A DNA stretch of 64,000 nt from Tardiphaga sp. 709 (lineage in GTDB: Bacteria > Pseudomonadota > Alphaproteobacteria > Rhizobiales > Xanthobacteraceae): contig NZ_CP135529.1 of the NCBI RefSeq assembly GCF_032401055.1, positions 5,826,501 through 5,890,500 on the forward strand, read 5' to 3'. The first letter of the stretch is position 1; each line of letters opens with the position of its first letter. Under the pieces are notes generated by a model. The model worked only from the letters and a program-made list of their open reading frames with translations, was not told the origin of the DNA and ran no database searches. This document shows positions 1 through 64,000 of this stretch, in pieces. The position numbers and the translations under genes are program-made.

Positions 1-1
1 C

Positions 2-100
2 GGCGGCTACAAGCAGTCCGGCAACGGCCGCGAATGGGGCAAGCACGGTCTTGAGGACTTCCTCGAGGTCAAGGCGATCGCCGGCTACACCGCGGCTTAA
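2..100 (+). CDS. Aldehyde dehydrogenase, C-terminal end (partial)
   Basis: The reading frame enters from the left edge and ends at a TAA. It encodes about 32 residues with the motif [20 protein letters not shown], which is the usual C-terminus of NAD(P)-dependent aldehyde dehydrogenases. The G-x-K-xSG-x-GRE-x-G pattern is diagnostic. The catalytic Cys and Glu lie outside the window. Its position beside uronate dehydrogenase, lactonase and an IlvD/Edd dehydratase suggests a semialdehyde dehydrogenase of a sugar-acid pathway (for example 2-oxoglutarate semialdehyde). The substrate is inference. A strong terminator follows 40 bp later, so this is the last gene of its transcript. Confidence 0.8.
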
Positions 101-138
101 GACCGCGCATTCGAAGCAACAGCTTCGTGACTGACAGG

Positions 139-172
139 CGCCGGGGCGGTAACGCCCCGGCGTTTTTGTTTC
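139..172 (+). terminator. Rho-independent terminator after the aldehyde dehydrogenase gene
   Basis: A perfect 10-bp GC-rich stem, CGCCGGGGCG / CGCCCCGGCG, closes a 4-base GTAA loop and is followed by TTTTTGTTT. This is a textbook intrinsic terminator for the rightward transcript. The next gene reads leftward and stops at 235. Confidence 0.92.
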
Positions 173-234
173 TGGCACATCACTATCGACCATCGTCCCC
201 GCCTTCGTGGGGAGGACAATAGAGAGGTTCGTGC

Positions 235-1194
235 CTATCCCCCCAGCGCCCCCTGCGTGTTGACATACACCGCATAGATCGACTGGCTCGATGCCATGAA
301 CAGCCGGTTGCGTTTCACACCGCCGAAACAGACATTGGCGCAGCGCTCGGGCAGCGCGATGCGGCCGATCTGTTCGCCATCTGGTGCGAAGATGAACACG
401 CCGTCGAGCTCGGGCTTGCCCATGCCCCAGCCGCACCACAGATTGCCGTCGATATCGCAGCGCATGCCGTCGGGCGTGCCTGGGCCCGCATCGATCAGTA
501 CGCGCTTGTTCTTCAGCGTCTTGCCGTCGGCGGCAACGTCGTAAGCGAGAATCTTGCGGTTCGGCACGCCGCGGGATTCCACGACATAGAGCAGCTTCTC
601 GTCGGGCGAAAAACACAGTCCGTTCGGGCCGAGCACATCATCGGCGACGATGGTGGACTTCAACGTATTGCCATCGATGCGATAGATATTCTGTCCGATC
701 TCGGATGGCGCCTTGTTGCCCTCATAGTCGCTCATCAGGCCGAACGGCGGATCGGTGAACCAGATCGAGCCGTCGGATTTCACGACGACATCGTTCGGTG
801 AGTTCAGTTTCTTGCCTTCGAAATTATCCATTAGTACCGTGATGGAACCGTCATATTCGGTGCGGGTGATGCGGCGGCCGTGCTCGCAGGTGATCAGGCG
901 TCCCTGGCGATCTCGCGTGTTGCCATTGCCGTAATTCGACGGTCTGCGGAAATCGCTGACCGCGCCGGTTTCCTCTTCCCATTTGATAATGCGGTTGTTG
1001 GGAATGTCGGAGCACAACAGATATCGCCCGTCGCCGAACCATACCGGTCCTTCGGCCCAGCGCATGCCGGTGGCGATGCGTTCGATGGCGCCGAGCTTGA
1101 TCCAGTATTTTTCGAAGCGGGGATCAAGGGTGTGAATAGCGGGATCGGGATAATAGGTCGCCGGGCGCCAGCCGGGCGATGATGTGTCGGACAT
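235..1194 (-). CDS. SMP-30/gluconolactonase/LRE family lactonase
   Basis: Product of 319 aa, a six-bladed beta-propeller lactonase of the SMP-30 (SGL) family. These metal-dependent enzymes hydrolyse aldono- or uronolactones to open-chain acids. The three metal-ligand motifs are visible in order: AEGPVW (Glu), SPND (Asn) and PDGMRCD (Asp). I chose the ATG at 1194 (MSDTSSPGW) because the upstream in-frame extension lacks family similarity and reaches into the divergent promoter region. The gene is divergent from udh, whose product is a lactone, so a role as aldarolactonase in uronate oxidation is likely. The exact substrate is inference. No signal peptide is apparent, so the enzyme is probably cytoplasmic. 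Confidence 0.88.
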   Translation of the reverse strand: MSDTSSPGWRPATYYPDPAIHTLDPRFEKYWIKLGAIERIATGMRWAEGPVWFGDGRYLLCSDIPNNRIIKWEEETGAVSDFRRPSNYGNGNTRDRQGRLITCEHGRRITRTEYDGSITVLMDNFEGKKLNSPNDVVVKSDGSIWFTDPPFGLMSDYEGNKAPSEIGQNIYRIDGNTLKSTIVADDVLGPNGLCFSPDEKLLYVVESRGVPNRKILAYDVAADGKTLKNKRVLIDAGPGTPDGMRCDIDGNLWCGWGMGKPELDGVFIFAPDGEQIGRIALPERCANVCFGGVKRNRLFMASSQSIYAVYVNTQGALGG

Positions 1195-1305
1195 TGGCGT
1201 CTCGTTCCCTGTCGTTTCCTCGGATGTGTTTGCTAACATCGGCAAGGGTGAGCGGCAAGCAATGCCGCTTGCCCTGCCTTGCCGTTGCGCTCGCGCCGCG
1301 CCATA

Positions 1306-1323
1306 CTTGTCTGACAACTGACA
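1306..1323. promoter_or_regulatory. Candidate GntR/FadR-subfamily operator in the lactonase/udh divergent region
   Basis: TTGTCTGACAA at 1306-1316 is an inverted repeat (TTGT-N3-ACAA) that fits the TNGTNNNACNA pattern known for FadR-subfamily GntR regulators. The heptamer CTGACAA is repeated directly at 1310-1316 and 1317-1323. The site lies 18 bp upstream of the udh start, between two divergent genes. GntR proteins often control hexuronate genes, but no such regulator gene is in the window. Confidence 0.4.
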
Positions 1324-1340
1324 ACATTACGAGGGACGGA

Positions 1341-2156
1341 ATGAAGATCTTGATGACGGGCGCATCTGGCGGAATCGGCACGCGCTTGCGCGAATTGCTG
1401 CCGCCGATCTATCCGGACCTCGTGCTGAGCGATCTCACAACGCCGCCAAATCTCAAGCCGACCGAGAATTTCAAACAGGCCGACCTCGCCGATCTCGCCG
1501 CCGTGGAGGCGATCTGCGAGGGCGTCGACGGCATCCTGCATTTCGGCGGTTTCTCGGTGGAGGGGCCATGGGACACCATCCTGCAGGCCAATATCATCGG
1601 CGGCTACAATCTGTTCGAGGCTGCGCGCAAGAAGGGCGTCAAGCGCATCATCTTCGCGTCATCGAACCACGCGGTCGGCTTCTATCCACGCCACAGCAAG
1701 ATTCCCCCGGACGTCACGGCGCGGCCGGACAGCCGCTACGGCGTCAGCAAGGTGTTCGGCGAAGCGGTGGGCTCGCTCTATGCTGATAAATACGGGCTGT
1801 CGGTGACGTGTCTGCGGATCGGCAATTTCGGCGACCGTCCGCTGGACCAGCGCCGGCTGTCGATCTGGCTGAAGCCGGAGGATCTGGTGCAGCTCTGCCA
1901 GATCGGCCTCGAACATCCCGCCATCCATTTCGAGGTGCTGTATGGCGCCTCCTATAACGAGCGTGCCTGGTGGGATAACTCCCGCGCCTATGAGCTCGGC
2001 TATCGCCCAACTGGCAAAGCCGAAGATCATCGCGAACACGCAATGGCGGAACAGGCGAAGATGAAACCCGATCCGGTCGGTGATTTCTATCAGGGCGGGG
2101 CGTTTTGCAGTGCCGAATTCGCTGGTGATTTCAGCAAGGTGTGGGAGCCGAAATAG
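1341..2156 (+). CDS. udh: Uronate dehydrogenase (SDR family)
   Basis: Product of 271 aa. It oxidises D-galacturonate or D-glucuronate with NAD+ to the aldarolactone, the first step of oxidative uronate catabolism. It has an N-terminal Rossmann motif TGASGGIGTR (6-15) and the SDR catalytic pair Y133-x3-K137 in SRYGVSK. Long stretches (HFGGFSVEGPW, LQANIIGGYNLFEAAR, FASSNHAVGFYP, WWDNS) closely resemble what I recall of Agrobacterium Udh, which has nearly the same length. The start is the ATG at 1341, preceded by GAGGGACGG. The longer in-frame ORF upstream runs across the promoter and is rejected. The flanking lactonase and dehydratase genes fit the same pathway. Confidence 0.88.
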   Translation: MKILMTGASGGIGTRLRELLPPIYPDLVLSDLTTPPNLKPTENFKQADLADLAAVEAICEGVDGILHFGGFSVEGPWDTILQANIIGGYNLFEAARKKGVKRIIFASSNHAVGFYPRHSKIPPDVTARPDSRYGVSKVFGEAVGSLYADKYGLSVTCLRIGNFGDRPLDQRRLSIWLKPEDLVQLCQIGLEHPAIHFEVLYGASYNERAWWDNSRAYELGYRPTGKAEDHREHAMAEQAKMKPDPVGDFYQGGAFCSAEFAGDFSKVWEPK

Positions 2157-2181
2157 GGGCACAGCCAGTCCGTCGCGCACA

Positions 2182-2209
2182 TTGACAAGAATTTTGGCGG
2201 CTTCATAAG
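2182..2209 (+). promoter_or_regulatory. Candidate sigma70-type promoter upstream of the IlvD/Edd dehydratase
   Basis: A perfect TTGACA (2182-2187) is followed, after 16 bp, by CATAAG (2204-2209), which keeps the central ATAA of a -10 box. It lies in the 88-bp gap between udh and the dehydratase gene, suggesting the dehydratase has its own promoter. It is a pattern match only. Confidence 0.4.
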
Positions 2210-2244
2210 AAGCATTCAAAACAAGCTTGGAATGGGAACGCGAC

Positions 2245-3951
2245 ATGGCCGACGGATTGCGCAAGGGGCTGACCAGTTATGGCGATGCGGGCTTCTCGCT
2301 GTTCCTGCGCAAGGCCTTCATCAAGGCCATGGGCTATTCCGACGATGCGCTGGATCGGCCCATCGTGGGGATCACCAACACCCATAGCGATTACAATCCC
2401 TGCCACGGCAATTCGCCCCAGATCATCGAGGCCGTGAAGCGCGGCGTGATGCTCGCCGGCGCGCTGCCGATGGTGTTTCCGACCATCTCGATCGGCGAAA
2501 GCTTCGCCCATCCGACCTCGATGTATCTGCGCAACCTGATGGCGATGGATACCGAGGAGATGATCAAGGCGCAGCCAATGGATGCGGTGGTTGTGATCGG
2601 TGGTTGCGACAAGACTCTGCCGGCGCAGATCATGGCGGCGCTCTCAGTGGATCTGCCGACCGTGGTGATCCCGGTCGGTCCAATGGTGGTCGGCCATCAC
2701 AAGGGCGAGGTGCTCGGCGCCTGCACCGATTGCCGCCGCATGTGGGGCAAGTTCCGCGCCGGCGAGATCGACCAGCAGGAAATCGACGACGTCAACGCGC
2801 GCCTCGCGCCATCGGTTGGCACCTGCATGGTGATGGGCACGGCGTCGACCATGGCCTGCATTACCGAGGCGATGGGCCTGTCGCTGCCGATGAGCGCGAC
2901 GATCCCCGCGCCGCATGCGGAGCGCTTTCGTTCGGCCGAAGCCAGCGGCAAGGTTGCCGCAACGCTCGCGAAGAACAAGGGGCCGAAGCCGAGCGAATTT
3001 CTGACGCCGGGTTCGTTCCGCAATGCGCAGGTGGTGCTGCAAGCGATCGGCGGCTCGACCAATGGCCTCATTCATCTCACCGCGATGGCCAACCGTACGC
3101 CGAACCGGATCGATCTCGCTGCTTTCGACGAGCTTGGCCGCGATGTGCCGGTGCTGGTTGATCTGAAGCCGTCGGGCGATCACTATATGGAGCACTTCCA
3201 TCATGCCGGCGGCGTGCCCAAGCTGATGCAGCAGCTCGGCGATCTCATCGACCTCGATGCAAAATCTGTCACCGGCGAGACGCTGCGCGAGATCGTTGCC
3301 AATGCCGAAGAGGTGCCGGGCCAGGACGTGATCCGCTCGAAGGACAATCCGATCAAGCGCGAAGGCGGGCTGGCGATCCTGCACGGTAATCTGGCGCCGC
3401 GCAGCGCCGTCATCAAGCATTCCGCCGCGTCGCCGAAGCTGATGCAGCACACCGGCCGTGCCGTGGTGTTCGAGTCCGTTGAGGACATGACCAACCGCGT
3501 CGACGATCCCGATCTCGACGTCAATGCCGATGACGTGCTGGTGCTGCGCAACGCCGGCCCGAAGGGCGCGCCGGGTATGCCGGAGGCGGGCTATCTGCCG
3601 ATCCCGATGAAGCTCGCCCGATCAGGCGTGAAGGACATGGTCCGCATCTCCGACGCGCGCATGAGCGGCACGGCCTTCGGCACCATTGTGCTGCACATCA
3701 CGCCGGAAAGCGCCGTAGGCGGTCCGCTGGCGCTTGTGAAGAACGGCGACATGATCCGTCTGGATGTGGCGAAACGGTCGATCGATCTGTTGGTCGACGA
3801 TGCCGAGCTCGCGAAGCGCCAGGCCGCGTTGCCACCAGCGACTACGCCCGATTGGGCCAAGCGCGGCTATGCGCATCTGTTCCACACCACGATCCTGCAG
3901 GCCGATGACGGCTGCGATTTCGACTTCATGACGGCGAAGGGGAAGGGCTGA
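2245..3951 (+). CDS. IlvD/Edd family sugar-acid dehydratase (L-arabinonate dehydratase type)
   Basis: Product of 568 aa of the IlvD/Edd family, [2Fe-2S]- and Mg-dependent enzymes that dehydrate aldonates to 2-keto-3-deoxy acids. Cluster ligands are C53 (NPCHG), C121 (GGCDKT) and C194 (VGTC). The intervals of 68 and 73 residues equal those I recall for the Rhizobium L-arabinonate dehydratase (C59/C127/C200). This argues for a sugar-acid substrate rather than dihydroxy-isovalerate. The start is the ATG at 2245; a TTG six codons upstream is less likely. The stop lies 2 bp from the tail of the opposing ribokinase gene. Context suggests action on an aldarate or aldonate made by Udh and the lactonase, but arabinonate, xylonate or another acid remains possible. 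Confidence 0.87.
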   Translation: MADGLRKGLTSYGDAGFSLFLRKAFIKAMGYSDDALDRPIVGITNTHSDYNPCHGNSPQIIEAVKRGVMLAGALPMVFPTISIGESFAHPTSMYLRNLMAMDTEEMIKAQPMDAVVVIGGCDKTLPAQIMAALSVDLPTVVIPVGPMVVGHHKGEVLGACTDCRRMWGKFRAGEIDQQEIDDVNARLAPSVGTCMVMGTASTMACITEAMGLSLPMSATIPAPHAERFRSAEASGKVAATLAKNKGPKPSEFLTPGSFRNAQVVLQAIGGSTNGLIHLTAMANRTPNRIDLAAFDELGRDVPVLVDLKPSGDHYMEHFHHAGGVPKLMQQLGDLIDLDAKSVTGETLREIVANAEEVPGQDVIRSKDNPIKREGGLAILHGNLAPRSAVIKHSAASPKLMQHTGRAVVFESVEDMTNRVDDPDLDVNADDVLVLRNAGPKGAPGMPEAGYLPIPMKLARSGVKDMVRISDARMSGTAFGTIVLHITPESAVGGPLALVKNGDMIRLDVAKRSIDLLVDDAELAKRQAALPPATTPDWAKRGYAHLFHTTILQADDGCDFDFMTAKGKG

Positions 3952-3953
3952 CG

Positions 3954-4865
3954 CTATTCGAGCGCGTCGGACACTTCTTGCGCCGTCGGCATCGACGGGC
4001 CGGCGCCCATCCGCTGCACGCAAAGCGAGGCGGCGACATTGGCATAGCCAATGGCACTCTGCAGGGAATGCCCATCCGCAAGCTGTGCGGCAACAGCGCC
4101 CACGAAACAGTCGCCGGCACCGGTAGTGTCAATCGCCTTCACCGGGCGGGCGGCTTCGAGATGAATCTCTCCATCCACGAGCGCGATCACGCCACGCCCT
4201 CCCAGCGTGATGCAGATGTTCGGCCGATGATCAGTCTGTACTGTCGAAGCGGCATCGACAAATCGCGCATCGGGATCTGTTTCATGCAGCTCGACACCTA
4301 CGAGCAGGCCGAGCTCGCTTTCATTGAGGATCAAGATATCGACCAGAGCCATGAGCTCACGGTCAATCGGTATCGCCGGTGCCGGATTGAGGATCGTTAT
4401 CGCGCCGGCCGCGCGAGCCCGTGTGAAGAAAGCTCTGATGGCCGGCAGCGGAATCTCGAATTGGCTGACGGCAACGTCGCCCCGCCGGAGTGCGGGCGCG
4501 GCGACTTCGGCCGCACTCACCAGCGCATTGGCGCCGGGAACGACAATGATTGTGTTGTCGGCATTCGCGACGGTGATGATCGCCGTTCCAGTGCCAACGC
4601 CAGCGACCTCACGCACGTGAGCGAGATCGACGCCTTGCATGGCCAGAAATGCCCTGGTGTCACGCCCGAAGGCATCCGCACCGGTACAGCCGATCAGCAT
4701 GGTCGCTGCACCAAGTTTCGCCGCAGCAACCGCCTGATTGGCGCCCTTGCCGCCGGGAAAATACAACACCTCGCGGCCTGTCACGGTTTCGCCGATCGCC
4801 GGATGGCGGTCGGCGGTCGCGACTACATCCATATTGATGCTGCCGGCGACGACAATCCGGCCCAT
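3954..4865 (-). CDS. rbsK: Ribokinase-like PfkB-family sugar kinase
   Basis: Product of 303 aa, the usual ribokinase length. Features are the N-terminal substrate strand VVAGSINMDVV, the first PfkB signature GGKGANQAVAAAKLG, and the second signature DTTGAGDCFVGA with the catalytic Asp. Ribokinase phosphorylates ribose (and related pentoses or deoxyribose) at O5 with ATP in the cytoplasm. The start is the ATG at 4865 (MGRIVVAGS), 4 bp after the stop of the upstream PfkB gene, so the two are transcribed together. No ribose transporter is adjacent, so the substrate may differ from ribose. The tail abuts the opposing dehydratase gene. Confidence 0.82.
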   Translation of the reverse strand: MGRIVVAGSINMDVVATADRHPAIGETVTGREVLYFPGGKGANQAVAAAKLGAATMLIGCTGADAFGRDTRAFLAMQGVDLAHVREVAGVGTGTAIITVANADNTIIVVPGANALVSAAEVAAPALRRGDVAVSQFEIPLPAIRAFFTRARAAGAITILNPAPAIPIDRELMALVDILILNESELGLLVGVELHETDPDARFVDAASTVQTDHRPNICITLGGRGVIALVDGEIHLEAARPVKAIDTTGAGDCFVGAVAAQLADGHSLQSAIGYANVAASLCVQRMGAGPSMPTAQEVSDALE

Positions 4866-4869
4866 GTGG

Positions 4870-5763
4870 TCACACCTGTGCCCGATATTCCTCACGCACT
4901 GCCGCGATGTCAGCCAATGTCGGCAGGCCCGCTTCATTGCCCAGGCGTTGGATCTTGAAGGTCGATGCGGCCCGCGCGAATTTGAAATGTTCGGCCCAGC
5001 TATGGCCGGGATTGGCCAGATACGAATAGACGTAAGCGCCGTGGAAGACATCGCCGGCGCCATTGGTATCGATCACCTTCTCGCGCGGGATCGGCAGCGC
5101 GGGCAGTGTGTGCACGGTGCCGGCCTCGTCATACCAGAGCAGGCCTTTCTCGCCGAGCGTGACGCCGCCGACGCGGCAGCCACGGCTCTTGAGATAATCG
5201 AGCATCTTCTCCGGCGTCAGGTCCATCTGCTCGCACAGACGTTCGGCAACGATGGCGACGTCGATGAATTCCAGCAACTCATGGGTGTTGGTGCGCAATC
5301 CGCCGCCGTCGAGTGAGGTGAGGATGCCGGCCTCGCGGCATAGTTTCGCATAGTGGATTGCGGCATCGGGCTGATGGCCGTCGATATGCAGCGCGCGGCA
5401 GGCGCCGAGATTGAGCAGCGGGAAGGGATGAATGTGTTCGTCGTCACGGCAGCGGACGATGGCACGCTTGCCGTCTTTCGGCATGATGAAGGACAGCGAC
5501 GAACTCGCCACTTTGCGCGGATGAACCTCGATGGCGTATTTCGCCGACATGTCCATGAACATGCGGCCAAGCCAGTCATTGGCGACGGTGGCGATCAGAT
5601 CGGGCACGATGCCCAGCTTGGCGCAGCAGAAGGCGGCGGTGACCGCATTGCCGCCGAATGACACGGCATAGTCGGAGGCGACATGCTTCTCGTCGCCGGT
5701 CGGCATATGGTCGGTGATGAACGTGACGTCGATATAGGTCTGTCCGATAAAGAGTGCCTTCAT
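4870..5763 (-). CDS. PfkB-family carbohydrate kinase
   Basis: Product of 297 aa. It has the PfkB fold, with the early GGNAVTAAFCCAKLG glycine motif and the C-terminal DTNGAGDVFHGAYVYS motif carrying the catalytic base Asp and the anion hole. The start at 5763 (MKALFIGQTYIDVTF) is the first codon in register with the family N-terminus; the 48 codons upstream look unlike protein. It is the first gene of a two-gene leftward operon with the ribokinase-like gene. It resembles 2-keto-3-deoxygluconate kinase or fructokinase relatives, but no specificity residue is clear to me. Phosphorylation of the keto-deoxy acid made by the neighbouring dehydratase is a reasonable guess only. Confidence 0.8.
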   Translation of the reverse strand: MKALFIGQTYIDVTFITDHMPTGDEKHVASDYAVSFGGNAVTAAFCCAKLGIVPDLIATVANDWLGRMFMDMSAKYAIEVHPRKVASSSLSFIMPKDGKRAIVRCRDDEHIHPFPLLNLGACRALHIDGHQPDAAIHYAKLCREAGILTSLDGGGLRTNTHELLEFIDVAIVAERLCEQMDLTPEKMLDYLKSRGCRVGGVTLGEKGLLWYDEAGTVHTLPALPIPREKVIDTNGAGDVFHGAYVYSYLANPGHSWAEHFKFARAASTFKIQRLGNEAGLPTLADIAAVREEYRAQV

Positions 5764-5967
5764 GAATCCGTCCGTCTCGCCTGAGGGATGGCTGCACCCG
5801 TCCGGAGACGGCGCATCAGTCAGCTTAACAGCGCCTGCGACGAGGTCACCACCGAAATTGTGCGATGCCGCAGGATGCCGCAGCCGGGCGAAGTCGGTTT
5901 TCAGCATTGCGGCTCGAAAACTGGCATAGTTCGATCACAACAACGCCACGAAGACGGGAGGGATGCG

Positions 5968-6813
5968 ATGATCACCGGGCTGGATCACGTCGTCATTTTG
6001 CTGGAGGACCTGGAGGTGGGGATCGCCACCTATCAGACCCTGTTCGCCCGCGCGCCCGCCTGGCGCAGCACCAGCGACGGTGCGGCCATGGCGATCTTCA
6101 CGGTGGCCAATATGTCGGTCGAGCTGATGGCGCCTGTCGGTCACGGCCCGGCCGCCGATCGCATCAGGGCCGTGCTGCCGGAGCAGGGCGCGACGCTGGC
6201 CAGCATCTGTTTCCGGACTGGCGATATCGCGAAGATGCATCGCCGGCTCGATCGCCTGGCGCTGAAGCCTGATCCCATTGCCGAGGTCGAGAGCAGGGAT
6301 ACCGAGACCGGCGCCACACTCTCCTGGAAGCGTACCCGCGCGGCGACGGACGCGACGCGCGGCGTCCGTCAATTCTTTCTCGAACTGTCCGACGAGCGCC
6401 CGGTGTCGCCTCCGGTGGGCGATACGCCTTTCCTTGGCCTCGACCATATCGTTGTCGCCACGCAGGATCCGGAGCGCGCCGCGGCGCTCTATGGCGCGCG
6501 ACTGGGCCTCGACATGGCGCTGGATCGCTCCAATCCGGAGTGGGGCCATCTGATGTTCTTCCGCTGCGGCGATCTGATCGTCGAGGTCGTGCACCGCCCC
6601 GACGACAAGGCCGACAAGAATCGCGACAAGCTCTGGGGCATGACCTGGCGCGTTGCCGACGTCGATGCCGCCCGCGAGCGTTTGCTCGCCGCGCATGTCA
6701 ACGTGTCGGAGGTGCGTAGTGGCCGCAAGCCGGGCACCCGTGTTGTCAGCCTCCGCGATGGCACCTGCGGAATCCCGACGCTGCTGATCGAGCGGACGGG
6801 GAAGGATGTGTAG
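5968..6813 (+). CDS. VOC (glyoxalase/dioxygenase fold) protein with two domains
   Basis: Product of 281 aa with two vicinal-oxygen-chelate modules. Module 1 starts at MITGLDHVVILLEDLE (about 1-135) and module 2 at FLGLDHIVVATQDPERAAALYG (about 155-275). Each has the LDH strand that usually provides a metal-ligand His, and a later Glu (VELM and VEVVH). The start ATG at 5968 is preceded by GGGAGGG. Members include glyoxalases, extradiol dioxygenases and resistance proteins; no substrate can be assigned. It is convergent with the TauE/SafE gene, with a palindromic repeat between them. Confidence 0.8.
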   Translation: MITGLDHVVILLEDLEVGIATYQTLFARAPAWRSTSDGAAMAIFTVANMSVELMAPVGHGPAADRIRAVLPEQGATLASICFRTGDIAKMHRRLDRLALKPDPIAEVESRDTETGATLSWKRTRAATDATRGVRQFFLELSDERPVSPPVGDTPFLGLDHIVVATQDPERAAALYGARLGLDMALDRSNPEWGHLMFFRCGDLIVEVVHRPDDKADKNRDKLWGMTWRVADVDAARERLLAAHVNVSEVRSGRKPGTRVVSLRDGTCGIPTLLIERTGKDV

Positions 6814-6817
6814 AGGT

Positions 6818-6899
6818 GTAGGATGGGTAGAGCGTCTTCGCGAAACCCATCATTTACGCATGAAAGCGATGGGTTTCGCTGCGCTCTACCCATCCTACG
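6818..6899. repeat. Palindromic intergenic repeat between convergent genes
   Basis: The left arm begins GTAGGATGGGTAGAGCG and ends CGAAACCCATC (to 6851). The right arm begins GATGGGTTTCG (6868) and ends GCTCTACCCATCCTAC (6899). The arms pair over about 27 bases around a 16-base loop. This matches the REP-like element I know to be scattered through Bradyrhizobium-group genomes. It sits between two convergent stop codons and would fold in either transcript, so it may act as a bidirectional terminator or mRNA stabiliser. Confidence 0.8.
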
Positions 6900-6908
6900 T
6901 ATTGCCAC

Positions 6909-7739
6909 CTACCGCCACAACATCGAACAACCCTGCCATAGCAGCACCAGCGAGATCACGAGCAGCAGCGCATAAGCGATGTTGTAGAACAGGTTGGTGG
7001 GCGTGTGTTTCACCAGCCAGATGCCCATGAAGTTCGCGATGATGGCCATCGGCAGCAGTGCCAGCGATGTCGCGAAATTGCCGGCGTGGAATTGGCCGAG
7101 CGCGAAGTAGGGCACGATCTTCAGCGCATTGACCACGGCGAAGAAGATCGTCGTGGTGCCGACCAGCACCAGTTTCGGCAGCCGCTGCGGCAGCACATAG
7201 ACCTGGAATGGCGGGCCGCCGGCCTGGGTCATGAAGGATGTGAAGCCAGATACCGCGCCCCAGAACACGCCGCCGGCCGGACCCATGCGGGTCGGTTCGA
7301 TCCGGGCGCGCTTGCGCCAGACATCGATCACGAAGATGAGGCCGATCAGACCGACGGTGATACGCACGGCATTGTCGGAAATATAGGAGGCGAGCAGCCA
7401 CGCCAGCGTCATGCCGGCGACCGCGCCCGGCAACATGATCTTCAGATTCGATCCGTCCCATTCGCGGCGATAGACATAGATCGAGATCAGGTCCTGCGTG
7501 ATCAGCACCGGCAGCAGCAAGGCGGCCGCTTCCAGCGGTGGCAGATACAGCGCCAGCAGCGGCGTGGCGGCAATGCCGACGCCGGAGAAGCCGCCTTTGG
7601 AGAGGCCAAGGAAAATCACTGCCGGAATGGCGACGGCATAGAAGAACGGGTCTGTGATGATGGCAGGCACAAGCAGGTCCGGTTGGGGCAGGGCAGTGAT
7701 AGCGACGGCACCCGCAAAAGGCGATGCCCGTTTGCGCAT
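6909..7739 (-). CDS. TSUP family (TauE/SafE) membrane transporter
   Basis: Product of 276 aa, a polytopic membrane protein with about eight hydrophobic segments. The N-terminal half has the family signature FLGLSKGGFSGVGIAATPLLAL; the second half repeats a related pattern near FWGAVSGFTSFMTQAGGPPFQVYVLP. TSUP proteins export sulfite, sulfoacetate or other organosulfur anions, or move organic acids, across the inner membrane. I chose the ATG at 7739 (MRKRASPFAG) over a TTG at 7766. The gene is divergent from a TetR-type regulator, which could control it. The substrate is unknown. Confidence 0.85.
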   Translation of the reverse strand: MRKRASPFAGAVAITALPQPDLLVPAIITDPFFYAVAIPAVIFLGLSKGGFSGVGIAATPLLALYLPPLEAAALLLPVLITQDLISIYVYRREWDGSNLKIMLPGAVAGMTLAWLLASYISDNAVRITVGLIGLIFVIDVWRKRARIEPTRMGPAGGVFWGAVSGFTSFMTQAGGPPFQVYVLPQRLPKLVLVGTTTIFFAVVNALKIVPYFALGQFHAGNFATSLALLPMAIIANFMGIWLVKHTPTNLFYNIAYALLLVISLVLLWQGCSMLWR

Positions 7740-7838
7740 ATGGCCCGGAACATGCTTTGTTCTCAAGCGGGCAAACGCATGCTACACGCGATAGACGTGC
7801 GGCTGTTGCGTCATTCCGCTGAGCGACGGGATCCGGGT

Positions 7839-8561
7839 TTGGCAAAAACAACTAAAAAAGCGCCGAAGAAAGCATTGAAGTGGCAGCGTGACCCGGAAGG
7901 GATGCGTCTGCGCATTCTCGAGGCTGCCAAGAAGGAATTCGCGAGCAAGGGCCTCGCCGGTGCGCGCGTCGATCGCATTGCTGCACAGGCCGGCGCCAAC
8001 AAACGCATGCTCTACTATCACGTCGGCAACAAGGATGCGCTCTATCTTGCGGTACTCGAAGGTGCCTATGAGCAGATACGCGCCGAAGAACGCACGCTCG
8101 ATCTCGAACATCTCGATCCGCCCGAGGCCATCGAGAGCCTGATCGCCTTCACCTGGAACTACTTTATCCGCAACCCGGAATTCCTCGCGCTGCTCAACAC
8201 CGAGAATCTGGAGCGCGCAAAGCACATCAAGCGCTCCACCAAGGTGAAGTCGATGCATTCGCCATTCGTGGAGATGATCCGCACGGTGGTTCTGCGCGGG
8301 GTGGCAACGGGCGATTTCAAGGTCGCGATGGATCCTGTGCAGCTCTACATTTCCATCGCTGCGTTGAGCTTTTTCTATATCGGCAACAACGCCACGCTCA
8401 GTGTGATCTTCGGCAGGGATCTCCTCGCGAAAGAGGCGAGGGACGAGCGGCTGGCCCATATGGTGGCGCTCGTCCTGGCGGCGCTCACCGGCCGATCCGT
8501 GGCCGAATTTCAGCTCCCGCCGGCGACGGTTGTCCACACGCCGGCCCGCCAAAGCGCCTGA
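7839..8561 (+). CDS. TetR/AcrR family transcriptional regulator
   Basis: Product of about 240 aa. The N-terminal TetR helix-turn-helix covers roughly residues 23-69: RLRILEAAKKEFASKGLAGA, then VDRIAAQAGANKRMLYYHVGNKDALY. The remainder is an all-alpha ligand-binding domain. A lysine-rich leader precedes the HTH. The start is uncertain: TTG at 7839 gives the leader (M)AKTTKKAPKK, while an ATG at 7779 would add 20 residues. The upstream frame remains open far into the opposing permease gene and is not real coding. It lies 116 bp upstream of, and in the same direction as, the ABC/enolase operon, and is divergent from the TSUP gene. Either could be its target. Confidence 0.83.
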   Translation: MAKTTKKAPKKALKWQRDPEGMRLRILEAAKKEFASKGLAGARVDRIAAQAGANKRMLYYHVGNKDALYLAVLEGAYEQIRAEERTLDLEHLDPPEAIESLIAFTWNYFIRNPEFLALLNTENLERAKHIKRSTKVKSMHSPFVEMIRTVVLRGVATGDFKVAMDPVQLYISIAALSFFYIGNNATLSVIFGRDLLAKEARDERLAHMVALVLAALTGRSVAEFQLPPATVVHTPARQSA

Positions 8562-8596
8562 AATCATTGTGTAATTTTTGCTAGTTAAGCGCCCAA

Positions 8597-8627
8597 TTGA
8601 CAACGGCGAAGCCATGCGCTGTATTTA
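8597..8627 (+). promoter_or_regulatory. Candidate promoter of the ABC/enolase/DUF993 operon
   Basis: A perfect TTGACA (8597-8602) is followed, 19 bp later, by TATTTA (8622-8627). It lies in the 116-bp gap between the TetR stop and the permease start. The long spacer makes it weak or activator-dependent. I see no clear TetR-type palindrome here. Confidence 0.35.
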
Positions 8628-8677
8628 TCCAACGAGTTAAATGCGACCGCAAAGCCGGCATCTGGGAGACGAGACGC

Positions 8678-9487
8678 GTGAGTGAGAAGAAAGCACCCGG
8701 CAGTGTATCGAAGCTGCTGAACGCCTCATGGCTGCGCCCATTCCTGTTGCTGGTGATGATCGTTCTCGGCTGGGATCTGGCGATCCGTATCTTCAACATT
8801 CCCGCCTATCAGATCCCTGCGCCCGGCGACGTCGTGAAGGTGCTCTACACCGACTGGCCCGAACTGCTTGCGCAGTCAGGGCCGACGACCTACGCCACGC
8901 TGCTCGGCTTCCTCGCGTCCGCGGTGTTCGGCATTCCCATCGCTATGCTGATCGCCGGCTCCAGGACCGTCGAGAGTTATGTCTATCCACTGCTGGTGTT
9001 CTCCCAGTCGATCCCGAAAGTCGCTATCGCACCCTTGTTCGTGGTGTGGTTCGGCTTCGGTATCGTGCCAAAGATCATCGCCGCCTTCCTGCTCGGCTTT
9101 TTCCCGGTCGTCGTGTCGGCAGTGCAGGGCTTCAAGTCGGTCGATCCCGACATGGTCGATCTCGCCCGCGCGATGAAGGGCAGCCGCTTGCGCGTATTTT
9201 GCGCGGTGAACCTGCCGCACGCGCTGCCGGCGATCTTCTCCGGTCTCAAGGTGTCCGTCACGCTCGCCGTTGTCGGCGCTGTGGTCGGTGAATTCGTCGG
9301 CTCCAATTCCGGCATCGGTTATGTGCTGCAGCGCTCGATCGGCACCTTCGATCTGCCGACGATGTTTGCGGCTCTCGTGATCCTCGCGCTGCTCGGCGTC
9401 ATTCTGTTCTGGCTGGTCGATCGTATCGAACGCTTTGCGATTCCCTGGCACGTCAGCCAGCGCGCGGATGTCTTCATCGGGTCCTGA
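8678..9487 (+). CDS. ABC transporter permease (SsuC/TauC/ThiX type)
   Basis: Product of 269 aa. It is an inner-membrane permease of the BPD_transp_1 family with about six TM helices. The EAA-type loop that contacts the ATPase is visible in VDLARAMKGSRLRVFCAVNLPHALPAIFSGLK (about residues 156-187). The start is GTG at 8678, with GGGAGAC 7 bases before it; the longer ATG/TTG extensions would overlap the promoter. It is first in a seven-gene operon. Together with the next two genes it forms an importer of the nitrate/taurine/pyrimidine class, which handles small organic or inorganic anions and vitamin precursors rather than sugars. Confidence 0.88.
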   Translation: MSEKKAPGSVSKLLNASWLRPFLLLVMIVLGWDLAIRIFNIPAYQIPAPGDVVKVLYTDWPELLAQSGPTTYATLLGFLASAVFGIPIAMLIAGSRTVESYVYPLLVFSQSIPKVAIAPLFVVWFGFGIVPKIIAAFLLGFFPVVVSAVQGFKSVDPDMVDLARAMKGSRLRVFCAVNLPHALPAIFSGLKVSVTLAVVGAVVGEFVGSNSGIGYVLQRSIGTFDLPTMFAALVILALLGVILFWLVDRIERFAIPWHVSQRADVFIGS

Positions 9488-9560
9488 TCGGGACCTGCAA
9501 TTCCAAACAAGCGGTCCGGCGAAACGGGCCGCGATCACCTGCTTCAATGGGAGGCTAAAA

Positions 9561-10553
9561 ATGCTGAAATGGGTTACTGCTGTTTCGACTGCTGCGATCA
9601 CGCTCTCGCTCGCACTCGCCACGCCGGCGGCTGCCGCCGACAAGGTGACGCTGATGCTCAACTGGTATGTCTATGGTGAGCATTCGCCGTTCTATTACGG
9701 CAAGGCCAAGGGCATCTATGAAGCCGAAGGCATCGATCTCGACATTCAGGAAGGCCGCGGTTCCGCTGCCACCGTGCAGGCTGTTGCTGCCAAGAGCGTG
9801 AATTTCGGCTATGTCGACGTTCCCACCATGATGCGCGCAGCTGTGAAGGGCGCCCCGGTGATCGCCACCGGCGTGCTGCTGCAGACCTCGGCCATGTCGG
9901 TGATGGGCTTCGTCGACAAGAACATCAAGAAGCCGGACGATATCAAGGGCAAGACCGTGGCGATCACGCCGGCGGATTCCATGACCCAGATCTGGCCGCT
10001 GTTCCTCAAGAAGGCCGGCCTCAAGGAATCCGATTTCAAGACCGTCGCCGGCGACGGACAGACCAAGCTCAACGCCGTTATCAACGGCCAGGCTGACCTG
10101 CTGCTCGGCTACGTCATGGACCAGTCCATGAAGATCAAGGATGCCACCGGCAAGGATGTGTATCCGATCAAGTTCGCCGATTACGGCATTCATCTGGTGT
10201 CGTCGGGCATCATCACCAATACCGACTATGCCAAGGCCAATCCGGATCTCGTGAAGCGATTCATGTCGGCCACCACCAAGGCCGTCGAAGCTGCGTCGAA
10301 GGAGCCGAAGGCTGCCGCGCAGGCGATCCTCGATGCCAACCCGAAGGGCGGCAAGATCGAGACCCTGACCCAGGGCTTCGAGCTCACCATCCCGCTTTAC
10401 ACGACGCCGGAAACCAAGGGTAAGCGCCCGTTCCAGGTCACCGATCAGAACATGAAGGAATCGGTAGAACTGATGGTCGAGTACGGCGGTCTGGAAGCCA
10501 AGGCCAAGGACAATCCGAAGGCTTTCTACACCAACGAATATCTGCCGAAGTAA
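9561..10553 (+). CDS. ABC transporter substrate-binding protein (NMT1/THI5/SsuA-like)
   Basis: Product of 330 aa. It has a Sec signal peptide with a hydrophobic core ending at about residue 26 (TPAAAA-DK), so it is periplasmic. The mature protein begins VTLMLNWYVYGEHSPFYYGK, the opening strand and ligand motif of NMT1/THI5-like binding proteins. These bind thiamine-precursor pyrimidines, riboflavin, taurine or aromatic acids. The start ATG at 9561 follows GGGAGGCT. It is 73 bp after the permease. Its pairing with sugar-acid-like catabolic enzymes is unusual and may be the best clue to the operon's substrate. Confidence 0.88.
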   Translation: MLKWVTAVSTAAITLSLALATPAAAADKVTLMLNWYVYGEHSPFYYGKAKGIYEAEGIDLDIQEGRGSAATVQAVAAKSVNFGYVDVPTMMRAAVKGAPVIATGVLLQTSAMSVMGFVDKNIKKPDDIKGKTVAITPADSMTQIWPLFLKKAGLKESDFKTVAGDGQTKLNAVINGQADLLLGYVMDQSMKIKDATGKDVYPIKFADYGIHLVSSGIITNTDYAKANPDLVKRFMSATTKAVEAASKEPKAAAQAILDANPKGGKIETLTQGFELTIPLYTTPETKGKRPFQVTDQNMKESVELMVEYGGLEAKAKDNPKAFYTNEYLPK

Positions 10554-10603
10554 CCGGCCCGGCTATCTCGACAAAACTGACGAAACCAACAGGACTAGCC
10601 TTA

Positions 10604-11455
10604 ATGACTGCAGCGATGAGGACCATGAGCGTCGATCAACCGAGTGTGCATCTTCGCGTCGTATCTGAGCAGTCCACACCATCGAAGGCGTCGGGGATCA
10701 ATCTCTCCGGCGTCTCCAAGACCTATGGGACCGGCGACGGCCAGGTGCAGTCGCTGCGTCCCCTGGATTTCCACATCAATGACGGCGAGTTCTTCGTCGT
10801 GGTCGGCCCGTCCGGCTGCGGCAAGTCCACGCTGCTCAAACTGATCTCGGGTCTTCTTGCGCCGACATCAGGCGAAATCCACGTCGACGGCAAGAAAGTC
10901 ACCGAGCCCCATGGCGATGTCGGCATCGTGTTCCAGAACGCGCTGCTGCTGCCGTGGCGGAACATCATCAACAACGTGTTGATGCCCATCGACATGAAGA
11001 ACCTGCCGCGCGCCCAGTATATGGACCGCGCCAAGGAACTGCTGAAGATGGTGGGCCTCGAGGGTTTCGAGAAGAAGCTGCCGTGGCAGCTGTCCGGCGG
11101 TATGCAACAGCGCGCTTCGATCTGCCGCGCGCTGGTGCACGATCCCAAGATCATGATGATGGACGAGCCGTTCGGCGCGCTCGACGCCATGACGCGCGAG
11201 AAGATGAATGTCGAGCTGTCGCGTATTCAGCGCACCACCGGCAAGACAATTCTCCTTATCACCCATTCGATTCCGGAAGCGGTGTTCCTTGCCGACAAGG
11301 TGCTGGTCATGACCGAGCGCCCTGGCGGCATCGCTGCGATCTACGACGTGCCGCTCGGCCGCGAGCGCACGCTCGATGCGATGTCGAACCCGATCTTCAC
11401 CGATCTGGTCGCGCGCATCCGCAAGCATTTCATGACCAACAGCACGCTGGACTAA
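10604..11455 (+). CDS. ABC transporter ATP-binding protein (SsuB/TauB type)
   Basis: Product of 283 aa. Walker A is GPSGCGKST, the Q-loop is in VFQNALLLPW, the ABC signature is LSGGMQQR, Walker B is IMMMDEPFGALD, and the switch His is in LLITHS. It energises import by the preceding permease and binding protein. The start at 10604 follows AGGACT; internal ATGs at 10616 and 10625 are alternatives, and the first 30 residues precede the conserved fold. It ends 5 bp before the enolase-superfamily gene, tying the transporter to the catabolic genes. Confidence 0.9.
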   Translation: MTAAMRTMSVDQPSVHLRVVSEQSTPSKASGINLSGVSKTYGTGDGQVQSLRPLDFHINDGEFFVVVGPSGCGKSTLLKLISGLLAPTSGEIHVDGKKVTEPHGDVGIVFQNALLLPWRNIINNVLMPIDMKNLPRAQYMDRAKELLKMVGLEGFEKKLPWQLSGGMQQRASICRALVHDPKIMMMDEPFGALDAMTREKMNVELSRIQRTTGKTILLITHSIPEAVFLADKVLVMTERPGGIAAIYDVPLGRERTLDAMSNPIFTDLVARIRKHFMTNSTLD

Positions 11456-11460
11456 GGCCC

Positions 11461-12879
11461 ATGTCCATGTCGACACGGATCGCCTTGCGAGACATTACGC
11501 TGTTCGAGCGCCACGTGGCGTTCGTGCGGCCGTTTCGCTTTGGCGCTGTGACGGTCAATGCAGCGCCGCAGGCTTTCGTGCGGGTCGAGCTTGAGGTCGA
11601 GGGCAGGGGCGTGTTCGTCGGCGCATCCGCCGAGCTGATGGTGCCGAAGTGGTTCGACAAGCGGCCGCATCTCGCTATCGATGACACCGTGAATGAGCTC
11701 CGGCAGTCGCTGGCAATCGCGAAAGAGCTCTATCGCGCGCAGTCCGGCTTCATCTCCGCCTTCGGCCTGCATGCCGCCTGTATTGGCGAGCAGATGACGG
11801 CCTGCGCTGATGCGGATATTCCACCGCTGGCTGCAAGCTTCGGTCCGGCGGAAATCGACAAGGCTGTGCTCGACGCACTGCTGCGTGGCTTGGGCACGGA
11901 TTTCTTCACGGGCATGAAGGCCAACGTCACCGGTCTTACCGCGCGTCTTGCTCCCGATCTCGGCGCCGACGACATCGCGACGTTCCTGGCCAGCCGTCAC
12001 CGGCTTGAGCGCGTCGCGCTGCGCCACACCGTCGGCCTTGATGACACCATCGAAGGCGAGGGCGGTGTCGCCGACCCCCGTGAGAATAGCGGTGCGCGCT
12101 ACTTCAAGCTCAAGATGAACGGCAATCCGGAAGCGGATGCAGCACGGCTGACGCGCATTGGTCAGGCGCTAAAGACGCTGCCTTATGACTACCAGGTCTC
12201 GCTCGACGCCAATGAGCAATATGCCGATCTCAACGCGCTCGGCGCGCTGGTCGATCGCCTCGACAATGACAGCGCACTGGCGCCGATTGCATCCAAGTTA
12301 CTTTACATCGAACAGCCGATGCCGCGTGACATCACGCGGGAGTCACCGCTCGGCAATTTGTCGTCGCGCAATTTCATCATCGACGAAGCCGACGACAATT
12401 GGGACGCATTCCCCGCCGCCAAGGTGCTGGGCTATCGGGGCATTTCCTCGAAATCCTGCAAGGGCTTCTACAAGTCGATTGCGAATGCGACCCGTGCTGC
12501 CGCGTGGAGCGCGCAGGGCGTCGGGCACTTCATCACCGGTGAGGATCTCACCTGCCAGGCCGGCCTCGGCGTGCAGCAGGATCTGGCGCTTGGCGCGCTG
12601 ATCGGCGTCACCCATGCCGAGCGCAACGGCCATCATTACGTCGATGGCTTCGGTACCGCGCCGGAAGGCGAGGCCGAAGCGTTCCTCAAAGCCCATCCCG
12701 ATCTCTACAGCCGCGACGGCGATATCGTCCGGTTGCAGATCCACAACGGCGATCTCCTCACGGGATCACTGACCTCTGCCGGATTTGCATCCGGCGCACA
12801 TCCGGACTGGTCGGCGCTGGCGCCACTCCAGCTCGCTTCATCCGATCATTCTCAAACTAAAGTTCTCCAGGAGTCCTGA
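11461..12879 (+). CDS. Enolase-superfamily protein (mandelate racemase/muconate lactonizing-like)
   Basis: Product of 472 aa, longer than the usual 360-400 aa. The C-terminal barrel shows enolase-superfamily motifs in order: a K-x-K strand (YFKLKMNG), a metal Asp (VSLDANEQY), a Glu (LYIEQPM), an acidic pair (FIIDEADDN) and a late Lys strand (ISSKSCKG). The KxK and KxxK lysines point to the muconate lactonizing (MLE) subgroup, where they abstract the alpha proton of a carboxylate. Reactions in this group are dehydration, cycloisomerisation or epimerisation; I cannot assign one. The start is ATG 11461, 5 bp after the ATPase gene; the frame is open far upstream but that part shadows the ATPase gene. 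Confidence 0.75.
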   Translation: MSMSTRIALRDITLFERHVAFVRPFRFGAVTVNAAPQAFVRVELEVEGRGVFVGASAELMVPKWFDKRPHLAIDDTVNELRQSLAIAKELYRAQSGFISAFGLHAACIGEQMTACADADIPPLAASFGPAEIDKAVLDALLRGLGTDFFTGMKANVTGLTARLAPDLGADDIATFLASRHRLERVALRHTVGLDDTIEGEGGVADPRENSGARYFKLKMNGNPEADAARLTRIGQALKTLPYDYQVSLDANEQYADLNALGALVDRLDNDSALAPIASKLLYIEQPMPRDITRESPLGNLSSRNFIIDEADDNWDAFPAAKVLGYRGISSKSCKGFYKSIANATRAAAWSAQGVGHFITGEDLTCQAGLGVQQDLALGALIGVTHAERNGHHYVDGFGTAPEGEAEAFLKAHPDLYSRDGDIVRLQIHNGDLLTGSLTSAGFASGAHPDWSALAPLQLASSDHSQTKVLQES

Positions 12880-12881
12880 CT

Positions 12882-14033
12882 ATGGCTGTCCACCGCCTCG
12901 GCATCATCATGAACGGCATCACCGGCCGTATGGGTCTCAACCAGCATCTCGTGCGCTCGATCGTTGCGATCCGTGCGCAGGGCGGCGTGACCCTGAAGAA
13001 CGGCGATCGCATGATGCCGGATCCGATCCTGGTCGGCCGCAATGCCGAGAAGATCGAAGGCCTCGCCAAGAAGTACGGCATCGAGCGCTGGACCACCGAT
13101 CTCGACAAGGCCTTCGCCGACAAGAACGACACCATCTTCTTCGATGCGGCGACCACGCAGGCACGCCCGGGTCTGCTCAACCGCGCCATCGAGGCCGGCA
13201 AGCATATCTATTGCGAGAAGCCGATCGCGACCAATCTCGAAGCCGCGCTCGACGTCATCAAGAAGGCGAACGCCAGGGGTCTCAAGCACGGCACCGTGCA
13301 GGACAAGCTATTCCTGCCCGGTCTGAAGAAGCTGGCGATGCTGCGCGACAGCGGTTTCTTCGGCAAGATGCTCTCGGTGCGCGGCGAGTTTGGCTACTGG
13401 GTATTCGAAGGCGACTGGCAGGAAGCCCAGCGCCCGTCTTGGAACTACCGCGCCGAAGATGGCGGCGGCATGATCCTCGACATGGTCTGCCACTGGCGGT
13501 ACGTGCTCGACAACCTGTTCGGCGAAGTCGAGAGCCTCACTTGCCTTGGCACCACTGACATCCCGGCGCGCTGGGACGAGCAGGGCAAGAAGTACACGGC
13601 GACCGCCGACGACTCGGCTTATGCGACCTTCAAGCTGAAGGGCGGCGTCATCGCGCATATGAACATGTCCTGGGCCACGCGCGTCTATCGCGATGACCTC
13701 GTGACTTTCCAGGTCGACGGCACCCACGGTTCAGCCGTTGCCGGTCTCACCGAATGCATGATCCAGGCCCGTCAGGCGACGCCGCGCCCGATCTGGAATC
13801 CCGACGAGAAGCGCACCCACGACTTCTATGCCGACTGGCAGAAGGTTCCGGACAACGCCGTCTACGACAACGGCTTCAAGGAGCAGTGGGAAATGTTCAT
13901 CCGTCACGTCTGTGAGGATGCGCCCTACAAGTACACGCTGCTCGAAGGCGCCAAGGGCGTGCAGCTCGTCGAATGCGCGCTGGAAAGCTGGAAGGAGCGC
14001 CGCTGGATCGACGTTCCCGCACTCAAGGTCTGA
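12882..14033 (+). CDS. Gfo/Idh/MocA family NAD(P)-dependent oxidoreductase
   Basis: Product of 383 aa. The N-terminal Rossmann domain starts with RLGIIMNGITGRMG, and the family motif CEKPIA (usually EKP) follows. The catalytic region is GGGMILDMVCHWRYVLDNLFG, where an Asp and His pair normally acts on the substrate hydroxyl. Family members oxidise sugars, inositols and related polyols. The start is 2 bp after the preceding stop, and the DUF993 gene follows 8 bp downstream. The variant nucleotide loop (MNGITGRMG) is unusual compared with the typical GxGxxG. Substrate unknown. Confidence 0.85.
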   Translation: MAVHRLGIIMNGITGRMGLNQHLVRSIVAIRAQGGVTLKNGDRMMPDPILVGRNAEKIEGLAKKYGIERWTTDLDKAFADKNDTIFFDAATTQARPGLLNRAIEAGKHIYCEKPIATNLEAALDVIKKANARGLKHGTVQDKLFLPGLKKLAMLRDSGFFGKMLSVRGEFGYWVFEGDWQEAQRPSWNYRAEDGGGMILDMVCHWRYVLDNLFGEVESLTCLGTTDIPARWDEQGKKYTATADDSAYATFKLKGGVIAHMNMSWATRVYRDDLVTFQVDGTHGSAVAGLTECMIQARQATPRPIWNPDEKRTHDFYADWQKVPDNAVYDNGFKEQWEMFIRHVCEDAPYKYTLLEGAKGVQLVECALESWKERRWIDVPALKV

Positions 14034-14041
14034 GGTTCGCC

Positions 14042-15241
14042 ATGAACAAGCCAGTCATGCCCACGTCGACTGCGTCGTCGCTGTCGCTGAAACTGCCGAA
14101 GGCCGATCGTTCGATCGAGACCTATCGTCTCGCAGCATCGCGCACGTTTCCGGCCAAGCTGGAAGGCGCGCTGAACCGCATCGCCTTCTCGGCGGCGCAT
14201 ATCGTCGCCGACCCGCTGGCGGAGTGCGATCCGTGGCTCAATCAGACCATCGATTGGGACCGCACCATCGCATTTCGTGAACACGTCTGGGATCTCGGTC
14301 TCGGCGTCGCAGAAGCGATGGACACCGCTCAGCGCGGCATGGGTATGGACTGGCCGACCTCGCTCGAACTCATCACGCGCTCCGTCGCGGCGGCCAAGCC
14401 GCGCGGCGCGCTGGTATTCTCGGGCGCCGGCACCGATCACCTCGCGGTGGAGGATGCCAGGTCGATTGATGACGTGATCAAGGCCTACGAACAGCAGTTC
14501 GAAGCCATCGAGAAGGTCGGCGGTCGCATCATCCTGATGGCGTCGCGTGCGCTGGCCAAGCTCGGCAAGAGCGCCGAGGATTACGGCCGCGTCTATGACC
14601 GCATCCTGTCGCAGTCGGCGCAGCCGGTGATCATCCACTGGCTCGGCGACATGTTCGATCCGGCGTTGGCGAATTACTGGGGCACGTCGAGCCTCGACAC
14701 CGCGATGGATATCGCGGTCGATGTCATCAACCGTAACGCCGCCAAGGTCGACGGCGTCAAGGTGTCGCTGCTCGATGCGCAGCGCGAGATCGACATGCGT
14801 CGCCGTCTTGATCCCAAGGTCAAGATGTATACTGGCGACGATTTCAACTATGCGGAACTGATCGCCGGCGACGACAAGGGCTTCTCGCACGCGCTGCTCG
14901 GCATCTTCGATGCCATCGCGCCGGCCGCGTCTTATGCATTGTCGCGTCTGGCGGCAGGCGACGAGGCCGGCTTCCACGACGTACTCGGCCCAACGGTGCC
15001 GCTGTCGCGTCACATCTTTAAGGCGCCGACGCGGTTCTACAAAACCGGTATCGTGTTCATGGCCTATCTCAACGGCCATCAGGACCACTTCACCATGATC
15101 GGCGGGCAGGAGAGCACGCGCTCGACCCAGCATCTCGCCGAACTGTTTCGCCTCGCCGACAAGGCGGGTCTGCTCGCCAATCCCGAATTGGCGACGCAGC
15201 GCATGAAGGCGATCATGGCAACGCGCGGGATCGAAGCCTGA
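14042..15241 (+). CDS. DUF993 family protein (dihydrodipicolinate-synthase-like aldolase fold)
   Basis: Product of 399 aa. I recognise it as DUF993, often annotated as a dihydrodipicolinate synthase family protein. Such proteins have a TIM-barrel with a likely Schiff-base lysine and cleave or condense keto-acids. Recognisable stretches are MDWPTSLELITRSVAAA, RALAKLGKSAEDYGRVYDRI and PVIIHWLGDMFDPAL. The start is ATG 14042; the stop overlaps nothing, and the next gene starts 1 bp later. It is embedded between a Gfo/Idh dehydrogenase and a sugar-isomerase-like protein, consistent with retro-aldol cleavage late in a pathway. Activity is inference; the family has no function I can name. Confidence 0.75.
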   Translation: MNKPVMPTSTASSLSLKLPKADRSIETYRLAASRTFPAKLEGALNRIAFSAAHIVADPLAECDPWLNQTIDWDRTIAFREHVWDLGLGVAEAMDTAQRGMGMDWPTSLELITRSVAAAKPRGALVFSGAGTDHLAVEDARSIDDVIKAYEQQFEAIEKVGGRIILMASRALAKLGKSAEDYGRVYDRILSQSAQPVIIHWLGDMFDPALANYWGTSSLDTAMDIAVDVINRNAAKVDGVKVSLLDAQREIDMRRRLDPKVKMYTGDDFNYAELIAGDDKGFSHALLGIFDAIAPAASYALSRLAAGDEAGFHDVLGPTVPLSRHIFKAPTRFYKTGIVFMAYLNGHQDHFTMIGGQESTRSTQHLAELFRLADKAGLLANPELATQRMKAIMATRGIEA

Positions 15242-15242
15242 G

Positions 15243-16106
15243 ATGCGTGACTTTTCCAACGACCATCGCTGGCTGTCGCTGAACACGGCGACAGTCCGCA
15301 AGCAGGGCGACTTCGTCGCGATCGCCGAGGCCTGTGCACGTCACAAGATCCGCGGCGTCTCGCCGTGGCGCGATCAGGTCGCCCATGTCGGTCTCGACAA
15401 GGCCGTGAAGGCGGTGCGGGATCATGATCTCGAACTGTCCGGTTATTGCCGCGGCGGGATGTTCGTCTCGGACGAAGCCCATCGCCAGCAGCAGCGCGAC
15501 GACAACAAGCGCTGCGTCGATGAAGCGGTGGCATTGGGCTCACCGTGCATCGTGCTCGTCGTCGGCGGGTTGCCGCAATATTCACGGCCGGGCTCTGCGC
15601 CTTCGAAGAACATCATCAATGCGCGCGCGCAGGTCGATGATGGCATCGCCGAGATGATGGAATATGCGAGTCAAGCGAAGATGCCGCTGGCCATCGAGCC
15701 GCTGCATCCGGCTTACGCCGCCGACCGCGCCTGCGTGAACACCACCGAACAGGCGCTTGATATCTGCGACCGGCTCGATCCCAACCGCACCGGCATGCTC
15801 GGCGTCGCCCTCGACGTCTATCACATCTGGTGGGATCCGGAGCTGCACGCGCAGATCGCGCGGGCAGGGCAGGACCGTCTGCTCGCATTTCACGTTTGCG
15901 ACTGGCTGGTGCCGACGAAGGATATCCTCAACGACCGCGGCATGATGGGCGACGGTGTCATCGATATCCGCAGCGCACGTGCTGCTGTGGAAGCGCAGGG
16001 CTTCGCCGGTTATTCCGAGATCGAGATCTTCTCGGAGAACTGGTGGAGCAAGTCGATGGACGAGGTGCTGACGACCTGTATCGAGCGGCACAAGACGGTG
16101 GTGTAA
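15243..16106 (+). CDS. Sugar phosphate isomerase/epimerase-like TIM-barrel protein
   Basis: Product of 287 aa of the AP-endonuclease-2 / xylose-isomerase-like TIM-barrel superfamily. Likely metal-ligand positions are visible in LAIEPLHP (Glu), VALDVYHIWW (Asp, His), LAFHVCDW (His) and YSEIEIFSENWW (Glu). These enzymes isomerise or epimerise sugars, inosose or hydroxypyruvate-type compounds. It starts 1 bp after the DUF993 stop and is the last gene of the operon; a run of strong hairpins follows. Confidence 0.8.
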   Translation: MRDFSNDHRWLSLNTATVRKQGDFVAIAEACARHKIRGVSPWRDQVAHVGLDKAVKAVRDHDLELSGYCRGGMFVSDEAHRQQQRDDNKRCVDEAVALGSPCIVLVVGGLPQYSRPGSAPSKNIINARAQVDDGIAEMMEYASQAKMPLAIEPLHPAYAADRACVNTTEQALDICDRLDPNRTGMLGVALDVYHIWWDPELHAQIARAGQDRLLAFHVCDWLVPTKDILNDRGMMGDGVIDIRSARAAVEAQGFAGYSEIEIFSENWWSKSMDEVLTTCIERHKTVV

Positions 16107-16216
16107 AGCACGGTTTAGCGTCGAAACGCACGAACCTGACAGGCCAAAGCGGGGAAACCTGCAGAGGCCGCGTCCCAGGAAGCGCGGCCCCAGGAACAGA
16201 AATCGCCCATAGCAGT

Positions 16217-16359
16217 CGCAGACTGCGTAAACTTGTCTGCGGTGTGGCGCGCCGTGAGGCGTTGCGCGGTTGCAGCTTACCGGCGTTCCGGTGGAGCGAA
16301 TCGCGACAGAAACCACCCTTTGCGCCTCACGGCGCGCTGCCACCCCTCATCTTGAGGGG
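16217..16359. repeat. Cluster of three perfect hairpins in the 386-bp gap after the operon
   Basis: Seen directly: CGCAGAC (16217-16223) pairs with GTCTGCG (16235-16241). The 15-mer GCGCGCCGTGAGGCG (16247-16261) pairs perfectly with CGCCTCACGGCGCGC (16323-16337) over a 61-base loop. CCCCTCA (16343-16349) pairs with TGAGGGG (16353-16359) over 3 bases. There is no T-run. The gap from 16107 to 16492 contains no convincing gene. These structures may end or protect the upstream transcript, or be a dispersed repeat. Confidence 0.7.
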
Positions 16360-16455
16360 GGCGCATAGCTCGGGCGCATTTGCGTCGTGAGGATGCAACA
16401 CTGTGGCGGCCAGATACCACCTGCAGTCATTCTCCGGATGCAACGCACCATTTTC

Positions 16456-16486
16456 TTGACACGAATAGAGGTGAGTGCTTACTCAC
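16456..16486 (+). promoter_or_regulatory. Promoter and TetR operator of the efflux operon
   Basis: TTGACA lies at 16456-16461. A perfect palindrome GTGAGT-GCTT-ACTCAC (16471-16486) covers the expected -10 region (TTACTC at 16479). It ends 6 bp before the ATG of the TetR gene. The geometry is that of an auto-repressing TetR/AcrR operator that blocks RNA polymerase. Predicted initiation would fall at or near the ATG, so the mRNA could be leaderless. Confidence 0.75.
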
Positions 16487-16492
16487 GACGCT

Positions 16493-17200
16493 ATGAGCAC
16501 ACTTCGAATGACCCATGACCTCAGGCGCGAGCTGATCCTCAGCGCGGCGAAGCGATGCTTTGCGCGCAATGGATTTGCCGGCACGACGACCAAGAGCGTG
16601 GCGGCTGCGGCGTCGATTTCAGAAGGCTTGCTGTTCAAGCACTTCCCGACCAAGTCGGCGCTCTATGCCGAGATCCTGGCGGAGGAATGCGAAGCCGATC
16701 CCGCACTGAACAAGTTGCTCGGTTTGCCGCCGTCGACCGAGACGCTGGTGATTTTGATTCGCGGCATGGTCGGGCACTTCCTCGACATTCCGCGCGATCC
16801 CGATCCCGATCATGAAGAGGCGCAGCGCCTGCGGCTAATGGTCATCAGCCAGTTGCAGGACGGCGAATTCGCCCGGCTGCTGTTCGACAAGATCGGCGAA
16901 CTGATCGGCCCGACCTTTACGGCGTCACTTGAAGACGCTGTCCGGACGGGCGATGCGGTCCGGATCGGAAAAGAGCCGATGGGTCTTTTCTGGTTTGCGC
17001 ACCACACTGCGATGATGGCGGCGTTATCGCGCCTTCCCTCGGTTCCCTGTTTGCCTTATGCCAGCACCGCCGACAACGAGCGGCAACTTTGTGAGTTTAT
17101 TCTCCGCGGTATCGGACTGAAAGACACGGCGATCGCGATGTATATCGATCGCGAGCTTCCGGCGTACCTGATGCCAGCGACTACGACAGAAAGCGCATGA
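16493..17200 (+). CDS. TetR/AcrR family repressor of the adjacent RND efflux operon
   Basis: Product of 235 aa. The N-terminal HTH reads RRELILSAAKRCFARNGFAGTTT then KSVAAAASISEGLLFKHFPTKSALY, with the classic TetR recognition helix and HF-x-K-x-LY end. The C-terminal helical domain should bind an inducer drug. The start ATG 16493 is chosen; ATG 16508 (MTHDLRRE) is an alternative, and neither has a good ribosome-binding site. The perfect palindrome just upstream is its probable operator. It is 1 bp from the MFP gene, so repressor and pump are co-transcribed. Confidence 0.88.
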   Translation: MSTLRMTHDLRRELILSAAKRCFARNGFAGTTTKSVAAAASISEGLLFKHFPTKSALYAEILAEECEADPALNKLLGLPPSTETLVILIRGMVGHFLDIPRDPDPDHEEAQRLRLMVISQLQDGEFARLLFDKIGELIGPTFTASLEDAVRTGDAVRIGKEPMGLFWFAHHTAMMAALSRLPSVPCLPYASTADNERQLCEFILRGIGLKDTAIAMYIDRELPAYLMPATTTESA

Positions 17201-17201
17201 C

Positions 17202-18398
17202 ATGACACTCACGACCGAACCCAGCAGCAGCACGGCGCCGCGCGCGACTGTCGAGAAGCCGCGTCCGCGTCCGCGGATGGTGCGTTGGTTCATCATCGTT
17301 GGCATTCTGCTGGCGATCCTGGTGGGCGGCCTGGTGGGCTTCAACGCGTTCCGCGCCCACATGATCAAGCAGTTCTTCGCCACCATGAAGCCGCCGCCGA
17401 CTGTGGTGAGCGTTGCCGATGCCAAGTCCGAAGTGGTGCCCAACCTGATCAGCGCCGTCGGCGATCTCGCCGCCGTGCATCAGGTCAACGTCACCTCCGA
17501 CGTCAACGGCCGCATTACCGACATCCAGTTCACCGCGGGCGCGACCGTCAAGGCCGGCCAGCCGCTGGTGCAGCTGTTCGACGGACCGGACCAGGGCGAC
17601 CTCGCCAACTTCAAGGCGGCTGCCACCGTGGCACGCATCAATCTCGACCGCGCCAAACAGCTCGCCGAGCGTCAGGTTGGTCCGCAGGCCACCGTCGACA
17701 CCACGCAGGCGGCGTATGATCAGGCGCAGGCCAATATCGCCAAGACCGAAGCGGTGATTTCGCAGAAGCAGGTGCGCGCGCCGTTCGACGGCGTGCTCGG
17801 CACGCGTCGGGTCGAAGTCGGCCAGTACCTGACGGCCGGCACGCAGATCGTGTCGCTCACCGACCTGTCCGCCGTCTACAACAACTTCACGGTCACGGAA
17901 AAAGACTCCGGCAAGCTGCAGGTCGGTCAGGCTGTGCGCATTTCGGTGGACGCTTATCCGGGCCGCAAGTTCGAGGGCAAGATCACCACGATCGAGCCGC
18001 AGATCAGCGCGGATACGCGCAACATTCGTGTTCAGGCGACGCTGCAGAATCCGGAAGGCATCCTGAAGCCGGGCATGTTCGCGACCACCACCGTGGTGCT
18101 GCCGAACAAACCGGCTGTCATCACCGTGCCGGAGACTGCAGTCGACTACACGCTCTATGGTGACTCGGTTTACCTGATCACCGAGAAGAAGACCGACGAT
18201 GGCAAGAGCGAGCTCTCGGCGGTGCGCACCTTCGTGCGCACTGGCGACCGCATCGATGGCCGTGCAGTGATCACGCAGGGCCTGAAAGCCGGTGATCGCG
18301 TCGTGGCGGTCGGACAGCTCAAGTTGCAGTCCGGTGCGCTGGTGTCGATCTCGACCGATCCATTGCCGCAGATTCCGGCGAAGCCGCCGCTGAACTGA
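17202..18398 (+). CDS. RND efflux periplasmic adaptor (membrane fusion protein)
   Basis: Product of 398 aa. A cytoplasmic Pro/Arg-rich head is followed by one N-terminal TM anchor (WFIIVGILLAILVGGLVG, about 29-46). The biotinyl-lipoyl half motif, alpha-hairpin (about 130-180) and beta-barrel domain follow: QKQVRAPFDGVLGTRRVEVGQYL is the typical adaptor hinge. It links the HAE1 pump to an outer-membrane channel. It starts 1 bp after the TetR stop. No outer-membrane protein gene is in the operon, so it must borrow one; a TolC-like gene is at 40167-41582. Confidence 0.9.
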   Translation: MTLTTEPSSSTAPRATVEKPRPRPRMVRWFIIVGILLAILVGGLVGFNAFRAHMIKQFFATMKPPPTVVSVADAKSEVVPNLISAVGDLAAVHQVNVTSDVNGRITDIQFTAGATVKAGQPLVQLFDGPDQGDLANFKAAATVARINLDRAKQLAERQVGPQATVDTTQAAYDQAQANIAKTEAVISQKQVRAPFDGVLGTRRVEVGQYLTAGTQIVSLTDLSAVYNNFTVTEKDSGKLQVGQAVRISVDAYPGRKFEGKITTIEPQISADTRNIRVQATLQNPEGILKPGMFATTTVVLPNKPAVITVPETAVDYTLYGDSVYLITEKKTDDGKSELSAVRTFVRTGDRIDGRAVITQGLKAGDRVVAVGQLKLQSGALVSISTDPLPQIPAKPPLN

Positions 18399-18406
18399 AA
18401 CCCGAT

Positions 18407-18433
18407 GGACGGGCCGCGAAATGCGGTCCGTCC
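18407..18433 (+). other. Intercistronic hairpin between adaptor and pump genes
   Basis: GGACGGGCCGC (18407-18417) pairs with GCGGTCCGTCC (18423-18433), with one G-U wobble and a 5-base loop, in the 116-bp space between the two genes. There is no T-run, so it is more likely an mRNA stability or processing element than a terminator. Confidence 0.5.
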
Positions 18434-18514
18434 CGGTTCATCTGAATGAATTTTCTCGCATCGTCGCGCGGCCTGTGATGGCCGGCAGATGGTGCCGATG
18501 ACGGAGCGACCGCA

Positions 18515-21500
18515 ATGGTCTTCACGGATATCTTCATCAAGCGCCCGGTGCTGGCACTGGTCGTCAGCCTGCTGATCCTGCTGATCGGTTTCAAGGCTGC
18601 AACCAGCCTGCCGATCCGTCAGTATCCGAAACTGTCGAATACCGTGATCACCGTCACCACGGTGTATCCCGGCGCGTCGCCGGACCTGATGCAGGGCTTT
18701 ATCACCACGCCGATCGAGCAGGCCGTCGCGGCTGCCGAAGGCATCGACTACATGACGTCGGCATCGACGCAGGGCCAGAGCCTGATCTCGGTCTATATCA
18801 AGCTCAACGTCGATCCCAATGCCGCGCTCACCGAAGTTCTGTCGAAGGTCAATTCGGTAAAGTACCTGATTCCGAAGGAAGCCAACGACCCCGTCATTCT
18901 GAAATCGACCGGTTCGACCACGGCCGTCATGTATCTCGGCTTCTCCAGTGAGGAACTGTCCGGCTCGGCGATCTCCGATTACCTGACGCGCGCGGTGCAG
19001 CCGATCCTGTCGACGGTGGACGGCGTGGCGTCGGCCGAAATCCTCGGCGGTCAGACCTTCGCGATGCGCCTGTGGCTCGATCCGCTGCGCATGCAGGGCC
19101 GCGGTGTATCTCCGGACGATGTCGCTGCGGCGATTCGCGCCAACAACTTCCAGGCGGCAGCGGGGCAGACCAAAGGCTATTACATCGTCTCCAATGTGAC
19201 GGCGAATACCGACCTGCAGAACGTCGAGCAATTCAAGCGCATGACGGTGAAAGCCAAGGATGGCGGCTTTGTCCGTATGGAGGATATCGCCACCGTCGAG
19301 CTTGCCGCGCAGAGTACGGACGCGAGCGTGGCGTTTAGTGGTGAGCGCGCGATCTTTATCGGCGTGCAGTCGACGCCGCTCGGCAATCCGCTCAACATCG
19401 TCAAGGGCGTGCGCGCGCTGTTCCCCGAACTCGAGCGTAACCTGCCGCCATCGCTGAAGATGAAGGTCGCCTACGATTCCACCAAGTTCATCACGTCGTC
19501 GATCGAGGAAGTCGAGCACACGCTGATCGAAGCCGTTGGCATCGTGATCGTGGTCATCTTCCTATTCCTGGCTTCGTTCCGCTCGGTCATCATTCCGGTG
19601 GTAACGATCCCGCTGTCGCTGGTTGGCGTCTGCAGCCTCATGCTCGTCATGGGCTTCAGTATCAATCTGCTGACCCTGCTGGCGATGGTGCTCGCCATCG
19701 GCCTCGTGGTCGACGACGCCATCGTGGTGGTGGAAAACATCCACCGCCATCTGGAGGAGGGTAAATCGCCGGTGCAGGCGTCGCTCGAAGGTGCGCGCGA
19801 GATCGTTGGCCCGGTCATCTCCATGACCATCACGCTGGCGGCGGTGTATGCGCCGATCGGCTTCATCGGCGGTTTGACCGGTGCGCTGTTCCGCGAATTC
19901 GCCTTCACGCTGGCGGGCTCGGTGATCGTATCCGGCGTTATCGCGCTGACGCTGTCACCGATGATGTGCTCGGTGCTGTTGAAGCAGGAAGAGCCGGGCT
20001 GGTTCGCCAAGAAGGTGGACAAGGTGTTCGGCGCTACCACGCGCTGGTATGGCCGGCAGCTCGATCGCTCGCTGGACTATCGCCCCATCACGGCGATGTT
20101 CGCCGTTGTGATCCTCGGTCTCGTCGGCTTCATGTACATGAATACGTCGAAGGAGCTGGCGCCCGAGGAAGATCAGGGCATTCTGTTTGCGGTGACCAAG
20201 GCACCGAAATACGCCAATATCGACTACGCGGATTTCTACGGCGATCGCATGGATGAGGCGTTCAAGAAGTTCCCGGAAACCGATCTGCGCTTCATCATCA
20301 ACGGCACCAACGGTCCGAGCAACGGCATCGCCGGCATGCTGCTGAAGCCGTGGGACGAGCGCAAGCGTTCGTCCACGCAGCTGAAGCCGCTGGTGCAGGC
20401 CGAACTCAGCAAGATCGAGGGTGTCAACGCCTTCGCATTTAACCTTCCGGCGCTGCCGGGCGGTCCCGGCGGTCTGCCGATCCAGATGGTGATCAGCTCG
20501 ACCAACGGTTTCCAGTCGGTCTATGAAGAGATGGTCAAGTTGAAGGACACCGCGCGCAAGAGCGGCCTGTTCATCGTCAGCGACAGCGATCTCGATTTCA
20601 ATCAGCCGGTCGTGCGCGTCTCCATCGATCGCTCCAAGGCCAACGACCTCGGCATTACGATGTCGAGCATCGGCAATACGCTGGCGACGCTGCTCGGCGG
20701 CAACTACACCAACCGCTTCAACCTCGAGGGGCGCTCCTACCAGGTGATCCCGCAGGTGCCGCGCGGCATGCGGCTCTCGCAGGATTCGCTGGCGAACTAC
20801 TATGTGCCGACGATCACGGGTCAGCAGGTGCCGTTATCGACGCTGGTGAAGGTCGAAACGGGCACCAACCCGAACGCGCTGTCGCACTATAACCAGCTGA
20901 ACTCGGCGACCTTCCAGGCGGTGCCGATGCCCGGCGTGACGGTGGGGCAGGCGGTCGACTTCCTCGAAGGGGCGGCCAAGCAACTGCCCTCGGGATTCAA
21001 CCACGACTATCTCGCCGACAGTCGGCAATATGTGCAGGAGGGTAACCAGCTCGCGGTGGCGTTCGGCTTCGCGCTGATCATCATCTTCCTGGTGCTGGCG
21101 GCGCAGTTCGAAAGTCTGCGCGATCCGCTGGTGATCATGATCACGGTGCCGATGGCGATCCTGGGCGCGTTGATCCCGCTGTTCTTCGGTCTGGCGACGA
21201 TCAACATCTATACCCAAGTCGGTCTGCTGACGCTGGTGGGCCTGATCTCGAAGCACGGCATCCTGATGGTGGAGTTCGCCAACGAGTTGCAGCTCAAGGA
21301 AGGCCTCGATCGTCGCTCGGCCATCGAGATGGCCGCCCGCGTGCGTCTGCGTCCGATTCTGATGACCACGGCCGCGATGGTCACCGGCCTGCTGCCGCTG
21401 CTGACTGCAGCGGGCGCAGGCGCTGCGAGCCGCTTCTCGATCGGCCTCGTGGTCGTCTCCGGCATGATGATCGGCACGCTGTTCACGCTGTTCGTGCTGC

Positions 21501-21604
21501 CCGCGGTGTATGTCGCTGTCGCCACCGATCACCGCGCCAGCAAGGAAACGGAACGCGCCAAGCAGATCGAGGAATTCGATCTGGAGCACACGCGGACAGC
21601 TTGA
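18515..21604 (+). CDS. HAE1-type RND multidrug efflux permease
   Basis: Product of 1029 aa, standard for AcrB/MexB/MexF-like pumps. It has two repeats of six TM helices with large periplasmic loops. The N-terminus FTDIFIKRPVLALVVSLLIL is typical. TM4 has the proton-relay pair in AIGLVVDDAIVVVENIHRHLEEG (DD), which marks the HAE1 rather than the heavy-metal class. It exports hydrophobic compounds using the proton gradient. It is the last gene of the TetR-controlled operon and is followed by an intrinsic terminator. Confidence 0.92.
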   Translation: MVFTDIFIKRPVLALVVSLLILLIGFKAATSLPIRQYPKLSNTVITVTTVYPGASPDLMQGFITTPIEQAVAAAEGIDYMTSASTQGQSLISVYIKLNVDPNAALTEVLSKVNSVKYLIPKEANDPVILKSTGSTTAVMYLGFSSEELSGSAISDYLTRAVQPILSTVDGVASAEILGGQTFAMRLWLDPLRMQGRGVSPDDVAAAIRANNFQAAAGQTKGYYIVSNVTANTDLQNVEQFKRMTVKAKDGGFVRMEDIATVELAAQSTDASVAFSGERAIFIGVQSTPLGNPLNIVKGVRALFPELERNLPPSLKMKVAYDSTKFITSSIEEVEHTLIEAVGIVIVVIFLFLASFRSVIIPVVTIPLSLVGVCSLMLVMGFSINLLTLLAMVLAIGLVVDDAIVVVENIHRHLEEGKSPVQASLEGAREIVGPVISMTITLAAVYAPIGFIGGLTGALFREFAFTLAGSVIVSGVIALTLSPMMCSVLLKQEEPGWFAKKVDKVFGATTRWYGRQLDRSLDYRPITAMFAVVILGLVGFMYMNTSKELAPEEDQGILFAVTKAPKYANIDYADFYGDRMDEAFKKFPETDLRFIINGTNGPSNGIAGMLLKPWDERKRSSTQLKPLVQAELSKIEGVNAFAFNLPALPGGPGGLPIQMVISSTNGFQSVYEEMVKLKDTARKSGLFIVSDSDLDFNQPVVRVSIDRSKANDLGITMSSIGNTLATLLGGNYTNRFNLEGRSYQVIPQVPRGMRLSQDSLANYYVPTITGQQVPLSTLVKVETGTNPNALSHYNQLNSATFQAVPMPGVTVGQAVDFLEGAAKQLPSGFNHDYLADSRQYVQEGNQLAVAFGFALIIIFLVLAAQFESLRDPLVIMITVPMAILGALIPLFFGLATINIYTQVGLLTLVGLISKHGILMVEFANELQLKEGLDRRSAIEMAARVRLRPILMTTAAMVTGLLPLLTAAGAGAASRFSIGLVVVSGMMIGTLFTLFVLPAVYVAVATDHRASKETERAKQIEEFDLEHTRTA

Positions 21605-21661
21605 TCGCACCGACGCGGCCTTGCGAAGCTGAGCTTGCGGGGCCACATGGTTTGAGGTTGG

Positions 21662-21698
21662 ATGGCGGATCGCTTCATGCGATCCGCCATTATCTTTT
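21662..21698 (+). terminator. Intrinsic terminator after the RND pump gene
   Basis: ATGGCGGATCG (21662-21672) pairs perfectly with CGATCCGCCAT (21680-21690) over a 7-base loop and is followed by TATCTTTT. It closes the efflux operon 57 bp after its stop codon. Confidence 0.75.
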
Positions 21699-21731
21699 GG
21701 CGGCCCGCATTGCCCCCACAGGACCCACCCC

Positions 21732-22475
21732 ATGACCCGCGATTTTCCGGCCGGCAATTATCGCTATATTCCCGCAGTGTTTCAGTATTCCAGCGGCGTT
21801 GCCGCCAATGCGGATTTCGAGATCGAGCGCGTGCGTTTCGACACATGGCTGCCATTGGCCGATGGGTTCGCGCGTATTGCCGATTACATTCTCGCGGCCG
21901 ATCGCCCGCTGACATCGTTCTGCGCCTGCGAACTGCGCTCGCCTGCAGTGGTCGACGAAGCGGGCTTTCGGAAGTTCAACGAGCACTATGTCAAGACGCT
22001 TGCTGAATGGGGCATCTTCGACGGCACCAACAATCCCGTCGCGCGCAGCAATGTGTGCCTCGAGATCGATCCGCCGAGTGAACCGTCGTTTTACGCGTTC
22101 TCGTTCACGCGGCCGGCGTTGGGCGCCAAATCGAGTTTCGTGATCGCCGGCGGCGCTGAAGCGCGGGGCGGTCCCGGCACATATCCCGAGCGCATCACGC
22201 GCTATCGCGAGACCTCGCCGGACGCGTTCCGGGAGAAAACGCGGATGACCATGAGCAATATGGAAGAACGCCTCGGCACCTTCGGCTTCTCGTGGAAGGA
22301 CACCACCGCAACGCAGATCTACACGGTGCAGGATTTCCATCCCGTGGTGGCCGATGAACTGGTCAAGCGCGGTGCGTCGCGGCAGGGCATGACCTGGCAT
22401 TTTGCGCGGCCACCGGTGGTCGATCTCGAATTCGAGATGGATACGCGGCGTGTGATGCGTGAATTCGTGATCTGA
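21732..22475 (+). CDS. Conserved hypothetical protein (247 aa)
   Basis: I do not firmly recognise this product. It is soluble, without signal peptide or TM segment, and rich in aromatic residues. It has a long central helix-like region (PLADGFARIADYILAAD) and a stretch that might be a small-molecule site (SFCACELRSPAVVDEAGF). It recalls proteins annotated as 2-aminomuconate deaminase/CnbZ-like or distant Rid-type proteins, but I cannot show this. The ATG at 21732 opens the frame 34 bp after the terminator. It ends 3 bp from the opposing UdgX gene. Confidence 0.65.
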   Translation: MTRDFPAGNYRYIPAVFQYSSGVAANADFEIERVRFDTWLPLADGFARIADYILAADRPLTSFCACELRSPAVVDEAGFRKFNEHYVKTLAEWGIFDGTNNPVARSNVCLEIDPPSEPSFYAFSFTRPALGAKSSFVIAGGAEARGGPGTYPERITRYRETSPDAFREKTRMTMSNMEERLGTFGFSWKDTTATQIYTVQDFHPVVADELVKRGASRQGMTWHFARPPVVDLEFEMDTRRVMREFVI

Positions 22476-22478
22476 CCG

Positions 22479-23942
22479 TCAGGCAGCGCGCGCTGATTTG
22501 CTGAGATGCGCGGCGACGATCCGCAGATCGTCGACGAAGTGCGCGTATTCGCGCGCTTTGGCATCTTCATTGGGCAGGCGCAGCAGATAGGACGGATGCA
22601 CGGTGACCAAGACCTGCGTGCCGTCGTCAGCCTCGATGATCCGGCCGCGCGTCTTGCCGATCGGCGTGATCTTGCCGAGCACGCTTTGCGCGGCTGTCGC
22701 GCCCATCGCGACGACGAGCTCGGGTTTCACGGACGCTTTTTCGCGCTCATACCAGGGACGGCACGCCTTGATTTCCGGCGTCGCCGGCCTCTGATGCAGG
22801 CGGAATTTTCCGCGTGGCACGAATTTGAAATGCTTCACGGCATTGGTGACATAGACCTTTTCCCTGACAATGCCGGCTTCCTTCAGCGCCTTGTCGAGCA
22901 TCTGTCCGGCCGGTCCGACGAACGGCTTGCCGGCAAGATCTTCTTTGTCGCCGGGCTGTTCGCCGACCATCATCACAGAAGCATGCTGCGGGCCTTCGCC
23001 GAACACGGTTTGCGTCGCATCTTTCCACAAATGGCAGGCACGGCAATCATCGGCTTCGTCGCGCAATGCGGCAAGATTTTCCTTCCCGGTATGTTCGGCC
23101 ATTTTGGTTGCATGCGACTTGACCATCGTCTCCTCCCGACGTTGCGGTTTCTTGGGCGCGCTGGCTTCTGCCGCGATCATGTCACCTGTGATGCGTTCAG
23201 CTTCCGCGATCAGCGGCTTGATCAGCGCGGCTTCGGGCAGGTTGTGCCAGTATTTCTTCGGCATCTCGTTTTGCATTGCCTTGGTCTTCAACCGCGCCGG
23301 GTTGAAGATGTTGGCGTAATAGGTCAGCCACACCTCTTCGAGCCGATCCTTGGTCGGCGCATCGGCCTTGCTGACACCGGGCGTGATGGAAATCGCGTGA
23401 CCGTCCCAATGCGCACAGAGATCCGGCGTCAGGATCGACCACGCCATGTCGGCAAAGCGCCGCGCGAAGAACGGCGCGGCGAGTTCGACGATGTGATGTT
23501 CGGGCTCGAACCAGGCGACGAAATGCGACTTCGGCTCGCGGCCGATTTCGCGAAACCGCACGAAAGCATGCATCTTATGCTCGTCGCGCCGGACAGCCTT
23601 GGCCATCGCCTGCAATTTCGCAATGTCGGAATCGATCGCGACATGGATCAGATCGGGATTGTCGCGTAGCCGCCATAGCAAACGATAGAGCAGGGCGAAG
23701 CGTTCGGGATCGCGATGCAGGATCGCAGTTTCGGCGAGTTCGACGAATTTGGCCGGAACGTTGAACGTGCCTTTTGCAGCGTCGGATAGCGACGTTGCTG
23801 GCGAGGCAGAAAACAATTCAGGCTCGGCGCCTGCAACCGTCCATGTCACATCGCCGGGGGCAATGTTGTTGAGCGCCAGTTTGCGTGCCGCCCTGCGCCA
23901 GCCTTCGAAATCGGTGTCGCTCTCCAGCACGATACTGTGCAT
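22479..23942 (-). CDS. DUF4130 / UdgX-type uracil-DNA glycosylase fusion protein
   Basis: Product of 487 aa with two modules. Residues 1-250 look like DUF4130 (TIGR03915), linked by a charged spacer (about 255-290) to a family-4-like uracil-DNA glycosylase (about 292-487). UDG motif A is GEQPGDKED (327-335) and motif B is VHPSYLLR (448-455). The loop KFRLH (379-383) aligns with the KRRIH loop of UdgX, whose His forms a covalent bond with uracil. C300, C303 and C394 are likely iron-sulfur ligands. It thus probably binds or excises uracil in DNA. It lies 21 bp downstream of the radical SAM gene, a known partner, and its tail abuts the gene ending at 22475. Confidence 0.87.
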   Translation of the reverse strand: MHSIVLESDTDFEGWRRAARKLALNNIAPGDVTWTVAGAEPELFSASPATSLSDAAKGTFNVPAKFVELAETAILHRDPERFALLYRLLWRLRDNPDLIHVAIDSDIAKLQAMAKAVRRDEHKMHAFVRFREIGREPKSHFVAWFEPEHHIVELAAPFFARRFADMAWSILTPDLCAHWDGHAISITPGVSKADAPTKDRLEEVWLTYYANIFNPARLKTKAMQNEMPKKYWHNLPEAALIKPLIAEAERITGDMIAAEASAPKKPQRREETMVKSHATKMAEHTGKENLAALRDEADDCRACHLWKDATQTVFGEGPQHASVMMVGEQPGDKEDLAGKPFVGPAGQMLDKALKEAGIVREKVYVTNAVKHFKFVPRGKFRLHQRPATPEIKACRPWYEREKASVKPELVVAMGATAAQSVLGKITPIGKTRGRIIEADDGTQVLVTVHPSYLLRLPNEDAKAREYAHFVDDLRIVAAHLSKSARAA

Positions 23943-23963
23943 CGGGTCTCCTGAAATGAAATT

Positions 23964-25205
23964 CTAGAATCCAAATCCCAATTGGGTTGCCTTCGGTTTG
24001 AACCGCTCCGCCAGTTTTGCGCTGTCCAGCAAATTCACGGCGGGGCGATGATCCGGAAGAACGATGAAAGGCAGTGCCTTGTTCCGCGGGATATGCAGCC
24101 GGGCGAGATCACCGACGCGGATCGACGAGATGCGGCGCGTTTCGATGATCCGCTGCACAGCCTTGGCGCCGAAACCGGGCACGCGCAAAAGGTCTTCGCG
24201 GCTGGCGCGGTTGACGTCGAGCGGGAAGCGCTCGCGGTGTCGCAGCGCCCAGGCGAGTTTCGGGTCCATGTCCAGCGACAGCATGCCGTGGCTGTCATCG
24301 ACGATCTCGTCGGCGTCGAAGCCGTAGAAGCGCATCAGCCAGTCGGCCTGATACAGCCGATGCTCGCGGATCAGCGGCGGGGCTCGCAGCGGCAGCGAAC
24401 GACTGGCATCGGGGATCGGGCTGAAGGCGGAGTAATAGACGCGCTTGAGATTGTAGGACCCGTAGAGATTGGCCGAGGTCCGGATGATGGTTGAATCATT
24501 GGCGCTGTCGGCGCCGACGATCATCTGCGTGCTTTGCCCCGCGGGCGCAAAACGCGGCCCGACCTTGCCGCGCGGCGTCGGCTTGCGACCCTCGCGGGCT
24601 TCATCGAGCTTCAACCGCAATCGACCCATGGTGCGACGAATGGCGCGGACGTCTTTCTCCGGCGCCAGCTTCGCCAAACTGTCCTCCTCGGGCACCTCGA
24701 TATTGATGGAGAGGCGGTCGGCATATTTGCCGGCCTCGGTGATCAGTACATCGTCGGCTTCCGGAATAGTCTTGAGATGGATATAGCCGCGGAAATGATG
24801 CTCCTCGCGCAGTTTTCGCGCGACGGCGACAACCTGTTCCATCGTGTAATCGGCGCTGCGGATGATGCCCGACGAGAGAAACAGTCCCTCGATGTAATTG
24901 CGCCGGTAGAAATCCAGCGTCAGCTGCACCACTTCGTCGACGGTGAAGCGGGCGCGCGTCACATTGCTGGAGGCCCGGTTGACGCAATAAAGGCAATCGT
25001 AATTGCAGGCATTGGTGAGCAGGATCTTCAGCAGCGAGATGCAGCGGCCGTCCGGCGCATAGGAATGACAGATCCCCATGCCTGCATCGGTCGAGCCAAT
25101 GCCTTTGCCGTCGCGGGAGTCCCGTTTCTCGGTACCGCTGGACGCACAGGACGCGTCGTATTTCGCGGCATCTGCCAGGATCTCCAGCTTGCGCTTCACG
25201 TCCAT
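23964..25205 (-). CDS. Putative DNA modification/repair radical SAM protein (TIGR03916-like)
   Basis: Product of 413 aa. The radical SAM cluster motif is C67-x3-C71-x2-C74 (NACNYDCLYCVNR). A C-terminal helix-hairpin-helix-like segment is visible (REDLLRVPGFGAKAVQRIIETRR), as in DNA-binding repair proteins. I recognise the family that travels with DUF4130/UDG genes, thought to act in DNA repair; its reaction is unknown. The start ATG 25205 is preceded by AAGGGA; an in-frame ATG at 25229 is the alternative. It is divergent from imuA, with a LexA-type box between, so it may share SOS control. Confidence 0.85.
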   Translation of the reverse strand: MDVKRKLEILADAAKYDASCASSGTEKRDSRDGKGIGSTDAGMGICHSYAPDGRCISLLKILLTNACNYDCLYCVNRASSNVTRARFTVDEVVQLTLDFYRRNYIEGLFLSSGIIRSADYTMEQVVAVARKLREEHHFRGYIHLKTIPEADDVLITEAGKYADRLSINIEVPEEDSLAKLAPEKDVRAIRRTMGRLRLKLDEAREGRKPTPRGKVGPRFAPAGQSTQMIVGADSANDSTIIRTSANLYGSYNLKRVYYSAFSPIPDASRSLPLRAPPLIREHRLYQADWLMRFYGFDADEIVDDSHGMLSLDMDPKLAWALRHRERFPLDVNRASREDLLRVPGFGAKAVQRIIETRRISSIRVGDLARLHIPRNKALPFIVLPDHRPAVNLLDSAKLAERFKPKATQLGFGF

Positions 25206-25257
25206 GTTCAAAAATCCCTTTGATTTCAAATGCTAAAAAAGCGGCTGATGATCCCGA

Positions 25258-25301
25258 TTGACTCGGCTTGCCATCTTAGCTTTATAGAACATATCATGAA
25301 C
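25258..25301 (+). promoter_or_regulatory. SOS promoter with LexA box upstream of imuA-imuB-dnaE2
   Basis: GAACATATCATGAAC (25287-25301) is GAAC-N7-GAAC, the reverse complement of the alphaproteobacterial LexA direct repeat GTTC-N7-GTTC, with no mismatch. Immediately upstream lie TTGACT (25258-25263) and, after 17 bp, TTTATA (25281-25286), a plausible promoter whose start region is covered by the box. It is 64 bp before the imuA start and 82 bp before the divergent radical SAM start. This is the expected SOS control for the mutasome operon. Confidence 0.85.
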
Positions 25302-25364
25302 AAATGGGCCGGCAATGGGTTCACTAAAAACCCGCCACGGCAAAACAATTTCGAGGAGCGGCGC

Positions 25365-26156
25365 ATGACCGGCGCACGCATGGCCACGCTCGCGCAATTG
25401 CGCGGCAGCATCGAACGCATCGAGACCCACAGCGATACCTATGCGCCGGATCGCGTGTCGCTCGGTCATGCCGAGGCGGACGCGGCGCTGCAAGGCGGGC
25501 TCGCACGTGGCACCATGCATGAGGTGTTCGCCGAAGGCCGTCACAGCGCGGCGGCCACGGGCTTTGTCGCCGGCCTTGCGCATCGTGTCTCGGCAAAGCG
25601 GCCGCTGCTGTGGATCCGGCAGGATTTCTCCGAACGCGAATGCGGCGCGCTGGCCATGAGCGGCTGGCGGGAACTCGGTCTCGATCCGCGCTTGCTGGTC
25701 ACTGTGCGCGCGCCCGATGTGGAGACGGCATTGCGGACCACGGCTGATGCGCTGGCCTGCGATGCGCTGGGCAGCGTCGTGCTGGAGACTTGGGGCGACA
25801 GCAAGCAGTTCGACTTGGTCGGCAGCCGCAAGCTCACGCTGGCAGCGCGCGGCTCTGGCGTCACGTGCCTGTTGCTGCGGACTGCAGGCGTTCCGGCCTC
25901 GAGTACGGCAGAGACGCGCTGGATCATCCGCTCCGCGCATTCGCCGCCATTCAAGCCCTGGCAATCATGGGGCGCGCCCATGCTCGACGTACAACTGGTT
26001 CGAAATCGTCATGGCTCGAACGGGCAATGGATCATGGAATGGAAGTGTGATGAGTGCGTTTTCCGTGACACATCGGCGCATCCTCAGCCTGTGGCTGCCG
26101 CGCCTGCCAACCGACCGCATCAAACGTCAGCTCGCGCGCAACGGCGCGCCAGCTAA
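25365..26156 (+). CDS. imuA: ImuA, RecA-like SOS mutagenesis protein
   Basis: Product of 263 aa. It resembles alphaproteobacterial ImuA (SulA/RecA-like) in length and motifs: LAQLRGSIERIE at the N-terminus, ALQGGLARGTMHEVFAE, and GSVVLETWGDSKQFDLVGSRKLTLAARGSGVTCLLLR. It lacks a convincing Walker A loop, as expected for the family. It works with ImuB and DnaE2 in damage-induced mutagenic synthesis. The start ATG 25365 has GAGGAGCGG just upstream; a longer in-frame ORF would cross the LexA box. Its 3' end overlaps imuB by 107 bp. Confidence 0.88.
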   Translation: MTGARMATLAQLRGSIERIETHSDTYAPDRVSLGHAEADAALQGGLARGTMHEVFAEGRHSAAATGFVAGLAHRVSAKRPLLWIRQDFSERECGALAMSGWRELGLDPRLLVTVRAPDVETALRTTADALACDALGSVVLETWGDSKQFDLVGSRKLTLAARGSGVTCLLLRTAGVPASSTAETRWIIRSAHSPPFKPWQSWGAPMLDVQLVRNRHGSNGQWIMEWKCDECVFRDTSAHPQPVAAAPANRPHQTSARAQRRAS

Positions 26157-27636
26157 TCTGCAAGCAAGTATTGTCGTCGCCAAGCAAAGCAATGCGCTGC
26201 AGATTTCCGCGCTGGACGATGCCGCGGCTAAGCTCGGCCTTGAACCAGGTCTGCCGCTCGCCAATGCCCGTGCGGTCTGTCCGGACATTCAGGTGTTCGA
26301 TGCTGATCCTGTTGCCGATACGCAGGTACTGACCGACATCGCCGATTGGTGCGACCGCTTCACGCCACTCGTGGCGCTGGATCTGCCGCATGGTCTGTTT
26401 CTCGACATCACCGGCTGTGCCCATCTGTTCGGTGGCGAGGCCGCACTGATGAAGCAGCTCTGCGCGGCGCTGTTGCGACAGGGTTTTATTGTCAGTGCAG
26501 CGATTGCGGGGACAGCGACATGCGCGCGCACGCTCAGTCGATATGCACATGGCCGGATCATCGCCGCGGGCGAGGAGGCCAAGGCAGTGACGCCGCTGCC
26601 GTTGTTCACGCTCGGCGCCGATGAGGCGATCATCCGTGGATTGCGCCGCGCCGGCTTGAAGACCATCGGCGATGTCGCCTCGCGCTCGCGCCCCGAAATC
26701 AGCGCACGTTTCGGTGCGGAATTCACGACGCTGCTGGAGCAGGCGCTGGGGCAAAGCGATGCGCCGATCTCGCCGCGCAAGCCGCTGCCGGATTATATCG
26801 TCGAGCAACGTTTCGCCGAACCGATTGCCACCGATGGCGTGATTACGCTGACACTGGCAAAGCTGGCACGCACGCTGATCGATGCGATGGACAGGCAAGG
26901 CAAGGGCGCGCGGCGGCTGGAAGCGGCGTTCTTCCGCACCGATGGCGCAGTGCGCGTGATCACGGCGGAAACCGGTCAGCCGGTGACCCAGGGCGAGGTA
27001 ATCGACCGGTTGTTCCGCGAGCGACTGGACGCGATTGCCGATCCGCTCGATCCCGGATTCGGCTTCGATATGATCCGCCTGTCGGCCAGCCGCACCGAGA
27101 TTGTCGTGCAGCAGCAGCGCGACCTCGATGCTAATGTGCATGCGAACGATGAACTGGCCGATCTGATCGACCGTATTGCTGCGCGGATCGGGCCGCGGCG
27201 TGTGCTGGTCTATCTGCCTGTCGAGAGTCATATTCCGGAACGCGCGATGCTGGGGGTGCCGGCACAGCATCATCTGGCTGCCGCGATGCAGGCAGCATGG
27301 CCGGTACGTGAAGACGAGCCGCCTTTGCGGCCGTTACGGTTGTTCGAGCAGCCCGAACTGATCGATGTTCCGCTCGCGGAGTTTCCAGACAAGCCACCGA
27401 AGAAGTTCACCTGGCGACGCGTCTCCCACAACGTTATCCATGTGGAGGGCCCGGAGCGTATGTCGATGGAGTGGTGGCGTGCGCAGGAGGCGAAGCCGAC
27501 GCGCGATTACTTTCGTGTCGAGGATGAGGCAGGTCAACGCTTCTGGCTCTTTCGCGACGGGCTGTATGGCGAGATCAGGGATGCGGACGATCAAGTCGTT
27601 TCGCCGCAATGGTTCGTGCATGGGCTGTTCGCATGA
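26050..27636 (+). CDS. imuB: ImuB, catalytically inactive Y-family polymerase-like protein
   Basis: Product of 528 aa. The fold is that of Y-family polymerases (palm, thumb and little-finger regions), but the N-terminus reads RRILSLWLPRLPTDRI where active enzymes have a metal-binding DMDxFFA-type motif. This fits ImuB, which recruits DnaE2 to the beta clamp rather than polymerising. A helix-hairpin-helix-like thumb is visible in LRRAGLKTIGDVASRSRPEI. The start ATG 26050 lies inside imuA, and the stop overlaps the dnaE2 start in an ATGA, so translation is coupled along the whole operon. Confidence 0.9.
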   Translation: MSAFSVTHRRILSLWLPRLPTDRIKRQLARNGAPANLQASIVVAKQSNALQISALDDAAAKLGLEPGLPLANARAVCPDIQVFDADPVADTQVLTDIADWCDRFTPLVALDLPHGLFLDITGCAHLFGGEAALMKQLCAALLRQGFIVSAAIAGTATCARTLSRYAHGRIIAAGEEAKAVTPLPLFTLGADEAIIRGLRRAGLKTIGDVASRSRPEISARFGAEFTTLLEQALGQSDAPISPRKPLPDYIVEQRFAEPIATDGVITLTLAKLARTLIDAMDRQGKGARRLEAAFFRTDGAVRVITAETGQPVTQGEVIDRLFRERLDAIADPLDPGFGFDMIRLSASRTEIVVQQQRDLDANVHANDELADLIDRIAARIGPRRVLVYLPVESHIPERAMLGVPAQHHLAAAMQAAWPVREDEPPLRPLRLFEQPELIDVPLAEFPDKPPKKFTWRRVSHNVIHVEGPERMSMEWWRAQEAKPTRDYFRVEDEAGQRFWLFRDGLYGEIRDADDQVVSPQWFVHGLFA

Positions 27637-30600
27637 GCACGGGCGGCGCTGGCGCGCCTGACTATGCTGAAATTGGCGTCACCAGCAATTTTTCGTTCCT
27701 GCGCGGCGCGTCGCATCCGCAGAACTATGTGCATCAGGCCAGTGCCGAGCGGCTTTATGCCATTGGCATTGCCGATCACAACACCATGGCCGGTGTGGTG
27801 CGGGCCCTTGCCGAGCTGGACCACAAGGATCTGGTCTACAAACCGAAGCTTCTGATCGGCACGCGGCTGGTTTTCAATGACGCTACGCCCGACATCCTTG
27901 CCTATCCGTGCGATCGCGCTGCCTATGGTCGACTGTGCCGGTTGCTCAGCATGGGCAAGCTGCGTGGCAACAAGGGTGAATGCCTGCTGCAGCTCGGCGA
28001 TCTCGCGGAGTTGAGCGAAGGGGTGTTGCTTGTTCTAATGCCGACCTATCGGATCGACAGTGATCTTGTCCTGCGCACGCTCGATGCACTATCGGGCCTG
28101 CCGGCGGAAGGCATCTGGCTTGGCGCCAGTCCGTTTCATCGCGGGGATGACAAGCGTCGTCTGGCAAAGCTGCAGCGCATCGCATCCACTGCGCGTGTAC
28201 CCCTGATCGCCACCAATGACGTGCTCTATCACACGCCAAATCGCCGCATCCTGCAGGACGTGGTCAGTTGTATCCGTGAAAAGACCACCATCGAGCAGGC
28301 CGGCCGCGTGCTGGAAATGAATGCCGAGCGGCATCTCAAGCCGGCTGCTGAAATGGCGCGGTTGTTTCGCGATTATCCGGATGCGATCCGCGAGACCATC
28401 CGTTTTGCCGATCGCATCACGTTTTCACTGAACCAACTCCAATACCAATATCCCGACGAACCGGTCCCGCCGGGAAAGACCGCGCAGCAGCATCTCGCGG
28501 ATCTGACCTGGGAGGGATATGCCCGGCATTTCCCGAATAGTGTCGATGAGACGCTCGAAGCCACCTTACGCAAGGAGCTCGCGCTCATCGCCGAGCTCGG
28601 TTATGCGCATTACTTCCTGACCGTGCATGACATCGTTCGCTATGCGCGCAGCCAGGATATCCTGTGTCAGGGGCGGGGCTCGGCTGCCAATTCGGCAGTT
28701 TGCTACATGCTCGACATCACCTCGGTGAATCCCGCCGAGGTCGATCTCCTGTTCGAGCGCTTCATCTCCAAGGAACGTCTGGAGCCGCCGGACATCGACG
28801 TCGATTTTGAACACGTCCGGCGCGAGGAGGTGATGCAATATGTTTATCGCCGCTACGGCCGGCATCGCGCGGCCATCATCGCCACCGTCATTCATTACCG
28901 GCCGCGCTCGGCGATCCGTGATGTCGGCAAGGCGCTGGGGCTGACCGAGGACGTCACCTCGGCATTGGCCGACACTGTCTGGGGCAGTTGGGGCAAGGGC
29001 CTCAACGAGATGCAGGTCAAACAGGCGGGGCTTGATCCATCCAATCCGATGATCATGCGTGCAGTCGAGCTTGCCACCGAGCTGATCGAATTTCCGCGCC
29101 ATCTGTCACAGCATGTCGGCGGCTATGTGCTGACGCAGGATCGGCTCGACACCTATGTGCCGATCGGCAATGCGGCGATGGACGACCGTACCTTCATCGA
29201 ATGGGACAAGGACGATGTCGACACGATGAAGATGATGAAGGTCGATGTGCTCGCGCTGGGCATGCTGACCTGCATCCGGAAATGTTTGGATCTGGTCGCT
29301 TATCACAAAGGACAGCGTTACGAACTCAAGGACATCAAATCCAAGGATGATGATCCGGTTTACCAGATGCTCCAGCGCGGTGAATCCCTCGGCGTGTTTC
29401 AGGTCGAAAGTCGCGCGCAGATGAACATGTTGCCGCGCCTAAAGCCGCGCACCTTCTACGATCTCGTCATCGAAGTCGCGATTGTTCGCCCGGGCCCGAT
29501 CCAGGGCAACATGGTGCATCCCTATCTGAAGCGGAGAAACGGAATCGAGAAGGTCAATTATCCATCGCCGTCACCTGAACATGGCGATGAGGACGAGTTG
29601 CGAAACGTTCTGCATAAGACCCTTGGCGTTCCGCTGTTTCAGGAGCAGGCAATGCGCATCGCTATCGAGGCCGCGAAGTTTACGCCTGAAGAGGCTAACG
29701 GATTGCGGCGAGCGATGGCAACGTTTCGCAATGTCGGCACCATGCACACCTTTGAAGAGAAAATGGTGAACAGCATGATCGCGCGGGGGTATCCGAAGGA
29801 GTTTTCGGTAAGCTGTTTCGATCAAATCAAAGGGTTTGGAAGCTACGGTTTCCCCGAAAGCCATGCGGCTAGCTTCGCGCAACTTGTCTATGTCTCGTCA
29901 TGGCTGAAACATTATCATCCGGATGCATTCTGCTGCGGGCTGTTGAACTCACAGCCGATGGGGTTTTATGCACCTTCGCAGATCGTGCGTGATGCGCGCG
30001 ACAACGGCGTCGATGTGCGCGAGATCGACGTGTCCTTCAGCCATTCGCAGAATACTCTGGAAGAACGGAGCAGAAGGCATTGCGCTGTTCGCCTCGGCTT
30101 TCGCCAGATCGATGGATTCAAATGGGCGGATCCGGATGAGGAGCGCGAACGTGAAAAAGCTGGCAAGCCGCCGGGAGAAGATTGGGGCAAGCGCATCGTT
30201 GCCGCGCGAGAGCGACAGCTTTTCACCTCGCTGGAAGATTTCGCCCGCGATACGGCTTTGCCAAAACGCGCGCTGATCATGCTGGCCGATGCCGATGCAT
30301 TTCGCTCGATTGGGCTCGATCGCCGTGCCGCACTATGGGCGGTGAGGCGACTGCCCGATGATGTGCCGTTGCCGTTGTTCGAGATTGCGAGCGCTCGCGA
30401 ACAGCCGGACGAACATGCGGCACCGCTGCCGCAGATGCCTTTGCCCGAACAGGTGGTCGCCGATTATCAGACCATCCGGCTGTCGCTGAAGGGACATCCG
30501 ATGGAGTTCCTGCGCGCGAATTTCACGCGGGAAAAAGTGGTGACCTGCGCGAGCATTGTGCATGCCAATGACAGACGGCGCGTGCGCTGTGCCGGCGTCG

Positions 30601-30983
30601 TGCTGGTGCGGCAGCGGCCGGGCAGTGCCAATGGCGTGGTCTTCATGACACTGGAGGACGAGACCGGCATCGCCAATATCGTGGTATGGCCGAAGGTGAT
30701 GGAGCAGTTCCGCAGGGAGGTCATGGGTTCCAGACTCGTCCTGGTCGAGGGGCGCATCCAGAGTAGTCCAGAAAAGGTCGTCCATCTGGTTGCCGAACGG
30801 CTGATCGATCGCTCGGACGACCTGAAGTATCTTGGCAACGATGCGCTTGGCGGACCCCGACAAATGCTGTCAGGCCCCGAACCGGTCAATGACGATCGCC
30901 GCGAGCATCCCGACAATCCCGCCCAGCGCATTCGCCATCCGCGCAATGTCCGGATACTGCCGCGCTCGCGGGATTTCCATTAA
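27633..30983 (+). CDS. dnaE2: DnaE2, error-prone DNA polymerase III alpha subunit
   Basis: Product of 1116 aa. The N-terminal PHP domain starts EIGVTSNFSFLRGASHP. The polymerase active site has PPDIDVDFEHVRRE, with the catalytic Asp pair. A tandem HhH region follows and an OB-fold is near the C-terminus (KVVTCASIVHANDRRRVRCAGVVLVRQRPGSA). The length is typical of DnaE2 and shorter than DnaE1. It performs SOS-induced translesion synthesis with ImuA and ImuB. I chose the ATG at 27633, which overlaps the imuB stop (ATGA), over an earlier in-frame codon. The last gene of the SOS operon, it ends 32 bp from an opposing small gene. Confidence 0.93.
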   Translation: MSTGGAGAPDYAEIGVTSNFSFLRGASHPQNYVHQASAERLYAIGIADHNTMAGVVRALAELDHKDLVYKPKLLIGTRLVFNDATPDILAYPCDRAAYGRLCRLLSMGKLRGNKGECLLQLGDLAELSEGVLLVLMPTYRIDSDLVLRTLDALSGLPAEGIWLGASPFHRGDDKRRLAKLQRIASTARVPLIATNDVLYHTPNRRILQDVVSCIREKTTIEQAGRVLEMNAERHLKPAAEMARLFRDYPDAIRETIRFADRITFSLNQLQYQYPDEPVPPGKTAQQHLADLTWEGYARHFPNSVDETLEATLRKELALIAELGYAHYFLTVHDIVRYARSQDILCQGRGSAANSAVCYMLDITSVNPAEVDLLFERFISKERLEPPDIDVDFEHVRREEVMQYVYRRYGRHRAAIIATVIHYRPRSAIRDVGKALGLTEDVTSALADTVWGSWGKGLNEMQVKQAGLDPSNPMIMRAVELATELIEFPRHLSQHVGGYVLTQDRLDTYVPIGNAAMDDRTFIEWDKDDVDTMKMMKVDVLALGMLTCIRKCLDLVAYHKGQRYELKDIKSKDDDPVYQMLQRGESLGVFQVESRAQMNMLPRLKPRTFYDLVIEVAIVRPGPIQGNMVHPYLKRRNGIEKVNYPSPSPEHGDEDELRNVLHKTLGVPLFQEQAMRIAIEAAKFTPEEANGLRRAMATFRNVGTMHTFEEKMVNSMIARGYPKEFSVSCFDQIKGFGSYGFPESHAASFAQLVYVSSWLKHYHPDAFCCGLLNSQPMGFYAPSQIVRDARDNGVDVREIDVSFSHSQNTLEERSRRHCAVRLGFRQIDGFKWADPDEEREREKAGKPPGEDWGKRIVAARERQLFTSLEDFARDTALPKRALIMLADADAFRSIGLDRRAALWAVRRLPDDVPLPLFEIASAREQPDEHAAPLPQMPLPEQVVADYQTIRLSLKGHPMEFLRANFTREKVVTCASIVHANDRRRVRCAGVVLVRQRPGSANGVVFMTLEDETGIANIVVWPKVMEQFRREVMGSRLVLVEGRIQSSPEKVVHLVAERLIDRSDDLKYLGNDALGGPRQMLSGPEPVNDDRREHPDNPAQRIRHPRNVRILPRSRDFH

Positions 30984-31015
30984 GCGCCGTTCAGAAACCA
31001 TTCAGCCGATATTAC

Positions 31016-31303
31016 CTATTCAGGTGATGCACCGACTGGCGGTCCGCCGGGTGGCCGGTGCAGGAAAGTAATAGTGGCATAGGCGCCGATCCATGAACCG
31101 ACGGCGGCGAAACCCACATACATCCAGTTTTCGGTATAGCTGATGACGGCATAGGACGAGAGTACATACCAGACGCTGCTCCAGGTGGCCGCAGGTATGC
31201 GCCGACGGGCCACCACCGCAGAGGTGAACATCACATAGACCGCGTCGGTGGCAGCCGTTGCCAGCACCACGGCACCGGCTGTCAATGGATCGATGGTGGC
31301 CAT
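31016..31303 (-). CDS. Small membrane protein of unknown function (95 aa)
   Basis: The product has three hydrophobic segments: about 7-27 (LTAGAVVLATAATDAVYVMF), about 38-55 (WSSVWYVLSSYAVISYT) and about 58-80 (MYVGFAAVGSWIGAYATITFL), then a Pro/Gly tail. The ATG at 31303 has a strong ribosome-binding site (GGAGGAG) 4 bp upstream, which supports a real gene; a longer frame upstream is unlike protein. I do not recognise the family. Convergent with dnaE2 and divergent from the CoA-transferase gene. Confidence 0.7.
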   Translation of the reverse strand: MATIDPLTAGAVVLATAATDAVYVMFTSAVVARRRIPAATWSSVWYVLSSYAVISYTENWMYVGFAAVGSWIGAYATITFLHRPPGGPPVGASPE

Positions 31304-31401
31304 GGTCTCTCCTCCATGCTTGTACAAGATGATGCGATGACGGATGTGGTCACCTGGAAGCGTGAGCTGAATCGGTGGCGTGGGAAAGGGGGAGAGCGTT
31401 G

Positions 31402-32799
31402 ATGTACGGCATTCGTGAACTGCTCGCCGACCTCTGGCGGCAGGTTGGCGGTGATATTGCGGCGCTCCAGCGTGTCGCGCTGACCGGCAATGAGCCGCAA
31501 TTGCCATCGTCATTCCATGTCGGTGCAGCCGCTCAGGTCAGCATCGCTGCGGCCGGAATTGCGGCTGCCGAGATCTGGCGGCTACGCAGCGGGCAGACGC
31601 AGACTGTCGCCGTCGACATGCGCCACGCCATCGTCGAATGCCGCAGCGAGCGCTATCTGCGCTGCGACGGTAATCCGCCGCCGCCCGCCTGGGACGTAAT
31701 CGCTGGTGTCTACAAGACCGGCGACGGAAAATTCGTCCGGCTGCATACCAATTTTCCGCATCATCGCGACGCTGTCTGCCAGGTGCTGTCATGCGCGCCG
31801 GAGCGCGAAGCCGTGCAGGCCGCTCTGATGCACTGGAACGGCGAGGCCTTCGAGACCGCGGCCTATGCGGCCGGCGGTGTCGTGGCGCTGATGCGATCGC
31901 GCGACGAATGGATGGCGCTGCCGCAGGCCACAGCCGTTGCTGAACTGCCGCTGGTCGAGATCACCCGGATCGGTGACGCCGAACCAAAGCTGTGGCCGAT
32001 CGGCGCCCGGCCGCTTGCCGGTCTGCGCGTACTCGATCTCTCACGCGTCATCGCCGGTCCCGTCGCTGGTCGTACGCTTGCGGCCCATGGCGCGGATGTC
32101 ATGCTGGTCTCCAGTCCAGATCTGCCGGCGATCCCGTGGCTCACCGTCGATACCGGCCGCGGCAAGCTCTCGAGCTTCGTGGATCTCCGGAGCGAGCAGG
32201 GGCGCGACACCTTACGAGGATTGCTCGCGCAGGCGGATATCTTCTCGCAGGGCTATCGCCCGCAGTCGCTCGCGGCGCTCGGCTTCTCGCCGGAGGAGGC
32301 GGTCCGTGTCAGTCCCGGTATCGTCTATGTCTCGCTCTCCGCCTATGCCCGTTCCGGGCCATGGGCCGGGCGCCGCGGCTTCGACTCCCTTGTCCAATGC
32401 GCGACCGGCTTCAACCATGCCGAAGGGCAGGCGGCCGGCGTCGATGGGCCCAGGGAGTTACCGGCCCAGATGCTTGATCACGCCACAGGCTACTTAATGG
32501 CATTCGGCGCCATGATCGCACGTGCACGTCAGGCGCGTGAAGGCGGTAGCTGGCACGTGCAGGTCTCTCTTGCCCGCACCGGTCAATGGCTGTGGGATAT
32601 GGGAAGGATCGCGGAGGGTCTCGCGGTCGAAGACCTGAAGGGAGAGATGGTCAAAGCCTTTACTGAGGATATGCCGTCCGGATTTGGCCAGTTGTCGGCG
32701 GTCCGTCATGCAGCTGTGTTATCGCGAACCCCGGCATCGTGGGCGCGTCCGGCCATGCCCCTCGGCAGCCATCCGGCGGTATGGCCGTCCGGCAATTGA
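31402..32799 (+). CDS. CaiB/BaiF (family III) CoA-transferase-like protein with duplicated module
   Basis: Product of 465 aa. The usual CaiB N-terminus (PLAGLRVLDLSRVIAGPVAGRTLAAHGADVMLV) appears only at about residue 203. It is followed by the catalytic Asp motif FDSLVQCATG and a second-half motif (MLDHATGYLMAFGAMIARARQAREGG). The first 200 residues resemble the second half of the same family (HVGAAAQVSIAAAGIAAAEIW, then SGQTQTVAVDMRHA). The order is therefore half, then whole, suggesting fusion of a partial module or a permuted dimer. Such enzymes move CoA between acids. The start ATG 31402 follows AAAGGGGGAGAG. Substrate unknown. Confidence 0.8.
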   Translation: MYGIRELLADLWRQVGGDIAALQRVALTGNEPQLPSSFHVGAAAQVSIAAAGIAAAEIWRLRSGQTQTVAVDMRHAIVECRSERYLRCDGNPPPPAWDVIAGVYKTGDGKFVRLHTNFPHHRDAVCQVLSCAPEREAVQAALMHWNGEAFETAAYAAGGVVALMRSRDEWMALPQATAVAELPLVEITRIGDAEPKLWPIGARPLAGLRVLDLSRVIAGPVAGRTLAAHGADVMLVSSPDLPAIPWLTVDTGRGKLSSFVDLRSEQGRDTLRGLLAQADIFSQGYRPQSLAALGFSPEEAVRVSPGIVYVSLSAYARSGPWAGRRGFDSLVQCATGFNHAEGQAAGVDGPRELPAQMLDHATGYLMAFGAMIARARQAREGGSWHVQVSLARTGQWLWDMGRIAEGLAVEDLKGEMVKAFTEDMPSGFGQLSAVRHAAVLSRTPASWARPAMPLGSHPAVWPSGN

Positions 32800-32947
32800 A
32801 ACCCATTCGCAGGATTTCAAAATTTTAACGAAGATTCGTAAGTGCACACGCGTTTTTAGATTGTCTGAACGCCCAGATGCGCACTATTAGCGCGTGAATG
32901 GGACAAATCGCCGCGGAATAAGTGCGTTTCCTACCAAGGACTGGACA

Positions 32948-34189
32948 GTGACGAATTTAGATCAACGATCTCAGCTGTTTAGCGCAAAACGCCTGATTGC
33001 GGGCGGTTGCATTGCTGCCATGCTGGTCGCCGCAGGCATCGGCTACGCGCGGCTGTCCACCCCGTCGAAGGGGCATTCCGACGTTTCGAGCCAGTCGCGG
33101 AAGAATCCGCAGCGCTATACGACGTCGCCGTCTGAATGGGCCAGCCTGACCATCGAGCCGGTCACCGTGCGTGCCTTCCGTGCCGAACACGTCACCGAGG
33201 GCAAGATCGCTGTCGATGAAGACCGCTCGACCCCGATCTTTTCACCCTATGCCGGCCGCGTCACCAAGCTGCTCGCCAAACCAGGCGACCACGTCGAAAA
33301 GGGCCAACCGCTCTTTGTGATCGAAGCGGCCGACACCGTCGGCGCGCAGAATGATTTCGTTGCCGCGACTACGGCGCTCAACAAGGCGAAGTCGCAATTC
33401 GACCTCGCACAGATCCAGGACAAGCGCGCCCGCGACCTGTTCGAAGGCAAGGCTGTGCCGCTGAAAGACTATCAGCAGAGCCAGGCCACGCTGCTGCAGG
33501 CACAGAACGATCTGCGCACCGCCGACACAGCACTCGAAGCCGCACGCAATCGCCTGCGTATTCTTGGCCTCTCGGAAGACGCCATCACGGCGTTTCAGGA
33601 GAAGGGCCGCATCAATCCGGAAACGACGATCTATGCGCCGCTTGCAGGCACGGTGGTTCAGCGCAAGATCGGCCCCGGCCAGTACATCAGCGCCGGCGCT
33701 GCCGATCCGGTTTTCGTGATCGGCGATCTCTCATCAGTGTGGCTCACGGCCTTCGTACGTGAGACCGAAGCTGCTGCCGTGCAGATCGGTCAGGAAATGA
33801 GCTTTACCGCACTGGCGCTGCCGGGCCGCGTGCTCACTGGCCGCATCAGCTATGTCGCGACAGCGCTCGATCCCGCGACGCGCCGTCTGCTGGTCCGCGC
33901 TACGCTGGACAACAGCAACGGTTTGCTGAAGCCCGAAATGTTCACCACCGTGACGATCTACGCGCCTGGCGACCAGCCAACGATAGGCGTGCCGAAAACG
34001 GCGCTGATCTATGAAGGCGATCAGGTCCGCGTCTGGGTCGCGCATGACGACAAGACCATCGAGCTGCGCACGATCAAGACCGGTATGACCAATGGCAATC
34101 TCGTCGAGGTCCATGGCAACCTGAAAGCCGGTGAACGCATCGTCACCAAAGGCAGCCTGTTTATCGATCGCGCGGCCTCCGCCAGCTAA
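32948..34189 (+). CDS. Heavy-metal-type RND efflux periplasmic adaptor (CzcB/CusB-like)
   Basis: Product of 413 aa. One N-terminal TM segment (about 15-35) anchors the protein. Lipoyl half motif SPYAGRVTKLLAKPGDHVEKGQPLFVI and an alpha-hairpin rich in Gln and Ala follow, then the barrel (TTIYAPLAGTVVQRKIGPGQYI). The GTG at 32948 is chosen because AAGGA lies 8 bases upstream; an in-frame ATG at 32894 has no ribosome-binding site. No His-rich metal-binding head is visible. It pairs with the HME-type pump 36 bp downstream, to export metal ions or other small cations from the periplasm. Confidence 0.87.
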   Translation: MTNLDQRSQLFSAKRLIAGGCIAAMLVAAGIGYARLSTPSKGHSDVSSQSRKNPQRYTTSPSEWASLTIEPVTVRAFRAEHVTEGKIAVDEDRSTPIFSPYAGRVTKLLAKPGDHVEKGQPLFVIEAADTVGAQNDFVAATTALNKAKSQFDLAQIQDKRARDLFEGKAVPLKDYQQSQATLLQAQNDLRTADTALEAARNRLRILGLSEDAITAFQEKGRINPETTIYAPLAGTVVQRKIGPGQYISAGAADPVFVIGDLSSVWLTAFVRETEAAAVQIGQEMSFTALALPGRVLTGRISYVATALDPATRRLLVRATLDNSNGLLKPEMFTTVTIYAPGDQPTIGVPKTALIYEGDQVRVWVAHDDKTIELRTIKTGMTNGNLVEVHGNLKAGERIVTKGSLFIDRAASAS

Positions 34190-34225
34190 CCCCCAGCTTC
34201 GGCTCTTCTGAAAGGTCCGATCTGG

Positions 34226-37200
34226 ATGGATCGTCTTGTTGCCCTGGCCGTCGACCGTCGCTTCCTGATGGTGGCGATGTTCGTCGCCGTATTCGTCGGC
34301 GGTTTGTTTGCGTTCAATCAGCTGAACATCGAAGCCTATCCCGATCCGACCCCGCCGATGGTCGATATTGTGACGCAGAGCAACGGCCTCTCTGCCGAGG
34401 AAATCGAGCGCTACATCACGATTCCGATCGAAGCGCAGGTCGCGGGCATCAAGAACCTCAAGACGATCCGCACCATCTCGCTCTACGGTCTCTCCGACGT
34501 CAAACTGCAGTTTTCGTTCGACTACACCTATGACGAAGCGTTGCAGCAAGTCCTGAACCGGTTGTCGCAGCTCGGGACCTTGCCCGGCAATGCACAGCCG
34601 ACGATATCGCCGATCTCCGCGGTGGGTGAAATCTTCCGTTATCGTCTGGTGGGACCGCCGAACTACAGCGTACTCGATCTCAAGACCCTTCAGGACTGGG
34701 TGATGCAGCGCCGCTTTCGTGCGGTGCCGGGCGTCATCGACGTCATTGGTTGGGGTGGCAAGACCAAAACCTATGAAATCCAGGTCGACTTCAGCAAGCT
34801 AGTTGCCTATGGCTTGACGCTGCCGCAACTGCTGACCGCCGTCGGCAACGCCAATATCAATGTCGGCGGCAACACCGTGAATATCGGCGCGCAATCGGCC
34901 GTGGTGCGCGGCGTCGGCCTCATTCGGTCGATCGACGACCTTTCCAATACGATGATCTCCCAGACCAACGGCAATCCGGTTCTGGTCAAGGATGTCGCCA
35001 CGGTGTCGGTCGGCGAGAAGCCGCGCCTCGGCATTGCCGGTCTCAATCAGGAGGACGATATCGTCCAAGGCATCGTGCTGATGCGCCGCGGCGAGAAGAG
35101 TTCGCCGACCATCGCGCGCGTCGAACAACTGGTGCAGCAGATCAATCGCGGAGGCATCCTGCCGCCCGGTGTGCGGATCGAACGCATCTATGACCGCAAG
35201 GACTTGATCGACACCACCACGCATACGGTGCTGCACAACATGGTCGTTGGCATCCTGCTGATCGTGCTGCTGCAATGGATGTTTCTCGGCAACCTGCGCA
35301 GCGCGCTGATCGTCGGCGCCACTATTCCGTTCGCCCTGTTTTTCGCTGTCATCATTCTGGTGCTACGCGGCGAATCCGCCAACCTGCTATCGGTGGGCGC
35401 TATCGATTTCGGCCTGATCGTCGATGGTACGGTCATCATGGTAGAGGCCATCTTCAGACGGCTGACCCAGACAACGGAGCTTTCCGAAGCGGAGCGTAGC
35501 CACATCTCGCCCGAGACCATCATGGGCATGAAGAAACATGGCATCCTCAGCGCATCCGCTGACGTGTCGCGCTCGATCTTCTTTGCCGCCGCGATCATCA
35601 TCGCCGCGTTCCTGCCGCTGTTCACGCTGTCCGGCGTTGAAGGTAATATCTTTGGGCCGATGGCGCGGACCTACGCTTATGCGCTCGCCGGCGGCCTTAT
35701 CGCGACATTCACCGTCACGCCTGCGCTGAGCGCGATCATTCTGCCGGCGCATGTCCAGGAGACCGAAACCTGGATCATGCGCCAGCTGCATCGCCTCTAT
35801 ATGCCGGTGCTGCACTGGGCGGTCGCCAGCCGAAAGATCGTATTGGGTATTGCGATCGGTCTCGTCGTCGTGACTTTCTTCATGGCGCGTTTCCTCGGCC
35901 TGGAATTTCTGCCGAAGCTGGAAGAGGGCAATCTCTGGATCCGCGCCACGCTGCCGCCGACGATCTCGCTGCAGGAAGGCAACACTTACGTCAACGAGAT
36001 GCGCAGGCTGATCCGCCAGCAGCCCGAGGTAGAATCCGTCGTCTCGCAGCACGGCCGTCCCGATGACGGCACTGACGCGGCTGGCTTGTTCAACGCCGAA
36101 TTCTTCGCCCCGCTAAAACCTGCCTCCGAATGGCCGGCGCCGCAGGACAAGGATGCGCTCACGGCGCGCCTGCTCAAGGAACTGCAGACGAAATTTCCCG
36201 GCGTCGAGTTCAATTTCTCGCAATATCTGCAGGACAACGTCTCCGAAGCCGTCTCTGGCGTGAAGGGCGAGAACTCGATCAAGCTCTACGGCAACGATCT
36301 GGATGCACTCACCAAGACCGCTAACGAGATCAAGGCCGTACTGTCGACGGTGCAGGGCGTGACGGATCTCGCCGTGTTCACATCGCTGGGGCAGCCAACC
36401 ATCCAGATTGACGTCGATCGCGCCAAGGCTGCGCGTTACGGATTGTCGCCGGGCGATATCAACGCCACCATCAAGGTCGCCATCGGCGGCGACTCTGCAG
36501 GCGATCTCTATGAGCCCGGTAGCGATCGGCATTTCCCGATCATGGTGCGGCTGGCGCCGGAATATCGCCGTAGCGCTGAGGCGATCCAGAATTTGCGCAT
36601 CGGCGCGCCCGGTCCGAACGGCACGATCGCGCAGATCCCGCTAAGTGAAGTGGCATCGATCAATCTCGTCTCGGGTGCGGCCTATATCTATCGCGAGAAC
36701 CAGGAGCGTTATCTGCCGATCAAGTTCTCGGTACGCGAACGCGATCTTGGCAGCGCCATTCAGGAAGCGCAGGACAAGGTTGCGGCGCTGATCCAGCTAC
36801 CTCCGGGTTCGCGGACCGAATGGGTCGGCGAGTTCGGCAACCTTCAGGACGCTATCGCACGGCTTTCCATCGTGGTGCCGATCAGTCTCGCTCTGATAGG
36901 CGTGCTGCTCTGGTTCAACTTTGGCTCGATGGCCGACACGCTGCTGGCCATGAGCGTGATCCCGATGGCAATCTTTGGCGGCGTGCTCGGCCTGCTGATC
37001 ACGGGTATTCCGTTCAGCGTATCGGCGGCGATCGGCTTCATCGCGCTGTTCGGCATTGCTGTCATGGACGGCATCCTGATCCTGTCGCAATACAATCAGC
37101 TGATCGACGAGGGCTACGAGCGAGATCAAGGCTGTGATCCGGACCGGCGAGTTGCAACTGCGGCCGGTGCTCATGACCTGCATCGTCGCGGGCGTCGGCC

Positions 37201-37349
37201 TGCTGCCAGCGGCGCTGTCGGAGGGTATCGGGTCTCAGGTCCAGAAGCCGCTGGCGGTCGTCGTTGTCACCGGCATGATGCTGGCGCCGCTAGTGATCCT
37301 GATCACGCTGCCGGTGCTGATCTCGTTCTTCTCGAGTCGGGCGCGTTAA
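34226..37349 (+). pseudogene. HME-family (CzcA/CusA-like) RND efflux pump, frameshifted near the 3' end
   Basis: The intact part has 12-TM RND architecture. TM4 reads GAIDFGLIVDGTVIMVEA, with D394, D400 and E407 spaced as in CzcA (6 and 7 residues), marking a heavy-metal/HME pump. At codon 966 (37121) the frame breaks: after IDEGYER the reading passes to a 3' tail of Arg/Ala-rich nonsense ending at 37453. The frame starting GAG at 37123 reads EIKAVIRTGELQLRPVLM and ends at 37349 with the normal RND C-terminus. GAGCGAGATC fits loss of one CG from GAGCGCGAGATC. Restored length is about 1041 aa. It is either a pseudogene or a sequence error. Confidence 0.85.
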
Positions 37350-37600
37350 ACCAGCTTGCGACGGGAGCGGCTTTGGCTGCGCTGAGGCAGCCCAATGATC
37401 CATACCTAAAAAACCGTCCTCGAAATGGATCGAAACCGGCGCTTGCCCGTTGACCGGTTCCCCATCGGGCTATTCCAAGCCCCGTGCGCGTTGCGGTAGG
37501 TGCTCTTGAACGCTGTATTTGCTGATCTTTTTTCAAACGCGCAGCCGTGCCATGCTGGCGGTTGTCGTTTCGAGAGCCGCCTCTTTTCAGAGACCTTTTG

Positions 37601-40165
37601 ATGCTCACCAAGACCGCCTCTGTCGACCTGACCAATTGCGACCGCGAGCCAATCCACATCCCCGGCAGTGTTCAACCCTATGGTTGTCTGCTCGCCTGCG
37701 ATGGCTCCGTCGGGATGGTCCGGCGCCATTCGGTCAATGCTGGCCCGATGCTTGGGATTGGCGCCGGAGACATCAATGGCCGCAGGCTGGATGATCTGAT
37801 CGGCGAGGGGCCGGCGCACGATATTCGCAATGCCATCGCCAAATGGGGCAACCAGCAGCGCCCGGGATTGCTGATCGATTTCAAGGTCGCGCATTCGCCG
37901 ACCGCGTTCAACGTCGCTGTGCATCGGCACAAGGGCGTCAACATCATCGAATTCGAGCCTGTGGACGCCAGCGAGGCGACACCACCTCTGGAGCTGTCAC
38001 GCTTGCTGATCGGTCGTATCGGCCAATGCAACGATCTCGACGTGCTGTTCGACAATGCGGCGCGGCTGCTGCGTGGCGCACTCGGCTACGACCGGGTGAT
38101 GGTCTATCAATTCGCTCACGATGGTTCCGGCCGGGTGATCAGCGAGGCGCGCCGCGGCGATCTCGAGAGCTTTCTGGGACAGCACTTCCCGGCCAGCGAC
38201 ATCCCGCAGCAGGCGAGGGTGCTTTACGTCCAGAACACCGTGCGTATTGTCTCTGATGCGAGCGGTGAGCGCGTGGCCATTGAGCCGGAGTTCGACACAT
38301 CCGGTGAACCGCTCGACCTGTCCTTTGCACATTTGCGCAGCGTTTCGCCGATCCACTGCGAGTATCTGCGCAATATGGGCGTCGGTGCGTCGATGTCGAT
38401 TTCCATCATCCACGACGGCGTGCTGTGGGGGCTGATCGCCTGTCATCATTATGCACCACGCGCGCTCTCCATGGAGAAACGCGTTGCTGCAGAGATGTTC
38501 GGTGAGTTCTTTTCCATGCAACTGGCCGGGCTTCTTCAAAAACGCAAACTGGCCGCTAGCGAAAGCGCGCGGCGCTATCTCGACCAGCTATTGCACAATG
38601 TTTCGCATCACGGCGATGTCGGAGACCTGCTCAAGGAAAGTATTCGCGATTTTAGTGTGCTGATGCCGTGTGACGGCGTTGGCCTTTACCTCAACAAGAC
38701 CTGGACGTCTTATGGCAATGCGCCGCCGGCTGCGGCAGTGCCGGCGCTGATGGGCTTCATCAATACGGTGGCCGAGGGCAGGGTGTGGGCGACGAGCGCA
38801 TTGTCAGATCGATTACCGGCGGCTGAAGATTATGCCGCTGCCGTTTCCGGGGTGTTGGCCGTGCCCCTGTCGCAGTTACCGCGCGACTATCTCCTGTTTT
38901 TTCGCAGCGAAGTTACGCAAACCCTGAACTGGGCGGGTGATCCCAACAAGACATACGAAATCGGTCCATTGGGCGATCGACTGACGCCGCGCAAGAGCTT
39001 CGCGATCTGGAAGGAGACCGTGCAGCGCCAATCCCAGCCATGGCTGCAAAACGAGCGCGACACCGCCGAGGCTGTGCGCTCGGCTTTGGTGGAAGTGGTG
39101 CTTCGCCACAACGAATTACTGGCGGATGAGCGGCACAAGGCAGACCTGCGCCAGAAAATGCTGAATGAAGAGCTCAATCATCGCGTCAAGAATATCCTGG
39201 CACTGATCAAATCGCTGGTCTCGCACCCGGTCGAGGATGGCCGCAGCATCGAGGATTATGTCGCTTCCCTGAAGGGACGTATTCAGGCCTTGTCGCTTGC
39301 GCATGATCAGGTCATCCGCGGCGCGGGTGGCGGTGCGTTAAAGGGATTGCTCGATGCGGAATTTTCGCCGTATCGCGAGTCGGTAAAAGCGATCGAGGTG
39401 ACCGGGCCCGATGTTTCGCTCGACGCTCGAGCCTATTCGGTACTCGCACTGGTGCTGCACGAACTGGCTACCAATGCCGCCAAATATGGCGCGCTTTCCG
39501 TAAGCACGGGGCGCTTGTCGCTCCAGTGGAAACGCACCGATATCGGCGATTGCGAAATCCACTGGCTTGAGCGCGACGGCCCCCTTGTCACACCGCCATT
39601 GCGGCCGGGCTTTGGATCGATGCTGATCAGTCGCAGCATTCCCTATGATCTCGGGGGTGAAAGCGATGTCGATTATGAGCCGGCCGGCACGCGCGTGCGG
39701 TTGCTCATCCCGGCGCGCTTCGTTGTCTGGCCCGCGCCGGTGGCGGCGCGCAACGTGCGCGCCCGACGCGGGGATGACAAGCCGATGGCGTCGATGCGCG
39801 GCTTGAAGGTGTTGATGGTCGAGGACCAGCTTCTGATTGCCATGGACGTCGAGACCATGTTGACCCAAGAGGGCGCGGCATCGGTCGAGACGGCATCTTC
39901 GGTCAAGGAGGCATTGATCGCGCTGACGATCATGAGGCCTGATGTGGCCATCCTCGACGTCAATCTCGGCAATGGCAGTTCGGTACCGGTGGCCCAGGCA
40001 TTGCGCGAGCGGGGCATCCCCTTCGTCTTCGCCACAGGCTATGGCGAAACCAGCCTGATCCCGGCGTCGATGGAGGACGTACCGATTGTACGCAAACCCT
40101 ACGACCTCGCATCGCTGGTCGCTGCGATGACCACGGCGATGGCGAAGAAGAGTTCGGCCGGATAG
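37601..40165 (+). CDS. bphP: Bacteriophytochrome with HWE-type histidine kinase and C-terminal receiver domain
   Basis: Product of 854 aa: a PAS-GAF-PHY photosensory core (1-510), HWE/HisKA_2 kinase (about 515-725) and receiver (734-854). C13 in TNCDREPIHIPGSVQPYG is the biliverdin attachment site. The GAF domain has PASDIP (197-202) and H252 in SPIHCEYLRNMG. The PHY tongue has PRKSF (463-467). The kinase phospho-acceptor is H527 (NEELNHRVKNI). In the receiver D786 (ILDVN) and K832 are present. It should be a red/far-red light sensor, with the receiver a target or sink for phosphate. No heme oxygenase (bphO) gene is within the window. The stop lies 1 bp from the opposing TolC-like gene. Confidence 0.92.
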   Translation: MLTKTASVDLTNCDREPIHIPGSVQPYGCLLACDGSVGMVRRHSVNAGPMLGIGAGDINGRRLDDLIGEGPAHDIRNAIAKWGNQQRPGLLIDFKVAHSPTAFNVAVHRHKGVNIIEFEPVDASEATPPLELSRLLIGRIGQCNDLDVLFDNAARLLRGALGYDRVMVYQFAHDGSGRVISEARRGDLESFLGQHFPASDIPQQARVLYVQNTVRIVSDASGERVAIEPEFDTSGEPLDLSFAHLRSVSPIHCEYLRNMGVGASMSISIIHDGVLWGLIACHHYAPRALSMEKRVAAEMFGEFFSMQLAGLLQKRKLAASESARRYLDQLLHNVSHHGDVGDLLKESIRDFSVLMPCDGVGLYLNKTWTSYGNAPPAAAVPALMGFINTVAEGRVWATSALSDRLPAAEDYAAAVSGVLAVPLSQLPRDYLLFFRSEVTQTLNWAGDPNKTYEIGPLGDRLTPRKSFAIWKETVQRQSQPWLQNERDTAEAVRSALVEVVLRHNELLADERHKADLRQKMLNEELNHRVKNILALIKSLVSHPVEDGRSIEDYVASLKGRIQALSLAHDQVIRGAGGGALKGLLDAEFSPYRESVKAIEVTGPDVSLDARAYSVLALVLHELATNAAKYGALSVSTGRLSLQWKRTDIGDCEIHWLERDGPLVTPPLRPGFGSMLISRSIPYDLGGESDVDYEPAGTRVRLLIPARFVVWPAPVAARNVRARRGDDKPMASMRGLKVLMVEDQLLIAMDVETMLTQEGAASVETASSVKEALIALTIMRPDVAILDVNLGNGSSVPVAQALRERGIPFVFATGYGETSLIPASMEDVPIVRKPYDLASLVAAMTTAMAKKSSAG

Positions 40166-40166
40166 G

Positions 40167-41582
40167 TTACTGCCCCGAGGGCGTGCGCAGCCCGTGCCAG
40201 GCGTCGCGCACCTGATGATAGTGAACTTCCGGCAAGTAGTCCGGCGTGTTCAGCCCAAGCGTCTTCACATCCAGCCTGCCGATTGCGCTGAGCAGCGAAT
40301 AGGATGCGATGACCCGGTCACGTTGCGCGCCAATCAGGCGTGCTTTTGCCTGTACGAGATCCTGCTGTGAGTTCAGGACATCGACAGTGGTACGCTGACC
40401 GCCCTGGGCCTCGCGCTGTACGCCTTGTAGTGCAACGCCAGCGGCGCGTACTTCGGCTTCCGCAGCGCTGACAGCAGTCTTGGCGCCTTCATTTGACACC
40501 CATGCACCGACGACTGCGGTGCGGGCCTGATTGCGGACCTGTTCGAGCACCAGGCGGCTGACCGACGACAGTTCCTTGGCCTGCCGCGTCTGCGCAGCAC
40601 CGAGACCGCCGTCATAGATCGGCGCAGTCAATTGGCCGACAATCGAAGCCTGGTCGGTGCCAAAAGTGCCAAGCGTCGGATCAGATTGGCTGGATTTGCT
40701 GGCGCTGCCCTGCAGCGTCAGAGTAGGCAATAGGCTGCTCTCCGCCACCTTGATCGTCGTGGTCGCCACGTCGACATCGTAGCCGGCTGCCAGCACGGCG
40801 GGGTGCGCCTTGAAAGCCTGATTGAGGGCATCGTCGCGGTTGCGCGGCAGCAGCCGATCCATCGGTTCCGCCGGACTGAGCCGCGAGGGTGCAGCACCAA
40901 TCACCTGCGTATAAGTCGCCTGGCTGATGGCGAGATTGACCTCGGCGGCGTTGAGATCGGCCTGGCCACGCGCCAGTCGCGCTTCCGCCTGTGACGTGTC
41001 GGTGGGCGTGACGTCCCCGGCGTTGAGCCGCTTCTGGGCGATGCCGAGGGTTTCGCGCAGGGAGGTGACGTTGGCGCGTTGGGCTTCAACCAGCGATTGG
41101 TTGGCGAGAACGTTGGTATAGGCAACGACAGCATCCAGCAGCACGCCCTGGCCGACATTGCGCAGCGCTTCCCGGCCAGACTGGACCTGCAATTCCGCGA
41201 CGCGGACACTGTTGGCTGTCTTGTTTCCGTTATAAAGCGTCTGGGTGACCGTTACGCCGATCGTCCATGGCTTTAGCGTTGCGCCCTGGATGGTGTTGTC
41301 TATGAGCAGGTTGCGTACGGCCTGAAGGCCATAGCTCAGCGTGGCTGCTACCTGAGGCCGGTAGCCGGCCATCGCCTGCGGAACGTTCTCATCGGTGGCG
41401 CGCTGGCGAGCCCGTTCGCCGTTCAGCTGCGGATTGGATTGATAGGCTTTGGCAAGGGCTTCCGACACCGTTTCGGCACGGGCATCGACCGCAGCAAAAA
41501 TGCCATAGCCAATCAGGCTCAGGGCCATGCCTGTCCGAAGCGCGCGCCTTGCGGCGAGGCCAAATATGCCGTGACGAACCAT
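40167..41582 (-). CDS. TolC-family outer membrane efflux protein
   Basis: Product of 471 aa with a signal peptide (cleavage near AVDARA, about residue 37). The mature protein has two TolC repeats: VSEALAKAYQSNPQLNGERARQR opens the first, and the second begins near DDALNQAFKAHPAVLAAGYDV. The long helices rich in Ala/Gln/Glu form the periplasmic tunnel. It serves type I or RND systems as the outer-membrane channel. ATG 41582 (MVRHGIFG) is preferred over a TTG at 41597. No pump is in its own transcript; it could serve either RND system here, but this is inference. Confidence 0.88.
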   Translation of the reverse strand: MVRHGIFGLAARRALRTGMALSLIGYGIFAAVDARAETVSEALAKAYQSNPQLNGERARQRATDENVPQAMAGYRPQVAATLSYGLQAVRNLLIDNTIQGATLKPWTIGVTVTQTLYNGNKTANSVRVAELQVQSGREALRNVGQGVLLDAVVAYTNVLANQSLVEAQRANVTSLRETLGIAQKRLNAGDVTPTDTSQAEARLARGQADLNAAEVNLAISQATYTQVIGAAPSRLSPAEPMDRLLPRNRDDALNQAFKAHPAVLAAGYDVDVATTTIKVAESSLLPTLTLQGSASKSSQSDPTLGTFGTDQASIVGQLTAPIYDGGLGAAQTRQAKELSSVSRLVLEQVRNQARTAVVGAWVSNEGAKTAVSAAEAEVRAAGVALQGVQREAQGGQRTTVDVLNSQQDLVQAKARLIGAQRDRVIASYSLLSAIGRLDVKTLGLNTPDYLPEVHYHQVRDAWHGLRTPSGQ

Positions 41583-41912
41583 ATTATCCCAAAGCAATCT
41601 TCGGACGTCCGCCCCCGCTGACGTCTAGGTATGTTTAGAGGGCGTTGCCTTTGCAGGCAAACCATCCGGCGAAGAACCTCCGGGCTTTTGCGCTTTCCCC
41701 ACAGGGCATTTGGCTGCCCCGATTTGCTTGATTGATCAGGACCCTAGGGTGGATGAGGCGCTCGGTGAATGCGACGAATAAACCCGCTTCACATGGCCGC
41801 GTGTGTTGCATGTCGGGCACATTTCTGAATAACCGCACGCAGTGGTAACTCTGTCCGGCTTTGCTGCGTGATTGCGCTGAGGAGCTGCCGATCCTGCCCA
41901 GCCGGAATGCCT
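41583..41912. other. 330-bp divergent intergenic region without a recognised gene
   Basis: The region lies between the TolC-like gene and the acetyl-CoA hydrolase-like gene and must hold both promoters. I see a weak hairpin (TTGCC/GGCAA at 41645-41660) and no clear -35/-10 pair or operator. The short frames on either strand have no protein-like composition. Confidence 0.5.
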
Positions 41913-43763
41913 ATGCCCAAGATATTCACTGATCCCGACGCCATCGCCGAAGACATCATTCGCGACGTGGGGACGACGCTCGTGGTCGGGCTGCCGCTGG
42001 GGCTGGGTAAGGCCAACCATATTATCAATGCGCTCTATCAGCGCGCGCTGGCCGATCGCAGCATCAGGCTGACGTTCTTTTCTGCCCTGACACTGGAGAA
42101 GCCAAAACCATCCAGCGAGCTGGAGAAGCGCTTCATCAATCCGGTGATCGAGCGGCTGTTCGGGGGCTATCCCGATCTCGCTTATGCAAACGCGTTGCAT
42201 AAAGGCGAGCTCCCGCCAAACATTCAAGTCAACGAATTCTTCTTCCTTGCGGGAAAATGGCTGCGGGTTGCCGATGCACAGCAACACTATATTTCAGCGA
42301 ACTACACCCATGCGGCGTCTTATCTTCTGACGCGTGGGCTTAACGTGATCACGCAACTGGTGTCGAAGCGCGTCGTTGACGGGGCTGCGCGCTACAGTCT
42401 GAGCTGCAATACCGACACCACGCTTGATCTGATGCGGGCGCGCAACGAAGGGCGTGTCTCGTTCAAGTTGATCGGTCAGGTCAATTCGGAATTGCCTTTC
42501 ATGCCAGGGCAGGGTGATCTCACCGGCGATGAGTTTCACGCGGTGCTCGAAAGTCCCGAGACTGAATTTCCGCTGTTTGCGCCACCGTCCGAACCGGTCA
42601 ACGACACCAAATATGCGATTGGATTACACGCTGCAGGCCTGGTGCGCGATGGCGGCACGCTGCAGATCGGCATTGGACAAGTGGGGGATGCGCTGGCGCA
42701 GGGCCTGATCGTTCGCCACCGCGACAATGCGGCGTTCCGCAGTCTGATGCAGCGCCTTGTCCCCGACGCGCCTCCGAAGGAAGTCGCGACGTTCGACCGC
42801 GGTCTCTATGGCGTCAGTGAAATGCTGTTCGAGGCGTTTCTCGGCTTGATTGATGCGGGCATTCTCAAGCGCGAGGTGGGTGGCACCATCGTGCACGGCG
42901 CGTTCTTTCTTGGGCCGAAGGCATTCTATCAGGCGCTGCGCGACATGGCGCCGGAACGTCTGGCGAAAATCCAGATGATGCCGGTGTCATTCACCAACGA
43001 ACTCTACGGTGATGAAGATGCCAAACGCCGTGCGCGCGTCGATGCACGCTTCGTCAACAACACGATGATGGCGACGCTGATGGGCGCTGCGATCTCGGAC
43101 GGCCTCGAGAACGGCCAAGTCGTGAGCGGCGTCGGCGGACAGTACAATTTCGTCTCACAGGCTTTCGCTCTGGACGGCGCGCGTTCGATCCTGACTCTCG
43201 AAGCGACACGTGCCGGCAAGAAGCCTATCTCGAACATTCGTTGGAGTTATGGTCACACCACGATCCCGCGACATCTGCGCGATATCATCGTGACAGAGTA
43301 TGGTGTCGCCGATCTGCGCGGAAAATCGGACGCCGATGTGATCGCGGCCATGCTGCAGGTGTCGGACTCGCGCTTTCAGCCGGAGCTGATGCGACAAGCC
43401 AAGGAGGCTGGAAAGCTTCCCAAAAGCTATGACATTCCTGCGGCGTATCGCGACAACGTGCCCGAGCGCATCTCCGCTGCCCTCAAGCCGGCGCGGGACG
43501 CCGGTCTTCTGCCCATGTTTCCGTTTGGCAGCGATTTCACTGATGTGGAGCAGCGCCTGATCCCTGCGCTGCAGGTCCTGAGCGCGGCATCGGTGTCGCC
43601 ACAACGGCTCGCAGGCCTGTTCTGGCAGGGCACGACACACGCACCGAGTGCGTCAGATGAAGCAGCGCTGGCGCGGCTCGGGCTCGATTGTCCGGCCACA
43701 TGGGCCGAACGTGCCTATCGTGTGCTGGTGTCCGCCGCGCTCGCGCGCAGCGGCTCAGCCTAG
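41913..43763 (+). CDS. Acetyl-CoA hydrolase/transferase family protein
   Basis: Product of 616 aa. It has the two-domain CoA-transferase fold. The N-terminus reads [28 protein letters not shown], followed by [14 protein letters not shown] and, in the C-terminal half, [22 protein letters not shown] and the [13 protein letters not shown] motif shared by acetyl-CoA hydrolases/succinyl-CoA:acetate transferases. It probably transfers or hydrolyses CoA from short acyl groups in the cytoplasm. It is longer than the 500-aa classical forms. ATG 41913 has GGAA 5 bases upstream; ATG 41907 is possible. Its stop overlaps that of the convergent enoyl-CoA hydratase gene in CTAG. Confidence 0.85.
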
Positions 43764-44539
43764 CGGTTCTTGTTGACCGGCTTCCGCTTCTCGATGAAAG
43801 CGGCCATGCCTTCTGAACGGTCTTCCAGCGCGAATGTCGCGTGAAACAGATCGCGTTCGACCTTGAGGCCTTCGGTGAGCGGCGTCTCAAAGGCGCGATT
43901 GACGGCGTTCTTCGCCATCGTCGCCACCGGCCGCGACATGGCGGCGATCTTTTCCGCCATGGCGGTGGCTTCTTCCATCAGCTTGTCGGCCGGGACAATG
44001 CGGCTGACGAGACCGGAGCGCTCGGCTTCGGCTGCATCCATCATGCGGCCCGTCAGGCAGAGGTCCATCGCCTTTGATTTGCCGATGGCGCGCGTGAGGC
44101 GCTGGGTGCCGCCGATGCCGGGAATGGTGCCGAGTGTGATTTCCGGCTGGCCGAACTTTGCGGTGTCTGCGGCGATCATGATGTCGCACATCATGGCGAG
44201 TTCGCAGCCGCCACCGAGCGCGTAGCCGCTGACTGCAGCAATGGTCGGTTTGGTACAGGTAGCGACACGGTCGCCGCCGATTGACGTGAAGTCGCTGGAG
44301 AACATGTCGATGAAGCTCTTTGGCTGCATCTCCTTGATATCCGCGCCGGCGGCAAATGCCTTCTCGCTGCCGGTCACGATGATGCAGCCCACGGCGGTGT
44401 CCGCTTCCAGCTCGTCGACGGCGATCTTGATTTCGCTGAACACACCGAAAGAAAGCGCATTGAGCATCTTCGGGCGATTCAGCGTGATGATGCCGACCGC
44501 GCCTTTGCGCTCAACGATGAGGTGTTCGTAGCTGCTCAT
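43760..44539 (-). CDS. Enoyl-CoA hydratase
   Basis: Product of 259 aa, standard crotonase length. It has the oxyanion-hole motifs [11 protein letters not shown] and [15 protein letters not shown]. Both catalytic glutamates of true hydratases seem present: Glu in GCELAMMCD and Glu in [18 protein letters not shown]. It hydrates 2-enoyl-CoA to 3-hydroxyacyl-CoA in fatty-acid or amino-acid breakdown. The ATG at 44539 is preceded by GGGATGGA. It is convergent with the acetyl-CoA hydrolase-like gene, sharing four bases. Confidence 0.92.
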
Positions 44540-44616
44540 GTTCCATCCCGCGGATTTTTTGCCGAAGCCGCCAGGATCGGCGGCTCCGCGCAATTTGCCC
44601 GCTCAGGGGATGGGGT

Positions 44617-45300
44617 TCAAGCCATAAACATACGGGCCGCAGAGGCCATGGTCAGCAAACCGCCGAAGGCGATGAAGATCTTGCCAACGAGGGAGGTCTT
44701 GTCCCAGGTCGTGCCGTTCTCGCTGACGACTTCCGGTGCTGGCGTATCGATGGTGGCCTTTGCGAGCGTCAGCGGCGGCTTGTCGTCGCTGATGGCACGA
44801 TCGAGGTCGTTGAGCTGGTCAGCGGCCACGAGCTGCGCATTGCTGGCGCTGGAATCCGGCGAGGTCGTTGCGGGCTGTTCCTGCTGGCCGCCGATTTGGC
44901 CAAGCGCGCTGCCGGCTTGCGAGGACATGTTGTAGGTGTTGGTCGCTGCGGTCTCGGAGGGCCATTGCGCGTTGGCATTGGCGACCAATGATGGGATGGC
45001 GGTATTGCTGCTCCCCGGCTTCGCGTCTTCCGTCTTGGCGGTGTCCTCCTCAGCGGGCTTTTTCGACGCTTTGGTTGCCTGTCGGTCGGACTTGCGCGAT
45101 TTCGTTTCGCTCTTCCTGGCACTGCGGTGCTTGGTGGCGTTCGTTGCTGGTTCGGCGGATGTGTCTGCGGCGCTGCCGACCGCTGCGGCCGGCTCGGACG
45201 CCGCGGTGTCGTTTTCGGTCGCGTGAAGCGGTGCCGATGTGCAGATCCATAATCCGGCTGCGATGACCAATGCCGCACGCCCGCTGGCTCTGATGTTCAT
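44617..45300 (-). CDS. Secreted or membrane-anchored hypothetical protein (227 aa)
   Basis: Not recognised. An N-terminal signal peptide (about 1-26, ending SAPLHA) is followed by a long low-complexity Ala/Ser/Thr/Lys region (about 28-110) with a Lys/Arg-rich stretch, and a C-terminal hydrophobic segment (SLVGKIFIAFGGLLTMASAA, about 203-222). This suggests an envelope protein anchored at its C-terminus with a flexible linker. ATG 45300 has GGGGAGA upstream. Located 77 bp upstream of the enoyl-CoA hydratase gene, but no functional link is evident. Confidence 0.72.
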   Translation of the reverse strand: MNIRASGRAALVIAAGLWICTSAPLHATENDTAASEPAAAVGSAADTSAEPATNATKHRSARKSETKSRKSDRQATKASKKPAEEDTAKTEDAKPGSSNTAIPSLVANANAQWPSETAATNTYNMSSQAGSALGQIGGQQEQPATTSPDSSASNAQLVAADQLNDLDRAISDDKPPLTLAKATIDTPAPEVVSENGTTWDKTSLVGKIFIAFGGLLTMASAARMFMA

Positions 45301-45587
45301 GGAAATCTCCCCAAAATACCGGCCCCCAATGGCCGCAAGGGAAACTGCGCAGGTGTTCACACCGGGGCAAAAAAGGGAATCTTCGGACGAGTCCGGCAAA
45401 AACGGGGCACGAACACTTCTGCAGTCATCGTCTCCACAGGCGTCAGCAAAAATCTGCCTTTGAAATCAAGGCGACGGATGTCACTCTGACGGTTCGATGC
45501 TATGAGCCGGATGTCTTTGAAATCTTCGGCTCGGGGTTGGGGCGCAGGCAACGGGTTCACGGTTCCGTGATTTTTCTCACAGCTGGC

Positions 45588-45612
45588 GTAACAAACTGAA
45601 TTATCCGCCGAA
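45588..45612 (+). promoter_or_regulatory. Candidate autoregulated ECF promoter upstream of the sigma/NrsF operon
   Basis: GTAAC (45588-45592) and CGAA (45609-45612), 16 bp apart, resemble the promoter elements I recall for SigF/EcfF-type ECF factors paired with NrsF (GTAACC and CGAA). The spacing may be one base off. It lies 18 bp before the GTG start of the sigma gene. The rest of the 330-bp gap (45301-45630) holds no recognised gene. Confidence 0.4.
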
Positions 45613-45630
45613 TTGGCTTTAGGAGCGCGC

Positions 45631-46176
45631 GTGCGCGGACGTGACGACGAATGGACCGATCTCATGCGGTCGGCCAATGCAGGGGATAGCGTTGCTTATC
45701 ATCGCCTGTTGAAGTCGGTCACGCCCGTGCTGCGTGCCGGAGCGCGGCAGGGCCTGTCACGGGCTGGCCAGCCGCCTGATCAGGCGGAGGATATTGTGCA
45801 GGACATTTTGCTGGCGGTGCATTTGAAGCGGCAGACCTGGGACGCGAACGCGCCGTTCGCGCCATGGCTGTTTGCGATCGCCCGCAACAAATTGATCGAT
45901 GCGCTCCGCCGGCGCGGGCGTCGGACCTTCGTCAACATCGACGATTTTGCTGAGACGATTCCGAGCGAGCCACCGGCCGAAACATTTCCCACGGTCGAGA
46001 TATCCAATCATCTCTCCGATCTTCCACCGCGGCAGCGCGACGTGTTGCGATCGATCGCGGTGGAGAGCGCATCCATCAAGACTACGGCGTCGAAATTGTC
46101 GATGACCGAAGGCGCCGTGCGCGTGGCGTTGCATCGTGGGCTCGCGAGCCTCGCAGCCAAGCTGCGAAAGGATTGA
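45631..46176 (+). CDS. ECF sigma factor of the NrsF-linked (SigF/EcfF) group
   Basis: Product of 181 aa. Sigma region 2 shows QAEDIVQDILLAVHLKRQTWDANAPFAPWLFAIARNKLIDALRR, and region 4 shows LPPRQRDVLRSIAVESASIKTTASKLSMTEGAVRVALHRGLASLA. It directs RNA polymerase to stress promoters. I chose GTG 45631, 6 bases after TAGGAG; the ORF can be extended by six codons to a TTG. The next gene, 2 bp downstream, encodes its NrsF-type membrane anti-sigma factor. Known relatives respond to heavy metals or reactive oxygen species. Confidence 0.9.
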   Translation: MRGRDDEWTDLMRSANAGDSVAYHRLLKSVTPVLRAGARQGLSRAGQPPDQAEDIVQDILLAVHLKRQTWDANAPFAPWLFAIARNKLIDALRRRGRRTFVNIDDFAETIPSEPPAETFPTVEISNHLSDLPPRQRDVLRSIAVESASIKTTASKLSMTEGAVRVALHRGLASLAAKLRKD

Positions 46177-46178
46177 CT

Positions 46179-46817
46179 ATGGATACCGATCGCCTGATTC
46201 AGACGCTGGCTGCCGACAACGATCAAAGGGCACGTCCCGTGAGCACGCAGCTCGCGATGGCCTTGTTGGTCACACTGCCGGTCGTGGCGGCGATGTTGCT
46301 GGTGACGCTTGGCATTCGCCCGGACTTCATGTCGGCCATGCGCAATCCGTTCTTCGATACGAAGTTTCTGGTGACTCTGGCGCTTGCCATTCCAGCCATC
46401 GTGATCAGTGTCCATCTGTCCCGGCCCGAGGCGTCGTTGGGCCGCTGGATCTGGCTGTTGCTGCTGTCGCCGTTTATTCTGATCGTCGCGTTGATCGTCG
46501 AAATGACGATGCCGCAGCGCGCGCCGATGATGGTGCGCATTATCGGCAGAAACTCGTCGCTGTGTTCGGCGGCGATCACCTTGCTGTCGCTGCCGATCCT
46601 CGGCGGCGCGATGATCGCACTACGCCACGGCGCGCCGTCACGCCCCGCCGTTGCCGGTGCGCTCGCGGGATTTATGTCAGCCGGCCTCGGGGCGACGTTT
46701 TACGCCGCGCATTGCGCGGACGACTCGCCGCTGTTTGTCGCGACCTGGTACACGCTCGCAGCCCTCGTCGTGGCGGCGCTGGGGGCAGCAATCGGCTCGA
46801 AAGTACTGCGCTATTGA
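46179..46817 (+). CDS. nrsF: NrsF-family (DUF1109) membrane anti-sigma factor
   Basis: Product of 212 aa with a short cytoplasmic N-terminus and six hydrophobic segments (about 25-45, 62-81, 89-109, 127-147, 157-177, 187-206). C129 (NSSLCSAA) and C179 (AAHCADDS) match the two conserved cysteines reported for NrsF/OsrA-like proteins, which take part in sensing oxidants or metals. It holds the ECF factor at the membrane until stress. The start ATG 46179 is 2 bp after the sigma stop, so the pair is co-transcribed. No third gene follows on this strand. Confidence 0.88.
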   Translation: MDTDRLIQTLAADNDQRARPVSTQLAMALLVTLPVVAAMLLVTLGIRPDFMSAMRNPFFDTKFLVTLALAIPAIVISVHLSRPEASLGRWIWLLLLSPFILIVALIVEMTMPQRAPMMVRIIGRNSSLCSAAITLLSLPILGGAMIALRHGAPSRPAVAGALAGFMSAGLGATFYAAHCADDSPLFVATWYTLAALVVAALGAAIGSKVLRY

Positions 46818-46857
46818 GCAGCGCGCGAGCCACGTGTTCCGCGAAAAATGAATTATG

Positions 46858-48186
46858 TCAGGCCGATGCCACGGCCGCAGGACGGCCGCTCGCCGCTTTC
46901 GCGATGTCTCCGTTCAACTCGCTGGCATAGTCCTTGAAGTCGACTTCCAACGTGTAGCGCGCGGAATTCAGCCAGGTGCTGATCTTCCTCTGGTGGAAGT
47001 CGCGGACCTCGAGCGCCATATCGCCGGGGCTGGGTAGGGCGACTTTGCCTGTCAGTACGGCTGCGATCCACCGAGCCTGGATTTCGACCAGTGGAATGGT
47101 TGGCCCAATGGGCTGCACCAATCCGGCAAAGAACAGGCCTGGTCGGTTCGGCGGCGTCATGCGCCGATAGAGATCAACCATGCCACCGTCTTCCGGCACC
47201 GAGAAGATCTCTGGCGCGAGGAACGGGAAGCTGGCCTTGTAACCGGTCGCGTAGATCACCGCGTCGAAGCTTTCCTGCGTGCCATCGGCGAAGGCGATGG
47301 CGTCCCCCTCCAGCGAGGTGACGTTCGGCTTGATGCTGATCCAGCCGTGGCCGATATAAGGCAGCAACTCCTGGCTCAACGTCGCATGTTCGCGCCACAT
47401 GGGATGTTTCGGCTTTGGCACGCCGAAGCGGGTCTGATCGCCGACGGCAAGATAGATCAGACGTGCCATGATCATGCGTGTCAGCAGTGTCGGGAATTTC
47501 AGCTTGCGCGCGAAGAAGGCCGACCAGCGATCGATCGGGATGCCCATCATGTATTTCGGCATGATATGGGCGCCGGTTCGCGCGGACAGCACGACGCTGC
47601 TGGCGCGCTTGCAAAGATCGACGGCGATATCGACGGCCGAATTTCCGATGCCAACGACCAGCACCTTCTTGTCCTCGAAAGGCTGCGCGGTGCGATACTG
47701 GCTGGAATGAATCGCCGTGCCGTTGAATGTGCCAGAGAAGGTCGGCCAACGCGGATCCCAGAGATGGCCGTTGGCGACAATCACCGTCTTGTATTCGCGG
47801 GTGCCTTCCTTCGTCGTTACGCGCCAGCCGTCGTCGGTCTTTTCGACCGAGATCACTTCGGAGTTGAAGCGGATGCGAGATCGTGCGCCAAACCGGTCAG
47901 CATAGGCTTCAAGATAATCCAGCAATTGCTGGTGTGACAGGAAATCAGGCTTGTCGGCTGGAATCGGAAAATCGGAATAGCCGAGATTGCTGCGGCTGGT
48001 GTCGATATGCAGACTGCGATAGGCGCAAGACAGGCCATTGTCATTGCCGTAGCGCCACATCCCGCCGATATTTGAACCCTTCTCGTAGATATCGAAACTG
48101 AGCCCCTTGTCGTGCAGGGCCTTGGCAACGGCAATGCCGGATGAGCCGGCGCCAATGATGCAGATGTCGACTGCAGGTTCGGTCAT
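46858..48186 (-). CDS. Flavin-containing monooxygenase (FMO-like)
   Basis: Product of 442 aa. An FAD-binding GAGSSG (12-17) begins the protein. The FMO identifying motif is present as F-x-G-x3-H-x3-Y (FNGTAIHSSQY). A second Rossmann motif VVGIGNSAVDIA binds NADPH. The family oxidises N or S atoms or performs Baeyer-Villiger reactions. Its start overlaps the stop of the upstream epimerase-like gene (ATGA at 48183-48186), so the two are translationally coupled. The substrate is unknown. Confidence 0.9.
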   Translation of the reverse strand: MTEPAVDICIIGAGSSGIAVAKALHDKGLSFDIYEKGSNIGGMWRYGNDNGLSCAYRSLHIDTSRSNLGYSDFPIPADKPDFLSHQQLLDYLEAYADRFGARSRIRFNSEVISVEKTDDGWRVTTKEGTREYKTVIVANGHLWDPRWPTFSGTFNGTAIHSSQYRTAQPFEDKKVLVVGIGNSAVDIAVDLCKRASSVVLSARTGAHIMPKYMMGIPIDRWSAFFARKLKFPTLLTRMIMARLIYLAVGDQTRFGVPKPKHPMWREHATLSQELLPYIGHGWISIKPNVTSLEGDAIAFADGTQESFDAVIYATGYKASFPFLAPEIFSVPEDGGMVDLYRRMTPPNRPGLFFAGLVQPIGPTIPLVEIQARWIAAVLTGKVALPSPGDMALEVRDFHQRKISTWLNSARYTLEVDFKDYASELNGDIAKAASGRPAAVASA

Positions 48187-49157
48187 GCAGCAGATTTTTC
48201 GGCAAGACGCTGGCGATACTGGCTCACGATGTCCTCGAAACTCTTGTCAGCGACGACGCCGAGGGATGGCGCGCGGGTGGAGATGAAACCTTTCGGCCAG
48301 CTATCGACGATCTTCTTGAGATCGGGATCGAGGGCATAGGTCACGTTCGGCGTGGTGTTGGTGACACGTGCAATCGATTCAATAATGTCTTCCATGCTGA
48401 TCGTCAAAGCAGGTTGATTGAGCGCGCGTTTGCCGCGCATCTTGGCTGGATCGGCATTGTGAAGCGTGATCAAATTCTGTGCAACGGTCTCCACCGAAAC
48501 GATCGGCACTTTCGTGTCCGCGCGCAATGGGCAAATCGACGGCTTTCCGGCGACGCCATCACGAACGATGCCTGCGATACGGTCAGATACCGACTGTGTT
48601 GGCGGGCCGGGGTGTACCAGCACGATCGGCAGGCGCAGGGCGCGTGCATCGACCATTCCGTGACGCGTGGCGTCCGCCAGCATCAATTCGGCGATGGCCT
48701 TGTGCGTGCCATAGGAGGTTTGTGGACGCTGCAAATGATCGTCATCGACATGATCAGGCAATAACCCCCCGAAGACCGCGATCGAACTTGGAAAGATCAG
48801 GCGGGGCGGAGCATCCTTCGCGCCGATGGCGTCGATCAATTCCGCCAGCGCCGAAACATTCACCGCCAGCGCGCGCGCCGGGTCCTGTTCTGCGGCGCTG
48901 GTCAGCGCAGCGGCGAGATGAAACACGCTATGGGGTTTCCATGCAGCGATTTTCTTCAGCGTATCGGGTGCGTCGATGTCGGCTTGCAAGTGCCTCACAC
49001 GTCGGTCGGATGCTGGCGGCAGATGTGTGTCGAGAAGGAGGAGCTCCTCGATTGTTTCGCTTGTGCCTGCAGTATTGGTGAGCGCGCCTGCTTGAAGCAG
49101 CGCAGAAGTGAGTGTTCTGCCGATGAAGCCACCGGCGCCTGTAATCAAGACGCGCAT
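48183..49157 (-). CDS. NAD-dependent epimerase/dehydratase (D-erythronate dehydrogenase-like SDR)
   Basis: Product of 324 aa. It has an extended-SDR Rossmann motif (VLITGAGGFIGRTL), the DIDAP nucleotide region, a catalytic Y-x3-K (TSYGTHKAIAE) and a Ser upstream (LIFPSSIAVFG). The overall pattern, including LRLPIVLVHPGPPTQSVSDRIAGIVRDG, recalls DenD-type erythronate dehydrogenases and related polyol-acid enzymes. ATG 49157 (MRVLITGAG) is preferred over an ATG 8 codons upstream. It overlaps the downstream FMO gene by 4 bp, which suggests a two-step oxidation. Confidence 0.83.
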   Translation of the reverse strand: MRVLITGAGGFIGRTLTSALLQAGALTNTAGTSETIEELLLLDTHLPPASDRRVRHLQADIDAPDTLKKIAAWKPHSVFHLAAALTSAAEQDPARALAVNVSALAELIDAIGAKDAPPRLIFPSSIAVFGGLLPDHVDDDHLQRPQTSYGTHKAIAELMLADATRHGMVDARALRLPIVLVHPGPPTQSVSDRIAGIVRDGVAGKPSICPLRADTKVPIVSVETVAQNLITLHNADPAKMRGKRALNQPALTISMEDIIESIARVTNTTPNVTYALDPDLKKIVDSWPKGFISTRAPSLGVVADKSFEDIVSQYRQRLAEKSAA

Positions 49158-49347
49158 GAATCCTGCCCTGCTTGATGCCAACCCGTTCCGGCGTTATTCG
49201 CCGTGATCGAGGCATCACTATCAGCGCCTTCACCGGCAAGTCGATGCCTGCTGACGGAATGGCTGCTCAGCGCAATTGGCGTTGCGGCGCTCCGTCTCAA
49301 TGGCCAGACTGCGGCCATTCGCGTGGAAACATGTCGACTGACAAACG

Positions 49348-50460
49348 TCAGGCGGCAGGTAGGTCGGACGTCGCCTGCTGCATACGGTGGAAGCGCAGGA
49401 CTTGTTGCGCCGCGGAGATGCGGAGGCGCTCATAGGTCTCCCGGTCGGTCGCGCTGTCAGACATTTGCGCTCCAGCGAGTTGCTCGCGCATGTTGATGAT
49501 GGTCTTGACCGTCTTCCACGAAAAATTCGCGACCTTGCACAGAATGAAAATGCCCTCGCTGCGGGATTCGACCATCATGGTTTCCGCGACGGAGATTGGC
49601 ACGTTGGCCAGGCAGGCGAGCGCGGCGTTAGCCTCGTCGAACTTGCCGGCTTCGGCGAATTTCGCCACTTCGTTTTCATCCAGCCGACCGTCTTCAAACA
49701 GCGAGCGCACGAGACCATGGGCTATGACGGTCTGCTGACTGATGCTGCCTGGTGCGGAGCGAGCCCGCCGCGCGACCTGCTGAACCACCAGAGATATGTC
49801 GGCGGTGTGGTGTACGCGGGCGGCTTCCAGCTTCGCCCGAACCGAGGCCGACGCCTTGGCGACGAGCTTCAGATAGTGGTGACGCGGAATGGAGGGACGC
49901 AGGCCAACACACGTCGCGATCGTGTCGTTGCCCTCGGCCCGGGAGAGCAGGGTATTGTAACCGTGCTCCGAAATGTCGGCGCCGCGGTTGTTGACGGTGC
50001 TGGTGACGACGGCGTCATTGCCGCGCTCGACGAGAACATCCGTCAGGGCGCCGCTCAGGACCTTGCGCGTCGAGATCGCCAGCAGGTGTTCCTGGCTTTT
50101 GGTGCGTGCATTCTCGATCAGGGCATGGTCGTCGAGCTGCTCCGATTGAGAGAGCACGGGTGCGGCGACTTCGATCAATTCGTCGAATGCGAGGGTCCGG
50201 ATGACCCGGGGTGGTGCAACAGAGACGGGTGCCAGTCGCTCGGCCAGAAGGGCCCTTGCAGACGCTTCCATATGCGTCAGCAGGCAATCGAAAATGTCGT
50301 CGAACACCGCGATCTGCGCGTCGGAGTAATCCACGGCATTGTTGACGAACAGATCCGTGACACGGCGCAGGGTTTCGACGCGCCGTGCGACCGTTCCGTG
50401 GGCCAGTGCGGCGTCAAGTTCGTCGAGTAAATTTGCCGATAACGGTGACTTCGAAGACAT
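49348..50460 (-). CDS. DUF2336 domain-containing protein
   Basis: Product of 370 aa. I recognise the DUF2336 pattern, an alphaproteobacterial all-helical protein with paired-helix repeats: LRRVTDLFVNNAVDYSDAQIAVFDDIFDCLLTHME near the N-terminus, then LAFDELIEVAAPVLSQSEQLDDHALIENA, then SEHGYNTLLSRAEGNDTIA. No TM segment or catalytic motif is present; it is cytoplasmic and probably a scaffold. It is followed, in the leftward direction, by 190 bp to the epimerase-like gene. The diguanylate cyclase gene lies 69 bp upstream and reads the same way, so co-transcription is possible. Confidence 0.85.
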   Translation of the reverse strand: MSSKSPLSANLLDELDAALAHGTVARRVETLRRVTDLFVNNAVDYSDAQIAVFDDIFDCLLTHMEASARALLAERLAPVSVAPPRVIRTLAFDELIEVAAPVLSQSEQLDDHALIENARTKSQEHLLAISTRKVLSGALTDVLVERGNDAVVTSTVNNRGADISEHGYNTLLSRAEGNDTIATCVGLRPSIPRHHYLKLVAKASASVRAKLEAARVHHTADISLVVQQVARRARSAPGSISQQTVIAHGLVRSLFEDGRLDENEVAKFAEAGKFDEANAALACLANVPISVAETMMVESRSEGIFILCKVANFSWKTVKTIINMREQLAGAQMSDSATDRETYERLRISAAQQVLRFHRMQQATSDLPAA

Positions 50461-50529
50461 AAATCAAATCCCGTAACTCTAATCGTGTCCTGCCGCCAAT
50501 ATGTTGCGGCCAGGGTTCGTGAAATTCGT

Positions 50530-51687
50530 TCAGGCGCTTGCAATTCGATTTCGTCCGCGCTCCTTGGCGGCATAGAGTGCGCTGTCGGCGCGTGCGAGTA
50601 AGGTGTCTGGCGTGTCGTTCGGACCCAATGTCGCAACGCCGCCCGAAATCGTCACGGTCAAGCCGTCGGAAAATGCGCTCCAATCCAGTGCTTCGACGAT
50701 TGCGCGCAGACGGTCGAGCATTTGCACGGCCTTGTCATGCGGCGTGTCCGGCAGCACCAGGAGGAATTCCTCGCCGCCATAGCGGCCGAATTTGTCGATG
50801 CTGCGTATATTGGCGAAAATGGTGATGGCGAAGGTCCGCAGCACTTCGTCGCCGGTCGGATGCCCGAAATTGTCGTTAATCCGCTTGAACCAGTCGAGAT
50901 CGATCAGCGCGGCGGTGCAGGGCGTATTGCTGCGCTGTGCCCGAATGATTTCATCGTCGAGCAGCCGCATGATGCAGCGGCGATTGAACGATCCCGTCAG
51001 TTCGTCGAGCTCCGCTAGCTCTTCGATGCGCTTGTAGGCGGCTTCGAGCTCAACGCGGCGCCGAAACAGCGCATCGCGTAGCGAGCTGGAGAAAATGCCA
51101 ATGAACATACTGCGGGCGATGGTCATCGAGAATGTCAGCAAGGTGCCGAAGCGCTCGAGGGAATTGCCGGAGGGCAACGTCAAGGGCAGATCGACGAAGA
51201 AATACAGCAGCGCGAGGCCGCCGGTCATGACGCTCCAGGCGCCGACACCTTCACGGGGCGAGGTACGCAAGGCGATGACATTGGCCACAAGAAACAATGC
51301 GCAGAGAAACACGACGGCGACATTGGGCGCGGTGTAAACGAAGGCGAGCAGAAGTGCGTAAGTGACAGCCGTGTAGGGCGCTGCGAAGAAGTGATCGCGC
51401 CAGTCATCCGTCAGGCCGCTTTCGGAGATCGCGAGGAAGATCAGGACAGAGGCAAAAGCGCAGCCGGCATAGGCCGCGACGATCGTGCCATCGATGGTGC
51501 CTGCTGCAAGGAAGACGAAAAGCAGCACGACGTTGACGGCATGACTGGCGGCCGCCAATGCGAGCATTTGGCGCCGCCGCTTCAGGCGACGTGCCAGCAT
51601 ATCAGACCGCAACTCTCCATCGACGGCTTCGAAGTCGCCGTTGACTGGATTCAAGACTGATGAAGCGGCTGCGGTCATTGAGCCCAT
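50530..51687 (-). CDS. Membrane-bound diguanylate cyclase (GGDEF)
   Basis: Product of 385 aa. Six hydrophobic segments make a membrane sensor (about 45-205), and a coiled linker precedes a GGDEF domain (about 225-385). The active-site motif is GGEEF (RYGGEEF), with the Mg-binding Asp in AALIDLDWFKRIND. The product-inhibition I-site RxxD (RSID) lies five residues before GGEEF, so feedback by c-di-GMP is expected. It makes c-di-GMP from two GTP. The signal is unknown. ATG 51687 starts the frame; an ATG at 51678 is an alternative. Confidence 0.92.
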   Translation of the reverse strand: MGSMTAAASSVLNPVNGDFEAVDGELRSDMLARRLKRRRQMLALAAASHAVNVVLLFVFLAAGTIDGTIVAAYAGCAFASVLIFLAISESGLTDDWRDHFFAAPYTAVTYALLLAFVYTAPNVAVVFLCALFLVANVIALRTSPREGVGAWSVMTGGLALLYFFVDLPLTLPSGNSLERFGTLLTFSMTIARSMFIGIFSSSLRDALFRRRVELEAAYKRIEELAELDELTGSFNRRCIMRLLDDEIIRAQRSNTPCTAALIDLDWFKRINDNFGHPTGDEVLRTFAITIFANIRSIDKFGRYGGEEFLLVLPDTPHDKAVQMLDRLRAIVEALDWSAFSDGLTVTISGGVATLGPNDTPDTLLARADSALYAAKERGRNRIASA

Positions 51688-52230
51688 CGATGGGTTTTGA
51701 TGATGGAACTCTAGTGCTCAAAGCCTTTAGGTTTGGTATCTATTGCCGTCAGCCAAATCTGGTAACCGGCTACTCATTAGCTGCTCTCGGCGACAAATGT
51801 TGACAGGTCGCGTCCAGCGGGACTGCCAGAAGGTTTCAAGAATAGCTTTGTTGTTTAAGTAAAAATGCCCGGACCGATGACGGGCCCGGGCGAGTTGACT
51901 TGATGTGGCGGACAAGCCGCCAGGATAAGTTACGGTATTCATTGACGAGGGTTTCGGGATGTGGCTGCAAAATGCAGGTTCCGCCGTCTCAAGGGTGTTC
52001 CGGAAGCCACGACTTGGTAAGGTTGCCGTGTGAATCGCTGGCGTTCGGGTCGGAAATGCCCCAGCATTATGCTACCTGTTACCCATTCCGCCCAAGAAAA
52101 GGGCGGTAAAAGCCCGTTCGGTGCGGTTTAAAACAGCCGCGACCGGTATATTCCTGCCCATTCGAGAAGATTTTATCTTGTCAATCGAACCTCTTACATC
52201 CTCATTCAGACCAACATTGCGAGACGGGCA
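51688..52230. other. 543-bp gene-free region upstream of the second ECF operon
   Basis: It separates the divergent diguanylate cyclase and ECF genes. A hairpin CCGCCC-N7-GGGCGG lies at 52088-52106, and a GC-rich inverted stretch occurs near 51868-51890. I find no RNA gene, operator or convincing promoter. Short frames here have no family resemblance. Confidence 0.5.
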
Positions 52231-52800
52231 GTGAGTGCAACACAGGCGGCATCGGATGAGATTCTGATCGCCCGGATTGCGCAAGGCGACCGTCTTGCCA
52301 TGCAGGTGCTTTATGGCAGGCACCATGTCCGGGTGTTTCGCTTCGGCCTTCGGCTGGTGCGGAACGAACAGATTGCTGAGGATCTTATCAGCGAGGTGTT
52401 CCTGGATGTGTGGCGGCAGGCAGGCAAATTCGAAGGCCGTTCCGCGGTCTCGACCTGGCTCCTGGCGATTACGAGGTTCAAGGCGCTGTCCGCGCTGCGT
52501 AAGCGCAAGGACGCCGAACTGGACGACGAGACGGCCAACGCAATCGAGGATACGTCCGATAATCCCGAAGTGTCGGTTCAGAAAAAGGATACCAGTGACG
52601 CGTTGCGGAAGTGCCTGACATCTCTTTCGCCCGAGCATCGGGAAATCGTCGATCTCGTCTACTACCACGAGAAGTCCGTGGAAGAGGTGGCCGAGATCGT
52701 TGGAATTCCCGAGAACACCGTCAAGACGCGCCTGTTTTATGCGCGCAAGAAATTAGCCGATCTGCTCAAGGCAGCCGGCATTGAACGAGGCTGGCCATGA
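52231..52800 (+). CDS. ECF (sigma-70 family) RNA polymerase sigma factor
   Basis: Product of 189 aa. Region 2 shows MQVLYGRHHVRVFRFGLRLVRNEQIAEDLISEVFLDVWRQAGKFEG, and region 4 has SPEHREIVDLVYYHEKSVEEVAEIVGIPENTVKTRLFYARKKLADLL. It recruits RNA polymerase to a small regulon. GTG 52231 starts the frame with GAGACGGG upstream. The stop overlaps the anti-sigma start (ATGA at 52797-52800), so the two are coupled. A subtilase gene 46 bp beyond the anti-sigma gene completes a probable three-gene operon. Confidence 0.9.
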   Translation: MSATQAASDEILIARIAQGDRLAMQVLYGRHHVRVFRFGLRLVRNEQIAEDLISEVFLDVWRQAGKFEGRSAVSTWLLAITRFKALSALRKRKDAELDDETANAIEDTSDNPEVSVQKKDTSDALRKCLTSLSPEHREIVDLVYYHEKSVEEVAEIVGIPENTVKTRLFYARKKLADLLKAAGIERGWP

Positions 52801-53525
52801 TGGCGATGAGCAACAAAGTGCCGACCCAGGAGCCAGGCGAGATCGAGGCATTGCTGCCTTGGCACGCCGCGGGCACGCTCAACGCGCGTGATGCTCGCCG
52901 CGTCGATGATGCACTGGCCAAGGATCCGGAACTGGCGAAGCAATATGCCGTGATCCAGGAAGAATACGCGGAGACCATTGGCCTCAATGAGAGCCTCGGT
53001 GCGCCGTCCTCACGGGCGATGCAGAAGCTGTTTGCCGCGATTGACGCCGAGCCGGTGCGCAGCGGATCGACATCGGTCGGTCTGTCGGCGCGGATTTCCG
53101 GATTTTTCGCATCGCTTTCGCCGCGGACGCTGGCGGCTTCGGCCGCTGTTGGCGCGCTCGCGATCATGCTGCAGGCAGGTGTCATCGGCACCGTACTGAT
53201 GCAGCGCGATACACGCACATTCCAGACCGCGTCCTATGAAGCCGCGCCGGCGCCAGCGAGTGCACCGACGGCTATCGTCCGCTCGATCGCACCGGCCTCG
53301 GTAGAAGCTCCGACGCGCCTGTTCGTCCGTTTTGCGCCGACTGCGCGGGTGTCTGACATCACAGCGCTGCTCGATGGCTATCAGGGCACGATTGTCGATA
53401 GCGGCAAGGACGGGTTGTTCCGGTTGCAGTTCGGCAATCGGGTAATGACCAAGGACCAGATCGCCGGGCTAATCCGCCGGCTGGAGAACGAGAAGATCGT
53501 CAGCATGGCGGTTCAGGCGCAATAG
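52797..53525 (+). CDS. Membrane anti-sigma factor with a subtilase-propeptide-like periplasmic domain
   Basis: Product of 242 aa. The cytoplasmic part (1-110) has the anti-sigma start pattern EIEALLPWHAAGTLNARDARRVDDAL, without the Cys/His zinc motif. One TM helix (112-135) is followed by an Ala/Pro linker (140-170). The periplasmic domain (172-240; TRLFVRFAPTARVSDITALL and VDSGKDGLFRLQF, then IAGLIRRLENEKIVSMAVQ) has the strand-helix-strand-strand-helix-strand pattern of inhibitor-I9 propeptides. The neighbouring subtilase has a similar prodomain at its residues 192-270. The similarity is by eye. The start is the ATG overlapping the sigma stop; two further in-frame ATGs lie within four codons. 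Confidence 0.82.
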   Translation: MMAMSNKVPTQEPGEIEALLPWHAAGTLNARDARRVDDALAKDPELAKQYAVIQEEYAETIGLNESLGAPSSRAMQKLFAAIDAEPVRSGSTSVGLSARISGFFASLSPRTLAASAAVGALAIMLQAGVIGTVLMQRDTRTFQTASYEAAPAPASAPTAIVRSIAPASVEAPTRLFVRFAPTARVSDITALLDGYQGTIVDSGKDGLFRLQFGNRVMTKDQIAGLIRRLENEKIVSMAVQAQ

Positions 53526-53571
53526 GCGCCGTCGGTTAATCCGATCCGCATTATGCGTGCGAGGCCTGTTC

Positions 53572-55359
53572 ATGAGACATGATCGTGGTGCCTCCAGATC
53601 AATGATGAAATGCACGGCCGCTGTGCTTTCGCTCGCCGTCGCATGGCCGTTCAGCCTTTCGGTCGCTGATGCGCAGAGCATGATGCGCTCGCCGAGTCTC
53701 AATATCGGATCGCGCGTTCCCACGATCGCTCCCAGCACAACGCCGCGCATCAATCCGAACATCGCTGCGGGCGCGGGCCGCATTGCCGGCCGCGGTCCGA
53801 ATATCGCGAGCCGCGGGCCCATTGCCGGTCGCGTCGGTATCACCAGCGTCGGCCCGCGCGGGGCGGCGATCGGGACGACAGCCAGCCGGACACCGCCCAT
53901 ATCCTCGCGGCCAGGGCGTACGCCGCTCCCGCCGAAGATCGTGGGCGTGCTGCCGACCATTCCTTATGTGCGTTATTCGCCGAACACCTATCCGAGCTGC
54001 GCCTATGCCAATCGCGCGGCATCCGGCGAGTGCAACGAGAAGCCATTCGTTGCAGATCTGGGTGGCGGCGGCCCGACGCCGCGCAGCCAGAATGCCCGCG
54101 GTGGACCGCGCAGCAATGGCCCACAGGCGGCCCTGAACACGCGTTATGTCCCACGGCAGATCATCGCCGAACTCGACGGTGCGCTGACGCCGGATCAGAC
54201 AGATGCGCTGGTGCGCCGTCTGCGCCTGGAGCGTCTGTCGTCGCAGGATTTTCCGCTGATCGGCGCCAATATCAGCCTGTTCCGCATCACCGACAATCGC
54301 TCGGTCGAGACCGTTGAGTCCCAGATGCGCGCCGAGGCTGACGTGCGTGCTGTGCAACCCAATTTCCGTTATGTGCTGCAGGACCAGGTGACAACGCCGG
54401 CACCGGGCGAGGGCGATCCCGCGCAATATGCGCTGGCGAAGCTGCGTCTGCCCGAAGCGCACAAGCTGTCCGCTGGTGCCAATGTCACGGTTGCCGTGAT
54501 CGACTCCGGCATCGACGTCGCGCATCCCGAACTGGCTGACGCCATCGTGGGGTCGTTCGATGTGCTCGGCAGCAAGGAAGGTGCGCATGTGCACGGCACT
54601 GGCATTGCGGGGGCGATCGTATCGCATGCGCGTCTGATGGGCAGTGCGCCGCGCGCGCGCATTCTTGCCATTCGTGCCTTTGGCGTTTCGCAGGGCGGTG
54701 CCGAGAGTTCGTCTTTCATCATCCTCAAGGGCATCAACCACGCGGCATTGAATGGCGCCCAGGTCATCAATATGAGCTTTGCGGGCCCGCAGGATCCGCT
54801 GATCGAGCGCGGTATTGCGGCATCGGCCAGCAAGGGCATCGTGATGGTCGCGGCGTCAGGCAATGCCGGGCCGAAATCGCCGCCGCTTTATCCCGCTGCA
54901 AACCCCAACGTGATCGCTGTCAGCGCCACCGATGCGTATGACAGGCTGTTCACCGCGTCGAACCGTGGCAGCCATATCGCGGTAGCTGCGCCGGGCGTCG
55001 ATATTTTTCTGCCCGCGCCGGACAACAAGTACCAGATGACGTCCGGCACCTCGTTCTCGGCGGCTTACATCAGTGGGCTCGCCGCATTGATGATCGAGCG
55101 CAATTCGCAACTGCGGCCGAACGAGATCCGCAGCGTCCTGATGACAACCGCGCGTGATCTTGGCGCGCCCGGCCGTGACGACCTGTTCGGTGCCGGCGCA
55201 GCGGATGCCTATAGTGCGGTATCGGCAGTGCAGGGCGCTCAGCAACCCGTGGCGACAGCGCCTGCGCCTGTGACGCCTGTTGTCGTCACCGCGCCTGCGC
55301 CGACGACACGTGCGGTCGAGGCGTCGTCGCCGTCGATGGCGTCAGACGTCCAAAAATAA
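53572..55359 (+). CDS. Secreted S8 family (subtilisin-like) serine peptidase
   Basis: Product of 595 aa. A signal peptide (about 1-35, ending VADAQ) is followed by a low-complexity Arg/Gly/Pro-rich region (40-125) and a segment with two cysteines (C143, C154). An I9-like propeptide (192-270) and the catalytic domain follow. The triad is D311 (AVIDSGID), H341 (HVHGTG) and S494 (SGTSFSA), with the oxyanion Asn N431 (AASGNAG). The Ala/Pro/Val/Thr-rich tail may span the cell wall or lie free. Start ATG 53572 (MRHDRG) is preferred over GTG 53557. Located 46 bp after the anti-sigma gene, it is likely co-transcribed. Confidence 0.9.
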   Translation: MRHDRGASRSMMKCTAAVLSLAVAWPFSLSVADAQSMMRSPSLNIGSRVPTIAPSTTPRINPNIAAGAGRIAGRGPNIASRGPIAGRVGITSVGPRGAAIGTTASRTPPISSRPGRTPLPPKIVGVLPTIPYVRYSPNTYPSCAYANRAASGECNEKPFVADLGGGGPTPRSQNARGGPRSNGPQAALNTRYVPRQIIAELDGALTPDQTDALVRRLRLERLSSQDFPLIGANISLFRITDNRSVETVESQMRAEADVRAVQPNFRYVLQDQVTTPAPGEGDPAQYALAKLRLPEAHKLSAGANVTVAVIDSGIDVAHPELADAIVGSFDVLGSKEGAHVHGTGIAGAIVSHARLMGSAPRARILAIRAFGVSQGGAESSSFIILKGINHAALNGAQVINMSFAGPQDPLIERGIAASASKGIVMVAASGNAGPKSPPLYPAANPNVIAVSATDAYDRLFTASNRGSHIAVAAPGVDIFLPAPDNKYQMTSGTSFSAAYISGLAALMIERNSQLRPNEIRSVLMTTARDLGAPGRDDLFGAGAADAYSAVSAVQGAQQPVATAPAPVTPVVVTAPAPTTRAVEASSPSMASDVQK

Positions 55360-55478
55360 TCGCCTGATCGTTGAACGTTTGGCCGGGTGGACCGGACATA
55401 TGGATGTGGGAGCGGCATTCCCTCCCCAACGAGGCCGTATCCGGCGCATGCGCCCAAACATTCGCGCCGGTATAGCTT

Positions 55479-55520
55479 GACCCGTCCGGTTGTCCCCCCG
55501 GGCGGGTCTTTCGTTTTTGT
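55479..55520 (+). terminator. Intrinsic terminator after the subtilase gene
   Basis: GACCCGTCCGG (55479-55489) pairs with CCGGGCGGGTC (55498-55508), with one G-U wobble and an 8-base loop, and is followed by TTTCGTTTTTG. It lies 120 bp past the stop. The remainder of the 407-bp gap (55360-55766) shows no gene that I can support. Confidence 0.8.
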
Positions 55521-55766
55521 TAACCAAAAATTTTAACCTTCAGGTCATAGATTGCCGGTGCATGGCCGGGCATCGAGCAAGGCTCAAGCAAGGCTTGACT
55601 GCAATACATTAGGTTTGACGGGGCTTTCTCACGTGTTTTCAACGCAATTGTCCAAGTTTGACCACATTGCGCTGGACCCCGAAAACTTTTCCACAGAAAC
55701 TCTCCAAGTATTGGTGAGTGATTCGTTTGTTGCTTTGCGTCCGTTTTTTCTCTTGCGGACATTTCC

Positions 55767-56285
55767 ATGTCATCTCACCTGAATTTTCCTTACCCGCATG
55801 CCGGCATTGGTCGGCCACTGGCCCAGCGCTGGTGCGCTCTTGCCGAGAGCCGGCTGGATTACCTGACAGAATTGTTCGAGAGCGGGCGGTGGCGCCGTTT
55901 TCACAGTGAAGCCGAGTTTCTCGACAACATTCAGGAAGCCAAGGACGCGGTTGAACGCTGGCGGCTGATGGTCGAGGGCGAGACCGCCGCTGTGAGGCGC
56001 GTGCTGTCTTCGGAAGGGGTGATCTACCGGGCGCCGCGCGCCCCCGAACCACGGCCTGTTGCCGTTGCGGCTCCTGTCGTTGCAGCGGCGGTGGTTGCGC
56101 CGTTGCAGCCCGACATCGAGCCAGCGGCTGAACCGGCTTCGCCCGTCCTGATCCCGATCGAAACCCTGTTGCGGCAGGCGCCACCTCGGCAGGCGACGGT
56201 GACTCCGGCAGATCTGGATTGGCAGAAGGCGCTCGATCCTCTCGTCATGAGCGCGCGCTATCCGATGCTGCGGACAGCGCTTTAA
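55767..56285 (+). CDS. TIGR03809-like family protein (172 aa)
   Basis: Conserved N-terminus (1-75): PLAQRWCALAESRLDYLTELFESGRWRRFHSEAEFLDNIQEAKDAVERWR. A Pro/Ala/Val-rich linker (82-135) precedes a short conserved tail ending ARYPMLRTAL. I recognise it as the TIGR03809 family, known from Bradyrhizobium-group genomes beside TIGR03808 genes; no function is known. No signal or TM segment is visible; soluble and partly disordered. The start is ATG 55767. Its stop shares the palindrome TTAA with the stop of the convergent TIGR03808-like gene. Confidence 0.8.
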   Translation: MSSHLNFPYPHAGIGRPLAQRWCALAESRLDYLTELFESGRWRRFHSEAEFLDNIQEAKDAVERWRLMVEGETAAVRRVLSSEGVIYRAPRAPEPRPVAVAAPVVAAAVVAPLQPDIEPAAEPASPVLIPIETLLRQAPPRQATVTPADLDWQKALDPLVMSARYPMLRTAL

Positions 56286-57652
56286 CGCACCGTATTGCCG
56301 GACACTGCCACCTGCTGATAGCGCTGTGCGCCATCCGTGGTGAGGTCAGGTGTCACCGGCTTCGCATGATCGAGGCCGACAACAGCGCCGCGTGGCGCGC
56401 CCGAAATCATGTTGTTGCTGACCAGCGCGGTGCCGGCTCCCGGTGCGATCGATACACCGATGCCGATAAAACTGTTGCGCACCACGTTGCCGGTGATGGC
56501 GACATCGCGCAGATACTTGCCCCAGCCGGCGATCATGCCGAAGGACGGCGCGTTCTCGACGACATTGCCGCTGACGCTGGCGTCCGCCTCGATATAGATG
56601 CCTATGCCGGCATCGTCGTCGGGCGCTGTGCCGATCGGCCGCTTCGGCAGCAGGTTGCGGATAATATTGCCTTGCACGACGGCGATGCGTCCGCCCTCGT
56701 TGAAGTTGCAGACAGAGACGCCGAGCGCTGCGCCATCGACGGTGTTGTTGACAATGACCGCAGCCTCGAAGGCGAATTCCGAATAGAGCGCGACTTCGCG
56801 CACGCTCGACACGCTGTTGCCGGTGATGTGGATGTTCGATGCGGAATTGCCGCGCACGGCCGAGTAGTCGCAGTTGCGGATGCGATTGCCGGACACAATG
56901 ACATTGCCCGCACGAAATGCGTTGATGGCGTTGCCATACTGACCGGAACCGCCGGGACCGGCCTTGATGTCCTCGATACGATTGTCGATCACTTGCGTGC
57001 CGTCATCGCCGATGGCGGTGCGCAGTATCTCGATGCCGTTGCTGCTGGTGCCGGAAATGGTGTTTTGCGCGACGATCAATCCCTGCGCATCGAAGGAGAC
57101 GATCGCGGTGGTGGCGATGTTGGTAAGTGTATTGCCGGTGATCGCGCCCGCCGCGTTGTCCAGCCAGATGCCCGCGCCGCCGCTATTGGTGACGGTGCAA
57201 TCGGTGATGCGGAGTTCGCGCGCCTGCACCATGTGCAGCAGCCCGCGCCGCGGCGGCAGTTTGGCGAAGTTGCCGTCCAGCGTGAGGCCGCTGAGGCTGA
57301 CATAGTCCGCGCCTTCGCCTGATAGCAGTGACGCGCCGCCGCTGAAGGTGAGGGTCGTTGCGCCGCGCATGCCGATGATCTGCGAGCCGCGCGCGAGCCT
57401 GAGCATGCCGGTGCGATAGTTGCCGGGCGGCAATGCCAGCGGTGCCTGCGCGCGCGCCGCCTCGTCGATGGCGCGTTGCAATGCGCGGGTCTGGTCGTCC
57501 TGGCTATTGGCACGCACGCCATATTGCGTGGCGTCGCGCCCGAGCGTTGAGGTGAGCGGGGCGGCGCGTGCCGCGTCACTTGATGCAGCGAATGCGCCGG
57601 CGGCGAGACCTGCGCCGGACGCAGTCAGCAGATGGCGGCGATGCAGGTCCAT
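56282..57652 (-). CDS. TIGR03808-like Tat-secreted parallel beta-helix protein
   Basis: Product of 456 aa. It has a twin-arginine signal peptide (HRRHLLTASGAGLAAGAFAASS, about 4-25). Many NosD/pectin-lyase-type repeats follow: TGNTLTNI, AQNTISGT, SGNRIRNCDYSAVRGNSASNIHITGNSV, VNNTVDG, VQGNIIRN, SGNVVENAP and TGNVVRNS, making a right-handed beta-helix of about ten coils. It recalls carbohydrate-acting or surface-binding proteins, but no catalytic set is evident. I recognise the TIGR03808 family, which occurs with TIGR03809. The convergent overlap with that gene suggests antisense interaction rather than shared transcription. Confidence 0.85.
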   Translation of the reverse strand: MDLHRRHLLTASGAGLAAGAFAASSDAARAAPLTSTLGRDATQYGVRANSQDDQTRALQRAIDEAARAQAPLALPPGNYRTGMLRLARGSQIIGMRGATTLTFSGGASLLSGEGADYVSLSGLTLDGNFAKLPPRRGLLHMVQARELRITDCTVTNSGGAGIWLDNAAGAITGNTLTNIATTAIVSFDAQGLIVAQNTISGTSSNGIEILRTAIGDDGTQVIDNRIEDIKAGPGGSGQYGNAINAFRAGNVIVSGNRIRNCDYSAVRGNSASNIHITGNSVSSVREVALYSEFAFEAAVIVNNTVDGAALGVSVCNFNEGGRIAVVQGNIIRNLLPKRPIGTAPDDDAGIGIYIEADASVSGNVVENAPSFGMIAGWGKYLRDVAITGNVVRNSFIGIGVSIAPGAGTALVSNNMISGAPRGAVVGLDHAKPVTPDLTTDGAQRYQQVAVSGNTVR

Positions 57653-57797
57653 GGTTCAAGGTCCCGGTGGATGTCCGCTGATGACGTAACGCAAGATGAT
57701 GTGTGTGACGTTGCCAGGCGAGAGCGGCCGCGATGAATGTGCAGGGTAGGGTTAATGAGGCGCTCACCTGCCGACGGCCTCGCGCTACGTTTTCGGT

Positions 57798-57884
57798 CGT
57801 CATGGCCGGACTTGTTCCGGCCATCTACGTCTTTCCTAGCGTATGGCCTAGACGTGGATACGCGGGACAAGCCCGCGCATGACG
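57798..57884. repeat. Palindromic repeat of the Bradyrhizobium-group intergenic type
   Basis: The left part starts CGTCATGGCCGGACTTGTTC and its right counterpart runs CGCGGGACAAGCCCGCGCAT then GACG. The element is an imperfect long palindrome of about 87 bp, with internal stems at GGCCGG/CCGGCC and GCGGG/CCCGC. I know this type (CGTCATGGCCGGGCTTGTCCCGGCC...) to be abundant between genes of Bradyrhizobium-like genomes. Confidence 0.75.
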
Positions 57885-57966
57885 GCGGCGGGTGTGGCGC
57901 CGATAGCGCGTCACGTCATTCGCGGATTCAACTGTCAAACAGCCACTGTGCTTCAGACATGCGTCA

Positions 57967-58500
57967 TCACCCCCATTGTTTGCGGCGCGGGGGCGCCGTC
58001 GTGTTTCGCATTCCCACCCTCCTGAAAGAGGGCGTGCGGAACGCCGGGTGCCCGTTGCACCCTTGGGCCTGATGCCAATGCGGTCTTCCGCAAGGGTAAT
58101 GTGCATCAGGACTTTCGGAGGCGCCGAGCAAGTACCCAGCGTTCCGCATACGGTGTTTTTTCGGTTGCTTGCGCGTTGCCATGGCGAACGATCCGATCAC
58201 CAAAATTACAGTCCCAAGGCGAATGGGACAGGGTGCCTCAAGCGAGTAAGCCGGACGCGTTTTGACTTGGTCGTCCGTCACACTGTCCAGAGGGTCTTTC
58301 CATCTCAAGGCCGGCCGTCTCCTTGCCAGTGGCAGTGCTGGCGCAGATCCGTCCTGCCCGAAGACAGACGTCACCCATGAACCGCGTAACGCCGCATCTC
58401 CGGCGTCCACCGCATCCCACCCCGCGAACGTGACGATCGCGATCGCCCCTCTCGGTGGGGCAGGACGAAGGGGAATATAAACCTGATGGGGGTGCTGTCA
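57967..58500. repeat. Probable dispersed repeat DNA (about 530 bp) with decayed-looking frames
   Basis: Both strands carry overlapping open frames with low-complexity Arg/Pro-rich translations (for example PHWHQAQGCNGHPAFRTPSF on the minus strand) that do not resemble a folded protein. From memory, near-identical fragments recur in Bradyrhizobium-group genomes. Direct support here is the position between two palindromic repeats, the absence of ribosome-binding sites, and the inverted text GTGCGGAACGCCGGGTGCCC (58034) against GTACCCAGCGTTCCGCA (58131). Together 57653-58752 is 1.1 kb without a supported gene. Confidence 0.45.
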
Positions 58501-58540
58501 ACGGGAGATAGGAAAAAATGTTTGGGCGCTGTCTTGCCGC

Positions 58541-58714
58541 CCCACACTGTCATTCCGGGGCGTGGCCGGCACTTGCCGGACGCGAACCCGGAATCTCAGC
58601 ATGGGAGTCTCCAGACAGCGCAAAACACTCGGGGATTCTGGGCTCATGCCGGCCCGCTGCGCGGTCCGTCCCTCAGGCAAACCAATTGGTTTGCCGGGGA
58701 ATGACGAGTGTGGG
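58541..58714. repeat. Palindromic repeat with CCCACACT..AGTGTGGG ends
   Basis: The left end CCCACACTGTCATTCCGGGG (58541-58560) pairs with the right end CCGGGGAATGACGAGTGTGGG (58694-58714), allowing one bulge. The interior has smaller stems (for example CAAACCAATTGGTTTG, 58678-58693, a perfect 16-base palindrome). This is another dispersed intergenic element of the family common in alphaproteobacteria. Confidence 0.75.
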
Positions 58715-58752
58715 TCGGGATTCCCCGCTCCCGACAGACAGTGTCGCAGGAT

Positions 58753-59133
58753 TCAGTCGCCCCTGGGTTTGCGGCCACGGGCACTCGGCTTCGCCGGTAC
58801 GGTCTTTCCATATTTGTTCCACCACGCCGTCAGCGCTTCCATCGTGGGGCCGAGCCCGCGCGCTTTCTGCGTAATCTCATATTCGACCCGGAGCGGCACT
58901 TCTGCGAACACGGTGCGTGATATCAGACCGTCGGCTTCGAGTTCGCGGAGTTGTGCCGTGAGCATGTGCTGGGTGATGCCGGGGATTGCCTTTCGTAACT
59001 CCCCGAAACGGTAAACCCGCTGATTGAGCAGCCACATGATTTCAAGCTTCCACTTGCCTGAGAGCAGCGCGAACGCACGCCGCATCTCTTCGTGCATGTT
59101 TTTCTCTTTATCGGCCATGGTCTGCTTTTCCAT
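58753..59133 (-). CDS. HxlR-family winged-helix transcriptional regulator
   Basis: Product of 126 aa. It has the HxlR core: FALLSGKWKLEIMWLL, then FGELRKAIPGITQHMLTAQLRELEADGLISR, then VEYEITQKARGLGPTMEALTAWW. It has no N-terminal Cys, so it is not of the oxidant-sensing HypR type. The tail is Lys/Arg-rich. The start is uncertain: ATG 59133 gives the longest protein, but ATG 59097 has a better ribosome-binding site (AAAGAG). It is divergent from the DoxX-like gene, and an operator-like inverted repeat lies just upstream. Confidence 0.88.
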   Translation of the reverse strand: MEKQTMADKEKNMHEEMRRAFALLSGKWKLEIMWLLNQRVYRFGELRKAIPGITQHMLTAQLRELEADGLISRTVFAEVPLRVEYEITQKARGLGPTMEALTAWWNKYGKTVPAKPSARGRKPRGD

Positions 59134-59139
59134 ACTTGC

Positions 59140-59159
59140 AGTAGGTTATTCATCCTACT
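59140..59159. promoter_or_regulatory. Candidate HxlR operator
   Basis: AGTAGG-TTATTCAT-CCTACT is a perfect inverted repeat with an 8-base spacer. It lies 6 bp upstream of the first possible HxlR start and about 123 bp from the divergent DoxX start, so it could mediate autoregulation and control of the DoxX gene. Confidence 0.5.
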
Positions 59160-59282
59160 TGTAAAAATCAATCTTGATTGACATTTTCGATGCACGCGCA
59201 AAGGCGCTGCGCATAGGCGCCTGCAAGGCAAATCAACACGAAGAAAGGATGTTGCTGTCCCACCAGCAATCATGACAACCAC

Positions 59283-59672
59283 ATGGCTACGATCTACACT
59301 TATTGGATCAGCACGGCGCTATTGGCCCTGCTGTATCTGACCTCCGCCTTCATGTACCTCACGAAAGGGAATTGGGTCCGACAGGCTCTGGCCGACCTCG
59401 GATATCCGGCTTACTTCGTGCCATTCATGATCGTCGTGAAGGTCCTGGGCCCGGCTGCAATCCTGTTGCACGTCAACGTCGCGCTCAGCGATCTCGCTTA
59501 TGCGGGCATGTTCTATCACTTGCTGTTGGCAGCCCTGGCGCACGTCGCCGTCCGGAAGCCCAGCGCCGCGTTGCCCGCCGTGATCGGCCTCGCATTGCTC
59601 ATCGCCTCATTTGCCACGCAGAACGCTGCCCGCGAAATCTCGTCGCCTTACGCGCTTGCGGCGATGTTCTGA
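59283..59672 (+). CDS. DoxX-like small membrane protein
   Basis: Product of 129 aa with four TM segments (about 7-27, 45-65, 70-90 and 96-115). Family features are TALLALLYLTSAFMYLTKG followed by ADLGYPAYFVPFMIVVKVLGPAAILL, typical of the DoxX-like (DUF4345/PF13564) group. Such proteins occur in redox-stress loci and are often regulated by HxlR or MarR proteins. The role here is unknown. It begins 149 bp from the divergent HxlR start. Confidence 0.82.
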   Translation: MATIYTYWISTALLALLYLTSAFMYLTKGNWVRQALADLGYPAYFVPFMIVVKVLGPAAILLHVNVALSDLAYAGMFYHLLLAALAHVAVRKPSAALPAVIGLALLIASFATQNAAREISSPYALAAMF

Positions 59673-59713
59673 CGCGCAGAAAACAACCAGCACGACAATA
59701 GCGATCGAAGGAA

Positions 59714-59770
59714 ATGAACATGAATAGCTTCACCGCCGACGGCGGCGCGATTATCGACAGCGCGCGCTAG
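59714..59770 (+). other. Tiny ORF (18 codons) between the DoxX-like and MAPEG genes
   Basis: ATG at 59714 is preceded by AAGGAA at 59708-59713 and gives MNMNSFTADGGAIIDSAR before a TAG. The stop lies 2 bp before the MAPEG start. It could be a leader peptide or the remnant of a deleted gene. No family is recognised, and chance cannot be ruled out. Confidence 0.25.
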
Positions 59771-59772
59771 CC

Positions 59773-60161
59773 ATGACAACGCTTCCTGTCACGTCCATCT
59801 TTGTGGCGGCTTTCGCCGTGTCCCTTGTTGCTCTGTCGCTGCCAGTTTCCCTCCGCGCGCAACGGTCGGGGAGATGGTCGGCGACAGCGCGGATGAAACG
59901 CTGCGCCGACGCATCCGCGCCCAAGGAAATTTTATCGAGTACGTGCCTCTCGGGGTTATCTCGCTGGGCATGGTCGAGGCTCATGCCGCCCCGGTCTGGC
60001 TGGTCGTCGCCACCGGAGCAACGCTTGCGTTTGGGCGGCTGCTGCATGCGATCGGCATGTTTCGGGGATCGGCGCCCGTGCGCGGCTTCGGGATGCTCTT
60101 TACTTACGTGGCTCTGGTTGTTGCGGCTGGACGGCTCATCATGGACGCCGTCCCCTGGTGA
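59773..60161 (+). pseudogene. MAPEG-family membrane protein, frameshifted
   Basis: The first frame gives MTTLPVTSIFVAAFAVSLVALSLPVSLR, a TM helix. It loses sense within CTCCGCGCGCAACGG (59851-59865) and continues as Arg/Ser-rich nonsense. The frame entered from GCAACGGTCGGG reads ATVGEMVGDSADETLRRRIRAQGNFIEYVPLG, the MAPEG core (E/R/N-rich loop), then two TM helices to 60161. Joined, the product is about 128 aa, normal for MAPEG proteins (eicosanoid/glutathione metabolism relatives). A one-base loss, or a two-base gain, in the GCGCGC run explains it. Either it is a decayed gene or a sequence error; a start at ATG 59874 would lack the first helix. Confidence 0.75.
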
Positions 60162-60263
60162 ATGCGGAAGCTGAACGGAGCACCGTCACCATCCTTACGT
60201 CACGTCGGAGAGTTTATTGCTACCGGAATGACGTTCTTTCGAGCCTGCGCGAGGTGTTGCCGT

Positions 60264-60521
60264 CTATCGTCCCGTCAGCGCGAGCTGGAAATCCTTCTCG
60301 GCCTGGGCGTCGCGTTCGTTCTTTTCCGGGCATTCGCCGGGCTCGGCCTGACACGGGCGGATCTCGTAGTCGTTGTCGAGCACGCGGCGCGGTGTCGGCT
60401 TCGAATTCTTGGCTTCGACATCGGTGACAAGGCCGCTCTCGGCGGCAAGTTTCCACACGTCGGCTTCGGTCGGATAGGATTTACTCAGTTTCGCGTCGTC
60501 ACAGAACAGTGCGTAGGGCAT
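60264..60521 (-). CDS. Small conserved hypothetical protein (85 aa)
   Basis: MPYALFCDDAKLSKSYPTEADVWKLAAESGLVTDV opens the protein, followed by a Pro/Glu/Asp-rich tail with two cysteines. It is soluble, acidic and has no TM segment. I recall similar small proteins in Bradyrhizobium-group genomes, without function. ATG 60521 is supported by CGGAG 7 bases upstream; an in-frame ATG at 60554 is less likely. It is on the same strand as the MFS gene but 113 bp downstream of it. Confidence 0.65.
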   Translation of the reverse strand: MPYALFCDDAKLSKSYPTEADVWKLAAESGLVTDVEAKNSKPTPRRVLDNDYEIRPCQAEPGECPEKNERDAQAEKDFQLALTGR

Positions 60522-60634
60522 CGGATTGCTCCGGTAAAAATTGATAACGTTCATGGCGGCGCCGGGTTCGCCCCGACGTATTCCCAGACATTTCAAAATT
60601 GCGCGACGGCCATTCGGCTGCGTCGCGAGAGCGT

Positions 60635-61888
60635 TCAGCTCACCATCTTGTGAGGCTTGAACAGGCGGCCCTTTTCCACCACGAGGATCACCGCGAATGC
60701 AGTGAGGGTGCAAAGAAAAAGGCCGGTCGCGAACGGCAGTAGAGTGCCGTCATAGTGCTGGCCGATAACCGTGCCGATGGCGATACCCAGCAGCGTGGTC
60801 AGCGTCCCGTAGAGCGAGGAGGCCGTGCCGGCGATGTGGCCCTGCGGCTCCATCGCCAGTGCGGTGAAATTCGAGAACATCAGGCCGAAGGCAAACATCA
60901 TCAGCATCGACAGCGCGATGAACAACCATAGCGGCATGAAGCCCATCGCCACGGCCAATAACATCGCCGCGCCAGCAGTGACGAAACCGAGCAGGGCGCC
61001 GTGGGAGAGTGCCCGCATGCCAAGGCGATGGACGACGCGCGAGTTGAAGAAGCTGGCCGCAGCGACGCCGAAAGCGATGGAAGCAAAGGCAAGCGGGAAA
61101 TATGGCCCGAGATGGAAAATCTCGGTGAACACCTGCTGCGACGTAAACACGAAAGCGAACAGTGCGCCCTGCAGGATGCCGGCAGCGAGGCCGTAACCGA
61201 GCGTCTGCCGATGGCTGACGGTTTGCCGATAGGCATAGAGCACATCACGAATGGCGAGCGAGCGGCGTTTGGCGGCCGGCAGCGTCTCCGGCATTCGCCA
61301 GGCACTCCAGGCCAGCGTCAGCAGGCCGTACAGCATCAGCACGACAAAGATGCCGCGCCATTCCGTGAGAACCATCAGGGCTTGGCCGAGAGACGGGGCG
61401 ATGACCGGCACGGAAATGAAAACCATGATGGCCAGTGACATGACGCTGGCCATGCGGCGGCCGGCATAGCAGTCCCGGACGATCGACACCGCGATCACGC
61501 GCGTCGCCGCGGTGCCGATGCCCTGCAGCAGGCGGGCCAGCAACAGGATTTCGAACGACGGTGCGAACAGCGCGAGCACGCTCGCAGCGCAATAGACGGC
61601 CATTCCGCCGAGCAGGATGGGACGCCGGCCGTAGCGGTCCGACAGCGGGCCGATGGCGAATTGGGCCACGCCGAAGCCGAGCAGGAAGACCGAGAGGACG
61701 CTCTGAAGGTGGTTGGCATCAGGGACTTTGAAGGCCGCACCGATATGCGGCAGCGCCGGCAGCATGATGTCCATGGCGAGCGGATTCAGCGCCATGATCG
61801 AAGCGATCACGACGACAAATTCGCCAAATTTCATTGGACTATGGGTCGATGACACCACAAGGGGGGCGTCGGCGTTGATGTCGGTCAC
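60635..61888 (-). CDS. Bcr/CflA-type MFS multidrug efflux transporter
   Basis: Product of 417 aa with 12 TM helices. The MFS motif A is GPLSDRYGRRPILLGG after TM2, and antiporter motif C falls near TM5 (ISVPVIAPSLGQALMVL). The N-terminal MLPALPHIGAAF segment is typical of the DHA1 Bcr/CflA subfamily. Drug/H+ antiport at the inner membrane is expected. The start ATG 61888 sits close to the divergent 154-bp gap before the pcp gene. Substrate unknown. Confidence 0.9.
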   Translation of the reverse strand: MTDINADAPLVVSSTHSPMKFGEFVVVIASIMALNPLAMDIMLPALPHIGAAFKVPDANHLQSVLSVFLLGFGVAQFAIGPLSDRYGRRPILLGGMAVYCAASVLALFAPSFEILLLARLLQGIGTAATRVIAVSIVRDCYAGRRMASVMSLAIMVFISVPVIAPSLGQALMVLTEWRGIFVVLMLYGLLTLAWSAWRMPETLPAAKRRSLAIRDVLYAYRQTVSHRQTLGYGLAAGILQGALFAFVFTSQQVFTEIFHLGPYFPLAFASIAFGVAAASFFNSRVVHRLGMRALSHGALLGFVTAGAAMLLAVAMGFMPLWLFIALSMLMMFAFGLMFSNFTALAMEPQGHIAGTASSLYGTLTTLLGIAIGTVIGQHYDGTLLPFATGLFLCTLTAFAVILVVEKGRLFKPHKMVS

Positions 61889-62041
61889 AAAGCTGTCCTT
61901 GGAAGTATTCCCGCCATTAGGGTCTTCATGCTGCGACGCACAAGTTGACTTTCGGCATGGCTGCGTCGCGGAAACCGGCGGAATTTCCCCAATTTATGAA
62001 TTAATGTTCAGAAAATAGCCGGGAGCGTCGTTTCGACGGTC

Positions 62042-62698
62042 TCAAACCCGGGAATTCCTGGCCGCATCACGCAGTTTGACCCGGGTCATGCGGATCATTT
62101 CCAGCAGGATCGCTTCACCGGTATCGGTAAGCTCGTCGGAGGTCATGCGACGCGACGCAGTGTCTTGCGCCAGCAGCGGCACATGGACGAAGGCCGCGAG
62201 GCGTGGCCCGTTCGGCGCGCGGGTGGCCTCAATGCTGCGCCACGAAAGGTAATTGCAGAGATAGCGGCCTGCATCGCGTGAGGGGCGCACATCGGTGCCG
62301 CCAGCGAGGGCGGCCCGGAACAGACGCGCCGTGTGCGGGCCGAACATCTGCGCGCCGGCGCCAGGTACGATGCTGGCGCGGCGCACCGTGGCGTGGCCGG
62401 CATCGGGCCATAGCATGGACACCGCGTTGCGGGCGCGCGTCTCGATCCGGACATAGGGCGTGCGCGCGGCGAGGCCGAACATCAGCAGAGCATCCGGACG
62501 ATGGCGCGCGATCAGCTCGGGCAATTCGCGGTCGACGGTGGCATAGGTGACGTCGAAAATATGCGCGATGCGGGTGACGTCGGCGAAAGCAGGACGGCGC
62601 AGCGTTGCGAGTTTTCGCACCAGCGCCTGTGTCGGATTGAACGGCGCGCCGGGGAACGGGCCGAAGCCGGTGATGAGGATGCGCGGGGCGCTGCTCAT
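62042..62698 (-). CDS. pcp: Pyroglutamyl-peptidase I (peptidase C15 family)
   Basis: Product of 218 aa. It removes N-terminal pyroglutamate from peptides. The start ILITGFGPFPGAPFNPTQ is characteristic. Catalytic residues are E86 (RIETRARN), C148 (SRDAGRYLCNY) and H172 (FVHVPLL), spaced like the canonical Glu80-Cys144-His167. It is cytoplasmic, without a signal peptide. The stop of meaB (leftward) is at 62700, 1 bp before the pcp ATG at 62698, so the two genes form one transcript. Confidence 0.9.
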   Translation of the reverse strand: MSSAPRILITGFGPFPGAPFNPTQALVRKLATLRRPAFADVTRIAHIFDVTYATVDRELPELIARHRPDALLMFGLAARTPYVRIETRARNAVSMLWPDAGHATVRRASIVPGAGAQMFGPHTARLFRAALAGGTDVRPSRDAGRYLCNYLSWRSIEATRAPNGPRLAAFVHVPLLAQDTASRRMTSDELTDTGEAILLEMIRMTRVKLRDAARNSRV

Positions 62699-62699
62699 C

Positions 62700-63686
62700 T
62701 CAATCCTTCAACAGCGTGACGATCGCCTCCGCCGCGACGGCAGGCGTCATCATGCCGTCGGCGACGTCGCGTTCGACTTGTTTGACCTTGCTGCGAATGC
62801 CGGGATCGCTGCGCAGCCGCGCCTTCAAACGATCCTCCAGCATGGTCCACATCCATTTTACCTGCTGCTCGCGGCGGCGGGCGGCGAAATCGCCGGACGC
62901 GTTCATCGCCGTGCGATGCGCGACGACCTTGTCCCAGAGCTCGGCGATACCCGTCCTGGTCAATGCCGAATAGGTCACGACCGGCGGATGCCAGTGCTCC
63001 GAGCGCGGCGCGAGGATATGGAGCGCGCCGCGATAATCCCCAGCGGTGATATTGGCGCGCTTCAGGTTGTCGCCATCGGACTTGTTGATGGCGATCATGT
63101 CAGCGAGTTCGATCAGGCCTTTCTTGATCCCCTGCAACTCATCGCCACCGCCGGGCAGCATCAGTGCAAGAAAGAAATCGGTCATGTCGCAGACCGCGGT
63201 TTCCGACTGGCCGATGCCGACGGTTTCCACCAGCACCACGTCGAAGCCGGCGGCTTCACACAGTAACATGGCCTCGCGGGTTTTTGCCGCGACGCCGCCG
63301 AGCGTGCCGGAGGACGGCGAGGGGCGGATGAAGGCGTTCGGATGAGCCGACAGATCGTTCATCCGCGTCTTGTCGCCGAGGATCGATCCACCGGTGCGCG
63401 CCGAGGACGGATCGACCGCCAGCACGGCGACCTTGTGGCCGCGCTCGATCAGATACATGCCGAGCACATCGATGGTGGTCGATTTGCCGACACCGGGCGA
63501 GCCGGTGATGCCGACGCGAAACGCCTTGCCTGTAGCGGGCAACAGCGCTTGCACGAGCTCGCGCGCGGCGGTCTGATGATCGGCACGGCGGCTTTCCACC
63601 AGCGTGATCGCCCGCGCCAGCGCGGCGCGGGAGCCGGCGCGGAGGTCTTTGGCGAGCGCGTCGATATCGATGGGGGCTTTCGTCAC
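62700..63686 (-). CDS. meaB: Methylmalonyl-CoA mutase-associated GTPase MeaB
   Basis: Product of 328 aa. The G1 loop is GSPGVGKST (62-70). G3 includes DVVLVETVGIGQSE, G4 is NKSD, and a C-terminal dimerisation arm (RRREQQVKWMWTMLEDRL) is present. MeaB (ArgK/ATPase family) protects and reloads adenosylcobalamin mutases. The GTG at 63686 overlaps the stop of the upstream DUF3298-like gene (GTGA) and has AAGGACG 7-8 bases upstream; an upstream extension is rejected. The mutase gene itself is not in the window. Confidence 0.92.
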   Translation of the reverse strand: MTKAPIDIDALAKDLRAGSRAALARAITLVESRRADHQTAARELVQALLPATGKAFRVGITGSPGVGKSTTIDVLGMYLIERGHKVAVLAVDPSSARTGGSILGDKTRMNDLSAHPNAFIRPSPSSGTLGGVAAKTREAMLLCEAAGFDVVLVETVGIGQSETAVCDMTDFFLALMLPGGGDELQGIKKGLIELADMIAINKSDGDNLKRANITAGDYRGALHILAPRSEHWHPPVVTYSALTRTGIAELWDKVVAHRTAMNASGDFAARRREQQVKWMWTMLEDRLKARLRSDPGIRSKVKQVERDVADGMMTPAVAAEAIVTLLKD

Positions 63687-64000
63687 TTGTCGTCGTCCTT
63701 CGGCCGCTCGCCGGCGAAGATCGCGCCGCCCTCGGCCGACAGATAGGGCTTGAGCTTCTCCCACGGCACGAAGGCGTGGTAATCGCCTTCGGCATAGGAG
63801 CCGACCGCATAGGGGCCGTAATGGAAGCTGAGGCCGGAGCTCTTGCCGGCTGACGTCGACGGCGCCAGCGATACCGGCCCGATCTTGAGCAGCTTCGGCT
63901 CCAGCGCGTCGACGAGGCTCATGTCGGGATTGTCGTTGTCGCGCTGTTTCTTCTCGACTTTTAGATCGGCGACGACCGCATCGCGGATCGCCGTCATCGC
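63683..64000 (-). CDS. DUF3298-like domain protein, C-terminal part (runs off the right edge)
   Basis: The visible 105 residues end ...AGERPKDDDK. The segment FHYGPYAVGSYAEGDYHAFVPWEKLKPYL matches the DUF3298 (RsiV-like) C-terminal pattern F-x-PYxVGxYAxG-x-x-x-x-x-PxxxL. The N-terminus, and probably a signal or lipid anchor, is outside the window. It overlaps meaB by GTGA, giving translational coupling. DUF3298 is found in periplasmic proteins and RsiV-type anti-sigma factors; it may bind lysozyme-like ligands. Confidence 0.75.
   Translation of the reverse strand, partial: AMTAIRDAVVADLKVEKKQRDNDNPDMSLVDALEPKLLKIGPVSLAPSTSAGKSSGLSFHYGPYAVGSYAEGDYHAFVPWEKLKPYLSAEGGAIFAGERPKDDDK

Follow-up and report, generated by a model that had tools for sequence, protein, structure and literature searches.

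A membrane anti-sigma factor with a predicted tail-less relative of subtilase prodomains, encoded beside a secreted subtilase

The window, a 64,000-nt stretch of the genome of Tardiphaga sp. 709 (family Xanthobacteraceae, order Rhizobiales in the GTDB lineage; hereafter the window's family and order), contains three consecutive genes on the forward strand. The first (52231..52800, +) encodes an ECF sigma factor of 189 amino acids with a GTG start, matched by Pfam Sigma70_r2 and r4_2 and, above cutoff, by NCBIfam PRK12515. Its stop overlaps by 4 bp the start of the second gene (52797..53525, +), which encodes an anti-sigma factor of 242 amino acids with weak zf-HC2 and anti-sigma profile matches. 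The third (53557..55359, +) encodes a secreted S8 subtilase of 600 amino acids as called; translation may in fact begin at the ATG at 53572, with the signal peptide read by eye. The first-pass annotation had described this row of ECF sigma factor, one-TM anti-sigma factor and secreted subtilase, and it was correct, coordinates included, with Pfam matches on the sigma factor and the peptidase.

By sequence, the second protein shows the hallmarks of a membrane anti-sigma factor: a putative N-terminal anti-sigma domain, one TM segment read by eye and a coupled ECF sigma gene. From the N terminus, its layout comprises the cytoplasmic anti-sigma domain, the TM segment (residues about 112–136; 53130..53204, +; a hydrophobic stretch), a linker and a prodomain-like C-terminal domain (CTD; residues 172–240; 53310..53516, +) delimited from profile and structure evidence and from orthologs. 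No Pfam match of the window's protein exceeds its cutoff, zf-HC2 included; among its relatives, zf-HC2 appears at E ≤ 1 in 25 of 27 and above cutoff in 6 distant ones. DUF3298 is the name for the RsiV-type extracellular domain, and it is absent among the anti-sigma Pfam matches at E ≤ 1.

The subtilase's catalytic domain (residues 307–547; 54475..55197, +) matches Peptidase_S8 (PF00082) at 7.8e-44; across a 40-row alignment D316 and H346 are invariant and N436 and S499 are at least 90% conserved. Ahead of it lies a propeptide (residues about 194–272; 54136..54372, +) with a weak Fervidolysin_NPro-like match over residues 194–269 (E 0.011; 16.5 bits against a cutoff of 21). The predicted structure of the whole subtilase is poor in the catalytic part (whole-model mean 61), and its best matches are pro-subtilisins and fervidolysin.

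AlphaFold models the CTD as strand–helix–strand–strand–helix–strand (mean pLDDT 84) and the propeptide with the same order of elements (block means 78–91 over model residues 11–90), so that the structure prediction proposed in the first-pass annotation returns one predicted fold for both, the beta-alpha-beta-beta-alpha-beta ferredoxin-like fold expected of a subtilase prodomain. When Foldseek was searched with the CTD model, the four top TM-scores among the 50 matches listed belonged to PC1/3 prodomains (TMq 0.62–0.68), and the subtilisin prosegment 1spb_P ranked second. The E-values were weak, all those listed lying above 0.001, and the list also contained other proteins of ferredoxin-like fold (S6, ACT, RRM), as would be expected if two unrelated ferredoxin-like folds resembled each other by chance.

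Family profiles speak against such a coincidence. Across several families, profiles built from 115 CTDs (out of 175; most of the close Bradyrhizobium rows were omitted) and from 99 propeptides gave a collinear alignment of 63 columns (hhalign 94.5%, E 8e-8). It scored 39.1; the highest of 300 shuffles scored 17.0, so that none reached the real score. Within the window's family (58 CTDs, 40 propeptides) the probability was 67.7%, or 60.0% with gappy columns removed, and again 0 of 300 column shuffles reached the real score; the other families by themselves (38 and 39) gave 88.6%. When 87-column slices were moved along the S8 alignment, solely the slice with the whole propeptide gave the 63 columns (61%), and the next two slices, containing its second half, gave 28% over 30 columns. 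Distant CTDs aligned to Rhizobiales propeptides at 90%. Distant CTDs and distant propeptides alone gave 5% over 27 columns, that is, no alignment, and the CTD profile also matches GlyA by chance (3e-5 to 8e-5); both points favour coincidence. Against it, the Fervidolysin prodomain PF22148 exceeds its Pfam cutoff of 21 in two anti-sigma proteins among the 40 that were scanned (L305 and L312; 27.0 and 24.7 bits) and falls just below it in another (L244; 20.4); it was not listed for the remaining 37, the window's own included. We consider chance resemblance highly improbable: a chance fold match was rejected on the strength of the shuffles, a reversed profile and the slice scans. The common pattern described in the first-pass annotation thus holds beyond chance and over nearly the full length. 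As the aligned profiles share only ~8% identical residues, the single motifs cited there (VRF/IAEL, D-x-x-AL, V-x-x-VQ) are weak evidence alone. Judged by family profile and predicted fold together, the CTD is confirmed as a genuine relative of subtilase prodomains. A move of the prodomain out of the S8 protein into the anti-sigma factor was considered and rejected, since the subtilases of the module retain their own propeptide regions, recognized by profile matches or, in four without a match (L242, L306, L307, L308), by eye.

Outside the window's family, the S8 gene was present at 56 of 58 fetched loci. It occurred at all 40 loci from other families of the order (our selection among 79 genomes), 34 times directly downstream, five times upstream of the sigma gene and once on the opposite strand, with altered gene order at six. 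It also occurred at 16 of 18 loci from other orders and classes; nine of the 18 come from the 11 class genomes, and the other nine are, G520 apart, all the further places outside the order that reached E ≤ 1e-10. Two CTD-profile hits that are GlyA by eye (L321, L322) were excluded from the counts. Because S8 was retained where gene order had changed, the link between CTD and subtilase survived rearrangement, and these sequences support a module conserved beside a subtilase far beyond the Tardiphaga genome.

Within the window's family, S8 is adjacent in 83 of 128 genomes and missing within 2.5 kb in 45, a count that includes some fragmented assemblies (L053, scored as having none, has broken S8 pieces alongside) and omits G029, one of 129 family genomes with a match. 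Genome-wide, 29 of the 128 anti-sigma genomes had no S8 at E ≤ 1e-40 when the best few candidates per genome were scored; in ten of these every candidate was rescored and none reached that threshold, and four of the genomes rechecked (G169, G124, G140, G170) are single-contig. Mapped on a tree of 83 rows, of which 81 have a known state, presence or absence of S8 switches no fewer than 13 times. (The two set to unknown, L060 and L053, were also left out of the family-wide dN/dS below; L071, where no anti-sigma factor was found, and L079 and L146, at contig ends, were left out before the counts.) The subtilase is therefore not obligatory, being often missing in this family while the CTD stays. 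The first-pass annotation had named frequent occurrence of the domain without a subtilase neighbour as counting against its proposal; such occurrence is seen within the window's family (45 of 128) and not outside it (S8 present at 56 of 58 loci).

Persistence of sigma factor, anti-sigma factor and CTD in many lineages without S8 is what one would expect if the subtilase were a mere output of the sigma factor, the CTD, whether prodomain-derived or simply of the same fold, sensed something else, and the neighbourhood reflected co-transcription. Selection in one S8-less clade points the same way: mean dN/dS of the CTD is 0.05 there (15 pairs from 6 proteins) against 0.26 in five S8-bearing relatives, and purifying selection of this strength indicates that the CTD works without this S8 in that clade. 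The contrast was not repeated across the window's family, where the median dN/dS of disjoint pairs was 0.46 in 13 pairs lacking S8 and 0.25 in the 51 of 53 S8-bearing pairs that could be used (p 0.23). A further precedent is RpoE6 of S. meliloti, which drives an adjoining serine protease gene (PMC6180224), though the anti-sigma ORF there has no match to the CTD profile. We regard this output-gene explanation as a real possibility that we nonetheless lean against: it leaves unexplained why a sensor of the prodomain kind should stand beside the very class of enzyme that prodomains bind, and why the S8 link outlasted gene-order changes outside the family.

Regulation of the operon was approached through its upstream sequence. 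A promoter-like element precedes the sigma gene (52187..52212, +), reading GAACC-N17-GACC here against a consensus of GAACC-N16-CGAC in relatives. A search for the strict pattern GAAC[CT]-N15-18-CG[AT]C in the roughly 300 bp preceding each sigma start found it at 36 of 40 loci from other families (at 35–65 bp), at 108 of 139 in the window's family and at 5 of 20 distant ones; shuffling gave means of 0.5, 2.0 and 0.3, respectively. The window's own copy deviates from this pattern and is missed by the search. Such a conserved putative promoter fits autoregulation. The S. meliloti-type promoter GGAA[TC]..CGTT was found upstream of the sigma gene at 0 of 139, 0 of 40 and 1 of 20 of these loci; it is present before the S8 genes of L245 and L246. 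A separate S8 promoter in rearranged loci, sought as the motif ≤500 bp before the longest frame, appeared in 1 of 8 (L220). A pattern search for a regulon across the window's genome found 5 sites, compared with 2 for its control.

What the CTD could do to a subtilase depends on how it ends. In subtilisin, the C-terminal tail of the I9 prodomain enters the active site and inhibits the enzyme. The anti-sigma chain ends two residues past the last predicted strand. In 146 of 175 proteins, which include many close Bradyrhizobium relatives, the terminus falls at a single position, four residues beyond residue 238 (L239 and L242 were left out of the tail and linker counts). Judged by this end point, the CTD lacks the tail that prodomains insert into the active site, both in the model and in those 146 proteins, and it is unlikely to inhibit the subtilase in the classical I9 manner. 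Sequences and model together support an anti-sigma factor that carries a divergent, tail-less prodomain on its predicted periplasmic side.

These observations bear on a further reading, in which the CTD, anchored in the membrane, would inhibit the subtilase or help it to fold and so shield the periplasm from it, with signalling secondary. I9-type domains do inhibit subtilases and assist their folding, which speaks for such a role. The anti-sigma factor RsiV likewise inhibits its enzyme (PMC5014341). We nevertheless think this role quite improbable, given the missing active-site tail, the propeptide regions that the module subtilases retain for themselves and the persistence of the CTD where S8 has been lost.

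The linker between TM segment and CTD is tight in length where S8 is present, which counts in favour of the docking proposal set out below. Its median length in other families with S8 is 20 residues (quartiles 20–21.75, n = 38); it never exceeds 49 residues in 147 S8-linked proteins and exceeds 50 in 10 of 26 without S8, a trend with 4 supported pairs that may still follow descent. Long linkers solely where S8 is missing are consistent with the subtilase being a site-1 protease that cuts the linker without prodomain-like docking, and there are known circuits with a site-1 protease in the periplasm, DegS being one such enzyme (PMC8103513). This simpler scheme is in our judgement unlikely, since it offers no account of the CTD's prodomain kinship and would leave the S8-less lineages without site-1 cleavage.

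Coevolution of distance matrices was not specific to the CTD. Given the sigma factor, the CTD correlated at 0.15 with the propeptide against 0.09 for the anti-sigma domain, and 0.24 with the catalytic domain against 0.33; label permutation was beaten (1 and 0 of 500), and the anti-sigma domain equals or exceeds the CTD for the catalytic domain. Cognate CTD–propeptide pairs outscored permuted ones outside the window's family and not within it; the within-group permutation was beaten (6 of 2000) solely through groups outside the family, and descent is still included in this signal.

The module suggests a switch that reads the state of the subtilase. Our leading proposal is that the tethered, tail-less prodomain of the anti-sigma factor engages the mature co-encoded subtilase, so that free, active subtilase would be read as the signal; we put this at slightly short of an even chance. 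The CTD would engage the mature enzyme through the surface that a prodomain uses, and docking would bring the protease to the short near-membrane linker or alter the linker's exposure. The anti-sigma factor might then be cut or rearranged, releasing the sigma factor, which would transcribe its own operon, including more subtilase, in a putative positive feedback. RsiV with lysozyme and RpoE6 with its neighbouring protease gene, both compared below, are precedents. Since some lineages have lost the subtilase, the CTD can evidently function in its absence too, perhaps together with a different protease. The fuller scenario remains tentative, and we would sooner doubt than assert it: a self-sensing circuit in which the anti-sigma factor's tail-less prodomain copy captures mature subtilase that is shedding its own prodomain, so that free protease sets sigma activity, the prodomain having been recruited from a subtilase early in the Pseudomonadota and re-used where the protease was lost. 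If true, a protease's own prodomain would serve bacteria as a receptor that reports protease activity to transcription, widespread ECF systems for which we found no description of a signal would gain a defined ligand, and the system would exemplify the recruitment of a prodomain by a regulator. Should docking not occur, the homology still supplies a first name for a domain that goes unrecognized by Pfam in 38 of the 40 anti-sigma factors scanned, one of which lies just below the cutoff.

Several known systems resemble parts of this module. The subtilase prodomains themselves (I9, PF22148) share the CTD's predicted fold and profile, with two orthologs above the Pfam cutoff; unlike them, the CTD sits on a separate membrane protein and has no active-site tail. 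DegS is an inner-membrane HtrA-family protease, and RseA, to our knowledge, carries no prodomain-like domain. In E. coli, DegS as periplasmic site-1 protease controls the membrane anti-sigma factor RseA (PMC8103513), and the RseA–DegS–RseP system is similar in having a periplasmic protease act on a membrane anti-sigma factor. In S. meliloti, the ECF sigma factor RpoE6 positively controls SMa0142, a serine protease gene next to its own (PMC6180224). This ECF26 system, RpoE6–EcfR6 with SMa0142, resembles the window's module in pairing an ECF sigma factor with a one-TM anti-sigma factor beside a serine protease gene, the likely ORF of which is an S8 subtilase. Its sigma factor is 30% identical over 148 aligned positions, its protease gene is divergent and its EcfR6-like anti-sigma ORF has no match to the CTD profile; with neither a close sigma factor nor the same anti-sigma C terminus, the window's module, judged by these sequences, does not appear to be an ECF26 RpoE6-type system.

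No description of a prodomain-type anti-sigma variant was found in the open-access literature of one library. The first-pass claim that no circuit with such logic had been described was, however, too strong, because RsiV, an anti-sigma factor of Bacillus, registers the presence of lysozyme, an enzyme that it binds and inhibits (PMC5014341); this is the closest known logic to that proposed for the anti-sigma/subtilase module. RsiV is a membrane anti-sigma factor that meets its enzyme outside the membrane and converts the enzyme's presence into release of the sigma factor. RsiV of the B. subtilis sigma-V system reads a foreign enzyme through a different domain, whereas the candidate enzyme here is the bacterium's own protease, encoded in the same operon, and would be bound by a domain of that enzyme's prodomain kind.

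In the window, an ECF sigma factor gene (52231–52800), an anti-sigma factor gene that shares its first 4 bp with the end of the sigma gene (52797–53525) and a gene for a secreted subtilase of peptidase family S8 (53557–55359; catalytic residues D316, H346 and S499) lie in tandem, in the order and at the coordinates of the first-pass annotation. Beyond them, a TIGR03809 family gene (55767–56285) adjoins one for a TIGR03808 TAT-translocated repeat protein (56282–57652, minus strand). The anti-sigma factor is 93–97% identical to those of the four closest named relatives found (Tardiphaga and Bradyrhizobium), and a search of its own genome returned a single match, itself. A promoter-like element (52187–52212) resembling GAACC-N16-CGAC, the consensus conserved in relatives, stands ahead of the sigma gene. 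The pattern GAAC[CT]-N15-18-CG[AT]C precedes the sigma gene in 36 of 40 loci from other families of the order and 108 of 139 from the window's family (shuffled expectation 0.5 and 2.0, respectively), but no more than 5 of the 20 distant loci have it. The element fits an autoregulated operon, to which the subtilase gene belongs in loci that place it downstream.

The C-terminal domain (CTD, residues 172–240) of this anti-sigma factor goes unrecognised by Pfam, and we therefore built family profiles. With hhalign, 58 family CTDs and 40 family propeptides aligned collinearly over 63 columns (probability 67.7% or 60.0% in two runs); the real score was reached in 0 of 300 column shuffles, the reversed-profile control gave 6%, and among 21 windows slid along the subtilase alignment only one, containing the whole propeptide, came to a comparable level. 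Adding other families (115 CTDs, 99 propeptides) raised the probability to 94.5% (E 8e-8, score 39.1 versus a shuffle mean of 10.0 and maximum of 17.0), and other families alone (38 versus 39) gave 88.6%. The resemblance to an I9-like propeptide claimed in the first-pass annotation holds over those 63 columns; since identity is only about 8%, the kinship is a relation between profiles. Counting against it, 19 distant CTDs matched 14 distant propeptides at 5% over 27 columns only; the same 19 matched Rhizobiales propeptides at 90%.

Pfam does recognise the homologous domain directly among relatives of other orders and classes: anti-sigma factors of two distant loci, L305 (27.0 bits) and L312 (24.7 bits), pass the curated Fervidolysin_NPro-like cutoff of 21, the only 2 of 40 scanned proteins (27, including the window's, plus 3 plus 10) to do so, and a Sphingobium anti-sigma factor adjoining its S8 gene falls just under it (20.4 bits, E 7e-4). 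A CTD profile built without these three proteins matches them at 1.1e-14, 3.8e-13 and 1.8e-6. By chance, the CTD profile also matches probable serine hydroxymethyltransferase (GlyA) at 3e-5 to 8e-5 in L321 and L322, weak matches that we rejected as anti-sigma loci and that advise caution with weak matches to so small a domain.

The AlphaFold CTD model is beta-alpha-beta-beta-alpha-beta (mean pLDDT 84), and the subtilase model has its propeptide in the same element order (block means 78–91), with a poor catalytic part; its best structural matches are pro-subtilisin E, Pro-S324A mutants, fervidolysin and ProN-Tk-SP. In a Foldseek search of the PDB with the CTD, no match was as good as E 0.001; the subtilisin BPN' prosegment ranked second, and the PC1/3 prodomain, present four times, had the four highest TM-scores among the 50 matches listed (TMq 0.62–0.68), followed by an ACT domain (0.61). 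Ribosomal S6, ACT and RRM domains likewise appear among the matches. The final predicted CTD strand spans residues 235–240 and the chain terminates at 242, an end four residues past residue 238 that recurs in 146 of 175 proteins. In subtilisin, the prodomain runs on from that strand into the active site. Because the CTD chain stops there, it is unlikely to be a classical product-like inhibitor or to be cut at that point; docking through the sheet surface is possible.

The co-occurrence of domain and subtilase stood outside the window's family, but within it only in part. The anti-sigma factor is present in 129 of 198 family genomes; in 128 of these, S8 lies within 2.5 kb in 83, only elsewhere in 16 (several at contig ends) and is absent, meaning no S8 at E≤1e-40, in 29. 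These counts rest on scoring the best few candidates per genome; with all candidates scored in ten of the 29, none reached 1e-40 (best 2.9e-21), and eight (G169, G124, G140, G189, G050, G170, G072 and G129) had nothing better than 1e-10. Some S8-less loci, such as L033, L034 and L048, carry by eye a small TIGR03809-like protein after the anti-sigma gene, as though S8 were cleanly absent from between the two. A tree built from a short alignment of 83 anti-sigma factors, which leaves 27 of its 80 inner branches open, requires a minimum of 13 changes of S8 state.

The anti-sigma factor occurs in 79 further genomes of the order, and all 40 loci that we chose among them contain S8 (in two pieces in L225). 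It follows directly downstream in 34, precedes the sigma gene in 5 (L207, L211, L220, L237, L240) and lies on the opposite strand in 1 (L239). Beyond the order, most matches cover the N-terminal domain only; from the strong ones, 18 loci (17 genomes) were fetched, of which 16 have S8 and 2 (L318, L320) lack it. Because S8 is kept outside the family, in altered gene orders too, the association is old and persists through rearrangement, and the loosening belongs to the window's family. Among distant loci, the module subtilases of L306 and L307 (4615–6336) have an N-terminal TIG-like stretch, under the Pfam cutoff; none was seen in L308. Away from the anti-sigma factor, 13 of 20 fetched S8 paralogs (L171, L172, L174, L175, L176, L179, L180, L181, L183, L186, L188, L189 and L190) have an internal prodomain and are located C-terminally in ~1460–1850-aa open frames, at their very end. 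The L188 frame has a TPS secretion domain and GLUG repeats (Pfam), and L174 and L186 look similar by eye; the fusion of a subtilase with a two-partner-secretion exoprotein is worth separate study.

Where the subtilase is missing, the CTD of a Tardiphaga-type clade is strongly conserved (mean dN/dS 0.05; 15 pairs, 6 proteins), with 0.26 in 5 S8-bearing relatives (9 usable of 10 pairs). Disjoint pairs across the family do not repeat this result (median 0.46 in 13 pairs without S8 versus 0.25 in 51 usable of 53 pairs with it, p 0.23). The membrane-to-CTD linker is at most 49 residues in all 147 S8-linked proteins, but 10 of the 26 S8-less proteins have one longer than 50 (within-family p 3e-4, kinship ignored); an independent-pair test had 4 supported pairs, too few for power. 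Such a limit would fit a constraint imposed by the protease, and is only suggestive.

The best reading is that the anti-sigma CTD would be a tethered, tail-less prodomain engaging the mature subtilase, whose presence would set sigma activity. Homology, predicted fold, operon and conservation are supported; binding, cutting and direction of control we infer. Two comparisons give this reading no support: distance-based coevolution is not specific to the CTD, and within the family a CTD is no closer to its cognate propeptide than to others; outside it cognate pairs are closer, with descent still included. The chief alternative is a subtilase that serves only as an output of the sigma factor.

In S. 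meliloti, according to PMC6180224, the ECF26 sigma factor RpoE6 activates the adjoining serine protease gene SMa0142, an arrangement stated there to be widely conserved in the ECF26 group. In the unannotated pSymA stretch (L245), the protease ORF adjoining the sigma and anti-sigma ORFs is an S8. This system differs from the window's: its sigma factor is 30% identical, and its anti-sigma C-terminus, like that of an Aminobacter plasmid locus (L246), has no CTD-profile match. Both loci show a second arrangement, with S8 divergent from the sigma and anti-sigma genes and a GGAATA..CGTT motif upstream of the S8 gene. Open-access full text, which covers little of the subscription literature, listed no paper that joins anti-sigma with propeptide or inhibitor I9, and two that join it with prodomain, by title on Bordetella FhaB and on polymorphic toxins. 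The known system nearest in logic to the proposed tethered prodomain is RsiV (PMC5014341).
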